From contig UZAN01039806.1 of NCBI GenBank assembly GCA_900618425.1, forward strand, positions 32,136 through 96,135: 64,000 bases of DNA, in the 5' to 3' direction. Below are positions 1 through 64,000 of this stretch, one piece after another; the stretch's first letter is position 1, and each line of letters opens with the position of its first letter. The translations under genes and the position numbers were made by a program. Origin of the DNA: Echinostoma caproni. Lineage: Eukaryota > Platyhelminthes > Trematoda > Plagiorchiida > Echinostomatidae. The notes under the pieces are model-generated. The model searched no databases, had not been told where the DNA came from, and saw only the letters and a program-made list of their open reading frames with translations.

Positions 1-3000
1 GTGTTGCGATGTTCCGTCTGCTGTGCACAGACGAAGGTCACTGGGCAGTCAAAGTCTCGGAGCGGTCAGCAAAGCATCAAATTTCGTGTGTGCTAGTTGG
101 ACAAGCCTCACAATGCTCATCGAAGTTCCGTCCGATCGATCTCTCATTCATTCTTAGCAGTTGTCTCACCCGCATTGAGATACAAGGAACGAATCCTTCT
201 GTGCTGGCGTAGGGTGGCCAAGGAATGAAACCGAATACGGCTTTTCCTACCCGAGGAACATAGATAGCAGAAACAGGAGTCACTCAGAATCTTTCTCGTT
301 TTGAAGTTGAAGGTATTGAAATAAATTGAAATATAATCTATGATATTTTCCACTTAGCACTACTAATGCTAACAAAAAACCATTAGGCGTATTAAATTTC
401 CCGAACGTGGGATCCTCCTCCGCAGCAATTGTGGTTCGATCTGTAGGATACCAGTATCTAAGTTTACTGGAGAATCTAATAGCCGCAGCGAAATATTGTG
501 GGGCATATTTTGCAAAGCGGGGAGTAGATGAAATCCACGTACATCGTCCATCTTATGTACACAATGATGATAGTGGTAAACATATCACTCTCATCTACAA
601 TCAGAAAAACGAAAGCTTCGATATCATGGCAACTATCATCGAATTGACAACTATCGACCTTCAGAAGTGAACACACGCTACTATCTTCATTTGTTACCCA
701 CGTCAATCAGACGAATAGTATTTGTGGCAAACTCTCCCTGTGACACGCTTGCTATTTTATTAAATGGGCTCTTGGTGGATCGGTTTACAGCAACTTTCTT
801 CTATGGGGTTCTTGATCCTTAGTAAACGTTTGCTAGAATGACCCTTTAGGTTGCATTCCCTTTGATATTGATGGGGTCGCTCTGTATATACATACATGAA
901 GAGATGAAGGGAAGTATACATAAGTATGTAAGTATATGTTTAGAAGGGTGTATGGCACGAACTAACCGATTTCATATTGGTCGCAAAATTTGGGGGCATC
1001 AAGCACCACAACTATTTCTTTTGAGCTACAGTATACCTCTCAGTTCGTAGGGATGGGCATTAGATTCAGGCTTCACAACTGAAAAAAATGAACAGTGAAT
1101 AGGAGCCTAATTTCAAAACTCCACGTCAAAAGCGTTTGCATCGCTGCCCAGTTTGCATTCTTCGCGTGTCCTTATTACTGTGGCTTCGAGAACCCTACTA
1201 TTGCAGATTCATGTTTCGATTCATACAACTAATTTATGTTCTATGCTGCCCAATGGTCTAATGTGAAATTGGTGACATGACCATTGAGAAAGATTGCCTC
1301 AAACTGAAGAACCGATTTCATGCATATATGTAGTTTTAACAAAGCATATTTCCTACATCTGTTGGACAATATACGAGATATGTTTACGATTTTTCTACAA
1401 CCTGAATAAGTTTGCATGATTACCTTTGCATAAGAGCTAAAATACCTACATTTCATTACATGTGATTCAGGTGGATCGGTAGATTAAACTAATTAATGTT
1501 TCGTTTTACAAACATTTAAACCAAATGTATGCTTCAATAGGAAGTGTTTGCATGGGAACCAGAATGGCGTCAGTACTGTTCAGTTTTTCAAACAAGTACC
1601 GTGATTGCATCCGCCGACCTGATTCAATTCTGATACAGAAATATTCCGGAAATTAATTTTTTACTTCCGGTAGCCTTAATACGGGTATGGACGTATGCAT
1701 CATGTCATAGCGTGATGTGTGAACTTCGTTAGATCTGATCACTAGTTGAGACGATAAAAACAGCGTTGCAGTTTCGTGGGTCTCTGTAAAGTACCAATCC
1801 ATGAGACGCTGGCACACAGACTAGCTTACTTATGATGACAATCACGCATTACTCGCTGCTCTTCATAAACCAGTTGTAATTCCTGATGCTACATCATTTT
1901 TGACATACTTAATGTAGTTCATCACACATTTTTAAACTGATGGGAGACCACGATTCATGTAGAGTCACGTGTGAAAACTTGATCGACTAGTTTCACTGTA
2001 CCCGGTAATAGTCAGAGCACACAATACTGCAGATTATATCCTAATACAGAAATCATGTAAAAACCTAAACTGTGATTTTTCCCGTTCAAAAAATAACGCT
2101 ACAATCTATGGAGGGACAAAAAACTATTCACGCTTCGCCACCCTTCAGTACGTCTCCTGTGACATCATTCCTGGGGCGAGCAACGGATAATGCAAATCGG
2201 TTGAATTTAATTCGTCAGACTCACAAAAAATGCGGGATCGGGAAAGATGATTAGGCTTGTGCAGTATCCTCACACTCTGCCATCTGACACAGTTTCGTTG
2301 ATAAAAGTTGAATATACAACAAGCATTGTATTATGGTCCAAGTGGTCAGCGATGCGACGCTTTTCAACTGCGCCAGTATTCGTTTAGCTAAAGTTCTTTG
2401 ATCTAAGTCACAGAACAACCTGTTAGCTGAGATCTTCAGTGCCCCGTTATGGTGAAAGAGGGTTGTGTAGTGCTGTTTTCCCAGTAACCGTATACCAAAA
2501 CATTTTAATGTCAGAACGTTCTCTGTAATTCGTGAAAGCAAATGATGTAATGGAAATCCAAATCCACTCGTTTTCGGTTATAGGGAGCAGTAGGCTCTTA
2601 GATGAAAATTAACTAAATTCCGAATTTCATTTTTTGTGATGGTTATAGATTATCACCGCCAATGAGACCGTATAAGACTGTCACGCTGTGGTGCTTTCTT
2701 CACCTTCACATTCAGGATTTTGTGCTCTTTACATGACGAAAGGAGCATATACTTCCTGGTCAATGGGCGTTGTTCGCTTGGAGCTGCTAGTTATTCAATT
2801 AGCTGTCAGCCTGAATGAATATCTCGCCTCCTACTGTGTTGTCTGGGCACTTGAATGAACTGGATCATTCAGCTTGCACATAACACAATAACAGCTTCAT
2901 CGAAGCATGTGCTGGTTCGTCGACGAATCGCCGACCGTTCATGTTGACGCACATGTGACTGTGAAATTTACATAATTATCACGGACGAGCACACAATGAC

Positions 3001-3735
3001 GTATGAAACCGGCATAAAAGCAGCTGCACGTAAAAGCGTATATGCAAGAGTGCGTGAGTTTGTTTTTTTCGTGGCGGGTGCTACAGTATGTATTGAGATT
3101 TTGATGGCAGATGTGTTTTTTGCCAAAATACATCGTTCAGCATTTGGTACTAGCAAATCACAAATATACTCTTTCTGATCTCCAATTAACAACCCGGTAT
3201 GCTTGACTGATTTCATAATTATTTATATACTTTGGTCCGTGACATGATGTGGAGTTTATAAAAATGAATACGATTCCTTACATGATTGAGCCCTGTTTAG
3301 ATATTTCGAATAATTTCTTTTGGAAAATAGATGCGTGTACCGTCATCAGGCTTCCAGCAGTTTGAGTACTACTTGTGAATCCCTGAACTGACCTATCAGC
3401 CGTGATTACACCTTTTTTCATCAAGCTTTGACCAAAACCCGAAGTCCTTTAGCCTCAACGAACACAATTTAGTCACTTGAGATTTTTACTCCTAAGAGTA
3501 TCGAATGTGATACAGGAACACTGAAGCTGGACGAGATGTGTCAAATGATTTGACGATACGGACACATCGTTTCAACCTCCAATCCTCATGTGTGTTAGCA
3601 TGCAACCATCACACCTTATTTCTTATTGGAGCTTTGCAGCATCACAATTTATAGAAAATAGTTTTTTTCAACATTCGTTAACTTCAGAATATTCCGATAC
3701 TTTTTGATCTGACTCGCCCACTGCGTCGTGGCTAA
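1..3735. other. AT-rich non-coding stretch
   Basis: No reading frame longer than about 95 codons, no recognisable domain and no clear repeat family is visible on either strand. Short open frames here have unremarkable, low-complexity translations and no convincing splice sites. Best read as intergenic or intronic DNA. Confidence 0.6.
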
Positions 3736-3756
3736 TTAATGTGCGTTTAGGATAAG

Positions 3757-3882
3757 GATTGCGGGTTTTGGCTAGAGGAATGTGGGTTGTGGCTAAAGCA
3801 TTTCGAGTTTTGGCTAGAGCATTTCGGGTTTTGTCTAAAGGATTACAGATCAAGGCTAAATGATTGCGGGTTTTTGCTAAAG
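3757..3882. repeat. 21-bp minisatellite, six units
   Basis: Six consecutive 21-bp units start at 3757, 3778, 3799, 3820, 3841 and 3862. Each follows the pattern GATTGCGGG then TTTTGGCTAAAG with substitutions but no length changes. A weaker unit may precede at about 3736. Because 21 is a multiple of three, the minus strand reads through as a degenerate heptapeptide repeat (LAKTRNA and variants LATTHIP, LDKTRNA) inside a 61-codon frame. Units 5 and 3 are the most diverged. It may be a simple minisatellite; coding use is unproven. Confidence 0.85.
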
Positions 3883-4735
3883 CTTAATGGGAAGAGATGT
3901 AGTTAAATGCGGCAGCTAGGTCTGATGACTGTATAATAAAATTTCTAATGTGAAAATATATTCCGAAGATTTATTGGATTGACACCGAGCCTGGCGATCC
4001 CTTAATACGTCTTTTAACTGTCTGCAGTACGTATCGGTTAACACCGGTACTGTAGTGAAGAGTTGGTTACTTGCATGGTAAGTCCACACTATTCTTTATA
4101 AGATTGTATATATGTTAATGGTTCCGGCCGTTCGGAGTATCTACAGTGTGAATCATCAAAAGCAAGCGTTCCCCTCTCCCCGACTTGAATCCTCTTATTG
4201 ATGGGATTTTATCATTCAAAACACCACTCATATTTTCCAGAATTCTAGAATAGAAATGTTAGGAATAGCTCACATTTATTTACAGGAGCCAACTAATTCT
4301 AAAAGTAAAAATTAAAAATCGGTTAGAATAAACATGTGTTTTGGCTGTTTAAGATAAAGAGCAGAATAAATACAACAGTTTTGTAGACGTTCTTCTTGAG
4401 CATAAACATTTCATCCTGTCGGTTCTTCTGATTTTACTGATCCACTAAACAAGGACAGTAATCCTTTTGATGAATAAAGTAAGGCAATGGTTGGTTTTGG
4501 GTTCATCTATATTCAAAAAAACAGCAGGTATTGGAGTGTAAGTAAATCTCTGATAACAATAAGAGGTTGAACTGAATTCAAAAATCACAATGAAGGTAGG
4601 ACGTAAATCCCCGTTTTATTGTTAACCCCTATGCTCCACCCAGTGGATACGGAATTTCGATTGAAAAGGCTTCGATTGATTTGACTGACTATCAATCCGT
4701 CTTTCTTTCACAAACAATCCTCAGTTCATCAATTC
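3883..4735. other. AT-rich non-coding stretch
   Basis: Nothing recognisable: no coding frame, no repeat related to others in the window. Ends where the minus-strand tRNA-like SINE begins. Confidence 0.5.
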
Positions 4736-4740
4736 AACCG

Positions 4741-4878
4741 TACACTCGGAAACATTAGACTCGAATTTGGCTCATTTGGCTCATCAGTAGTGTAAACCCA
4801 CCGTCCTGTCCGGGATTTGAACTGCGGACTCATCGCATGGAAGGCGTATGTATTACTACTGTGTCAACCAGCTCACAC
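4741..4878 (-). mobile_element. tRNA-like SINE with hammerhead-like 3' part
   Basis: Read on the minus strand from 4878 downwards, the sequence starts GAGCTGGTTGACACAGTAG (A-box-like). It continues through GCAGTTCAAATCCCGG (B-box-like) and ends in a segment with TACACT, then CTGATGA, and about 34 nt later AGTGTA. The two hexamers pair perfectly as a stem I, and CTGATGA is the universal first core strand of hammerhead ribozymes. The second core strand (GAAA) is replaced by GAGTC, so this copy is degenerate. The order of tRNA-like promoter then hammerhead matches what is known for the schistosome Sm-alpha SINE; family membership is inferred. Confidence 0.5.
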
Positions 4879-7800
4879 TATGGCCGAACCGAATTGACAA
4901 TTCATGTTTTATCAGGTGTCGTCTACGGCAATATTCAGTCCATTTGGCCAGACAGCAAAGAAGGCTTTTGTGCTGTTGTACGGGAAGTGACCTGCTACTT
5001 TTATATAATGTATTAGCTCCTTATCACTGTTCGCCGCTCACAATATTGAAAAACCAGTGGGCTATTATTTATTATATACTTGTGCTATTTCCTTTATCTT
5101 CATGGCGGCATTTTATAGAATATAAAATTAAACTGAATATTTTGGGAGAGAAACTGAGGACATGATGAGGTTGGAACTCAAAATGCTTGAGAGGTCTGAT
5201 CAGGGCTAGTACCTAAAATTGTCATTTTATGTACAAAACCTGATGGAAGAAAATACCAAGACAACCAATTCAAGAAACTGCTTCACTAATCGAAAGCTCT
5301 TCGTATTAGTCAAGGTGAAGCACGACAAGAAGTCCTCTGCTTGACTCGAGCTTATATGATGTAATTACTATTAATAAAACTACAATTTGTTCTCATGCGT
5401 TGATTGAAGTGAATCTAGTTTTATTCGTTTTCACAGTATTCCCCTTAAAGATTCATGCATCTCCTAATGGGTTCATCTTAGTTAAATAACCGATGTATTG
5501 GAAACGGAATCGTGATATATCTAAGCGTTTTATTTGCATACCGTTTCTATTGCTGTATGCATAGAAATAGCCCATAATGGCTGGTCTCAGACTCAGGAGT
5601 TTTTACTTAAATACATTCATGCAATGCCAATGGTTAGTGGAAACTTCTTTTATGCATCAACTACCGGGAAGTGGGGAGTTAGTATTATGTGAAGCGAAAA
5701 TGAAGCACTTATCACAAATTAGTTATTTCTTAATGAGCTGGATATGCGCTGAAGTTGAAGAAGACTATGTCTGATGGGAGGGGATTAGAAGATGGGAGGT
5801 AATTGTGGGTTAGGATTTTTGCTGGAAGAAGAGTAGTGAGCCAATATCTGCATTTGGGTATAGTGATGTTAAAATTGTGGATGCTGATGCTCCTCATGAT
5901 TTTGAGTAGTACTAGTGGGAGACACAGAGAACTCATCTAATTGGAGAAACGATATACTCCTCTCCGATCCGATTCATTCAAAGCGTCTTCAAAAGTTTGG
6001 CTCGGCAATATGACAGTTGTTTCAGCAATTAAATTTGAACTGCATACATAACCGTCTGGTTATTCTTTCATCCTGCAGAATAGAAACGTGCGGATGTTGT
6101 TCTGCATTCGATTTGAAAGATCTGGATTCACTGTGTTGTAACTAGAGTGTTCTAATGAATGCAGCTGCTTTCGGGTTGAATCTCATACCGGTGAAAGTCG
6201 AATTACCGTGCAATAGTATCCGACCCACATCTGAGATTGGTCTACTTTTGTTGGTTTTGTTCAATCTCTCTTTCTCCATCTTGCTCATATATAAATCCTA
6301 TATAATTAATTGGGACTCGAGTTAATAATTCAGTACCGAGGTTGCTTCATCCAATGTTTTGTTCTATCTTGATGAATTAAGATAATGACCTAAGTTGTGA
6401 CAATTACCATGACAATATTCAGACTGCCTTAATGTATTAATTAGTTAGTTAGTTATCAAACTTTCTATACCTACAAACCATTTCTGATAACGTCAGACAT
6501 CAGCATGGTTTTCAAATACGTGGGATCCGGATGACTGTGTGCAGTGCTTTCCCAGTAGTGAAAGATTAATCAGAACAACCCTTTTCAGTTCATCTCTGCC
6601 ACATAAATCTGCTATGGTGTTAAACTCGTATTTCTTTATCAGTTTTTTTTATCATGTGCTTTATGAAGCAAACCGTGGCGGACTGAGTGATTATTGTTCG
6701 CGGTCGTAAAAACGAAGCCCTTTTCATGCATAAGCTACTTGACGCTTCTGATGTTTTCGAATGGACGGTGGAAACCAAACCACCATGCGATACATTGGTT
6801 ACTGATTATCAAATGACTAAGCTTGTACACTTATTGATATCCATAAATTTCAACCTTTATCATTGTGTTCACTACGTAAATCATCGAAACATCTAGTATG
6901 CTCTACCTTATTTTCATTGTTTGTACGCTCCAAAACCTTTCATTTTGTTGTTTACATTAGCTGGATTTATTTTGTTAGCCGTCAGTTTTCATGGATATTG
7001 CTTACTGCGGGTTCAATGTTTTGGTGTGCATTTGACATGTTCAGGGATGTTGAATTTTTCTACTATCTTATTGATTCAACCTATTTGGTGCAAACGAGTG
7101 GGTGGAGTTTCCGGTTGGGATGACGTTATTTTTGTCCCAAAATAGAGAAAAATGAAAATATGAAATGATTCCTGGAAAACGATGTCCCAAATAAAAAAGT
7201 GCATTTGTACACAACAATTGTACATGTTTTGGGGAACCAACATTAGGTATGAAATGAGGGCAATCGCGTGATAGAATATTCTTGAATACGCATGACTGAT
7301 GAGCCGATTTGACCCCCGAGACAGATGATAAATATCTCAGGTAGTTTCTTAGCCTACTGATTTTAGTCCTGGTTAAGTATTTTAGGTATCGTTTGAATAG
7401 TAGATAGCTGTAACAAATTGAACAGGATTCACGGGGAATGACCGTCAAATCAGTGAGTAACACTGATATATTTGTGAAGCAACAATGAGAGCTAAGTTTC
7501 ATTTTTATGATCAATATGGACAGGTATTTTGATTACACAATTGACGCGATGGTGTTCATTATTTGCACGCGTAATTTAAACTGAACTCCAAAGCTCTCCC
7601 AAATGCATGACAAATGGCAGCAAACGTCTTCAAGAAACGACGGTGTCTTTTATTTTGGAGCTATTTGGTTTCTTTATGCCCAAGTGAATGTTTCCTGAAT
7701 AGTCCATTGCACTGATATGGCCTTATGGAGTAATCAATGTTTAAATTATTGTCTACAATGAGCTAATCAGTTGACTCGGAGACAGAACTGATGGTCAACA

Positions 7801-8600
7801 ACAATCCGTTACGTGCTTAATGTTCCTTCCTCTTGTTTCCACATTGAATTTGAGATTAGTGATTAAATCTTCGACACAGGTTTCGCTTCGTCCTGAAGAG
7901 ATGCTATGCAATATGAAGCACTCTGTAGATATCATCTATCGGTTTTATTAAACGAAACTCACGGGAAATTTTATTTCTAAGGTGAGACACAATTTATGTA
8001 CATATATTTTATCTTCTCCAAAACATAAGTGCTATTATTTCTGCCCTCTTGCTTTTGGGATTGTAGAATAAACGTCTCTTTTTAAAATTCATTGTTTCAC
8101 GGAAATTCTATTGTTTGAAGTATGCAGCCTTGTTTCGATTTCTCAATTTACTTCAAGTCATATGAACCTCCGGAGATGTGTGAAGTACCTTACAAAGGGA
8201 TTTAGGAAAACACGGGGCACGTTGATTATCATGCGCTTCCTTTGGAATTTTAGTCCGGAGGATCCCGCTGATGGATTGCTAAAGTTACTGAGTGAAACTG
8301 GAACTGAACGAACTCCATTTATATTCTTATTATATCTCCGTGTAAGTCTGTTGCTTTCATAATTAAGTCGAATAACCTGTGAGTGAGTTGCAATGGCTGA
8401 ATCCAATGCTCTCTTTTGATCAGGCAACCGGTTTCATGTCTGCACTTAGTGTATACAAAAACAGTGTGAGTTTGGTAGATACCAGCGCTATTCTAGTCTT
8501 TCGCAGTGTGATTGTTTCTGCGATAATTAGATATTGTAAACAACTTACACAGATTCGGAGCTGGGATGAATGATATCACTCGCACCTGCCTCTGCTCACT
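4879..8600. other. AT-rich non-coding stretch
   Basis: Several open frames of 60-150 codons occur, the longest on the minus strand at 7068-7514. Their translations are hydrophobic or low complexity, have no motif, and overlap one another. No splice-site-bounded exon or known repeat was found. Confidence 0.5.
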
Positions 8601-8607
8601 CAGATGA

Positions 8608-8645
8608 GTGTTAGCGAGGCGTGACACCTGTCGTGACGCTAACAC
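8608..8645. other. Perfect hairpin (9-bp stem)
   Basis: GTGTTAGCG at 8608-8616 is the exact reverse complement of CGCTAACAC at 8637-8645, with a 20-nt spacer. The spacer contains the internal palindrome GACA-CC-TGTC and a repeated CGTGAC/CGTGAC. The hairpin is locally more GC-rich than its surroundings. No function is assigned; a mobile-element end or a structured RNA are both possible. Confidence 0.6.
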
Positions 8646-8649
8646 TACC

Positions 8650-10185
8650 GGCTATCTAAGCAAAACGAGAAACGTCAATCAAAGTCACAGAACAATTTTG
8701 CAGCACATATTAGTGTTATTATTGGCACTTGTCAGGAAAACTCCACATTATTTATTCATCCATCCGTTCGTTAAAATGAGCAATTAAAATTAAGTATAAA
8801 TATCCATATTTCCGATGGGGTATATTGATTGTTGGATATTTATTTTCTCATCATCAACAATCAGTTCCAATGGTTTCTTACTGAGAACCCTACCGACTTG
8901 GCATTATTTTGCGAATACAGACTAGCTAAGGCATTAGTCATAGGTGCTTCCGAAACCACTGTAATATACGCAATGATTACACGACGCTTCTTTCTGAGAA
9001 CTTTGATATGACCGCCGAGCGGTATGTATTATCCATTTGGAAAATATCCAAAGTAACTTCAACTGATGTGATTTGTGTTCTTTTATTCTGCTATGGGGAA
9101 AGGTGATTGACTGCTTATTGGTGACACTATTTTTGTTTATTGAAGTCCATCTACTTTGAAGATGATTATTTTACTAATGGTTTATACTTTCTTCGTTTAA
9201 TAATATACTAGTGGAAAACGCTCTCAGTGCGTATTTGATGCCAACAACAATTGGAAGATGAATTACATGCAACTATAAGCAGGTACTTCCCTGAATGGAA
9301 ACGCCTAAAATGGACAAACATCTTTTTCGATAACCTGTCTTTTACTTACACTATTCAGTATTGTTGATTGGTCTTGAATTGTGTGACCATCCTTTCATAT
9401 TCCCTTGAAACCAGCCATATTGTTTGTTCTGTACAAACCTTGTCTTGAACCTTTTAAGTGTCATCCAAGCATTCGTGTTTCCAGCTTTCTTGATGGTGGC
9501 CTGTTTACCAGCCTGAGGTGATTCAAGAGTAGAAGCTTATGCCAAAGGACGACATATTTGAATCAACGAGGACTCTGTGAGCTGGAAGAATATTACTCGA
9601 TTCTAGTCCCCCTGGAATAGTATTCATCTTGTGTAATTCTCAAAATCTGCGTTACTCCTTGACCGGGGATATATAATGCCTGTCAGCTTATTTTCTTATT
9701 TTTACCATCCCTATTTCGGGGACCTAGCTGCAAGCAACTTAACTACTGAAAGTCAATTCAAAAGACGAGTTCTGCTACGATTTAATTCACTTGTTCTAGT
9801 ATATAAGATGATGGCGAAGTACTTCACACAAATTGATGACTCGTTTAAGATGAGATTACATATTCCGTGAACTTAAAGATTGCGAGCATGCATTGATTCA
9901 TGGTCAGCACAAAACGTTTGTTTGGTCAGACAGATTCAAACCATATTTGGATGCTTCCTTTGCCTTTCGGTAATGGAGTCTGAAGCCACTAGCGCATACC
10001 TCTATTGAAGATATTGTGACTGAAGCCCTGTTATTTTACTAGTAGAACAATTATATCTTTATCGAAAGTTGAAATTGTCATCTTTGCAGAGGAAAAGGAA
10101 CATTTACATGAGGTGGTCTCACCCAATCTACCGACTAGATGGAGTATCTATCCCAGCAGATGGAAGCATAATTCTAACTGGAGTA
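8650..10185. other. AT-rich non-coding stretch
   Basis: No supported coding region or RNA. A short ATCC run (about 8753-8763) resembles the tail repeats of LINEs, but nothing upstream of it is recognisable. Confidence 0.45.
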
Positions 10186-10189
10186 CACT

Positions 10190-10740
10190 GATCAATAAAC
10201 AGCCTCCAAAAGCCTCAGTATGTTAGGGGGTGGCCGTCTAGGGTTGCGGCTGGTCACTCTGCCCTTGCACCTCACGAAATGCTCCCATCCGACTAAGCGT
10301 CTCGAATAGCCTCTGCTGAGGAAGCCATACTCTTTGCCTTCTGGTGGCGGAGGTGTTTCCCGACCAAAGTGAGAGGACAAAACGCCGACATCCAGGTATA
10401 TAACCGGGTTGGTGGATCACTGGCAGTTCACCTAGGGGAGTTGGCCAAAAACCCTGATTCCAAACCAACCAGTAGGAGGTGCATAAACCACAACCACAGC
10501 TTTTCGGTTGTGGCAATGGTCACTGGCTCCATTGGGCACCGAGGTGTATTGGGAACCTTGGACGTTTGGCAGCATCCGAAAGGCCAATGATTCGATGAAC
10601 TGGACACCGGCTCCCAATGGGCCGCAGTTTTCACACACCACCCCTTACCTTGCGGGTCAGGCGTTGGCTAAACAAAGGCTTCGCTTGTGAATACCGCAAG
10701 AAAATTCACCTTCCTTGGCCTGGGCAGCTTGACAGTATTC
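10190..10740. repeat. GC-rich block, probable retroelement fragment
   Basis: This block of about 550 bp is clearly richer in G and C than the DNA on both sides, with sharp edges. It has overlapping open frames of 60-92 codons on both strands and several stops in each frame. No reverse transcriptase, endonuclease or zinc-knuckle motif was found. Its base composition and position just upstream of a PLE suggest the 5' part of a retroelement or another inserted repeat. It could alternatively be an unrelated host fragment. Confidence 0.4.
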
Positions 10741-10869
10741 AGCCCACAAGCCAATCATGGAACGTTTATTGTTTTTATAAAGATTACTGTATCATGATTT
10801 GCCTGGCACATAGTCTGTCCTCAGACAAGTGTGAAATAAATAATATATTAACATCATCAAACACAAGTT

Positions 10870-13390
10870 GAGCTATACTGCGGAACCTTTGGCGTCTAGT
10901 TCCTATTCAATGATCGAATGTACCAACAGACGGATGGCGTAGCAAAGGAATCTCCGTTAGGATCTTTGTTGGTGGACATTCATGGGGGATCCTAAGAGAA
11001 CAATCTTACAAAGCATTATCCGCAACTTCCGTGTGTACTGTACATACGTGGACGATATACCTTTCATAACAAATCCAACAAGCAACGCTGCATCCGTGCT
11101 GGAGACATTCAATGCAAACCAAAACTCAATCAAATTCATCATCGAGCCAAATAACAATGATCGAATCCCATTTCTGAACAACCTAGCGATCCGAAACCCA
11201 GAGGAAACCATCTAGAGGGGAGTACACAGAAAACTAACTCATACGGGACAATAGGTGAAGTTTTATAGCCTCGTGTCAGCGACAAAAGAGGAATCTAATG
11301 TGGTGGTTTGCAATGGGGGCTCGGAAACGTCGCTCTCCCAACACCGTAGCAGAATAAGTTGAGAACATCAGGAATTTGTTCGCTTTCCCGATAGCCTTAT
11401 TATTAAACATTCAACAGAGAGACCTCCGTGACCAGTAACGCACATGGCAAATAAGAAACCACTTTAATTGTAACAAACCGTCATGGTTGATTGGTTTACA
11501 AGACGGTTGAATGAGGCGTTGCATCAAACGTTTGAGGCGATAGCTATCCAAACTTTGTATCTTTCAGGCGTTAGCCTTGCCTCGACTCCACTGCACCCCG
11601 ATATTTTTACCCTCTTGTAATTTTTAACCGATCCACACGTTCCCTCTTTTGGCGTCTACTCGAGCATAAATATAAACAATTATAGAAAGTCATTTGTATC
11701 CTTACTGGACATTGTAGCTGTTTAGGATTTTTTACACTGTATCTCGACCTACCAATCCTGTGTTTGTGGTTAAACGTTTTTGCCGTTCACACCATTTTGT
11801 CCGCAGACCAACCAATGTATATATAATAATGATTGTACTTCTGTATCGTGAAAATCTATGAGAACATTGAACAGCTAAGTAGTCGATGCTATCGGCGGAA
11901 TAATCAAAAAGAATTTCAGACTTGCCCCTCCAGGTTGAGTTTATGTACGTGATCACTCCACCTACTGTTTTCTCCTTACAGTGCTTCCTATCCTTACGGG
12001 AGCATTTAAAACCATTGATTCCATTTAGTGAGTCCTCGACATTATGGTCAAGACATGATTCTTCGATACAAACAACACACGTGTTACGGTGGATGCATGA
12101 ATCAAGGGTGCACGTTAGATCCGTCGTCTTTGTGAAGAGCTACCGGATATTCGTGCTGACCAATGATGTTGGTGTGTGACTAAGCGCTGCTTGCCAGCCA
12201 CCGCGCTTGCGTTTCTTCATTTTAGTAGGAATGCGAAAACGAGCCGACGAGGACACGAGAGACAGTATTGAGACGATCATGTTTCAAACTTATTAACTGA
12301 GACCGCGAATAAACCTTCCGAGTGGTCATTTTGTGATATTTACGAAAACAAATAGTTCCAAGGTAGAGAAAATGTAGCGTGAGTGATGGAGCACAAAATA
12401 AAAGATAGTGTTTCCAAGTCCACCCATTAGAAAGTTCTGTTAGAGGAAAACGTATCTTCACAGATTATGAACGTTTGCACTTACTTTAAAACTAGTCTCC
12501 TTATACCTCATACAACAAATCTTTGTAACTCATAAAGTAGAAGGCAACAGCACGAGCCTTTTGAGGAATGAGAGTTAAAAGGCGAATCAATGGGACGTTA
12601 GAACGCTCAGTTTCCCAAAATGCCACATGTAATGGTTACCGAACGTGGGCTTGTGAAACCCTCTTTCGTCATATTGGAGGTATATGCTCTCCAAATGCAC
12701 TGAAGGAAAAGGAGAACCTCCTGGAGAGGGCTCTGATCAACGACGGTTACTCAAAAACGTGTATAAACATTCACAGTGAACCATCCGCAAAAGGTAACCT
12801 GAACAAAACCGTTAGCAAAATAGGTAGTCTAACTAAAGCTTACGTTCAAATTTGACCACATTCACAATTATGTGTACCGCAAGTTGAGGCCAGCTCCGGG
12901 TCGTTCAATCCAAGCTGTTCAACTCAAACGTATTGATCTGGACAAAAATAAACATCCAACAAATCGGATCTCTGTGTACCTGTTCACCTGCTAATGCGGT
13001 GACAAATTCATGGGTTGAACAGACGGTCAGCTCTCATAACGGATGGCCTAACGTACTCAAAACGGGTTGGTAAAATCGACAACTCAACAGAAAACTGAGG
13101 GTCAAGTGATTGCAGGAAATCTAGTGCCTTCTGTCGGAAAACGTTTGCGATTGGTGATACGTCGATCAAATAACCAAACTTTATGCGCACAACGGTTCTC
13201 GACACAGTGAATCCAATAACCGAGGGGGTTCCATTTAACTTCTATTTTTAGTGATGTTAGTTTGTGTTTATACGTTTACTGACTATTGAACAACTGTAAG
13301 TGTTGTATATGTGATCGTTTGTTTTAAGTCAGGGATTGAGGAGATTCAACGGTATGCTGCCATCTCGCAACATTTGGCATCTTTCTATAA
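10870..13390 (+). mobile_element. Penelope-like element, broken copy 1
   Basis: Pieces of one PLE protein appear in the right order on the plus strand. At 10870-10989 the frame reads FLFNDRMYQQTDGVA then SPLGSLLVDI, which is RT motif B of PLEs. After a frameshift, 10982-11215 carries the catalytic YVDD (11045-11056) and the conserved continuation ending near PFLNNLAIR. At 11219-11270 HRKLTHTGQ matches the PLE segment after the palm. At 12580-12855 ICSPNALKEKENLLE and INDGYSKTCI match the linker before the endonuclease. At 12960-13215 SVYLFTC, CGDKFMG and RMA are a decayed GIY-YIG domain, with NQTLCAQ at the C-terminus. Several stops and frameshifts show it is dead. Its 3' end (about 13300-13385) resembles the 3' end of the copy at 49.7-50.35 kb. 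Confidence 0.85.
11300..12560. other. Unrelated insertion inside PLE copy 1
   Basis: The PLE protein stops matching at about 11.30 kb and resumes at about 12.58 kb, leaving about 1.25 kb that has no counterpart in the copy at 51.3-53.8 kb. There the same two protein segments are adjacent. The insert contains open frames of 74-85 codons with no recognisable domain. No target duplication or terminal repeat was found, so its nature and exact borders are unknown. Confidence 0.5.
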
Positions 13391-13399
13391 TAATGAAAT

Positions 13400-16100
13400 T
13401 TGGTGACAATTTTCAACCATTACCTCTGCTTTGTCTAATAATACTCTCATTCATTTTAGTTAACTGTCTATCATCACACTTACGGTTACGAATGTGCTGT
13501 ATCCTTTGAGTTAACTCAAACAAAGAAAATAAACGCCCCACTAAAATAGATGCTTTCTCTAGATAGCTTTAGCAATCATGAAAGCATTGACATCTTCCAA
13601 AACATAATCGAACAAAGGATGACTTGGTCCCTTAAAAAGACGTTCTAATCATGTTTGCGGTTGTATAGCTTCATTATTAGGGATAAACGATGTATCGTTA
13701 AATTCTGCAAATTCACGAAATATCTAAGAACATAAACTATTTGGAATATTTTGCCTTTATTGATGCTAACAAATAACCATTAATCCGATCGGTTTGAACG
13801 AAAATCAACAGAACGACAACATATTTTATCAACATGTTTCTTTATATTGTCCAACCTCAGTGTTTTCGCACAAACGGTAGGTGCACTATCCCCTTCAGAT
13901 CACTGCGTAATAGCTAGAAAGTGAAAAAAATATTAACACTACAATCAGAACATATTTGTATTCTCTGAGATTCATATTTCAGGAAACGTACGCCCGCCGA
14001 GCTCTCAATCAACTCACGCAAGTGAATCAAAGCCATAATGTATCAGCATGATGGATACCATGCAGTAGGCTTTGTATGACTGAATAAGTGCTGGTAAAAC
14101 CCAGTGTAGCTTTCCATCAAAATATAAATGTGACGGCTCGGAAGTTGTGAATTCCTGATAGAATAATCGGGTTAGTGGGAACTTCTAGGACCTGAATGAC
14201 GAAAACAAATCAAAATATTTCCCAATATTTGGAAGGTAGTTTGACTAGTGAAAATACAATTAGCGGTATCTTATTCAGATAGAACCAAAAAAACACTAAC
14301 ACCGTTTCCGTTCTCTTCCATGACATGCCGATATTAAGTGGATACTTATCATTCAATACATATCGGTGCTCGAGACTTTTTTCCAATGAATCTCACCAAC
14401 CTATGCAAAACGTCTCAGCCCAAATTGAACATCAACCTATGTATATTGTACCCTTATTTCCCAATATGTTTTATTCATCTAAAGTATACTATTTTGTCGG
14501 TGCTACATTCCCAGATCGATTTTAGCGGAATTGTGAGTACGAATGAGTTCTTGGAAAACCGATTCATTAACTTGATCTTTCTCCTCTCATTAAAATCAAA
14601 CGAGGATGAGTGAGAGAGAAAAACACCCATGCGTGGGCGTTGTTGGGTAAGGAAAGTCTTCCTCGAAAATCGATGTACACTCGGATAGAGGCAATAGGCA
14701 ATCACAAAGGCGGATAGAACGACAGACAGGAACGTGGATGGTGAGAGAGTCAGAATGCGATCGGGTGCGAGAAGAAGAGACGGTTGGATGTGATAGGATA
14801 ACCGAAAACAAAAACCCCTCTCATCACATTAAATCATGCTTCATTTGTTCCACTTTCCGGAACATGGCTTTCGCTGCTACCTCAAAAATGCCAGCCAAAT
14901 GAACACCGTTATTCTGTGTGTCTGTGGGTGGATTTCTCGTCTTGACACGTAGACAAGACCTCATGACAGATACACGTGCATGCACACCGTTATATATGTG
15001 GTTTGGGAAATTTAAGGCCCGGTTGATAATGCAGTATTTCATTTTGCGTGTAATAGATGAGACAGAGAATTTAAGAAAAATGTTTACATTTATCAATTAA
15101 CTGCCTTGGGAATCATGTATTCGAAACCTTTTAACGTCCCCCTATCTGTTTATCTCATAGGAGCCCTTTGGATAATGTTATTTTCTGAATAACTATCTGA
15201 ACAATTCCATGTTCAATAAAACGTTAAAAAATGGAAAATAAAGTTATCCCCAACAAAGATTATAAAATCAAACGGAAAAGACGAAAAGGACTTCCAAATA
15301 TTCAGTTGTCATGTGCGATTCTTCCAACCTTTGGTTCATCTGTCCCATTCTTAACGTTTGCAGTTGCTGATTTTGCAACCAAGCGAAGGTTGTGCCCCTT
15401 TGAATGGTTTCGAATCTCACCGAGGCTACTGAACTTTACAATATTCATATATAATACTTACAATCTGTCAATCCAACTTGAACTACGGAGGATTATAAAA
15501 CCGTATATTCATTTTTGATTGGCTCATGTACCGAAAAATACTCCTTATAGGCCTACTGCGCATAATTGCATAATTGGAAAGCATTCTTAGAATATGAACC
15601 GGCGCATGCTTTGCGTTTACTCCGATACATGACATGCTTTCTAACATGTACAATAAATCGTTCATAATTCTTTCAAACTTTGTCTAAAAGTGATACTGAA
15701 CTGTTGGTGAGTGGGTGTTTCGATTATCCTGATCGATTAGCTTAAGGTCACCAGTCCAACTCAGGCATTAGACTAGCCTTTACAGAGAACGGCTCAGACT
15801 TCTGAGCTCAGGTACCGAGTGTGGATTCTGGATTTGAAATTTTGCTTCTCATTACAGTATGTTTGATTCACCACTGGGACACCATAAAAAGGACAACTTG
15901 TCATTATTTAATTCTTACTAGCAGAGCAGCAAACAGTAAATAGAACGAGTGAAACGACATTGAGTTAGTTGAATCAACACGGGGATAAGCCATGTGTGTT
16001 TAAATGAGCACAAACCTACTCAAATTGACGCGATGATTGAGCAAAGCAATGGAGATTAACTGGTACATCATTATCGTAAACCAATCTTGTGGTCTTCCCT
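13400..16100. other. AT-rich non-coding stretch
   Basis: No supportable gene or repeat. Open frames of 60-95 codons (for example around 14.3-14.7 kb) overlap on both strands and lack motifs. Confidence 0.45.
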
Positions 16101-16111
16101 CTGTCATTGGA

Positions 16112-16660
16112 GTTTCAGAACACAGGTTGTAGGTGAACACGTAATTTCGGTGGGTTCCTTATCAAGCCAGTACAATCACATTTATGTGAGAAAATAGCTG
16201 TAAGGTGTTGTGTTGGAATCAAACAGTATGGGTCAAATAATTATAGAAAAGGGGTGGGATAGGGACACATTTGTGACTCGTTCTCACGTTGAGATAAGAA
16301 CGGATTACGTAAGCTTTGACAATTAATTTTGGTAACCGCAACGCTCATGCGTGATGTTGTCCGCTTTGAGCCAGGAAAGTTTAAGTTCCTGAACAAGTGT
16401 TTTTGAGCACAGAATTATGCTTTTAACAAGCGGATGATAATTACCTCGTCCGTTGCAAGCGTTTTAATTCGACCAGCCTTGGATTTGTGTTGTAGAACGC
16501 GATAAATGATGGTGAAGGCTGAAGTAGTATCCATCCTATGTCCATTTTCGACCAAGTGCGCAACAATGGAACTGGAAATAACTCCGATTCCTCCATGTCT
16601 AAGCCAAGTGGATTGATGTTCCTTGATGCGCTTAGATATCTTGTCGTACATTGGAGTTTT
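16112..16660 (-). mobile_element. PLE relic 2: GIY-YIG C-terminus and tail
   Basis: Minus-strand frame from 16651 to 16415 encodes the second half of a GIY-YIG endonuclease: SKRIKEHQSTWL, then SSSIVAHLVENGHR, then AFTIIYRV and EVIIIRLLK. The C-terminal FCAQK and the 3' untranslated tail continue to about 16112. The tail is closely similar to 51.30-51.61 kb and more distantly to 42.77-42.99 kb. It lacks the RT and is truncated at the GIY half of the motif. It provides an uninterrupted counterpart (around 16405-16440) of the site that carries an insertion at 51.6-51.8 kb. Confidence 0.85.
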
Positions 16661-16739
16661 ATTCTATTTGTTCGTACGGTTCAATCTTCATGATATAAAT
16701 GTTAATTGCTCCTGCGGTCCCTAACATTTGAAACCTAAT

Positions 16740-19700
16740 TTCGGTCGACGAATTTGTGAAACTACAGATTATGAAAGCCACCAGCATGTCGAAAAATTCT
16801 CCTCTCTTACACATGACGAATCAATTGAGTTTGACGCAGTTTCAATCACACCATATATGAATCAATGTGCATGCCATGTTGGACTACCTCCAGGGAATAC
16901 CGCTGGCCAAGTTCTTTGGCTCTGTGGAGTAGACCAACGGCTCCACAAGCGATAAAATTACATTGTTTCCGTAGGGAATCTCACATGCATTTTGATCAGT
17001 TTGAACACTTGACGACCCAAAATGATTACCTTTCGGAAAAGCGCCTACTGGAAAATGAAACTTATTTCAAGATTAGGAAGGTTCTTACAGTGTACAGAAA
17101 CATGGCGGTAATTATTGTGGACTGATTAGATCACATTACTTCTGAGACATCTTGACTAAATAGTTCGCAAATGAATGTTTATTTAACCCCTTTTCTTCTA
17201 ATTTCTAAATGAGATGAAAATTACATCCAGGTGTACAAAATAATGATTCTGTAATCCCTTCTGTTTCCAGTTACTACACTTGTTAGGGCCAGCAGAAAAG
17301 TCCATGAAGTTATGCAATGTTTACCACCGTTAATGGTCACAGGATACGGAACGTTTCTGTTTGGCGTCATACTAACGGACATGCCTCCGTAATTCTGTCC
17401 AAGGTGCATTCCCACTTNCCCACTTCATCGCCTAGCTGAAAAAGACGGAATTTAACTTAACTATTTGTTGTTCCACAGCGTTTGTCCAGGCTAAATACCG
17501 CTCTAACTGCAGTGTTATTGATCTTATGAATACATCTAAAGATGCAAGCCCGTTGGATGGTAACAACAATGACAAGTTCATTAGTGTCTTTTTGTAAACA
17601 TTTCGTAAACATTTCCTAACTCCCTCTGCTTGCAATTCATTGAACAGATGAGAACAGCAGTAATTCACAACGCGGAAAGAAAGGTTCCCGCCGACCGTTG
17701 GAAATTTTCTTGTTCTACGACATAACTCACATGGTCAGTGATATGGAAAACAACTCTGTATAATGGTGCCATGCGAACAGATGTGTGATGCTGTTACGCA
17801 GCTCTCATTCAAAAATGGTTTATGTCGGTCAAAGCAACAAAGGAATCGGTTAGCAATCAGTGAGCTACAATAATGTTGTACTATGTTTTCGCCAGTGCGA
17901 TACATACAAACGGGTGCAATCTCAAACTGAAAGCACACTTTTGACTAACATCTATCGTAGGACAAAAATCAAATAAGGGGTTCATTGTGCTAGATTATTT
18001 TTTAGTAACTAAAACGTGGAACCTCTTCATTTTAGTGGTGGTGATCGACTATTTACCGAGTAGTTAAAGGCCGTGCTTCGACTACAGACTGATGCAGTCA
18101 CTGTCGCAGCAGCAATCGTACAACAATGGATCAGCTGGTTCAGTCTCCCGCTGATTCTTCACTGCGACTAATACTTCCTCATCAAAAACGATGTGTTTCA
18201 CGTTGTTTGCCGACAGGTCTTAATCGATAGAACTACAACTACGTTTAAACCTTTCCACCACTGACTTAATCCATATTTCTATCTGGATCGTCTTTGCTCT
18301 CCTTTGGCCATAGGACGATATCCTCATCCCCGAAAAAGTACGCTTACCTCAAACTTCAGGAAAAACGATACGCATGAAAGAATTTGTCTACAGAATATGG
18401 CAAGATTTCTCCACAGGTTTCCAGTTCTTGAAACATTGGTTCCATATGAACCCATCGGTTAGAACTCAGAAAAGACAAATACTGTCGAACTGTAACATTT
18501 ATTGTAATTTCCTTAGTGTCTACAAGATGAAACAAGCCATAAATAAAGATGAGAAAGTTTTGCCGAATACAGCTGTTCAACAGAAAAGACTCGGGGTTGA
18601 TGTTCAAAAGAAATTTTATCTCCTCGTAATATTTTTCTTTTCTCTGGTCTAATAGATTTCCAGATTGTCAGCGAAACGTTTCCATCCAAAACGCTAAAGC
18701 AAACTCATTTTAATAACAAGTTAAACTCAATGAAAATGTATTACTTCCTTACAGCCTACGTCTCATACTAGATTTGATTGAGCGGCTTCTGTATGCTGTG
18801 GTTTATCCCCACGTCAATATGCTTCCTGTCTAGGGCCGATCACAAAAAGGTACAATCACTGTTTCATATTATGATCCAAAACCGTATCACTCATCTATGC
18901 CTGCTTCTGACATTTTTCTGTATCCATGGCACTTTCAGGCTAATACTGCCTAGATTTGGTAAAACTACTGAATTTCAACTATCGATAGGCACTTATGGCA
19001 GTGTCCTTATCGAAAGAGAACAAAACATTTGAAACAACATTGAAAGCGAAAGGGTGGGCGAACTTGAAATACTCACTAACTTACTCTAAATTGCCTTATT
19101 TTAGGCACGACTTGGATGACTAGTTCGAATGGAGCAGGAGCGCAAGAAACAGAATGGCAAGAAATGTAATCAACATAAATGCTGAGTCCATCTTTATTGT
19201 TTTGTATCCTAATTTTTCATTGGGGTTTCTAAATAAATGTTCCTGTGTGTGTGTGCGTGCGAGAACTGCGTTTTCGTTTACTGCGTGCAACTATTGACGA
19301 ACGGTGTGACTGAGTTCGAGTGATATTCCACCAGTCGTCTGTTATCGTCGTTTGTCACCTCTCTCGTAGTTAAACCAAAGAAAACATAACAGCTCATTGT
19401 GCTTAGGGATAATTTTGTTTCGCAGTTCAAAAAGTGGCTTACTTTTAGATCAATTTGCACCATTAAGAAAAGGAGCACCACTTCTTTTCCCCACCAAAAA
19501 GCTAAACAGCTAACCAACAGATGATACAGATACAGTTCGCTTAATTTTGTATTGAGTTATCTAACTATGATTATCATACAGAATAAAAACCGACTGGTCA
19601 GCGTGCATTAGCAGCAAGAATGCATCACAGAAAATGTAAAATAATGAAAAATAAAATCGAGAAAGAAAGCAGACCCGGAAAATCTGCAGTCTGCAGTTGA

Positions 19701-20990
19701 AGACTAAAACTCAAACAATGTTTTCACATCGTCCATGTCAACAAGGTTTCAGGAAACAAGCCAAACGCTGCATTTCCTGCTTCAACAATCCTTCGGCAGT
19801 GAAATAATTAAAATATTAGGAAGAAGTCAGATAGAGAAACTTAGAATGATTGGTACTTCAAAACATTTGCTCAAATCACAAATAACTTGATGATCACGAT
19901 GATTGGTGAGACGAAATGTGATCTATATATGTATTCAGTTAAAGTGAAAAGAAGGAATTCGTTGTTATCCGCATGTAAGTTTAGGTGGTCCCTAAGGGCC
20001 ATGTGACTCAGGAATGAAAAGAGGAGTGGTTTACGAGCATTTCCGGCCAAGCTATAGAGTTCCCCAACCAGACACAATAAGTTGACTTTTACTATCACCG
20101 ACACAAAAGCATGTTCACAGTGAGTATTAAAACCCCCTCATATTTTGAAGACGTACTTCGTCATAAACAAATAATGGAACTCAGAAAGCTTGAATAGGAA
20201 ACAATTAGAATTATTTATTTGTTTATTAGCTTCTAAAACAAAAGAAATTTCTGAATTCAGGTGAGAAAAAATAATTTGCTGTATCTTAAAAACCGTCTCT
20301 TATTTATTTGATGGCAGATTGTCTTCGAATACTTTAAAATTTTAGCATCCTAGTCGCTTAGAAAAATGTGATTCGCATGACGACATAATACGCCTATGCC
20401 GCGAAATTATGAAAGATCACCAAAATAATTTGATTCTAAGGGGTCAGTCGACCGGAAATACGAGTACACGTTCTACTGATATTGGATACTATAGATTCCT
20501 AACTAGGGGGAAACGCGTTTTATGGTGTGCTGAGTATTCTATAATATACTGTTCTCGGTAATTGAACACAATCAAATTGTTAATCTTGGTCATCACATTC
20601 ACCGATCGACCTCTTGGGGTAGGCCATTGAAGCGCTTTTAACAAGAAAACATTTTTGTGCTCAGCGTTAAACAAGCCAGAGCTCCAGTCAAATCGAACCA
20701 AGTTTCATACATCCAATAAGATGCATTGATAATCTATCGATGCCTCATGATATCAACACAGCCCTTTGAGATTTCAGTTTTGTGAAACTAACACATATAT
20801 CCAGAAAACTGGCAAAAGGAACGGAATAAACTCAGATATTTTGTGTCACCGTCTGTCTACTAGGCCACATTTTTTGCCATTCCCCATATGGACTCCAAGG
20901 GGAACATTTTGTGTGTATTGAACAATTTCCTCACCATTTGCTGGCTGCTGACATTCACTCTACACCACCTCCGTTGACTCTTCCACGTTT
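16740..20990. other. AT-rich non-coding stretch
   Basis: No gene, RNA or repeat could be supported. A single ambiguous base lies at 17418. Open frames of 60-95 codons overlap each other and have no motifs. Confidence 0.45.
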
Positions 20991-21305
20991 TAAGCTTGCG
21001 TTCCCATCGTCTGCCTATACGTGACTTCTCTGCACGTGCTGGATAAAGCTAAAATAAGCGCGGTGGACATAACATGGCGCAAAGATATAAAGAAACTCTC
21101 CTCATCATTGACTTCAGTTGGCGAAGCTCGCCTTCCTGGCTGGAGGCGAAGAGATGTGGACTGCTGTTAGTTAGAAAGGCTGCGAGAAATGGCTCCCAAT
21201 AGATGTCAGTGGCGTGAATTTTGTGCGGTTTGTTTGTGAAAACCCCGTTCTCGCTAAATTTTACGGTGAAACTAACGAAAAGTATTCATCCATCCATCCG
21301 TTTTC
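20990..21305 (+). mobile_element. LINE 3' end (RT protein C-terminus)
   Basis: The plus strand reads DITWRKDIKKL, then SVGEARLPGWRRRD, a stop, then LERLREMAPNRCQWREFC. The pattern (TWR, then LPGWG-RD, then M-NR-QWR) is the C-terminal signature of LINE reverse transcriptases widespread in trematodes. An upstream segment (about 20997-21030, RLPIRDFSARAG) fits the preceding part of the same tail with a frameshift. The copy ends in an ATCC run at 21291-21302, the short tandem 3' tail expected of such LINEs. The rest of the element is absent, a typical 5' truncation. Confidence 0.65.
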
Positions 21306-21309
21306 CCTG

Positions 21310-22530
21310 TTCTGTTTTTCCGCTTTAACTTTCATCAATCTCTACCCCTGACTATTTTATTATCATTGTTGTGGCGTCAGCACCTTGCTTGTCCTCAAAT
21401 CACTGTGAAACATAAACTAATGGCTGGTAGTGCGCACTAAACCAGGTACAATCTACTCTTTGTTTGTGCTACGGGAACCCATCAACTCGACCCTTAATGA
21501 AATTGGACACTTAGCTGCGACCAAACTGGTATTTACGAACACGAATGCTGCTGTATCTGCCCTGGCAGTATTGACAAGATGCTCAACCGCATCGTGAAGT
21601 TAAGGAGGTGCAAAGCTTCAATGTGGTCTCAACAACTGAACTTCCAAGAACGTCATCAATGTACTCAGTAACTTGATTAAAGACTGGCAGAGCCTGGATG
21701 GACAGCTCAGGTATAAGGGCCTGGCCCCCGTTTGGTTCATCTTTGTGCTCATCCTCGGTCTTGATGGCAGGTGAAGCTAACCACAGGTGCGTTCAGTATT
21801 GCTCATAACAAGTGCTAACAAGTGCAGTGGTTTGACCGGCGCTGAAATTGCCTTTTTCAGATGAAATGTTTCCTCTTCGGTAATCTAGATTTTGAGTCAA
21901 CTGGAGCACTTTTGAGATCCAATCAAAGCATTGGGTCTAACATATTTCAGGTAATTTTTTGATATACGCCCAGTTTACTGCAATTTTTCAGCTCGATCAA
22001 CAAATGTTAGCCATGTCGCTTTAAGAGAGTTATATAAAATGTATCGCAATATTCTGAGGCCAGCGAATGTTTGAACATTTTATTTTTTCGGATGTAATTT
22101 ATTAAGCCGGCGTAACCAGTGTGGTGATTCTACGTATGTCGCGCAGCTGATCGTCGCAAATGTGTGAAATGTTGCCACACAAACTGAGTGGTGACTGTAA
22201 TCGGGGAGGGGTCTTTTTTGAACTACGTTGATGTAGCCACTTCTAGAAATTCGGGTTCTCTTTTAGTGGGACTGTGGAAGGTTAAGTATTCACTTTTCTA
22301 TTGTGTTGACAGTTTAGCTCTCTTTCAGCAAATGCACAGCAATATGCCGTTTATTTTATATCTAAAATTCATAGTTATGCTAGTATCACACACTAGATTA
22401 ATTTATATCCCAACACCGTCATACAGTAGCTGATTTGTCGGTAATGGGGTTAAAAACCATGATATGCGGGAGCAATATCCTTATTGCTTAACCTACCGTT
22501 ATATGTAATGGCAAAATAAGCCCCATCTTT
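21310..22530. other. Non-coding stretch
   Basis: No supported gene. The part around 21.4-21.8 kb is slightly richer in G and C and may be decayed retroelement sequence, but no motif could be identified. Confidence 0.4.
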
Positions 22531-22542
22531 TCACCAGTGCAG

Positions 22543-22655
22543 TTGATCCAAAAAGGGTCATTGAAAATGCATGCAAAGATGATCTGAAAGAGGTTGCCAA
22601 GCATTGCTTCATTAAGATCGATACATGTCGTGCTATTACAGGAAAGAACAAATAA
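22543..22655 (+). pseudogene. Short protein-like segment, possible exon
   Basis: After a fair splice acceptor (pyrimidine-rich, CACCAGTGCAG ending at 22542) the plus strand reads DPKRVIENACKDD, then LKEVAKHCFIKIDTC, then RAITG and a stop 36 codons on. The composition (charged, amphipathic, well-placed Cys) looks like a real helical protein rather than random translation. A shifted frame continues immediately (NLNDEFTEHLNGAFEEN at about 22675-22725), which suggests a frameshifted pseudogene or retroelement fragment. The family is not recognised and there is no clear donor site. Confidence 0.3.
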
Positions 22656-22659
22656 ACCT

Positions 22660-22885
22660 TTATCTTACAAAACAAATCTCAATGACGAGTTCACAGAACA
22701 CTTAAATGGTGCTTTTGAGGAGAACTTTACAAAAATATTCAGGTATTTTCAGAAGAAGATGATGAACAATTTTATAGGCTCATCGATTAGCACTACCTCA
22801 GGTGATCGATTCCTGGATTATTCGATAAAGAAACAGTTCAGCCTGCAAAACAAAACTCCGGCACTGCCACATACTTTGCAGTTAT
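22660..22885 (+). pseudogene. Frameshifted continuation, unrecognised
   Basis: An open frame in a different phase from the segment just upstream, rich in Asn, Glu, Phe and Lys (for example FTEHLNGAFEENFTKIF). It runs to a stop at 22893 and is followed by a TTAAT-rich low-complexity tract (about 22888-22945). It has no recognised domain. It is listed because, with the preceding segment, it may be one decayed gene. Confidence 0.2.
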
Positions 22886-22887
22886 CT

Positions 22888-22945
22888 AACTAATTAATCG
22901 ATTATTAATTAATAATTAACTAATTATTGTTAATAAATATTGCCA
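22888..22945. repeat. TTAAT-rich low-complexity tract
   Basis: Imperfect runs of AATTAAT and TTAATAA, nearly pure A and T and largely self-complementary. No function inferred. Confidence 0.6.
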
Positions 22946-22949
22946 ATAA

Positions 22950-25900
22950 ATAATCGACTTTGGTGCTCTTATACTAATGAGACTAATTCCAACTGTCGCA
23001 GCTAGAAATGCGTTGCAGTGCTGTTTGAAACCATCCGTCCAATGAAGGACCCAAATCAAACATAAAAGTTTGTTCGCATGTCAGTGCTAACAGGAAGTCA
23101 TATCAAGGTTCCTTGATATCAGGCTGAAATATGTCAATCGTTGCTGAGCAACCAGGACTTCCAGCAGCTTGTTATTTTGATGACAGCAGTTCATGCGAGG
23201 GACGGGGACGCGCAGTTTCATACCACGTATCGACTTTGTATTCTGGTAGCAAACAGTTTCTTTTTAACCCACTGGAAGAGGTTTTCCGTACATTCAAACA
23301 ATTATATTCTCGTCACTTTAATTGGTTTATCACTTTAGGTTCTTATGAACGGGTTTACTGGAAAGACGTAATGCATTACAGAGGTATCACATCTTTGCTG
23401 GTGTTTTGGCTTACCTTTAATCCGCCAACAACTTAGATTATCCAAGTAGCCAACCAGCTATTTGGGAATGACGCATCAACTTCTTGTTGTTATTTGTCGC
23501 AAACCAATCCAGTGTAGCTACGGTTGTCAATGAGAGCACAATTTGATCACCTTTTCTGAAACTACCAAATTTCGTAAGTCACTGACGTCACTTTGCTGTC
23601 TCATGGCACCCGGTTCAGATATACGATTTGATTCACATGGAATATATGTTGGATTGCATGCCTGATCCTGAAACACTGCCACGTGCACACAATTCGAAAC
23701 GCAAACATCCTTGAATAGCTCCCTCGTCCTCGTAGTACCGCTAAATTGAAGCCTAATGCGACAATCAAAGAATTATTGACTTTTTGAACTCAGGTATTAA
23801 GGTTCATCGATGCACCCCTGACCTGTGATTCAGTATCATATAATCCGTTGTGTGCTAGGCCGGTAAAATGATGTACCCATTAGAAGCAACATTTTGGACA
23901 GCTGGTGTGAATAGCGTGAGCTTCAGTGATGACGGTACTGTTCATGACCGTCGTGTTTTCTGTTTGTTTGCAACACCAGGTCCGCTGTTTGGTGAAATCT
24001 GTAGCAACTAGTTGTTTGTATGGAGGCAGTTCACACTAATAATATTTCACTCACAATTGTTGGGTCACCTCTTCCTGTTTCCTTTTAACAATCCAAAAAT
24101 AGCACATCCCAATTTCAGACCCCGTTTGTTTTAGTGTCAGGGCCCCACAGCACATTACACTTGAACCCTGAGTACCATTCAGTAGAGCAGCTGAATACCT
24201 GTAGTATTTTGATTGGTGCATGTAACGCGTAAGTGAAAAACAAACAATGGATGAATCTCTTTAAACGGTCGACGTCCCTTTTTCGTTGACTTTAGATAAA
24301 AATGTGTATTAGTTTACCTGTTTCATTTCATCATTTAAAGCAAGAGGTACAACAACAAAATATGTTTTCATACACTGAAGTACAATCAGAATTCAAATTC
24401 GATGCAATAAAAGAAGCTCGGTTACTAATAATCAACTAAATGCATTTCCTAATGGCTAAGGAAAAAGAAGGGGTTTCCCGAAAAGAAACATCCGACACTA
24501 TAGTTTCCATTCTTTTCAACTACTAAGTTCGACTATGTGACTTAAACTCATGGGTTTAATGTAGCAATGCGAGAGTCGCTCCTGGAACTATTCTGATACT
24601 TTATAGCAAACCACAAATGAAAAATAAGCATAATAATTTATCTAATTATGGGTTTGGCTGATGCGCATCCACAGCCTTCCGTTCCTCCGTCTAAATGATG
24701 TTTGATTCATTTGAGGTTCGTTTTTATCTCATTTGTCATGTTAGGAAACCGTTTTCTTATTGCCAGTTATGTTTCGCTGATACCTGAAGTGGACATTTTC
24801 TCCCAGAAATTATTTATCTGGCGCAAATCACTTCCATATATAAACTAAGTTGTAAGTTGCTCAAAGGGTTTGTTCTTCCGGAATGTGCGCCCAACCAACT
24901 GTGTATTGAATCTCTTTCATTTGGCAAGGCTTTCTCCACGCAAAATCGGCAAAACAGATTCTACAGTTCTCCAGAACGTAAAATTCAATGTACCATTTCA
25001 AAACAATGGTTCTTATTTTTTCTGCATGATAAGAACTGATACTTCATTTAAATCCGGTAGTTCGTGATAAGCACAAAAATGCAGTGCTTGTTTGAAAAAA
25101 GTGCACGAGAGTGTTTTGCATACGAACTTGAGTTAATGACTAACGTATGCACGCGATCAAATGCAAACGAGAATCTGCGTTGAATAATAGAGCATGGTAA
25201 TAAAGGTTTACCAGATAAAGTCTATGGAACTTATTCGATACTTGGCTAAAAGTTTAAGGCGCTGATGAAAACGAACTCCTCAAGGCCATTTCTATCGTAC
25301 GACTGTTCACCACACCACCACGTCATTCCAAGCCAATAGCTGGATGAATACAACACCCGAGATATCCATTTGTAAGGATAAAGTCCATCTAGTTATGCAC
25401 CATCAGTACAGAAGTCTATTATTTATTTGTTAGGGAAAATTTAGATCACGGCTTCTGGTTAGTAACGGTGATTGATAAAAGTTAACTGCTGCGAATGATC
25501 AACTTTCAGGCTTCATAGTCATTGCACATGCAATCACTTTCAGTCAAACATGTGAAATGCAGGGTCAATTTAAGTTTCGCTTATAGTGCATGTAAGTCGT
25601 AATTTACACTCGTAAATTGTAACGTTGTCTACAGGTGTTGAATGGTTTGGCGGATAAGGTATTCAAGAGTCTATAATGCACTTCTACCCAGAAGCTAGTT
25701 ATTGTTGCGTGAAAGGAAAGCGATAGCAATGTCGGAACAAAACTCATATCCCAATGAGTCCCGAGCCGAATACCCCATCATTGTTTGAGAATATATGAAT
25801 CTATGGATAGACAACAGCCTGTCTAAAAATCAATAACCATCATTTGACGGAACTGTGTTCCGTAAATTAAAAGTGTATCGTGTTACAAGTCATTGCAGTG

Positions 25901-27245
25901 CACACTCAACGAGTAGTCTGATCGTTCAACGACAAAAACGTCACACTACGCGTATTCGTCTCTGCCCAAGTTGACGAACAAACGGACAATGCGATAACCC
26001 CATGTCTTTGCCCACACAACTGACCCACATAAACATATGGCTACCGGTAAGCGCTAACCCAGTTAGTACATTGAGAGTGTCACCTCAACTGGTGAGGAAA
26101 CGCTTCTGAGCTAATTGCATGGTCCGTAGAAAAAGTGGACAATAATTTAAACCCCCTTGAGTAACAGAAAAAGGAAATATACATATATTGAATGTTTAAA
26201 CCGATTTCACATATGCATTTTAAGTCAAAATTATCAAGGTCCGTTTGTATTTCGATGGGACTGTAAGTTAAGGATAAATAAAGGTAAGTTGTTTCCCCGG
26301 TCGTCATTACGGTGTTAAACGCATGTGATCTCTCATCGCAGTACCTCCTGATCAACAAAGAATGATTGAATCTGTGCTCCAATAACTCATGTACACTGTT
26401 CGCTGATCTGTTCTCTTGGCATTCGGAAGACCAGTTCTGGATGAAGCAATGCTGAAGGGGAGTTTTGTCACACCATTCAATCCACTCGGAATTATTCATT
26501 CGATTTTCGACGGTGACCTCCTTCGACCATGTCTGGTCTGGAGATCACGTTCCTTGGGGATGATCGCACAATTAACAAATCATTCGTGAATGCGGGAGAA
26601 AATGCATGCATTATATTGTGAGTATCGACAATTTCGAAATCCTTATATGAGGATGGGTAGCATCAAGGTGAAATTTGTGAAGTGAAGCTGTTCTTTGGGT
26701 TACTGTGATTCAGTGTATAGACACTAGAAAAATGTAAGACACAAAAACTATTCAGGGGTTACCAAAAGTATTTTCTTTACCGCTGTAGGTCTTGAAGTTT
26801 TATGTAGCGCCACGTTCCGCTTTTGATTTTGAAGTTAAAATCTGGACCCATTTTTGATGCTCAGTTAATGAACGTGACTGAAACTTGGAATGCAACTGTT
26901 TCTTGGCAGATATAAGTGTTCCATGCATATGACAAGGTGAATTTATTTCCATGGCCCTAACCCTAAACTATAATTGATGAATTTTCCATACCTTCAAGCG
27001 CAGACGTGGTTGCTGATATAAACCAAATACATATGCCAAAATAAATTTTACCACGTTTAATTCTACGATTTCATTGAAGCTGAGCCAATCATAATCGTAT
27101 CACACTGTTTGTATAATCGCATCAGGAGCAGAGGAAGATATTCTTTGAGATTCTGTAACACATGTGGAGGTTGACTGAAAAAATGTTCGTTCACCCCTTC
27201 CTGTCCAGCAGCTCATGCATAAATCATTCCTTGGAATATACTGAA
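22950..27245. other. Non-coding stretch
   Basis: No supported gene. The longest open frames (23131-23436 plus; 26080-26499 minus) have no motif and no splice support. Confidence 0.45.
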
Positions 27246-27249
27246 CAAC

Positions 27250-27480
27250 GCATTTTGAGCTTTTTTCCTTTGAAAGATGAATTTGTCGTGTATATAGCAA
27301 ATTAAGAGTGAACTGGAAAGCCAGAATGCACCGCACAACTGTTTCGACCTGGTTGGGTCGCATCAGCAGTGCGAATCTATGGATCCAACTGGGGATCGAA
27401 CTCAACACTCGCTCCTTATCAGTAGTCAGGTTGTGAAAGTTTCCAAACCGAATCACAACCCTGGAGGCTAGTGCTGAGAT
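27250..27480 (-). mobile_element. Hammerhead SINE, copy A
   Basis: On the minus strand a B-box-like GAGTTCGATCCCC (27391-27403) is followed after a short spacer by a complete hammerhead-like fold (27328-27372). Then come the family tail words TTCCAGTTCACTC and TTTGCTATATAC and an AT-rich end. The same order of B box, hammerhead and tail occurs in copies B, C and D. The long minus-strand open frame covering this region is therefore fortuitous. An internal pol III promoter is inferred from the B box; an A box is not clear. Confidence 0.7.
27328..27372 (-). ncRNA. Hammerhead ribozyme motif, best-preserved copy
   Basis: Minus-strand order: stem I strand GCACTG; core CTGATGC (consensus CTGATGA); stem II GACC, loop CAACCA, GGTC; core GAAA; CAGTTGTG forming a very short stem III and the cleavage site; stem I return strand CGGTGC. 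Stem I gives six pairs (one G-U) and stem II four perfect pairs. Two core positions are changed: A9 is C, and the nucleotide before the cleavage site (H17) is G. Both are expected to abolish cleavage. Type I layout with tiny stem III is known for hammerheads in PLEs and other retroelements. Confidence 0.7.
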
Positions 27481-27568
27481 GAGCACGGTCTGTGGCCTGC
27501 AACGAGCTCGCAAAGATGGGTTGTGCCATAACGCGTATATGGAAAATAGAAAATGTTCAGCTGCCCCG

Positions 27569-27775
27569 TGATTGAGTGAGTAGCATGCTTGCATTCTGCA
27601 TGTGAGGTCCCGGGTTTTATGCCCACTTGGCTGGATGGATACTGCTTATTAGACCAGGTCAAACAGCTGTCCGGTGCTTCTTAGCTTTTCAGCTCACTCT
27701 TCATTTGCTATATACGCTACGAATTTACTTTTGGAATTTATTCAAATCCTCCATTACTCACTTTTCTTTTAAAAG
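27569..27775 (+). mobile_element. Hammerhead SINE, copy B
   Basis: The plus-strand start GATTGAGTGAGTAGCATGC is A-box-like, and GAGGTCCCGGGTTTTATGCC (27604-27623) is a decayed B box. A hammerhead-like segment follows at 27639-27677: ATACTG, CTTATTA (from CTGATGA), stem II GACC-A-GGTC, AAA, CAGCTGTC, CGGTGC. The tail CTTTTCAGCTCACTC then TTTGCTATATACG and ATCCTCCATT closely matches copy C. The first core strand and the G of GAAA are lost, so it is inactive. The palindromic stem III ACAGCTGT and the GTC cleavage triplet are intact. It lies head-to-head with copy A. Confidence 0.65.
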
Positions 27776-27779
27776 AATT

Positions 27780-30700
27780 TTATGCAGTGAACTGAGGGGA
27801 TTGTAAAACAGACCTGCCCTGCTGGTCAACATAAACGCTAAGATTTTTTTTCTGTTTGACTTCTCAAATTGAGTATAAACTCAAACATGAAACGATCAGA
27901 GAGTTTTTTGTTAATACGCGAATCAAGCACACTGAAATGCAGCGTAAACTATTTCTACGTTTAGTTCGAATCCCATTGAGACACGTGATCTTGTCATATT
28001 GACATTCAATGAAAACTTGCAGCAAATTTACATACGTAATATACTTGCAACCTTTAACTGCACTTATATTATATACTAAGCACGTTTACCAATGTTACAG
28101 AAAGTGTTCATCGCAGGTCGAGAATCCCCCAAATTTGTCATTGCCTACGTTTGCTGACTTTCATTTTTTTGTTTTAATTACCTGTAGTGCTATTTCAGGC
28201 TTTACCATTAACCATGAACCTCTTCAAACAGAACGAGCAGAAATAAGGGAGACTTTGCAACCAGAGCGATACATGCTTTCTAGCTAGTCGGTATGTAAAT
28301 ATCAAGTTAAACTGCTAAATGTTGAGAAGACTCCTTTGCAAACGTGACTCTATCCTGTCGTGTTCGTGATTCTCTCCAGCTTGTACGCAGCCATACTTTT
28401 GGTAAGATTTGGTTTAACCGGACCTGACTGTTGGGAATGCATCAGTTTCAATTCTTGTCTGGTACAGTATGGTACATGACGCATTCATGTCGCTCAACGT
28501 GATCTGTGTCATTCGTTTCAGTCGTGACAATTTGTGTACTTTAGACAAGCAGCTTCTTTACCTATCTTGTTCAATAGCACACATGATTATTTTTTAGTGT
28601 TCAACTATCTTAAAAAAGTGGAGCATCACTGGATTATCCCAATCGTTCCCCGACCTCATCGCCACTCATTTGGCAAACAACCCATGTGCATATATAAAGC
28701 TTATCCCGATTATCTGAAAGAGAGCCAACGAGGTCATGGTGAACAAATGATTATCCTGTTTAGCCGTCACACGGACCATAGACCGTCAGTGCATGCGTTT
28801 GAATCGTGTTCCATAGTCGTGGGATATTTGAAAGGAACCTCATATTAACCATGGTACAAGCCGACTTTTCCTGTATCTGTGGGTGCCTTTACATAAAGGA
28901 ATAAACATCTTTCGTTTGATTTCTTCTTGACATTACATGTGCCACGGGTGCTCGCACTGCATAGTCGGATGTCTATCGGGATGCACTCCAATGGAGCCTT
29001 ATCCCTGCCGGTCAAGTCAATACCAATGCCTGCTTCATTAAACACAAATGCGACTGCAATCACAAAAACATCAGATAAAGCTCTTCTACTGGAATGGAGG
29101 AAGAGATTATTGCGATTGATGAGTTCAAATCCCAAATGAGTGTTCCCCATTGTCAACACACGTCAATCTACAGATTTTCGAGCTTACTAGCTGAACCCCT
29201 GTTTGCCCTATACACAGTAGTGTTGAAAGTTTGAACACCCAATGAAATCGTAGGAATGGGAGGGTAGGATCCTAGTGGCACGGTACTACTGAGACGGTTA
29301 CCGAGTAGTATAATGTTAAGCCGCTGCATGAAACTCCGTCAGTGGAACCATTGCAAACAGATCGTACAGTGNTGGAATCCCTTTTAAATAGAGCAAGATT
29401 TGCTCCAGTGCATTAGGTTGATGCATTTGTGAATGCATCAGTACATGATTGGATAGTGGGCATGATACTACCAGGTTCCCCAGATATAAGCAGAGGGTAT
29501 TGTAATGGAGCCCATCCAGAACCTTCAGTTAAGGAACAATAAGCGGGGTCGACTAATGAGTCTACGATGCTCTGGGTGCCGCTGACTGGCACATTAGTTT
29601 GTACTCCTTTTAGATGTGACCCAAAATCCATTGTTCCCAAATTATTCTGGAGCCTGCCAATCGCCAGTGAACGTCGCGTTGGTCAACTTCTAAAGGGAAC
29701 ATTGTAGTTTGGATTGCGCTGACGACAAATATCATTATGAACTACATAAACCAAATAAGGGTGGTCTAGAATCGAGGTTTACACAACTTACCCCAGAATG
29801 ACTATCTGTGGTGAGTCAACTCGAGAGAAAGCGTCAGGAAGCATCGTTTCCCTTCTGGCTTGAGTTTTAAAATCTCCGCCACGAGAAGGCAAGGGATAGC
29901 ACATCCTCATCAGAAGCTATTTGAGATGCCCAGTTGTCTGAGCGGATTTCCTAAAGAGGTTTGAACGATTAAACGTTTCGGATCCTGAGACACCCACTTT
30001 CGTTCACACTGAGTCCTTCGGAGGCTTTGAAAGCACTATCGATAAGATTTATTTCCTCTACTGGGATGAACACCAGGCTCATTGGATGGGTGTCCTTAAA
30101 TGTGGTTTCAAGTTACGGGGAAAAGCCTGAGGCTGATATATCTAACTGTCATCTATCCCTCAACCTAAGGTTCAATCGTTTAAAAGTATGCTTTAGCAAA
30201 ACTTCAGTTGCATATAATCACCACGATTAATGGTCTTTCGGTCAAGTCAAGTCGAATATGCGCTTTGTTCACTCAAAAATATGAATGAATATTCAGTAGC
30301 TCGTATCACTGAATCACAGCTAAGCTATTTGTATTTGCATTTGTATGAGATTTATCAGCCTAACACGCTTACATTTCAGTTAAACATTGTGCACTGTTCG
30401 TCACATCGGGGAAAATCTAGAAGTATAGACAAATCCAATAGAGTGTTGTGTAAACGAATGTTTCCGAAGTTTGATCTATTCAAGTAAATATTGACGTAAT
30501 TCATTTGTAACTCGTTCCTTGCTGGTCAAGAGTCCTATAGCAGTGAACCAGCTTTCCGTCAACCGATGTTTCGGGAACACGTAGCTTAGTGGAAAAAACA
30601 TATATTACCATTGTAAATGTATAAAAAGTGGAACCATGAGGCAGGGGGGGGGCTGGAACTCCAAAAGGTTTTACCAAGGAATTATTAAGTTTCCCTTACT

Positions 30701-33700
30701 TCAATGACGTGAGTGATATTTATTATCTCCTTCGCTATTATGCGATTATCGGTACCGCGTGGGCTGTAACAGAGATGGTTGGCATAAGCAGCATTTTGCG
30801 ATTAATATCCCGGATAATAATCTTATACTTGTGAATTCTTTTTTATTTTCATTTTTGCCTTCTTTTCTTGAGTACGCAATGATAGAAATTTCCGGAAGAA
30901 GGAAGCAATCAACCAAAAGGCTGCCATACATCACAAATTGGAGAAAGTCAAATGGTGGGGGGGTCGAACAAACATTCTCTCGGGTAACATTTTGGTGACG
31001 TTAACATCGGGCCATCATTGCTGTTAATATATCAATGAGTATCCGAAAAACGACATATCATTTTCCTGCACATCAGGAGTAGTATACCGATGTTCTGTAT
31101 TTCTCTTGAAATAGATGACCAGATTGCATTTTCTTTTTTATATAGAATAAACTTGTATTCACTGCGTTGATCCTTCCCTATTTCACCAGATCATTTTTAA
31201 CACGAGTTTCAACAACAGATTAGGTAGACAGGAAGTCAGCTAAATAGACTTCCGCTTGCAACCCCGCAGTAGATAGCTAGACTAGGACGTTCTTTAGCCT
31301 CTTTTATAACCATCGGCAACTTCATGCACTCTGAATAAAGCTGAATAGATTCAGATATACAATTGTCAATGAACAACTTGAGGATAAATTAAACAAAAAT
31401 AATCTGCAAAAGTTGCGCGCTTTAGATCCCTGGTGATGGAGTGGAAATAATTTTAATAATACGGGCGTGACATTCAACATTTCGCGCTGTCTATCCGTGT
31501 TAAAATTATCTTTTGTTGAAATAACTTGCGTTATTATAAATTTTACCGGCGCTTCTGTCGTCCCTGCTACTCCGCTATCTGCATTGATAAACATTAACTG
31601 CAGGAGCAATTCTGAAGCAAACATTAACATTTTTAACTCGTTTGCACTGTATTCGGCAGCTGTTCATACGTGTTATGAATTGAAAAGAGCGACTATTTGG
31701 TTTTGTAGTAGTTGGTAAATGAAAAGTCACAAGTGTATTTTTTGACTGTATGCACTACATGTTTAACTCTACAAGGAGTATGTAGTCAAATGATAGCAAA
31801 CCTCTAGGTTTACAGAGTTCATTTCATCATCTCGCTATATCCATTACCATAGAACATACAGTAAAATATTGCTTCATTACTTGTTTCTGTGGTTTGTATT
31901 TCCTAGTGCATCCAGAAGAGATCAAGAATGGGATATACTGACAGTTAGAAATTACAAATAGGTTTCAGAGCTTCTGGTTTCAAACTTATCAGTCGGTCCT
32001 TACAATATTTTTCATTTGATTAGACAAATTTAGTTGTTTTTTTATTTCTGAGGGTAGCGGCTTCACTTCTTTGTTGTTAATGTTAATGTGACATTTACCT
32101 TAACATAACATACAATGCAAAGCCCGCAAACGTTTTTTTTCTCAAGTTAACATGTATTATTATTTCCCTAATACTTTTAATACAGAGAAAATGAAGCGGC
32201 GAACTGTCGGTTGTTCTCTTAGATATGCATGGTCCCAAAATGCACATAAGATGCTAACAAATGGTTACATGTTGACCTACCATGAGTTCGGTTTAGGAAC
32301 CGTAACCCAAGGTAAATGCAGAGTTTCACGCAGATGTTTGTGTGAGAACATTTATTTTTCGTCCAGTTACACGCTGTTTTAACTTGTCTTTCGCAATAAA
32401 TCAAGGCTATTGAGGCGGGAGAAGCGGGGTATAAAAGGAAGGTGGAACTTCCTGAAAAGCAACCGAAAATTTCAACAGGATCAACTCAAAGATTGGCAAT
32501 AAACGAGTAGGTAGTATATATTTAGAGAGATGTGTGTGCAAACGAGAGTTCAAATTTTGCTAGCGTTCAGAGATTTCAGTCAGCTGGATTGATACAGTGT
32601 TGTGCATTACGCGATGCCCGCATTTATTGGCGTTTTCTACTTGATAGTGTTGCAGAGGATAGAGCCATTGAAGGAGGACGGTTATATTTCCGGAGCAACA
32701 TCATCCGAATAGACAAATATGATGGCTGGGGCAATGAAATGTAACGGTGTGACGCCGAGTATATGTGGGGATTATCTCCGAATACTTAATTTCCGTTTAT
32801 CAATGTGCGAAAATACAACAATAACGACGATAGTCTTCGATAAATACTTACGCGGTTGTCAATTTTTTCCAAATCGGTAGGGCAGACACCTGCACTCAAG
32901 TTGCATTAAATCGGAATACGCTGGCTGTGACAACAATCATGAACTGTAGGGAGCGATTCAGAAAGGCTTTTCCCGTTTCACTTACAAGTACCATCCGGAA
33001 TCTTAGGGTCCGCAATAGACAACGTTGTTTTTGAGGTACACAGCATCATGGTGTACGAAGGTAATGAGAATGATTTAGACCAATGAATAACGTTTGTGAT
33101 AACAATTTAAATAAACTTCAAGTGCAATTTATGGGAGAATCTTTGTATCAAACCAACGACGTGTATGTTTGGAAGGATGAAGCTTCAGTTCATGGAATTC
33201 ACTGTCTGTTCAAGAAACGTCATCTGGACCCAACCGATTCAAACCTGTGATGAATATTGAGTCCCCGAAAGATCAACATGATTTGCGATCCATTATGCAG
33301 TGTTCTTAATACTACTAACGATTCATTTATTATTTAACCCCTAGGCTATACCCTTGTTTGTTACTCAGTCCATTGTGAAACGGAAATGTACTATGAACTG
33401 CGAAGAACTTTCATTATTTGATACGGAACGTCAATGAACGTTCACTCCTGACATCGCTTTCTCCACCGAAATCACTGGCACTAGTAACAGATGCGTCCCA
33501 GGTGGTTATCGGTCTCTTATAGGAATAAGAATGACTTTCTGTTATTTGTATTTCCAATTTGCTTAATCGTGCTTAGAAATGTTAATCGTAAAGTTGGAGA
33601 GAGGCTTTGGTAGCGCTTTTGGCTGTCCGGAGACTGTAAAAGTATCTGTTTGAAATGTAATTTACGATTGTGACGGCTCGTCAGGTAAAACAGTTCTTAA

Positions 33701-34680
33701 TCAATCCTAACACATATTTGACCAAAGAAACAGCCGCCATAATTCAACGTTGAGTATTGCACTTGTAGCTTACGGTTATGCTATTATTCATCGGTTGAAC
33801 AGAACAATAAGAAAAAAAACAGATTTCTCATCAAAATTCTCACCCTTTGTAACAGCAGTGAGATGTAATTTTGTCACCCAACTGGGACTGGTTTGTGGAG
33901 CAGAGTTCAGAAGGTGGATTATTTTGACCGTTTGGAAAAGATGACCTCCGGATTTGAAGAGAAGCTCTTCTCCATTCTTTATTAATCACGAGGAGTTTTT
34001 CTGTGAAACCAAACGGTGTTGTCTTCTGTAAACCATGAAAAAGGAGTCATGCGGACTTCTGCGGACTTCACTTGATACTCAGAGATTAGGCCAACACCGT
34101 CAGTAATAAAAATCTGATCAACAAGTCGTGCCTGATTACAGCGATTGCTTTTTCAAACCGTCTTATCAACACCTATTAGTTCGGGTATTTTCAATACCTT
34201 TGTCTACATTTCAATCAAAAATTAAAGCAGACGTTCAACTAAAATGGAAATGATGAAAAATGAAAAAAAAAATAACGAAAAATAATGCAACCTTAAAAAT
34301 TGATCGCCTTTATAGATTTATATTTAGTTCGTGTAAGAGTTTCTTGTCAATTAAAGAGCGAGCGAAATGTAATAAACCTGAATTAGGATAACGCTTGTAC
34401 GGAGTTCAATAGCGGTAAATCTTCAATATAGTTTTGGCACGAAATCGGCTGGTGATCAGAAAATGTTTTATGGTCCGAAATATCAGACGAAGTTGGTCGA
34501 GTTGCGTACAGTTTCATAATTAGTGAGTTTACCGGAATAGGAGGAACACAGCTAAGGATTGCAAAACCTCTTGGAAGAGTGATGAAATCAAAGACGAACA
34601 GTAACATATGAAGGTAAAATGCACTGATAAGCAAAGCCATTTATATATATCAATATCTTTATTCGTTTCATTTTACTCCC
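27780..34680. other. AT-rich non-coding stretch
   Basis: Nearly 7 kb without a supportable gene. It contains a lone B-box-like GTTCGAATCCC near 27965 without an A box, a short G run near 30642, and one ambiguous base at 29372. Open frames up to about 104 codons have no recognised motif. Confidence 0.45.
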
Positions 34681-34840
34681 TTTACTATTTATTGAATATA
34701 CTAATGTACAGTCAACATTCAGAAAGGGAGGCCGCGGCCATGCAGAGGTTGCCAGGGAATGTGGGCGGTGGTGGAGCGGTTCGAACCCAGAACTTATAGG
34801 TCACAATTTGATGACCTAATTACAGCCACCACCCCAATAT
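34680..34840 (-). mobile_element. Second tRNA-like SINE family, copy 1
   Basis: Read on the minus strand, a 67-nt tRNA-like unit (34767-34833) has acceptor-like arms GGTGGTGG and CCACCACC. It also has an anticodon-arm-like GGTCA/TGACC hairpin and a perfect B box GGGTTCGAACC (complement of 34778-34788). A body with the complement of GTGGGCGG follows, and then a tail around 34690-34720 containing TGTACAGTCAACATTCAG on the plus strand. The same order is present at 46.87-46.99 kb, in decayed form at 44.14-44.29 kb, and as a tail only at 54.29-54.37 kb. Confidence 0.65.
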
Positions 34841-34876
34841 ATATATAAATATATATATATATTGGAGTGGTGGTGG
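34826..34876. repeat. Palindrome with TA core
   Basis: CCACCACCCCAATATATAT on the left is nearly the reverse complement of ATATATTGGAGTGGTGGTGG on the right, with an AT-dinucleotide core. The left arm coincides with the acceptor-like arm of the tRNA-like SINE, so the palindrome duplicates that end in inverted orientation. Confidence 0.75.
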
Positions 34877-34879
34877 ACA

Positions 34880-35640
34880 GTTACACTTACGAGGACAGCA
34901 CAAGGTTGGCTACGAATTCATGTGGATCATGATTGCTCTATTTGCTTCTATCAATATGATGAGAACGATGAAAAGAAGAAATTTTCAATGGATTTATAAT
35001 CACCCCTACAACTGAACTTTAGGCATTGGGTATAATAAATGCATTTTCATATAGCGTTCTCGGTTCTCATTATCGGTCATCCCTAAAGAATAAAATAACT
35101 GTACTATTTCAACGTTTATCACACGCATCAGCGTTCGACTTTCTATGATCTATGCCAGTGGTTATTTGACGTTCATAACTGAGACCACATTTATCTTCGG
35201 AAAATTGCGTGCTCATTTCTTGCATACCCTTCCGCAGGTCATGCCACATCTGCATACGTTTGTCAGAACCGTACATGTGAGATTTTTATTCACCAATAAG
35301 TATCACCATAGTGCTTTCAGCCTTACAGCTGACATGAATGTTCAAAAAATTGGCTGAACATAGAATATGACTCTAAGTCGTCCAAGAAGTTTCTTTCATC
35401 TTTATGGGTAAACCTTTTCGTAGCGCTTTTATTCCATGTGAAATTTAATATTCTTTTGCATGAATCTGTTCAACCCTAATGATGAGCTCGCTATATAGTC
35501 ACAAACTGTACGGAAAAATACTTTCGGAATTCTTAGGAATTTCACCCCAGATTTGTGAGCACATTACAGTTGGATACTTTTCTAAGTTATCGCATAACTT
35601 TCGTTGATCGGGAAAGTTCATTAAAATATTTTTTGTATTC
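34880..35640. other. Non-coding stretch
   Basis: Nothing recognisable beyond short motif-free open frames. Confidence 0.4.
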
Positions 35641-35649
35641 ATTTCTGAT

Positions 35650-35855
35650 TTTGTGGGAATCTATTCTCCCTGTTATTGGCCTCTGAGGTCCCGGTTTCGT
35701 TCCCGAATGGGTCGATGGATTCACACTGCTCATGAGACCCAACTGGTTTATAACATCTATTCNTCTTTTTAGCTTTTCAGTTCACGCTTCATTTGCTATA
35801 TATACGACAAATTCACTTTTGAAATTGAATTAAATCCTCCATTTCTCATTTGGAA
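35650..35855 (+). mobile_element. Hammerhead SINE, copy C
   Basis: B box GGTTTCGTTCCCG (35693-35705); hammerhead-like segment from 35723 with ACACTG, CTCATGA, stem II GACC-loop-GGTT and a degraded TATAAC in place of CGAAAC. The tail TTTTCAGTTCACGC, TTTGCTATATATACG, AATCCTCCATTTCTC is the same as in copy B. One ambiguous base at 35763 falls at the expected cleavage region. Stem III and the return strand of stem I are not recognisable, so this copy is inactive. Confidence 0.65.
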
Positions 35856-35859
35856 TTAT

Positions 35860-37385
35860 CACTGTCACTGGCTGTTACAAATATATCAAGCATGGTGTAA
35901 AGTCCAATGGATTTGAATTATACTGAAAAGATGTAGAAGTGGATTTATTGGAACTGTTTTCTACTTACAAGTGTATCGAACCAAGCGATCTATTCACGTG
36001 TAATAAATGCTTTTCAACACTGCGAGAGGATTTTTTCCTGTACCCTTATCGGCTGCGTACTTTATCTTACCTATAACATAGAACAAAATATCCAAATTAA
36101 TTGAAAGAAGAAAGTTAGTTAGATTGTATCGTATGTGTGCATGTGTCTATGTATGTGTGTACGTGATGCATCTGATTCGTTACAGCCAGGGAATGCCAAG
36201 GTCGAAAGTCATACGCTGTTGGACACAAAATGGATTTTTATTGTGAGCGATCGATAATGTCTCTAGTCGTTGTTTGTCGCGACGACGTAACAAAACCGAA
36301 AACCTCTTTGCAAGATCTAGCTTGTGACCGTTTTCAACTCAGTGACCGAGGTTAGTCTACATGATGAGTCTGTGGTGTAGGTTTTCATTGTTTCAAGTAC
36401 GTACTTAGGGATGTGTCAGCCATTCTGGTTCTCGGTAATCGGTCGGGAGTGGGGTCGGCTGATTTAACTAAAAATGTTACACGATGATGAAGTAGGAAGA
36501 ATTTCCCGTGCGATTCAATATGATTTGTTTCACATCACTGCCCACAAGTAACTGGGATGTAATTATCAATTCCATTGACCGTAGAGGGTCTCAGTTTCAG
36601 GCAGTATTGAATTTTCTGAACGCTTCTATTGCCGCAGGGGGTGTAGTATTAGGCTGGCAATGTATGATAACAGCGCGCTAGGAGACAAACCTGATGGATA
36701 TTTTAATTGTTAAAAATCTTCTGGTATGGCCATCTGGTAACTGAATATCCTATTTCTGAAGCTATCTGGAATGCCAGAATTACTAAATTTACAAGGAACG
36801 CTCGGCTACCGCTTACTGGGAATCCTTTGCTGGGTTATTTTGTTTTTAATTTTTAAGAACAGTACACAGTACACCGTGTAATTTTGGTTCTAGAGGACAT
36901 GAAGAACATCAAGAATAAATTCCACTTTAGCTGGAATTTTGTGTAATAGAGTTAACTCGAGTATGAATGATGAAATTGTTTTCAAACTGACTGTTTTGTC
37001 ACATGTGATCTATGTATACTAACGCATGTGTACTTGAGGTCTCTAACCAATGAGGCCCCAGAGAATTGAACATGCCCTATTGCAGAAAATATTCGACTCA
37101 ATGTCTGGATTCAGTTTACCGGGTCTCTTATCAAGACGTTTTCGATTTATTGAATGTGTTTGGTCTAATTTGTATCCATTGTTTCCGAAAACATTAGTCA
37201 ACAATGAGCATGAATAGTTTCTATCCAGTTCATTTTTGAGACGTTCATAAAGGTTCTCAGGGATTTTTCACTTTTATTCAGGGTTCCTAGTAAAATCCTG
37301 ATCAATCAATAAATAATCCTTAATTATGTAAATCTTTGCAAACTTTGTAACACAGACGGGTGAATGCCATTCGAATAAGAATGAT
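35860..37385. other. Non-coding stretch
   Basis: A GT-rich patch (36130-36165) and short open frames only. A frame near 36580-36650 (DRRGSQFQAVLNFL) is faintly reminiscent of retroelement proteins but is too short to assign. Confidence 0.4.
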
Positions 37386-37430
37386 TTTCAGTAACAATCA
37401 GGGAAAAAACGCTTTTTAATAAACAATACG

Positions 37431-37520
37431 ATGCACTCCGAAAGTAGATTTTCAGCGGCAGTCCCAACAGCCGTTCCAGCAAATACTCGACTTGATGATG
37501 GGCTTCGAGATCTCAAATAC
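37431..37520 (+). CDS. Candidate initial coding exon (30 codons)
   Basis: An ATG at 37431 opens a frame reading MHSESRFSAAVPTAV, then PANTRLDDGLRDLKY. It ends exactly at a perfect donor, TAC|GTAAGT (intron from 37521), in phase 0. An acceptor-like ATTTTCAG lies at 37384-37391, so the exon may carry 5' untranslated sequence. Codon choice and composition (balanced, no low complexity) look genuine. The protein is not recognised and has no signal peptide. No partner exon is proven; the phase-0 exon at 61118 on the same strand would join in frame, but that link is only a possibility. Confidence 0.45.
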
Positions 37521-37529
37521 GTAAGTCAA

Positions 37530-39735
37530 ATGGAATTTTTTAGCGCGACTAGTGTAACTGCTAACTCTTATGGTATCAACAACTACAGCCGAGAGAGTGT
37601 TAGAACGGAACAGCCAAAAAAATCGAATATAATCAGTCTACTATAAAATAATGGTCTCACAAAATAACGACAGACAAAGATTCGTTGAAAGCAATACATG
37701 ATAGGATCTGACAAGCTCATTCAAGAAAGGATGCATGAAATAAGACATCGAACTATATTTTAGGACGAGGGAAATTTTTATGCGATTTTATAGCGTCATG
37801 TACGAGAGCCCAATAAAAAGACACTAAGGCTTTGACTGGTATCATGTTCATCTCGCGGTACGAATTGAGTGTGAATCGTGTTCATGTGCCCATGGTGATC
37901 TCAGTTCCCTTCCTTGCAGATTGCCACTTGACCGTCTCTGTGGAGAACATCTTGTGTGGTGTATCAGTTCATGGGGAACATTCTACCAAAAACAACAAAC
38001 AGTGCATTGGGAGAGCTGGCTCCAAGTAAATTATCTTTATATTTGCCTGTCATAGATTTACATTCGTGGGACACATGAATCAACTGAAGAGTAGCAACTG
38101 TCCACTCTGCCAAACATGCTGTCCGAATGACTGACTCACGTTAACCTGTGTCATGTGACCCGTTTCAATTATCAACTCAATGCCACAAAGGAAAGAATTC
38201 CATTGATATCTATCTAATAAATAACTTGACAACTTAGACATTAACGGGGCTCTTACCGAATAACTAATTCGAAAACTCCACGTAGTTTGTTATCGAAATG
38301 CTTGCAATTAGACTGTGAGACTGGAGAAAATTTCAGATAAACGTGACTGGACTAAAGCCAAATTAAATCATACATAAGGCCATGACAACGATGCCTAGTA
38401 AATGTTATTATGCTGCCCAGAGCATTCACTGACATCCGTGACAACACATCGATATCGCTATCAGAAAAACACGCCCATTTTCTCATATTATCACAGAAAT
38501 GTTCTTTCGAGTAGCGTGATGAATGGGAGCGAATTGAACGGATTAGGATTGTTCACAACTTATCAGATTACAGCTTGAGATGAAACTGCCTGGTTTATTC
38601 ACTGTTTAATTTGAACTCCGTCGATAAAAAGTGAATCATTCATGTCATACGAGAGTATACATTTGTTTTACCATCATACAACGTCATATTTATACCTTTA
38701 GAGATCTTGTATACCTAGACATGACATCAGTTTCAGCTTGACAAGGCATATAATTTCTGGAGTTCTAATTCATTAAACTTAATTATCGATCATCTATCAA
38801 CAGTACATTAGAGCCTAAAAAATTGAATGCTTCTCACAGAACTATAAATCAAAACAACCTCATTTGACTTAACCTCATTCTATAAAGTTGTTTGTCAAAT
38901 TTATCGATCAGACGGAGAATAAACATTATTTGAGAGTGCCACATAACTGCCTCAGTCATAGACTGTCCACCTTCGCGAACAGACCACTTCTCGATATTTT
39001 TTGGCCATTCAAACTACACACTCCATTATGTCTGCCACATTATATTTACGCGAACACAAATATACCTGTTCTGTTTCCTAATCATCTATCTACGTGTCTA
39101 AAGGCAACTTATTGATGTATGCATGTGTAAAAATTCAGGTGAAAGCACACCACGTATTCAATACGGAAAGAAATTGAATGAAATCATAGTCAAATGGAGA
39201 TTCAAAGAATACTATTAGTATTAATCCAGAAGTTTTCATCCATGAATTCCAATGCGTCAGACTACAAAGTAGGGGTAGTTCAACTTACTTCAAGACGCTT
39301 GGTAGTTGAGGTATCCGGATATAGCCTATAAATTGCACTATACAGGTCTAATCGAAACTGAAGCAACAGGTCCCTGTGAAACACTTGTGTGTTCGTATAA
39401 GCAACAGTATTTATACTAGAGTAAATTTTTTTCCAAATAATAATAAACAAGCCTTGGTGAGTCTTTATAGCATTGATTTTCCTGATTCGTTTATACTCAG
39501 CAGATGGAATAACTCAGAATGTACAAGATACTCTCATTTCATCAGTAGTGGTTGACCTAGAGCATGACGAGTTAGGAGGTTATTTAAGGGAATAGAACAG
39601 ATTTTATTTACAACAAATTAACACTGATAAACAATTAATAAATATAATGAAACTCCATTTGATCATAGAGGAAATATTTCAGTGCATCACAATCGACCAG
39701 TACTGTGTATCTACTTGATGATTCTTCAAAATTCA
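37530..39735. other. Non-coding stretch, possible intron
   Basis: Follows the candidate donor at 37521. No supported exon; frames such as 37832-38029 lack splice support and motifs. Confidence 0.4.
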
Positions 39736-39739
39736 CTGG

Positions 39740-40080
39740 TGACTGTTTGAGCAGTAGCTCTTTATGGGGAGCAACCTAAAGACGTTGAGAGTTTCATGTA
39801 CGTCAGGAGCTTGATTACAGATGAAGATGTTGTTGTAGAAACTATCAAGTAGTAAATAAAGAAAGCTAGGATAGCTTTTCTAACCTTCGATACCCGTGGC
39901 ACTGTAATAAATACTAACTTTCTCTTAGTCGCAAAGTGTGTAAAACCAAGGTTCGTAGCGTTTTGCTTTACGATTGCAAGACCCGGTAGCTGTGGACTCT
40001 GAATGGTAATCTATTTTATTTATTCAACCGCCGATATACATATGCAAGGTGGGAAATGATGTGATTCACCGTCGTGTCTC
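39740..40080 (+). mobile_element. LINE reverse transcriptase C-terminal relic
   Basis: Translated in shifting frames, the plus strand matches the thumb/connection part of LINE reverse transcriptases. It reads ALYGEQPKDVESFMYVRSL, TDEDVVVETI, two stops, KKARIAFLTF, then SVLLYDCKTR at about 39955-39985 (compare the family words VLLYGCETW). NDVIHRRVSDA follows at about 40050. Multiple stops and at least two frameshifts show long decay. The catalytic core is not present. It is a separate relic from the LINE end at 21 kb. Confidence 0.65.
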
Positions 40081-40084
40081 GGAT

Positions 40085-42765
40085 GCTTAGAGCCGTTCTT
40101 TGAAAATGTTAAGCGCACTACATCATTTCCTAGGGCTCGGTTCCATTTTGCGTAAACCTTTTCATTGTCCAATAGTCTGATCTCTTTGGACGGGCTAAGG
40201 AAAGTTAGAAGAAGCATCATGGGATCAGATCATGATCTGCAGATGCGTTGGACCACGGAGATTCAAACATTGCCTACACAGAAATGTCTTGCGAAATTTC
40301 GTGAAATAACCTACAACGGAATGACAAAATCAACAACACAGGTTGAAATGGCCTCCAATTTAGGAGAGATATCTGAACTGGAAGCTGGTAGAATGATGAA
40401 GATCACTGAAATGGTACTGCTGTCAGAATTTTGTTGTGTACAAGATTAGCAATCTGATGCGCAATCAGAGATAAATCAGTTTCATTAACCTCATCCACGG
40501 TAATCTACTAATTTAAAGGCTAATTGCGTTTGTGCAACACGAAGACAGTTCTCGGGACTTACCAAACACTCACACCTCCGTTGAGTACTCCATAGAACAA
40601 ATGAAGCGGTCTCTGTGGTCTTTGCTCCACAGGTGGTAGTAACCGTACATTCAGTTTCCTTTTTAACACTTTTATCAGCTATAAACACAGCCTCACAGAA
40701 AGTATCACAAGCATAAACCTTCGAACATTCGTAAGCACTGAGGGTATTCAATTATGCTTCTTAAAACCTGACAGGAGCGCGCAACCTTCTATGCCTGAGT
40801 ATCTCGACAGCTCCTCCGACCGAAACAACCGAAGGTGTAACTTATGAGCTGGGCGTTCGTTTAGGCAGAACTTCTTAGTCGAAGACTTCAACAAGCCACG
40901 CGATTTTCCTTAGCTGATGTTTGAATCATTCAATCCGTACAATCAGATAGATTGCGGTGGAAACGTTTTTGAAGTTTCACATTATTTTCATGTTTTCATA
41001 AAATTTAGTTTGCATTTGATTGCGACAACCGTATTGACAGTCCGCGTTATAGTGATATTCAAATTTCCATATTATTAGAAGAGTCGCTAACAGATACATC
41101 ATCCGTGGGGGAAAATCCATTGATCTTGATCTGGGATAATGTAATCACAAAGAAGGCATAATTTAGTTCCCTGTAACTTGGGCTATCTCTGCTCGCGTCC
41201 GACTAAATAAACAGTCCAAGGAACCGATAAAGCGATCACCAATACGATGCACGAATCACAATCAATTTCACCAATGCTTGACTCATACTTCGTGCCAATG
41301 GTATGTCCATACGCAACAGCGTACGAACACGCACTGGTTCCCGTTTCTCCGACTATGTTCACATGTTCAACCTACGCACAATCGCGCCTCACGTGACTGG
41401 TCACGTACGCGATTGTCATGTGTTGGCCATATTAAAACACCGGATTGCGGAAACACATGGCCAAAATCAACTCTGTCCCAGGCGATTGCGCTGAATTGTG
41501 GGGCATGTTGCCGTGCTTACGTCAAACATGTGTGCACTCATGAATCACGATCCCGTGTGCACTATTTCCAGGTGAATTTATTTCCCGTATGTAGGCGTAC
41601 TACCCACTTTTGGGAGGGGGCCCGTGGGTATGCTGCCATTCTGTTAACGTTCATTTCACAATAAATTATACACCTATACCATCGATACCATGGTATAGTT
41701 TTTGGCTGAATAAAACCGTTCCAGCAAACTTTCCTGATTGCTTGCCCAGACCTCGTTTATCATTTTTTGGTTAAACTACTAGATTCGCCTCGCTTTTATG
41801 CACACTTAGAGTCATTGTTGCTGGATACAAAATCCATATGCCCCATCAATCGGAAAAAGAATGGGGTTTATGTGGGTTGTGTCATGTATCCGGTCTACTC
41901 CACCGTCACATGAGTTGTGACGGAATGAAAACCGCATTGTTTTCAACCGGTTACGTAAGATCAACTTGCCAGGTCTTGCGATCAATCCCCAGTCTGGCCG
42001 GAGTTTACGTTATTCTTGATTGCATGTGCAAATGGTAAACCTACTTTGCTTGGGTTATTTATTTAGTTACCAACAAGGAGCTTTTTCGTGACCAGTCAAA
42101 CTATAGCCTGAAGTTAACGAATGCCGCATGAGTTTGCCTATAAGGTTGTGTTAAATAATGTTAAATAATTGAAGCTTGGAAGGCGGCATGCAGTAATCAA
42201 CCAAAATAAAAAAACGTCTGATATAGAATATAGCTAACTGGTTTAATTAGATGAACTAAAGAGAATAAACAGGCAAGGTACGCTAAAAAAGCGAAATCGA
42301 AACATCAAACTACAGTCAAAAATACACTGCATTGGCATGGAGTGCACCGTTACTGCAAGCGCATACGATAATTACACTGATTGTTATTGATCTATTATTG
42401 ATCACACAAACTGCGCCTCACAATTATTGTAGGAATGTGATTTAACTAATAGAGATGGATAATGTACAGCTTTGTTTTCCAATTCACACGATTGGAATAC
42501 GTCATGGGGAAATAATAACCCGAATTAAGTCTTACTAGTGCGAGAAAACAGACATTCTACACAATCCATGTTTCCATGGAAAATGCCAAACCTGTCTGAA
42601 CTTTAACGCCGTTCACCACTCAACGCAAATTCCATGCAAGGCACGAAATCAGCATCAATCAAACATGAATAATGTGGAGTTCACTGCATGTTCAGCCGTA
42701 CCATGTGTGGGTGTCTTCGCTGAACAATTGTTTATGAAATCACGATATTCGCCCATTGATTAAGA
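40085..42765. other. Non-coding stretch with motif-free frames
   Basis: Holds open frames of 86-128 codons (40165-40449 plus, 40491-40751 minus, 41278-41664 plus). The last lies in a GC-richer patch and is rich in His, Cys, Thr and Arg. None has a recognised motif or splice support. The 40165 frame may be further LINE decay. Confidence 0.4.
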
Positions 42766-42768
42766 ACA

Positions 42769-43505
42769 CAATGTAGGTGAACACATGTTTTCGGTGAATT
42801 TCTTTTCAAACTCTTACAATCATATTTATATGAAACAATTTCAGTCGGGTCACAAAAAGAAAGGTGGATGAGTCATGTGTTTGGTGATTACACCGAGAGA
42901 ACTCCAAGTTCGTACACTTTCTGGATTACTTAACCAAAAGTCACTATGTTACGTCATGGTCATTTGGACAAATGATTTTCTCTTCCGTTGGCCAAGGGAG
43001 TTTGACAGCTTGGATTAGTTTTCGTTGTGCGCAAAGCGCAGGCTTCGTGAGTCGGTTGCTAATCGCCTCTGCGGTTACCAAGCGGCCCAAGTGGACAGCC
43101 ATCCAGAAAAGGAACTCACTCAATAGTTCGACCGAACAGTCAGAGTAACGAGTCCATTGCATACTATTACTCAATCCTGGGTTTGTCCACTCCCAAAGAG
43201 TCGAATAAGAAATTTTTTGCTCATTTGAAATAACTTGCTTGGTCAACATAATGACACCAGTTATTTTCTGAATATCAAACTTTGAGGTCCGCACGACTGA
43301 CAGACTTGATCGACGTTTAGGGGTAAAGAAATAATTGGTGGCCAACCAGCAAAACTAAACAAAACCCAATAGAAGCTGGAATAAGTCTCACTTAAGAATT
43401 TACTTATGTTAGTTTTACATCCTTTTTGAGAACAGTTTAGCGTGGCGAACAAGCTCATTTTCGATTATTTCCAACTATACCAAAACAATATTTATTCACT
43501 GAACA
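42769..43505 (-). mobile_element. PLE relic 3: endonuclease C-terminus and tail
   Basis: Within a minus-strand frame (43345-42944) the stretch AEAISNRLTKPALCAQ then RKLIQAVKLPWP is the conserved C-terminus of PLE proteins that follows the GIY-YIG fold. The 3' tail (42769-42845) matches the tails at 16.1 and 51.3 kb. At 43440-43500 the plus strand carries GCGAACAAGCTCATTTTCG followed by TTTATTCACTGAACATAC, a pair of words also found at 51.65-51.74 kb. The RT is absent. Confidence 0.7.
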
Positions 43506-43509
43506 TACT

Positions 43510-44130
43510 ATCACATTGACGATATTTGTGAACGGATATCCGAGTAATTAAAGTCTGTTTGAGGGACAATATGAACGTGAGTTACATAGTGAACCTCAGT
43601 GAAATTTGAACTTAGGTCCTTCCTGCCGCTGTTACGATGACATTCAGCAGTTGATCTTTCAGAACAATGCAAGAATGTAACAAGTTAACGTTTGGACAGA
43701 TTCAGAGTGGTTGATCATCGTCGCATTTAGATCAGGTTGCCCTTAGTTGGGAGTGATAGGTCCTTAACGTAGTTCAATCGAACAAGTAAGGAGTGGATGC
43801 GTCCTTATTTCGCTTAAGTCGCGCACAAGTAGAGGTATATTTTGATTTGATACAAATGACAAATTATTCTTGTGAACCAAAAAAGACAGGATCTGCTGCG
43901 ATGCAAAATTAGCCAGTACACTGGTTGGTCAAACAATTGTACAAAACAGTAGAAAATAATAAAATATTTGCCATCTAAGACAGTTTCTGTACGGTTACCA
44001 CTAGCATCCCGATTTTATTCAATAATCTTTCGCAGATAAGTACTCAATATGGATAGTTCTGTATACAGATCGTATGTGCACTTACAACCAGAACAGCCGC
44101 GTAAATTGGCCGTCTTTGGGCAGTCAGTCT
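43510..44130. other. Non-coding stretch
   Basis: No feature supported. Confidence 0.4.
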
Positions 44131-44134
44131 TTTG

Positions 44135-44295
44135 AATTTAAATTGCCAGTTTTTCATTATACTTAACCCTACAACAACAGTTAGTTGCCTGGGAAAAGCA
44201 CAAAATCGGAAAAATGGGAAGCGGTGGAGCCATTCGAGATCCGGATTTTCGGGTCACTAAAATGATGACCACCACCCTCCTCGTTGTTTCATCAA
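44135..44295 (-). mobile_element. Second tRNA-like SINE family, decayed copy
   Basis: Minus strand: GGAGGGTGGTGGTCATCATTT, then a decayed B box GGATCTCGAATGGC, then GCTCCACCGCTTCCCATTT. These parts and their order match the copies at 34.77 and 46.96 kb, with more substitutions. Confidence 0.5.
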
Positions 44296-44339
44296 TTGTT
44301 ATTTCACTATATTTTGCCATACATCCAACGAACTCCATC

Positions 44340-45195
44340 TCTTACTCGAACAAAGTTTCGCATTTCATGACACAGTGAAATAGTCAGGTTTATGGGACCC
44401 AAAGAATCATTATATCTGGTAGTCTAAACTGATTTGAACGCTTTAATAATCATACATGTTATTGCATCATGTGTGAGAGAAGGGAAAATCTGATCTGAGG
44501 GCCGGTGATTGCTGTAAGAAATCCCAGGAATCCGATCTCGAGTTGAGTCTACCGCACTCCAAAAGCTTTCAAATGGCCAAATAAAGTTTCTGTTTCTGCT
44601 GTAATATCTCAAAATGACTAAACTAATTAGATCCGACGACACCATACTCCCCTTCTTTAGTGAATACTTAACTCAACCATAGCATTGTTTCGGCCTAAGT
44701 GAATAAGGCTTTGAATAATGTAAAGGAAGCGTTTTACAATCTTAGATGGGGGCAGTAATCATCCACTAGTTTGTATCTGTTAACGTTTCGTCAATTTTCT
44801 CTTCAGTCTAATGTGAATAATTATTGCTCAAATATGGCGAGTCAAAATGCAGTGTTTAAAGTGCCCTGTTTTCCAACAATTTGTAGCTTAACAAACTACT
44901 CATATTGATCAGACTTAGTAAGAAGATTATACAAATAACTATCCTAAATGAACACCAGAGGAGTACTATTATGACTTTTCTAAGCCACTAAATACATCTT
45001 TAAATATGTGCCCCTGGGGTTCAATTATACAAGCCCCACTTTCACTGCTGTAATCAACATGTACTCCACAGATCGCCACGTAGTTTGTACAACTGGATCC
45101 TACCGCAGTTATGTTAGGCGATTTTAAATTATACAATGCTGACCAATATTTGTCATACACGATAAAGAAACTACACTCACCGTGGCCATGCCCCA
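44340..45195. other. Non-coding stretch
   Basis: Short motif-free frames only. Confidence 0.4.
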
Positions 45196-45198
45196 CAT

Positions 45199-45882
45199 TT
45201 GAGTTCATGGACACATCACTTGTGGAAACGGAATAATCGCAGGCGGTTCAATACTGCCAGAGCCGGACCAACGGTTTCTAAATTCCTACAAAGACCTGGG
45301 CACCAGTATTCGCACAAGCACTCAACGATCTTTGCAGGTTTGCACATTTTGGTCAAATCAGATAAGGTAATCGGTAGAGTAAAAGCGAAATGCGACGAAA
45401 AGTCTCTGGTAGTGCTGCTTCAAATCAGATCATGGCTTAGATGGAAATTCTCATTTGGCAACCTTAGAAGGGAATGGAACATCTTAACATCGAAACCCTG
45501 AACCAGTTTCTTACCCCGCGACTTCATTGAGTGGATCAGAGTGCATGATTCTACAATACACAGAACTCATCGTAATAGAACATATTTGTTGACGAAACTC
45601 AGGATCATAGACAGGTCAACCCAAAAACCAGCTACGAGAGTCCCTGAAAATAAACACATATACTCAAATGAGAAGTTGTTCCGCGCTGTTCGCGAATTAA
45701 AGACAGATTTTCTAAATGAATGGAACGATTTAAATTTTCAGACAATGTGGAATCTCAATGGAAGTTATTTTGAGCTTCGAGGTTTTAAAGTAAATGTTAA
45801 ATGTATGTTTGACTCGTGTTCATTTCGCCATCTTTATCATTTATCCTGGGTTTGTTTAGTAACACTTCCAAACCCTAATTAG
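45199..45882 (+). pseudogene. Long near-open frame with one stop
   Basis: A single plus-strand frame stays open for about 228 codons with one TGA at 45499-45501, much longer than the background in this AT-rich DNA. The first part is rich in Trp, Arg, Ser and Lys (for example LRWKFSFGNLRREW). After the stop come FLPRDFIEWIRVHDS, TYLLTKLRIIDR and LKTDFLNEWNDLNFQTMW. It looks like a real but once-interrupted protein, perhaps a retroelement or host pseudogene. No family is recognised. A single-base error or recoding cannot be excluded. Confidence 0.35.
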
Positions 45883-45889
45883 CCCTATC

Positions 45890-46860
45890 TTTAAGATGCA
45901 TTGGCTTGCCAAGGTCATAATAAAAATCCTTTGCTTTTTCTACATAGTGATTTTTCACATGATCATCAAGCCAAACTTCATTGATCAATCTGGGTGATTT
46001 ATTGGCTGACAAAGTGTTGAAATCCGCGAGTTAGATAACGTTCCGAGGACTCCACCACCCAGTGTATGCAACTATGGCTAGCGGAAGAATATATGTATGC
46101 GGAGGATGTGAATGATTGAAGTAGTTGATGAAACTGAGTTTCTTTAAGCCGGGTCGATTATAAGAGCTATCCTTCCATTGATTTTATGCTCAGATATTTG
46201 GATACGTTACGCTATGTTCACAGAACCACACATTAATTAAATAAAGTTTGAGTGAATTATGTGCAAGATGAATGATATTTAAGAAAGCAGTCGACGTCTC
46301 CGAGTAAGGCGTGGCGGTGAGCCAACAACAACAAATGATAAGTTTTATTGCAGCTAAATAGTGAACCTTTCACATTTCCAATCTAACAGGGCAAGGTTTG
46401 AGGTATTTGAAGTAAAACCCTTTAAAAAGGATTTCGGAAGAGCATAATTTTAATTTTATTCACTTTGCCAGATATTCACGTCTAATAAAAGGGATCCTCA
46501 CTCCTAAAGGGGATTCAATCTTGGACTCCGTGTGATGACTTTGCGCCTGACCTCGGAGTAATCAATTAAAAACCATTGGTCTGATACCTCCATTATTGAC
46601 AGCCCACCTTGGACAACAACCCAACCGGCAAAAGAACTTTCAAGAGACCAACAGAAGCCCTACAGCATATGAGTGATACTTGTCCAAAAGTTACTTATTT
46701 CTTGTTTCACATGTTAACCTGTCACTTACTGCTATCTATTAGCTCGTATTTCGTTCGCTGTCTCAAATTCCACATGAGAGAAATTTATCTCTGCCACGTA
46801 AGCAACTGATAGCATGGCGCACCGTAACCTAATACCTTAAAAAATGTCATCTTACCTCCT
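45890..46860. other. Non-coding stretch
   Basis: No gene supported. A B-box-like complement (AAGATTGAATCCCC on the minus strand near 46520) hints at a further decayed SINE, not strong enough to call. Confidence 0.4.
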
Positions 46861-46861
46861 C

Positions 46862-46998
46862 TTTTGTTCAGTGAATATAGACATGTACAGTCAACTTTGA
46901 GGAGGAGGGCTGCGACCATACGAACACTGCTTGGGGAAGTACAGAAATAGGAAAGATGGGCGGCGGTGGAGCGGTTTGAACTCGGGACTGCCGGTTCA
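46862..46998 (-). mobile_element. Second tRNA-like SINE family, copy 2
   Basis: Plus-strand order CAGTGAATATAGAC, TGTACAGTCAACTTT, GGAGGGCTGCGACCAT, GGGCGGCGGTGGAGCGG, TTTGAACTCGGGACT, then TTCACAATTTGG. This is the same succession as 34.69-34.82 kb; the minus strand carries the B box GAGTTCAAACC. A PLE fragment begins directly after it. Confidence 0.6.
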
Positions 46999-47009
46999 CA
47001 ATTTGGTTA

Positions 47010-47510
47010 TCACTTGGAAATTGGCAATTCCATTTATTCAGAATGTGCTTGGCTGAGGACTGGAACAATTGAGACAGTTACGAGCGCGGTGTGTTCGCAT
47101 CTCGTTGAGTCAAATCTTTCGGTAAATGTGGTGGACGCGTTCCGACCGATTTACAAGGTTCGTTGCAGGCAATCAAAAGCGGCGAAGCATCGTATATTAG
47201 CCACGACCGAAGCCGTAAGTACTCGGATTCACAAACCCCCTTGTTCGCCCAGAAGAAATTTGTGCAAGCACTTAATCTCCCCTGGCCCATTTCAACCACT
47301 TCAACAGGTGTGCAATCACTTGAACCTTTGACACTGTGATCAATTTCACACAAATACACGCACGCATGATTAGAGCCACAGCTGAATCGTTAGGACTCGA
47401 ATTTCTCATCCCGTTTCGTTTCTTATTGCTAGTCATATTTAATGTTATGTAATGGCATGATTACGACTAACTGAAAACGAACTTGTTCGCCACACTATTC
47501 GTTTGAATAA
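47010..47510 (+). mobile_element. PLE relic 4: GIY-YIG C-terminus and tail
   Basis: In the plus-strand frame 46966-47331 the part SAVCSHLVES, then AFRPIYKVRCRQSKA, HRILATTEAVSTR and PPCSPRRNLCKHL matches the C-terminal half of the PLE endonuclease region. The expected words are HL...H, AF..IYRV..QSK, AEAI..R and LCAQ..L. The N-terminal part of that frame is the SINE above. Near 47470-47490 AAAACGAACTTGTTCGCC is the inverted form of the repeat word at 43.44 and 51.65 kb. Truncated; no RT. Confidence 0.65.
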
Positions 47511-47519
47511 ACGCAATAC

Positions 47520-48040
47520 CTGTTATATTTACTATTTCTTCCTTTGGACTTCTTTTATTCTTATTTTTTCCTTCTCTCCTGACGCAATTCATCATAAATG
47601 TGTTTCTTTTCTGCTTGTGAAATTACTGACATAAATCACACGTTTTGGTCATAAATGGAGAAATATTTTAACCCACCATCAACAGCTGTCAACATATTTT
47701 ATCTACTCATGAGTAGCACAATCTGAAATGCACTCATTCAGTTTCATCAGCAGCATTGGTGTTTATCCAGAGGAAGCAAATGTCCAATCCATATATTTAT
47801 TATGATTATTTTGATCGATGAATAGTGCAGAGTGATTGGTAATTATGAGTCTTTCATGTCCATTCGGGAAAAGAAACGAGTGCAATGAGTTAAATCAGAA
47901 TATCTTCCGGTTCAACAATGGTACAGGTTCGCTTTTTTCCTTTCTGAACGATATCGCAACATTACACGCAATTTTGTTCATCATACCAGACTATCACACT
48001 AATTTGAAAAATTTCAATTGTTTATCAATCCGAGGAAGAA
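47520..48040. other. Non-coding stretch
   Basis: No supported feature. A short frame at 47836-48054 lacks motifs. Confidence 0.4.
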
Positions 48041-48050
48041 GTTATCAAAA

Positions 48051-48109
48051 ATGAACCTGGTTTTGCTACTATGTTTTCTTATTGTCACGACGGAAGCGTT
48101 CAATGAAAA
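48051..48109 (+). CDS. Candidate signal-peptide first exon
   Basis: The ATG at 48051 sits in a good context (CAAAAATGA, A at -3). The frame reads MNLVLLLCFLIVTTEA then FNEK: a short N-region, a leucine-rich hydrophobic core and a TEA cleavage site, a textbook secretory signal peptide. A possible donor AAAA|GTATCC at 48110 would end the exon in phase 2; GTATCC is a weak match. If not spliced the frame continues to a stop at 48212 with a less convincing sequence. Trematode secreted genes, including micro-exon genes, often begin with such an exon. Downstream exons are not identified. Confidence 0.4.
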
Positions 48110-48815
48110 GTATCCTTTTCTTATTATCTTGTTCTCTTCGTGGCAACTACTTGTTGGAAAATTGAAAGGATCTGAAAACAAACCAAACTCGGATAATTGT
48201 CACTCGCAATAGTGGAGTAAGCCAACATGAGGGTCCAAAGTCGAAGAAATTCTGGATACTCATCTTATCGTAGCAAGCAATCGGAATGAAATATGAACAA
48301 ACTTATGCTGATCAGAGCCAGAGGTTATCAAGCTACTTGACCTCTCACATTTATCCCTTGTTTAGCCAAACTCGGCGGCGAGGGACAGAAGATGATCATA
48401 GTATGGAGAGAAAAGGAAGCGTGTGGCACGGAATCGTTTTTGAGATGTCAAGTCAACGAACACTTGACGAACTCAAGGGATGAATCATCTTCCAATTGGA
48501 GAATTGGTTCACGACATATGTATAAGTAACGCCAAAACCAAATTTGGCATAATTCCCAATGCAAGGGTTTTCATTTGACGAAAAATGTACGAGAGAGAAG
48601 GGTACGGTGCACCATAATCAACATCTATGGAAATAACTCTGTGCCCACGATAGAAGTAATTGATTAAAGCAATCCTAATTTTGGGAGTCGGGCCACACTC
48701 ACAAAGATGCTCAATAACCACCCTTCAACCGAAGGAAACGGAGGCGTTTGCTTAGTTAAGTAAAGTCATATTGAGAGCACGTGATCACTTGTCTTTGACA
48801 AATTAAACAGAGTTT
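48110..48815. other. Possible intron; no feature seen
   Basis: No clear acceptor-bounded exon was found in this stretch. Confidence 0.35.
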
Positions 48816-48820
48816 CCAGT

Positions 48821-49243
48821 ATGGGTGACACCTTCCGGTGTGGACAAAATGATATTATATGCAAACGGAAAGGGATCATGGAGTTTACAGAGAGGTACCA
48901 TGCGGTGCAGCAAGACAAATGGGTAGGCGACAGGACGGCTGTTGACAATTCTTTTCTTTGGATTAATTTCATTCGGGCAGATGTACAGCAAGTTGGGATC
49001 GTTCCGAATGACAAACATGTACAGAACAATACGGCAACTGATGTTCCAGGCATTCGGAGGCATGTTTTTCTAAAGAATTGCATGGACGGACCGGGATCAG
49101 AAAATTTGACAACCTCGAGATCCCTCAGAACCTCCGGTTTAATAAGGTTAGTTGCATCACGAGTTGGAAAAGATGGTGAGATGTATACAATATCTCACTC
49201 CTGTCTTATTACCCAAAACGGTCTCCGTGTACAATCTGTTTAG
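48821..49243 (+). CDS. Unrecognised 140-codon open frame
   Basis: Uninterrupted plus-strand frame starting MGDTFRCGQNDIICKRK and containing YHAVQQDKWVGDRTAVD and VPGIRRHVFLKNCMDGPG. The first two thirds have a protein-like composition and locally higher GC. Two antisense frames are also open over the same interval (48766-49083 and 48803-49063), so openness alone is weak evidence. No signal peptide, domain or splice site was recognised. It may be retroelement-derived. Confidence 0.3.
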   Translation: MGDTFRCGQNDIICKRKGIMEFTERYHAVQQDKWVGDRTAVDNSFLWINFIRADVQQVGIVPNDKHVQNNTATDVPGIRRHVFLKNCMDGPGSENLTTSRSLRTSGLIRLVASRVGKDGEMYTISHSCLITQNGLRVQSV

Positions 49244-49678
49244 GGATTTCACTTCAGCTCTAATCAGAACAAATAAATCGTATACACTTTTGGGCATACC
49301 ACTCAAGTTTGTTGCCTGTTTAGCACGACAGTGTCGCTCCAAGAGGACGAGGAAACCTCAGTTTTGTTATGAATAAGTCCAAAACAGTCAAAGCAGAAAT
49401 TACAACAATACTGAGAAAAGGGGCTTGCGTTGAACAAAAGCATAATTAATTTTACTGATTAAGAAATTAAACATCGAATGTGAGTGCCTACACCAACTTC
49501 GGTTGGCGGAGTTGGCCACTACACTAAATCTGTTACCAAAATTCACAATCCGGTCACTTGCGAAACATATCGAACCGTCACCAGCCTCACGGTTTGGATG
49601 TCACCAAATTCATTGAAGTGAAATGATTGCACAATCTGGTCCCCGTCGACGCTCACCCCGAGTGGGCCAGTATTAATT

Positions 49679-49696
49679 GATAAAATATAATAAATA
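49679..49696. repeat. Left target-site duplication of PLE copy 5
   Basis: GATAAAATATAATAAATA here matches GATAAAATATAATGAATA at 50353-50370 in 17 of 18 positions and brackets the PLE fragment. Confidence 0.65.
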
Positions 49697-50352
49697 ATAA
49701 TAAAATTTGAGGGCGATCACCTTCTGAACCATGTTCGTCAAAAGTTAAAGTCGGCTCTCAGCCGCACACTCCCTGCTGCTCAACTCCGACTTTTCACTTC
49801 TACTGGTGGAATCGATTTGGACAAACATGTGCATGTTTGGCAGTCCGGTTCTATCTCACACAGTGTATACCAGTTCACCTGCAGTTGCGGTGACGCATAC
49901 ATAGGCAGAACCAACCGTCAATTATCACAGCGGATGGCCGAACACATTCCAAAGTGGTTAGTGAAGTCAATGACGCAACCTATGTCTAGTAATCAGATGG
50001 TCACACGTAACCCGGGGTCATCAATTGCAAAACACCTCATGACAACCAAACACATAGTTGATCCCGCTTCCTCCTTCAAGCCGTTGTTACGTAACCACAA
50101 TCCTAAACTGTTGGCAATAAGTGAGGACTTACTGACCCGATTAAGTAACCCTGTTCTGTGTGCCCAAAAATCAATTCACTTGTCGTGGAGTTGACCTACA
50201 TTCTAATAGCCCCTGTATAACTGTACATGTCCGTTCTCTATGATTTACAATTTCAATGTGCTATAAATGTGCTTGTTTGTTTTACGTCAACGATTGAGAA
50301 GATTAAACGAAATGGTAACATCTCGCGACATGTCTTCTTTCGGTCTTGATAC
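49697..50352 (+). mobile_element. PLE relic 5: intact GIY-YIG domain, 5'-truncated
   Basis: From about 49706 to the stop at 50194 the plus strand has an uninterrupted frame of 162 codons that begins inside the PLE protein. The linker is GDHLLNHVRQKLKSAL, PAAQLRLFTS. The GIY-YIG nuclease follows: SVYQFTCSCG, DAYIGRTNRQLSQRMAEH, then SSIAKHLMTTKH, ISEDLLTRLSNPVLCAQ. The GIY/YIG pair, the Arg of GRT and the Cys-x-Cys are all present, so it is the best-kept endonuclease in the window. The RT is missing. The 3' end (50265-50330) resembles 13300-13365. Truncation at 5' plus flanking direct repeats is the outcome expected of target-primed reverse transcription. Confidence 0.85.
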
Positions 50353-50370
50353 GATAAAATATAATGAATA
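50353..50370. repeat. Right target-site duplication of PLE copy 5
   Basis: Partner of 49679-49696, one mismatch. Confidence 0.65.
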
Positions 50371-50374
50371 GTTT

Positions 50375-51280
50375 TTCCGCTGATGGAACGTTGCCATAGC
50401 GTAACCCATCAGTAAGGAGAAGTAATTACTATGATAACCTAGACTATTATTTCTTCACGTTTGTAGTGATTCCTTGCGGAATGAGCAACTGTTAAAATTC
50501 GGACTTCAGACGCTAAAACAAGGAGAGATTTCAAAAGAGAAAAATTGTAGGATAGTATATGGTTTATAGAATTTGCTTCCACTCAGCTGACATATCAAAG
50601 TTAGTTCCCAGACTCCAAACACTGTCTTCTGCTCTAAGTGATACTATCGAACGTCTTCTGGTTATTCAACTGTGAACTTTAAATACCTACTCCCTTACGG
50701 ACAAGCATGCAAGACGGAATAGAAATCTCGTAGTTGACCACTAAGTGATGTCCAAATAATAATTGAGGGTTATTTAATGGAAATTACAAAGGTTTAATTT
50801 ATTTGTCGCATCATTATAAAGTCAGATTTGTCATCATTAGATGATAAATAACTCACTTTCACTGCGGTCACACTGTCATATGATACTTAAGCAACCGGTA
50901 GCAGAGTTCACCTGTCACGGAGAAGCAAACTTGACAAGATATATTCATATTTTATTTGGGTAAGTAAAAGTCTCTTTGGATCTGAAGTAATCCCTAAAAA
51001 TCCTACGAGACAGCCATTGAAGCTGTCCTCAATCGAAGAAAGTAACTCTAAATGAGAGAGGAGAAGTTGAACACCCGTCCACGATTAAAATTACATATAC
51101 ATCTTTCTCATGCGATAAAATGGACTGATGATACTGTTAAATTGAACATATGTATTAATTATTGTTCCATATCTGCGGTAAGTACGGGATTTGTGCATTT
51201 GTTGGGTCGCTTTTGACTGAGAAAATAAAACGCTTGTGCTAAAATTGTCTTTTTACTTTCTTTCGAATGTGGACTGTGGT
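50375..51280. other. Non-coding stretch
   Basis: Two strong donor-like words occur (GG|GTAAGTAAAA near 50947; GCG|GTAAGT near 51177) but neither closes a convincing open exon with an acceptor. No other feature. Confidence 0.4.
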
Positions 51281-51595
51281 CCACATTCATAATCAGAACA
51301 TAGTTCGTAGGCAAAAATGTGTTTTCGGTGAGTTCCTTATTAAGCCAAGTACAATCACATTTATGTGAGAAAATAGCAGTATTGCGGTGTTGCGTTGGGG
51401 TCAAACAGTCGAGGTCAAATAATTATAGCACAAGGGTGGGGTATGGACACATTAGTCACTAGTTCTCATGTTCAGATAAGAACGGGTTACGTAAGCGTTT
51501 CTAACTGATTTGGGTAATCGTAACGCTCATGCGTGATGTTGTCCGCTTTGGGCCTGGGAAGTTTAATTGCCTGAGCAAGTGTTTTCTGTGCAAAC

Positions 51596-51608
51596 AATTC
51601 TGGTTTCA
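51596..51608. repeat. 13-bp target duplication, left copy
   Basis: AATTCTGGTTTCA, identical to 51791-51803. In the related relic at 16.41 kb the sequence occurs once only (decayed), which marks the uninserted state. Confidence 0.85.
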
Positions 51609-51790
51609 CTGAAAATTCCCATTGTGACATCAACAGAACAACACGAGTAGCGAACAAGCTCGTTTTCGATAACTTCAATCAACACATTTTCGTTCTGACA
51701 TTATTTGTTGCACGTTTATTCACTAAATGTATATAACTGTATTAGCCAGAGGATGAAGTTATCGAAAACGAGCTTGTTCGCTACTCGTGT
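51609..51790. mobile_element. 182-bp insertion with perfect inverted repeat
   Basis: This segment interrupts the C-terminus of the PLE between duplicated copies of AATTCTGGTTTCA. Inside it, 51641-51677 and 51754-51790 are identical 37-nt inverted repeats separated by 76 nt. The arms contain GCGAACAAGCTCGTTTTCG, a word also seen at 43.44 and (inverted) 47.47 kb. The spacer has TTTATTCACTAAATGTATA, similar to the tails of PLEs and the second SINE family. One arm abuts the right duplication exactly; the other lies 32 bp inside the left edge. The identity of the arms implies a recent event or gene conversion. A twin-primed PLE-tail insertion or a small foldback element are the main readings. Confidence 0.75.
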
Positions 51791-51803
51791 AATTCTGGTT
51801 TCA
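51791..51803. repeat. 13-bp target duplication, right copy
   Basis: AATTCTGGTTTCA, partner of 51596-51608. Confidence 0.85.
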
Positions 51804-54117
51804 ACAAGCGGATGATAATTGCCTCAGGTGTTGCCTGCGTTTTAATTCCAACAGCCTTGGATTTGTGTTGTGGGACTCGATAAATGATGGTGAAAGCCGA
51901 ATCAGTATCCACCCAATGTCCAGTTTCGACCAAGTGTGCAACAATGGAACTGGAGTTAACTCCGATGCCTCCGCGTCTAAGCCAAGTGGGTTGGTGTTCC
52001 TTGATGCGCTTAGATAGCTGCCCTGCCGTACGACCTACACAAGTGGCATCACAGGTGCACTTGAATTAGTAGATGAGCATTGACGAGGTCGATAGAGGCA
52101 ACTTCGGATGACGGTAATGTCGAGAAAATGCATCTAAGGTTGGCAGCGTTGAACGTTGTTTTGCCTGCGGCACTGAGGACTCTACTAACCCTTTCAGCTA
52201 CTGGATCTCCTTTGAACGGAAGTTTGATGATCAAAGTCTTTTTCTCAGTCCTATCTACAAGCACCTGTTTTGTTCTTTCAAACCAGTTACGATTGATGAA
52301 CGTTTCCGGGTAACCATTTTCTGACAAGATCTATCGGACAACTGCTGATTCTGTTTCTAAAGTGTCTTCTGAGTAGATGAATCTTACTCTGAATAGAACA
52401 CAGCGCACTTAGTTACGCTTGCAAGAGAGCGGTACAAAACTACGGAGGTCTGTGTACTGTCCGTTCCATGTGGCTTTTCGATGCACCTTCCTCTGAATGG
52501 AGCCATCCAAAAGTCTCTTTAAATTAATGGTAATTCGTTATATTCTTCCTTATCAACTGTAAGGCGTATCCATGAGTATGCCACTTGGAAGTTCAACAAC
52601 ATATCGTTGAGGTTCAAACTGTCATCGGAAATACAAATATATCATCCATATATTTGTATTAGTGATCAAAATTATTGATGACTGTGTACAGAGAACCAGA
52701 TTCTAATTTTGCCACAAAATATATCCGCTAGGACTGGCCATAAGGGAGATGCCATGTCAACTCCATCATTTTGGTGATCATGGGTTTTACCAAACAAGAA
52801 TTGCACTTTGAACGTGCACCTAAGTATCAACTCTTTGAGACCGTCAACTGGTATGCACATGGGTGTGTTCTCGCACGGAATGTATTGGTAGATGAAGTTT
52901 ACTGTCTCGAGAGATACATTGGTAAACAGGGACACAATATCAAGAGAGAATATTTGTTTTCCTGCTAAGTTCAAATCTTTTATAGCATCTACAAGCACGA
53001 AGGTGGCTCGTATTGTGCTTGGCAAGTTTTTATGTACTGTTTCGAGAACCCCTACCAGCCATCGAGCGGCAGCGTGATTGGTTGAGTTTGTCATGGGCAG
53101 TATTGGACGAAGAGGTAAGTGCAGGTTTGTGGAATTTTGGTAAGCCGCATGATCGATCTATGTTGGAACATAAGAGTTTAAGTCTTTCAAAAAGGTTTGC
53201 TGATATATTTCCTTAGTCTCTCAGCCTCTTCAGCGTTCCTGTGATTTCCCTTTCGTTTTTTCAATTTGGTCAAACGCAGTATATTTCGACTGAATTTTGA
53301 TTCATCCTGCAGTGAGGTAACCATTTTAGAAATATATACTTCACGATCCATCACAACGTTTCCAGTTCCTTTATTAGGTCTACTCAGGAGAATTCGCCGG
53401 TCTCATTGTAGTTCTTTAATTACATCAAGATGCTTATGTGTAAGAGTTTGGTAACGCCAAAATTAACAGTAAGCTGTGACTAACGATGATTTGAATCGTT
53501 CTAAATCTTCAACCGATTTAGGTGTAAGATCAGTCGTTAGCCCAAACAGGACTTCAAATGGTAATTCCAATTCCGTTTGATTAACTTTGCGACCAGGACA
53601 ACAAAATTTGGAACCGAGAGACAATGATGCGATGACAACGCAGCTTATTTCAGCACTGGAAAAATTGTGAACGTACCGCTCTGGTGTGTTTGAAAATTGG
53701 GCTTGAGGTGTGAGGAGACTCAGTGTTGGATTCGAGGACAACATTTTCTTCCCGTAGCAGCAATCGGTTATCACTTTAACTTAATTCATGAACCTGGGTT
53801 TATCTCTGTCACTCAAGTAATCCACAGGTGATTTCTGGTGAGAAACAGATCTTCCGAGCGTGGAAATCACAGGTCTAATAGTATACAGTTGGTTGAGAAC
53901 ATGGTGTCTTGGAGTTTGACTGTTAGGGTAAATCTGGTATCGACGTTAAATGTTTTCAATACCCCGTGGGGTATTTAGAATGGTTTACACAATTTGTAAT
54001 GAAATCAGATACACAGTTGGCCCCACATATCCTGGTGGGATACTTGAGGAACTGAAGTTTTCGTTTAACACCGTGGGCAGATAGGATAATTTCAAATCAC
54101 AAAATAAGCCCATACTC

Positions 54118-54290
54118 ATAATCAGGACACAGGTCGTAGGCCCACATATGCTTTTGCTATAGTTATTTGACGTCGATTGTTTGACCCCAACACAAAACCT
54201 TCCCGTTATTTTCTCACATCAATGTGATTGTACGTGGCTTGATATGGAACTCACTGAAAACATATGTTCGTCTCCGACCTGTGTTCCTTT
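54118..54290 (+). repeat. PLE tail in inverted orientation
   Basis: 54158-54290 is clearly similar to the reverse complement of the tail of the minus-strand PLE (51288-51425); shared words include TTTGACCCCAAC, TATTTTCTCACAT and GGAACTCAC. In addition 54123-54150 matches the other orientation of the tail's outer end and forms a near-inverted repeat with 54261-54288. It lies about 340 bp beyond the PLE's N-terminal end, so the element appears flanked by inverted copies of its tail. Confidence 0.65.
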
Positions 54291-54372
54291 TTCATTTATT
54301 AAATATACAAATGTACAGTCAACATTCAGGAAGGGGACCCGCGGCCATATAAAGGCTGCATGGCAAATACTG
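54291..54372. mobile_element. Second SINE family, tail fragment
   Basis: TCATTTATTAAATATAC, TGTACAGTCAACATTCAGG and GACCCGCGGCCAT match 34.68-34.74 kb. Only the tail part is present, joined directly to the inverted PLE tail. Confidence 0.55.
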
Positions 54373-54374
54373 CG

Positions 54375-57050
54375 TTTGTCTACGCAAATTCCTGGGGATT
54401 GTTACTTGTTCCAGGAACTGTTCATCGGATCATGGTGGCCATGGGGCTTACCCTTTCTAATATTTTCACTTAGTATGCATTTAAATATTAGTTAATTAAA
54501 ATCTTCCATTCGTTTGCAAATACTACTTTCTCTGATATGAAGAAACAAAGTACCATGAGAAATCAATAAAATCATATGGGATAACTTGAAAAAGGTCATA
54601 TGACGTCCATATTCAGTTTTGGTAAATCAAGCATGTCATTGATGATTCGACTAACTGAAGCATTTATCATGCATCATTCAAGATGAACTGCTAAGAATTT
54701 TAGGTGATACCGATTTTTTATGGTACATCACCTCACGCCTGGCGTTGTCGACCGCAGATAGAAGGCAGTTTAACACGCCAAATGCATCTAATTTGGGATT
54801 GACTCATATATGATGAAACTAATTTATCATCGTCGCACAAAAGTAAAACGGAATGTATCGTTTAATTAACAAATAGGTTACGGTTACACCTAATTCTAGG
54901 GGTTCTGAGAAAATGCTTTTGCTCGTGTGCATCACAAGCTTTTACGGAGCAATTATACGTTTTGCTTTCAAGCACATTATGTGTAATGAAGCGATAAACC
55001 TCATAGTCACGAAAACTGTTGCCTAGCAACCGGCAACCTGAATACTGAAACTTGGAATGGAGAAAAAATTCAGGCTGAAATAGAATAAATCTGACAGTAA
55101 GGTGAACAACAAACAAAATGACTACTAGCAAGGTTGAATGGCGAACCTAGAATTCAATTCAGAAACTGAATCTCAACAGTGAAGACAAATTTCATCAACT
55201 GACATTAATCAAACATTAATCATCTCCAGGTGTGCATGTTTTTTCAATCAAATCAACCTTATCGTTATCTTTGCAGAAAAGAATCAACTATCAAACATTT
55301 CGAATTATTCGTGCGATCAAAATGCGAGGAAGATGTTTTTGAATTCATGTCGTTGGTTACAATTGTTCTTAATCCATAACCTTTATCATTCGAAGATGAT
55401 GTGGGTTTCACATTGGGTTTATAACCCTTTTCGGGTTTTGAAGGAGGCCATAAAATGCCTCTTTCTGTTGGCTTACGTATTGCTGACGTCATCTAAATCC
55501 CATCTGTTATCACTTAGTAATTAGTTTTCTGGCATTGATCACACAACTAATTGGTCAATGTATGGAGAATTCAAATAGTTAAGTTGGTGAAGTTGGGAGT
55601 AGCACGAGTTCATATTTTGGGACTATCATTGTCCATTATTTTGCTGTCAACTAGTTCAATCGCTAGGCTAGTAACATGGAAATTTAAATAAAATCGAAAT
55701 TAAGTGATCTAAATCGAGAAAGAGTGATAAATGTGATGACAGTTTTGTGAAGGACCACGGTCATCTAAGTAAAACTTTTGTACAACAGCAATGGAGTTAC
55801 AAAATTCTCCTAGTAGCTTTTTAAGGATAATGAGAGTGATGTGACCTTCAATCAAAATACCACGACTGAAGTTATAAAATCCTGTTTCCCCGAACAGGAA
55901 TGTAGCAGATAAAACAAGATGGTATCAAGATAATAACAAAATATCATACAGAATTGGAAATAACAGACTTTCAATTGAAAAAATGCCTGACTTTACAAAT
56001 CTGAAAAAACAGATGACGCAAATCGCCCAATAAGCCACTTTGGTGGATGGAACCTCGAAGGTCACAGACCAGTGACTAACTGAAATATTTGGTCCAAGTT
56101 GGACTGTGTGGAGCAGTGACATGAAACGTGATACTGTAGGTCGGAAATACAAAATGTGACAGAGGAAAGATCAGTTCGAAAATTTCGGAAGGTTAGGATG
56201 TAAACCACAGGTTTCTGATAGTTCTGAGAGAATTAAACGAGTATTGAACAGGATTGGAATAAAAGCGAGTGAGATAAAACGAATCTCATCATGTTCAGAG
56301 CAAATGATATCACCGGAAAATCTTGGAAGAATTGGAAAACTACTTCAATATGACTAGGTGTGAATTCCGATGCAACTTAGTGTTAGGCACGCAACTATGT
56401 TTGTGTATAGGGTGTATGCGGTTTGTGTATAGGTAAAATGAAAAACTGTCTGATCACTTGCTGGTGGTCAACTTGGTATTATACTTGCTTTTGAATGTGT
56501 GTTGATCTCCTAATACTATCGTCCTACTCGAATCCAGTTTACTCTGTTTCCATTTGTACCATTCCCTAATTCACCCTTAAATCTTCCTTCTTTCGATCCG
56601 TCTTATTGTGTCACATGTTTGAGCCGACCAACAAGTTTATTGATCAAATTGATTTTTCCCACGCACTCCCCGTATTTTTGCCATTAACCCGTGTCCCCTC
56701 CGTTGTTTGGTTGACTAAGCCTTCCCATCATCGATCGATATATGACACTTTTGCTCACATTCGAATTTACCCATCCAACTTACAGAGGCACATGGCATCC
56801 ACCAATTAGCATGTAAGCTGACTGCCCCGCCAAGTTTCCCTTAGAATTCGCCGGAGTCCACCGAATGAACATGTAATACATCTAGGACCGAGGCTACTGA
56901 ACTTTTCACAATCGCCATACAAACTTCAAATCTTCCAAACATCAGTTTGCACTTTTTTCCTCGTCTATTTGTACCCCGACGCGAACTTTTGACCACTTTC
57001 GTGATTCACACACCAACGTGACCGGTTGGTTGTACGCATGACCGGATTGA
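54375..57050. other. Non-coding stretch
   Basis: No supported gene. A 75-codon minus-strand frame (55492-55265) is rich in Lys, Ser and Pro but lacks splice sites. A 13-bp direct repeat (GTTTGTGTATAGG) occurs at about 56398-56430. Confidence 0.4.
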
Positions 57051-57051
57051 T

Positions 57052-57053
<2 letters not shown>

Positions 57054-57103
<50 letters not shown>
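57054..57103. repeat. AC microsatellite
   Basis: About 25 AC units with one interruption (CAAAC). Confidence 0.95.
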
Positions 57104-57474
57104 CACACCAGAGCCCAGTCATTATCACAAGTGCCATTGGTCGCCTCTTCTGTTCCATTGGATTGGTTCATTGTCGGCCATCGGACCCTTGTACTCATAT
57201 TGTAACGAGAAGGCGAGCTGGCTAGGGAAACGTCTATTGATCCAATTCAAAAACAAACAGTGTCTGCGTTTGATACAGTCAATTCTCAACCGCGCGGTGG
57301 GATGATTCATGCCTCTTTCTGTGGGTCATTCGTTGTTGGTCTTGGTCCGCACTTGGCACGTACGTTGCCTCTTCTTCCGCGTGCCATTCCGACTGGTTTG
57401 ACCCGAGCGCAGCGCGAGATGCGTTGATCGATGCGTTGATCTCTCCCTATTCATTCTGACCGTTGATCTCAATC

Positions 57475-57765
57475 GATCTGCACATGTGTGCAGTCGAGTT
57501 GAACGCCTTGACACAGGAAAACGCTGTCGTTCCCTTGGTACACTATTTTAATGTAATCTCCAATTTCGTATTTAAGAGGCACTATCTTTCGATTGTGCCT
57601 TGACAGTGCAAGCTCGCACTCACCGAATTGCCGCACTATTTGAGGTTTGTAACTTTTATTCGTAATCATGTTTGTCTTAATAGTATCGTATTTCAAGACA
57701 ATCTCGCCTTCTGTTGATCTACGCTTCACTCGATCTTCTGGTTCGATTATCTTGGTTGATCTACA
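57475..57765 (-). pseudogene. Unrecognised open frame near microsatellite
   Basis: Minus-strand frame open for almost 100 codons, reading STKIIEPEDRVKRRS, then EIVLKYDTIKTNMIT, FGECELALSRHNRKIV and KYEIGDYIKIVYQG. The charged, well-mixed composition looks coding. The GECELALSRHNRK part resembles the beta-strand that follows the active site in retroelement aspartic proteases. However, no DTG/DSG triad is visible, so the family is not assigned. It ends at a stop at 57469-57471. It may be a retroelement fragment. Confidence 0.3.
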
Positions 57766-57784
57766 TTAACAGAATCAGTCGTTC

Positions 57785-57965
57785 AGATTCAACACTTGCT
57801 TCCTACCTCTGAGTCCCTGGTTTCGACCCTCACTTGGGTAAATGGGTTCCAAATGTTGATGAGATCCAACCAGTTCGAAACAGCTGCTCAGTGTTCCCTA
57901 GGTTTTCAGTTCACTACTCATTTGTTCTGTACACGTTGAAGTTCATTACATGATCAAGTCAAATA
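57785..57965 (+). mobile_element. Hammerhead SINE, copy D
   Basis: B box GGTTTCGACCC (57819-57829). The hammerhead-like segment at 57851-57895 comprises TTGATGA, stem II region GATCC-loop-GTTC, intact GAAA, then CAGCTGCTC and CAGTG. Family tail TTTTCAGTTCACTAC, CATTTGTTCTGTACACG follows. The second core strand is perfect here while the first has one change (C3 to T). Stem I pairing is poor. The copy is diverged in its 3' tail relative to copies B and C. Confidence 0.6.
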
Positions 57966-57969
57966 TGCC

Positions 57970-59530
57970 ACTCCTCTCATGAGACAAAATGACCTCAGCG
58001 GTGTAGTTGAAAAGAGTAAGGAAATAGTAGAGTAATCAAGGAGATGCACGTAGAAAAGTTCCTTGACACGAGTGCATTTTGTGGTAAGCTGACCCTGTGT
58101 TCTATGGAACATGAAGTCTTTTCTAAGGAATTATTGTTTAGAGCTGGATTACAAATACATGGGAGAAACTCGGAATGTATCTACACACAGATGTATACCA
58201 GTAAATCAGGAGTTTCACCATACACTGTGGTCAGATTTTCAATTAGAATTATCAATTTAAACATTGAAGACAACCAGTAATTAACAGCTACAGATCACTA
58301 GTGCAGATTTTCGCGTAGCCTATAAACAGCTCAGTGCATAAGTGCATATGCACGCAGCCTCCTTCTGATCCAGACATGCGCGTGACATCTGTGCACGGAG
58401 TAGAATGCAGTAGAATTCAGTGAGATGTTCTGCGGACAGCCTACTGAACGCAATTTTGGGATAAGTTCATCAAATCATGCCTTGAGCATACTGTAAATGT
58501 GAGAACATTTTGCGACAGATGAAAATGTAAAATCCACTCTATCGGCATACAAACTTTTCCCGCTTATAATCCAGGTCAGCTAACTATTGCTATATTCGAC
58601 TAAAGATACCACTGAAAGTAGATTTCGAATATGCGAGTTGAACAACCTGTACCGAGATTGAAAATATTCCTTACTGCAAATTTATGTGATAGGTTTGATT
58701 TTAAGCTTGCTTTCTAATCTCATTGTAACCACTGGATGCGCGTCGATGATTGCATTCAACAAATTTACGAAATCTGTGCACTGCTTTTAGACCCTATAGC
58801 TAGAATCACTTTATTTATTGAGTGAGTAATTCCATTATCTATTCAGTTTTGAATGGGTTGCGTTTCAAACTGACGTTATTCCTATTTAGTGACATTCATT
58901 CATAATAAGAATGGTTCGGTTAAAAAAAATCTATTATAGGTTCTCTGCGATTCTGGATTTCGTTAATATTAAAGAAAATGTGTTTGGTTACTTTACTTCT
59001 AAAGTTGGTAATTTGAATGTAGGCTGAAAAAGCAGATTCAGATTATGAGTTTAAAAAATGGCAACATGCTCACGACAATTTTGATATAATATAACCCATT
59101 ATTTCACTTCGAAAACAAAACACACTGTAGACAGACTTACCGTGTCTACGGGGTTAGTTTCTGTGTATGCACTTTAGTGTGTATTCCCACAGCAAGACAG
59201 CAAACTTCTAATCACATCATTGCGTTTTTTTTCTTGGAATCGTCTCCTCTACTTTTTAGTGGATGAGACAAATACTTCACATGACACTGGTACTTTACGA
59301 ACCAGATGAATACTAGATGGCCTCACTAAACTAATCCACATGAACCTTCCTAGCTCTGAACACCTAGTCAAAAGTATTGATTTTCACCAAGTAACTAAGT
59401 CACACCCAATTAGTGAATCAAATAAAAGGATAGAAATGATGCGGGAAAACCGGTCCCTTCCAAGTTCGTCAAACAACAATAATTTAAGGGAGTGATCGCT
59501 TTACTCGACTGAAAGTGTGGTAAATGGTCT
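57970..59530. other. Non-coding stretch
   Basis: No supported gene; a 78-codon frame at 58044-58280 has no motif. Confidence 0.4.
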
Positions 59531-59550
59531 ACATAGCTATTGGCATCCAC

Positions 59551-59760
59551 GATGAAAAAAATCAATCTGGTAGGTTTTCAACACCTGTGAAAAACTAACG
59601 TCTGTGTTCTTGAATCGGTACGTTATTGGAACGATCTCATTTGAGCCTGTTACAAAGAACTGCAATAGATTTCTAAATTCATATGGTTTTTGATCAACCT
59701 CACACATTATTTCTAAACGACAATCACTACGCACTGAAACGTCTGAAGTACTAACGAATA
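59551..59760 (-). CDS. Candidate internal exon, unrecognised
   Basis: On the minus strand an acceptor-like TACTTCAG precedes a frame reading VSVRSDCRLEIMCEVDQ, PYEFRNLLQFFVTGSN, EIVPITYRFKNTDVSFSQ, then CAG|GTGTTG as a weak donor (about 59580). The composition is protein-like, with alternating hydrophobic and polar residues and two Cys that suggest a beta-rich extracellular domain. The domain is not recognised. The pyrimidine tract is short, so exon status is uncertain. Confidence 0.3.
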
Positions 59761-59799
59761 TTTTTGTATTTGCCGTATTGGTCACTTTGGTTCTTTTCG

Positions 59800-60730
59800 A
59801 ATGCGTTGATTAATAAAACGTATATTTTGAAACAAATAAGATTTATTTTACTTCCTGGACGTCCTTTATGGAAGAGAACTCCTGTATTGACCTTTGATTA
59901 ACTTTCAAATACGTTTTCGCTCCAATATATTAACTTGTCTAAGTTGAGGGCTATGGCTAGAGTTCACGCCTAAGTCCTCATCCTTGAAACTTACTAAACG
60001 GAGTAAACTCAAGCAAGAATGATAAATCTGATCTATGTGATACCCGTTGGCATAGCACAGAACGATCAACATGTGCGACACTGAACACATCTACACCTAT
60101 AAACGCATCTGGTGGAGAACCCAAATTTTACAAACCAAATCAGATATTATAATACATCATTGCAAAAGACCTCTTTTTTAACGTGCAGATTACCTTCACG
60201 CATTAGATCTACGTATATCCTTCAACATTTGTAATTTATGAGGTGAAAAGACAGATATATAAAGTCTTTGGAAATATGAAAGTCAGCTTACCCAAGTCGT
60301 AAGGTGTTCATTTAACTGGGCTAACATTACATCGGGGAAACCATTAAAACAGATTTATACTCATGCATCTATAATACTACCTTAACCGACGTCAATTAAG
60401 AAGGTGGATTTGGTTTTTTCGAACCAATTTATCCAAAGGAGTCGATCTATTTAACAGTTGTTTCTTCATCCCATGTGTAAAACTCGTATCGAGACTGAAA
60501 TGGCAAACCGCTTGGAATTTACATTTTATAACCAATATACAGTTCAAATAGGCAAGTCATGAGAGAAATAATGCTAGAGGGAATACCTTCGTATGCTCTC
60601 ATTGGTCGCATCATCGTGACAAACCCTAGCTAAGGATACGCGAGGCATTATCGATCGCTCACAACAGACGCACTGTGTCCCAGAACGTATGACCTTTACC
60701 TTTGGCCTTCCCTGATGGTAACCAATCTCG
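59800..60730. other. Non-coding stretch
   Basis: Only short motif-free frames. A short plus-strand frame at about 60560-60630 (REIMLEGIPSYALIGRIIV) is protein-like but has no splice support. Confidence 0.4.
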
Positions 60731-60734
60731 TGAA

Positions 60735-60735
<1 letters not shown>

Positions 60736-60762
<27 letters not shown>
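60736..60762. repeat. CA microsatellite
   Basis: About 13 CA units, followed by a degenerate CACACG/CGCGCAC patch up to about 60791. Confidence 0.95.
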
Positions 60763-60765
<3 letters not shown>

Positions 60766-61117
60766 GCACAAAAACACACGCGCGCACACACGGTTAAACC
60801 TAATTAGATTTCATGTGAGTAATGCAGGCTTTCGTCCAATTTCAAAGGCTAAATAACTAGAATTTTTAATTCAATTCATTTGTCTGTCTGGTTGTGTTAT
60901 AAGTACGCCACAGACGAGAGCATACGGAAGTAATTCCTCTCGTAGTGTGTTTATCTTTTGACTTGTCTGTTCAAATTCATTACCGGATCCAACTGTTTCA
61001 GTTTACTGAATGGATAGTTGGATATACTCTGCATATTTTACTTTCTCTGCATTTAATATCAATAATGTTGTCTTAGATTGCTACTGTTAAGTCATTCTGT
61101 TGTTCAACTATTTGCAG

Positions 61118-61178
61118 TTATCGAACGGTTCACAATCCACAATCAGTTTCGAAAGCACGGTTGAGTTCATCACAGCCA
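61118..61178 (+). CDS. Exon encoding Ser/Thr-rich ectodomain stalk
   Basis: This 61-bp exon is bounded by a good acceptor (TTGTTCAACTATTTGCAG ending at 61117) and a good donor (CCA|GTGAGTTT, intron from 61179). In phase 0 it reads LSNGSQSTISFESTVEFIT then A, leaving one base. That base joins the next exon at 61633 as codon ACT, so both frame and phase agree with the transmembrane exon. The encoded piece is polar and Ser/Thr-rich, as expected for a membrane-proximal stalk. The family is not recognised, and the upstream exon must end in phase 0. Confidence 0.55.
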
Positions 61179-61632
61179 GTGAGTTTCAAGTAGTTTCTAA
61201 TGTTTAACTTTGTGTTTGTCGTGAGAGCAAAGTAAGACAACTTGTTGGTTCATCACAATTCTATTCTGCTGAACTTGGCAAAAGCAGTCAGCTTGTGTGC
61301 ATTACTACCATTTCCTAATGTGGTGTTTCTTAAGTGGTAAACCATAAACATTGAGCCGTAAACTCTTCATAGTAAACCCTTTAAAACAAATATTATCCCA
61401 AGTAGAAGTGTGCCTAGGTAACATCCGAATGGGTTTCACTAGCCGTTTTGTTTACTATTTCAACATACAATTTTCATGAACGTTGTTCAAAAGCACGCAT
61501 GACAAAACCAACATAATCGCCACCGCCAAAATCAACAACAATAAGGGATTCAAGTAGAACTCTACCCTGAGGCACCAAATTTATTCCATTTGTAATTGAG
61601 TAATTTCCATCCTTTTCACATTCCGATCACAG

Positions 61633-61775
61633 CTCTGTCTACAACAACCGAGAGACCACGCGTTATGCACTCACTCAGATACGAATTGGGTTTCGCCGCT
61701 CTGGCCATCATTCTGATCGGAATAGCAGCCTGCGTAATCTACTTCTGTGTAAGATGCCCTTGTCGGCAGAAATAG
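61633..61775 (+). CDS. Terminal coding exon: transmembrane helix and Cys/Arg tail
   Basis: Acceptor CATTCCGATCACAG ends at 61632. The frame, continued from 61178, reads LSTTTERPRVMHSLRYE, then the helix LGFAALAIILIGIAACVIYF, then CVRCPCRQK and stop (61773-61775). A single hydrophobic segment of about 20 residues followed by Arg/Lys and juxtamembrane Cys (possible palmitoylation) indicates a type I membrane protein with a very short cytoplasmic tail. An AATAAA lies at 61907-61912. A consensus donor AAAG|GTGAGT at 61796 after the stop suggests an intron in the 3' untranslated region or alternative splicing. An independent start at the Met at 61665 is less likely. The protein family is not recognised. 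Confidence 0.6.
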
Positions 61776-61906
61776 GAAACTGTCAAGATGCAAAGGTGAG
61801 TAAATTCATTGCGGCACAGTCAATTATTTGATTGTTGACAAACTTAAATACTCTGAAACAAATACTTCTATTTCTACCAATTATTGAATCACAAAGGTTG
61901 CTAACA

Positions 61907-61912
61907 AATAAA
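61907..61912 (+). promoter_or_regulatory. Polyadenylation signal AATAAA
   Basis: Canonical hexamer 132 bp after the stop of the transmembrane exon on the same strand. Confidence 0.45.
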
Positions 61913-61919
61913 CTGAGAA

Positions 61920-62250
61920 GAAACAAGTCGAAACGCGAAAGAAGGTTCTGTGCGACATATCGCTCCAGACATTTACATATATAGTTCGATTAGTCAGTAG
62001 AACAACACAAGACCTAGACTGATGTTAAATGAATGTCTGTATGCAAAATACTTGGTTGACAAAAGCGTTGGGGTAGTGATGATTGGATCGGGAAATGTCG
62101 GATGAGAAAAGTGTGAACTAGACACGATATGCTATATGCTAGTCGAGAATGAATAGAACGGATATGAAAGCGTGCAAAAGAAACAGTAGATGAAGAGTGG
62201 GCGGATGGAGAGAACATAAATTGTCACATGGAGATATGGGCAATTGTTAT
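61920..62250. other. Non-coding stretch
   Basis: No supported feature between the membrane-protein exon and the PLE relic. Confidence 0.4.
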
Positions 62251-62254
62251 TGTG

Positions 62255-62660
62255 GCCATGGTAACAACAGTGCTTGAACCAGATTAGGTTGCTTGCATAA
62301 CTCCGGCTTCATGATCCTAATTGGTATATGCCGCAGTTGTTACGATCTTCTTAAGCAATTTTTTTTACTGTGGTTCTTAGTTGCAAAGAAGAAACTTGTA
62401 AACGATGTTTCTGGGTCAATCCTGTGTCCTGTGTTAACCAAATGTTGCAGAATTGAGCTGTAAAGGCTTGTCACTGTTCCGTTTTGGAGAGTGCCTGGAC
62501 AAGGTTCATATATGCTCTTGGACAAATGTCTCGTTTTTTATCCGATATAGAGAGCACCAAAAGTGTACGTGAACTGATATAGAACAAAAGATTGGTACTG
62601 GTGAGACAAACCATCCTTAAGCTGTTGAACAATGAATTTCTCAGTCCTTTATAATTATCC
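62255..62660 (-). mobile_element. PLE relic 6: GIY-YIG endonuclease, second subfamily
   Basis: Minus strand: LYQFTYTFGALYIG, one stop, KTRHLSKSIYEPCPG (expected RT-RHLSKR-YEH), NGTVTSLYSSILQHL, VNTGHRIDPETSF. After a frameshift comes IRIMKPELCKQPNLV, QALLLPWP. This spans the GIY-YIG fold and the conserved C-terminus. Wording such as TGHRID and PELCKQPN differs from the other relics, so it belongs to a different PLE subfamily. Linker sequence may extend to 62660; the RT is absent. Confidence 0.8.
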
Positions 62661-62669
62661 GACTTTGTT

Positions 62670-63175
62670 TTCATGCATCAGTGGGAATATTCTACACTGA
62701 GAATAGTTGAACTTGAAACTGTTATGTTATACCGTTGGCAACTCACATCACAAGTGTATTTTAAGGTATATGGTCACATTCTTTTCGTGAAAGTTTATGC
62801 AGAACTTTATTTTTCGTTTGAAATTACTATAATTTTATTGCACGTTGCTAAAATGGATCAGGAAAGCAGATGGTGACGCCAAAATACTGTCGCCGCATAG
62901 CGTCGCTTTATCCGGTGATTAAAACAAGTTGAACAGCGACTTCGTTCTTGTCTTCGTTCTCTTTTTATTCTCCTACTAAACATTGCTGTGCTTTTACGTA
63001 ACAACTTATCCAAATAATTCCAGCCGTTTCCTGATTCCAATTTCACAGTGACATGTATGAATGCATGCATACATACCTTCGTGTGAACCCCTAAAAACTA
63101 GGATTTCTGCCGATAACACTTACCATTTTACTAGGGTTTTCTAATTCAGCTTGGCAAACTGTTTTGTGTTATGAT
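62670..63175. other. Non-coding stretch
   Basis: A minus-strand Arg-rich frame (63070-62858) is open but motif-free; nothing else seen. Confidence 0.4.
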
Positions 63176-63178
63176 CTC

Positions 63179-63475
63179 TAAAAATGGTTTAATGCAATAC
63201 TAATTGGAGAAGACATATGGGAACCCTTTGTGGACCATAAACTAGTAGACAAGACTGTCATGATTCCCAGAACAAGATCAAGTAATGCGTTAAAGTATTG
63301 TGTCATATTTGTCATGTTTGAATTTATGGATTTAGATACCGGGGAAATATTTGACGCAGTCAGCCTATGCCAAGTTGTTGAGATTGAATGTACCGACAAA
63401 GATCTTAAACAAGCTCAAGCCCCAGATTTGCGGTGCAGTTCTGTTTCATCTTCGAAAAGGAACCAAAGTAATTGA
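63179..63475 (+). CDS. Candidate exon, unrecognised protein
   Basis: An open plus-strand frame of about 98 codons reads KWFNAILIGEDIWEPF, VDHKLVDKTVMIPR, ALKYCVIFVMFEFMDLD, TGEIFDAVSLCQVVEIE and DLKQAQAPDLRCSSVSSSK. The regular hydrophobic pattern of the middle and the Ser/Lys-rich end look like a genuine folded domain with a flexible tail. A possible donor AAA|GTAATT at 63468 would precede the stop. No convincing acceptor was found. A shorter protein-like frame follows at about 63650-63800 (KILTEEQMISQFQEKNYW). The family is not recognised; gene or retroelement fragment are both possible. Confidence 0.4.
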
Positions 63476-63479
63476 GTGA

Positions 63480-64000
63480 ATGAATCTCCTGATGGCAGTT
63501 TCTTGCTTTGATTCGTCAGTCACAAAATATAACTTCCCAAAGCTTTGGTAATTGTTCTGATTTCCATTTAGTCATAAAATCGGTTATGAATGCTTTTGTT
63601 CTGTTACATTAAATCCTGCCTCACTGTTTTCTTTTTTACAATTTCCGGGTGGTAGCCGTGCAAAGCTAAACTCCAACAAACGAAACGCATCGAATCAACC
63701 AAAAATACTGACAGAGGAACAAATGATCAGTCAGTTTCAAGAAAAAAATTACTGGTTGTACTCGTTCAGCATTGACTTGTGTTTGCTGTCAAAATTACAG
63801 CAAGCTATATGAAGTCAGAATGTGATAGTTTCGCTGCTTCCATTCTTTTGATGACAAGCTACTTTCGAAAGTCACGCACTCCGTTATCTCTAATATGTTT
63901 TTTATTCAAATTGTCGAGTTGATTTTACTTTCCCATGGTTTTTGTACACTATCCCAGTGAAATTATTTTATTCACACATTTTCTATACATTATATGATCT
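63480..64000. other. Window end; possible further exon
   Basis: After a pyrimidine-rich tract (TTTTCTTTTTTACAATTTCC near 63640), a frame reading NASNQPKILTEEQM then ISQFQEKNYWLYSF is open until about 63811. It has no donor before its stop and no recognised family. The rest is AT-rich and featureless. Confidence 0.3.

Follow-up and report, generated by a model that had tools for sequence, protein, structure and literature searches.

A decayed type I hammerhead motif in a dispersed SINE-like repeat of Echinostoma caproni

Does a short minus-strand segment of the Echinostoma caproni genome still encode a hammerhead ribozyme, and what kind of repeat carries it? The segment lies in a stretch of 64,000 nucleotides (the window: contig UZAN01039806.1 of assembly GCA_900618425.1, positions 32,136 to 96,135 of the forward strand). 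An earlier note, made from the letters of the window, had described a complete type I hammerhead there, inside a tRNA-like SINE.

The motif and the repeat that carries it

The window was compared with the Rfam families using cmscan, which showed that Hammerhead_1 (RF00163) matched the segment at 35.3 bits (gathering score, 34 bits) with an E-value of 3.9e-05, computed for 64 kb and 4227 Rfam families. The match ran from end to end of the model (positions 1-45 of 45), and when a sub-window of 276 bases was searched, RF00163 was found at the same place with an E-value of 1.7e-07. No other family of any kind reached its gathering score in the 64-kb window. Seven Rfam matches were obtained at E of 1 or lower, and the six besides RF00163 were all far below their gathering scores: two were to SCARNA7, and a single TA-rich inverted repeat drew the other four. 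The stems, core strands and coordinates that the earlier note had assigned to a type I hammerhead were borne out, and the covariance search that it had proposed gave a significant match.

All 14 model pairs of this motif (copy A) were standard, and no non-standard flag appeared in the cmscan alignment. Judged against the printed RF00163 consensus only, 7 of the 14 stem pairs differed from the consensus on both sides and 7 were the same. In a monomer, stem III, to which the model gives four pairs, seems able to form no more than two pairs, closed by a loop of four bases. The window was also searched with a core pattern made of both core strands and stem II. With up to three mismatches this pattern matched twice in the window, both times inside repeat copies, and a match was contained in 0 of 100 dinucleotide shuffles. 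The RF00163 match, the shuffles and the pairing together indicate a real motif whose sequence is not simply that of the Rfam consensus.

The surroundings of copy A were compared with the window by BLAST. The data showed three more clear copies, all on the plus strand, which are called B, C and D here (E-values against copy A of 5.9e-15, 1.1e-17 and 3.1e-12, respectively). Pairwise identity among copies A to D was 62-78%. A search with nhmmer, using a profile built from copies A to D themselves, gave the envelope of copy A and two weak pieces, one of which is a possible older copy, E (Table 1). The 64-kb window thus holds four clear copies and two weak pieces of a dispersed short repeat, as expected of a SINE. 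Copies A and B are adjacent, head-to-head and within 500 bases. The earlier placement of a type I hammerhead within a SINE-like dispersed repeat was supported by the RF00163 match, by the four copies and by a weak match in copy D. Of the three N bases in the window, one (35763) is part of the copy C hammerhead region.

Table 1. Features of the hammerhead motif and of the repeat, in window positions
Feature	Positions	Strand	Basis or remark
Type I hammerhead motif, copy A	27328..27372	-	RF00163; reads GCACUG-CUGAUGC-GACC-CAACCA-GGUC-GAA-ACAGUUGU-G-CGGUGC
Stem I, 5' strand GCACUG	27367..27372	-	cmscan alignment and pair list
Core strand CUGAUGC, with C for A9 at 27360 (canonical CUGANGA)	27360..27366	-	
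Stem II GACC/GGUC with loop CAACCA	27346..27359	-	cmscan alignment and pair list
Core strand GAA (G12 A13 A14), intact	27343..27345	-	cmscan alignment
Stem III region ACAGUUGU; in the model four pairs, no loop	27335..27342	-	cmscan alignment
Position 17, preceding the cleavage point: G, not A, C or U	27334..27334	-	sequence
Stem I, 3' strand CGGUGC	27328..27333	-	cmscan alignment and pair list
B-box-like stretch AGTTCGATCCC, upstream of the copy A motif	27392..27402	-	10/11 to the B-box consensus
Copy A (aligned element core rather than true ends)	27255..27413	-	BLAST and nhmmer envelope
Copy B	27601..27750	+	BLAST, nhmmer; hammerhead region 27639-27677
Copy C	35682..35838	+	BLAST, nhmmer; hammerhead region 35723-35765, one N inside
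Copy D	57808..57967	+	BLAST, nhmmer; hammerhead region 57850-57894
Possible older copy E (tentative)	2645..2740	+	nhmmer E 0.0047, copies A-D profile
Weak repeat piece (tentative)	56276..56359		nhmmer E 0.011, copies A-D profile

The head of the repeat and known hammerhead elements

The head of the repeat was examined for tRNA-like features. ARAGORN at default settings found 0 tRNA genes in the 64-kb window (relaxed settings were uninformative, reporting 403 'genes' in the window), and four sub-windows around copies A to D gave no Rfam tRNA match up to an E-value of 10. A full tRNA gene in the element head was rejected on these two results. The heads were also scored against the A-box and B-box consensus sequences. 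The B-box-like stretch upstream of the copy A motif agreed with the consensus at 10 of 11 positions, and the aligned stretches of copies B, C and D scored 8, 9 and 9 of 11, respectively. Among 400 random 100-base pieces used as a control, 2 reached a score of 10, 35 reached at least 9 and 196 reached at least 8. No A-box above the control was found in the heads of copies A to D. A tRNA-like head, as described in the earlier note, is therefore plausible but weakly supported. When exact 9-base words were compared as candidate target-site duplications, none was found at copies B, C and D, and the one found at copy A may be a chance match. A hairpin with arms GGTTGTGA and TCACAACC was seen in the head of copy A (about 27428-27461, minus strand); the heads of copies B, C and D fold otherwise.

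The closest known kind of element is the schistosome Sm-alpha/Sj-alpha hammerhead SINE. Sm-alpha (W36.2, Schistosoma mansoni) and Sj-alpha (S. japonicum) are likewise dispersed and SINE-like and carry a type I hammerhead, and a short stem III is common to them and to the E. caproni repeat. Loop II is similar, reading CAACCA in copy A and CAAAUA in the Rfam consensus. Half of the copy A stem pairs (7/14) differ on both sides from that consensus. Degraded copies occur here as they do among the schistosome W-elements (PMC8490949, in excerpt). The head of S. mansoni Sm-alpha is derived from tRNA-Gln (PMC2770079, in excerpt), whereas a tRNA-like head is weakly supported for the E. caproni repeat. 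Hammerhead SINEs with cleavage activity are known in schistosomes (excerpts of PMC8490949 and PMC2770079), and in a blastn search for the hammerhead motif S. mansoni yielded about 38,500 candidates and S. japonicum 5,000 (PMC2770079, same excerpt). By analogy, and as far as can be seen, the E. caproni repeat would work like Sm-alpha/Sj-alpha.

Listings and excerpts of the literature on hammerhead ribozymes with trematodes or Fasciola showed no such SINE in a non-schistosome fluke, and retrozyme-like repeats with type I hammerheads are mentioned for platyhelminths in general (PMC7229834, in excerpt). The exact core pattern of the family and the exact core pattern of the Rfam consensus each gave 0 matches in viral contigs and 0 in prokaryotic genome contigs, and the exact tail pattern of the family gave 0 in viral contigs; because these collections are viral and prokaryotic, the zero matches say little.

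The repeat could instead belong to the retrozymes or Penelope-type elements and, unlike a SINE, have spread by way of a circular RNA that carries tandem hammerheads and is cut by the ribozyme. Metazoan retrozymes are also non-coding repeats bearing type I hammerheads (PMC7229834, in excerpt), and Penelope-like elements bear minimal hammerheads without helix III, located in the terminal repeats of the element (PMC6155905, in excerpt); their very short stem III resembles that of copy A. However, metazoan retrozymes are tandem repeats that are made into circular RNAs (excerpts of PMC7229834 and PMC4918200), whereas the motifs described here are single and known from DNA. None of the four copies had a tandem partner in the window; copies A and B adjoin in head-to-head orientation only, and 30 kb separate the two core-pattern matches. 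For schistosome repeats no sharp line divides SINEs from retrozymes in any case, these repeats being treated under both headings (excerpts of PMC4918200 and PMC2770079). Copies that occur singly, as these do in the window, suit an Sm-alpha-like SINE better than a retrozyme built of tandem units. We consider the retrozyme or Penelope-type origin improbable, even with what seem to be fragments of Penelope-like proteins in the window.

One of these candidates was the 166-aa open frame at 49694-50191 (+), in which we see a likeness to the GIY-YIG end of Penelope-like elements. Six homologues of this frame were found among 45 candidates, the best being P0001 (66% identity over 98%), and PF26215 was present as a precomputed annotation in three of the six relatives. 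Pfam scans of the frame and of P0001 gave nothing. Further short interrupted frames, judged by eye to resemble Penelope-like pieces, lie at 51784-52330 (-), 52675-53157 (-), 10961-11212 (+), 16418-16663 (-) and 46951-47328 (+), and Pfam gave nothing for the six Penelope-resembling frames tested. Among the frames listed, the nearest pieces to copy A that are probably Penelope-like are about 10 kb or more away. In all, P0001 and 19 ORFs of the window (20 proteins) were compared with Pfam, which gave two matches, both below the cut-offs. An inverted repeat with a TA-rich middle at 34825-34874 gave weak matches to microRNA families in Rfam and is probably of low complexity. GT/CA-type microsatellite runs were seen at about 57051-57107 and 60730-60781.

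Core lesions in the four copies

In the canonical hammerhead, position 9 is A and position 17 may be A, C or U (the NUH rule). The core of copy A has two defects, C in place of A9 and G at position 17, and it departs in this from the CUGANGA/GAA core and NUH triplet of RF00163. The earlier note had given the letters of the core, CTGATG(C), correctly, with no conclusion from the final C; its claimed cleavage-site triplet did not hold, reading GUG, with G where the NUH rule wants A, C or U. Because of the lesions at A9 and position 17, copy A is a ribozyme-derived motif and not a predicted working ribozyme. Judged by its core, the ribozyme of copy A is probably dead and no longer cutting.

The minimum free energy fold of the copy A 45-mer was a rod-like hairpin in which C9 pairs with G12 (-19.7 kcal/mol, versus -9.4 kcal/mol for the hammerhead pairing). 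The best fold of a majority-style 45-base family motif, in which tied columns had been settled by the analyst in favour of the hammerhead, was also non-hammerhead (-15.2 versus -8.5 kcal/mol). Since these energies ignore tertiary contacts, and since the majority-style motif also prefers another fold, the fold is a weak argument for inactivity; the core lesions are a strong one.

The 45 columns of copies A to D were aligned by hand, and lesions and pairs were counted. At the homologous place, copy D matched RF00163 with 16.6 bits and an E-value of 0.21, under the gathering score, and the sub-windows of copies B and C gave no hammerhead match in Rfam up to an E-value of 10. Copy B had lost five bases of loop II (most of the loop) and G12, and its G5 and G8 were changed. 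Copy C had lesions at G5, G12 and A13, and its stem I 3' strand was eroded. The core of copy D was intact save for a change of C3 to U, and 5 of its 14 pairs were broken. Standard pairs numbered 14 of 14 in copy A, 13 in copy B, 9 in copy D and 6 in copy C, where 3 pairs were uncountable. Nine core lesions were counted across the four copies, one to three in each and none alike; copies B and C shared two lesion positions, with different changes. The commonest letters at the ten core positions fit the canonical hammerhead, though G5 is found in just 2 of 4 copies, and G12 in 2 of the 3 that have a base in that column. U4, A6 and A14 were retained in all four copies, and position 17 was T, T, C and G across the four. 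Nine distinct lesions together with canonical commonest letters form the pattern expected from neutral decay of an ancestrally intact ribozyme.

We also analyzed conservation across the copies. The compensatory stem changes that the earlier note had named as support were not found among copies A to D, whose differences were one-sided or pair-breaking. Identical between-copy comparisons amounted to 33/57 in the core (position 17, at which either C or T is permitted, is counted in), versus 161/237 in the whole motif, 151/237 in the head and 248/345 in the tail (the next 59 columns), counted from a MAFFT alignment in which the gap of copy B is placed otherwise than by hand. Because the core was no better conserved than the flanks, the copies look like neutral fossils. 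For these four copies of a 64-kb window, the conservation pattern would speak against selection on the motif.

These counts bear on whether the ribozyme might still be active, serving the cell at the copy A locus or in the repeat family, for example in transcript processing. The complete pairing of copy A (14/14) and the three core bases kept in every copy speak for such a function, but copy A has lost A9 and carries G at the cleavage position, every copy has at least one core lesion, and the core positions are no better conserved than their flanks. Among the schistosome elements, candidates with a mutated core or a deleted cleavage site were inactive, as predicted (PMC8490949, in excerpt). 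We regard present activity as very unlikely, and a live ribozyme at the copy A site itself was rejected because of the core lesions, the fold adding weakly to that argument. It is hardly credible that the likeness arose by chance and that the repeat never encoded a ribozyme. Two of the four copies lack a hammerhead match and copy A scored only 1.3 bits over the gathering score, but chance was rejected on the RF00163 E-value of 3.9e-05 across all Rfam families and the 0/100 shuffles, and the commonest core letters among the four copies, each mutated differently, agree with the canonical hammerhead.

Origin and significance of the repeat

The hammerhead motif of copy A is genuine, though decayed, and the repeat in which it lies is dispersed. 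The explanation that we prefer, and hold to be highly probable, is that copy A is the decayed remnant of one insertion of a SINE-like, non-autonomous repeat. The founder RNA of this repeat would have borne a type I hammerhead in its body, downstream of a possibly tRNA-like head, and the ribozyme would since have been lost by mutation. The motif, its pairing, the four copies and their differing core lesions are seen in the sequence; transcription, ancestral cleavage and mobilisation are proposed by analogy. The founder repeat would have been transcribed, probably by RNA polymerase III. Stems I to III would have formed in its RNA, which would have cleaved itself at an NUH site, and the cleaved ends may have been suited to processing or circularisation. 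As in known hammerhead retroelements, copies would have been reverse-transcribed by the enzymes of another element. After insertion, each copy would mutate without constraint; copy A would then have kept all of its pairing and lost A9 and the cleavage-site base, and is predicted to be inactive now.

Several results count against this explanation. Copies B and C lack a match, compensatory change is absent among the copies and the core is less conserved than the tail. In addition, the minimum free energy folds are non-hammerhead, stem III is very small, support for a tRNA-like head is weak and the target-site duplications are not convincing.

The decay of the copies after insertion is consistent with a ribozyme that served the spread of the element rather than the host. 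The finding extends by one the repeat families known to carry a hammerhead within a SINE-like element, and is of modest importance in this respect. It is possible, although we hold it doubtful, that the repeat represents a separate hammerhead SINE family with stems unlike the Sm-alpha type, active in ancient times, and that young, core-intact, self-cleaving copies exist elsewhere in the genome. If true, a separate old family would put hammerhead SINEs deeper in the host lineage than the described schistosome families do. A family that is old and outside the schistosomes would help to date when hammerheads joined these SINEs.
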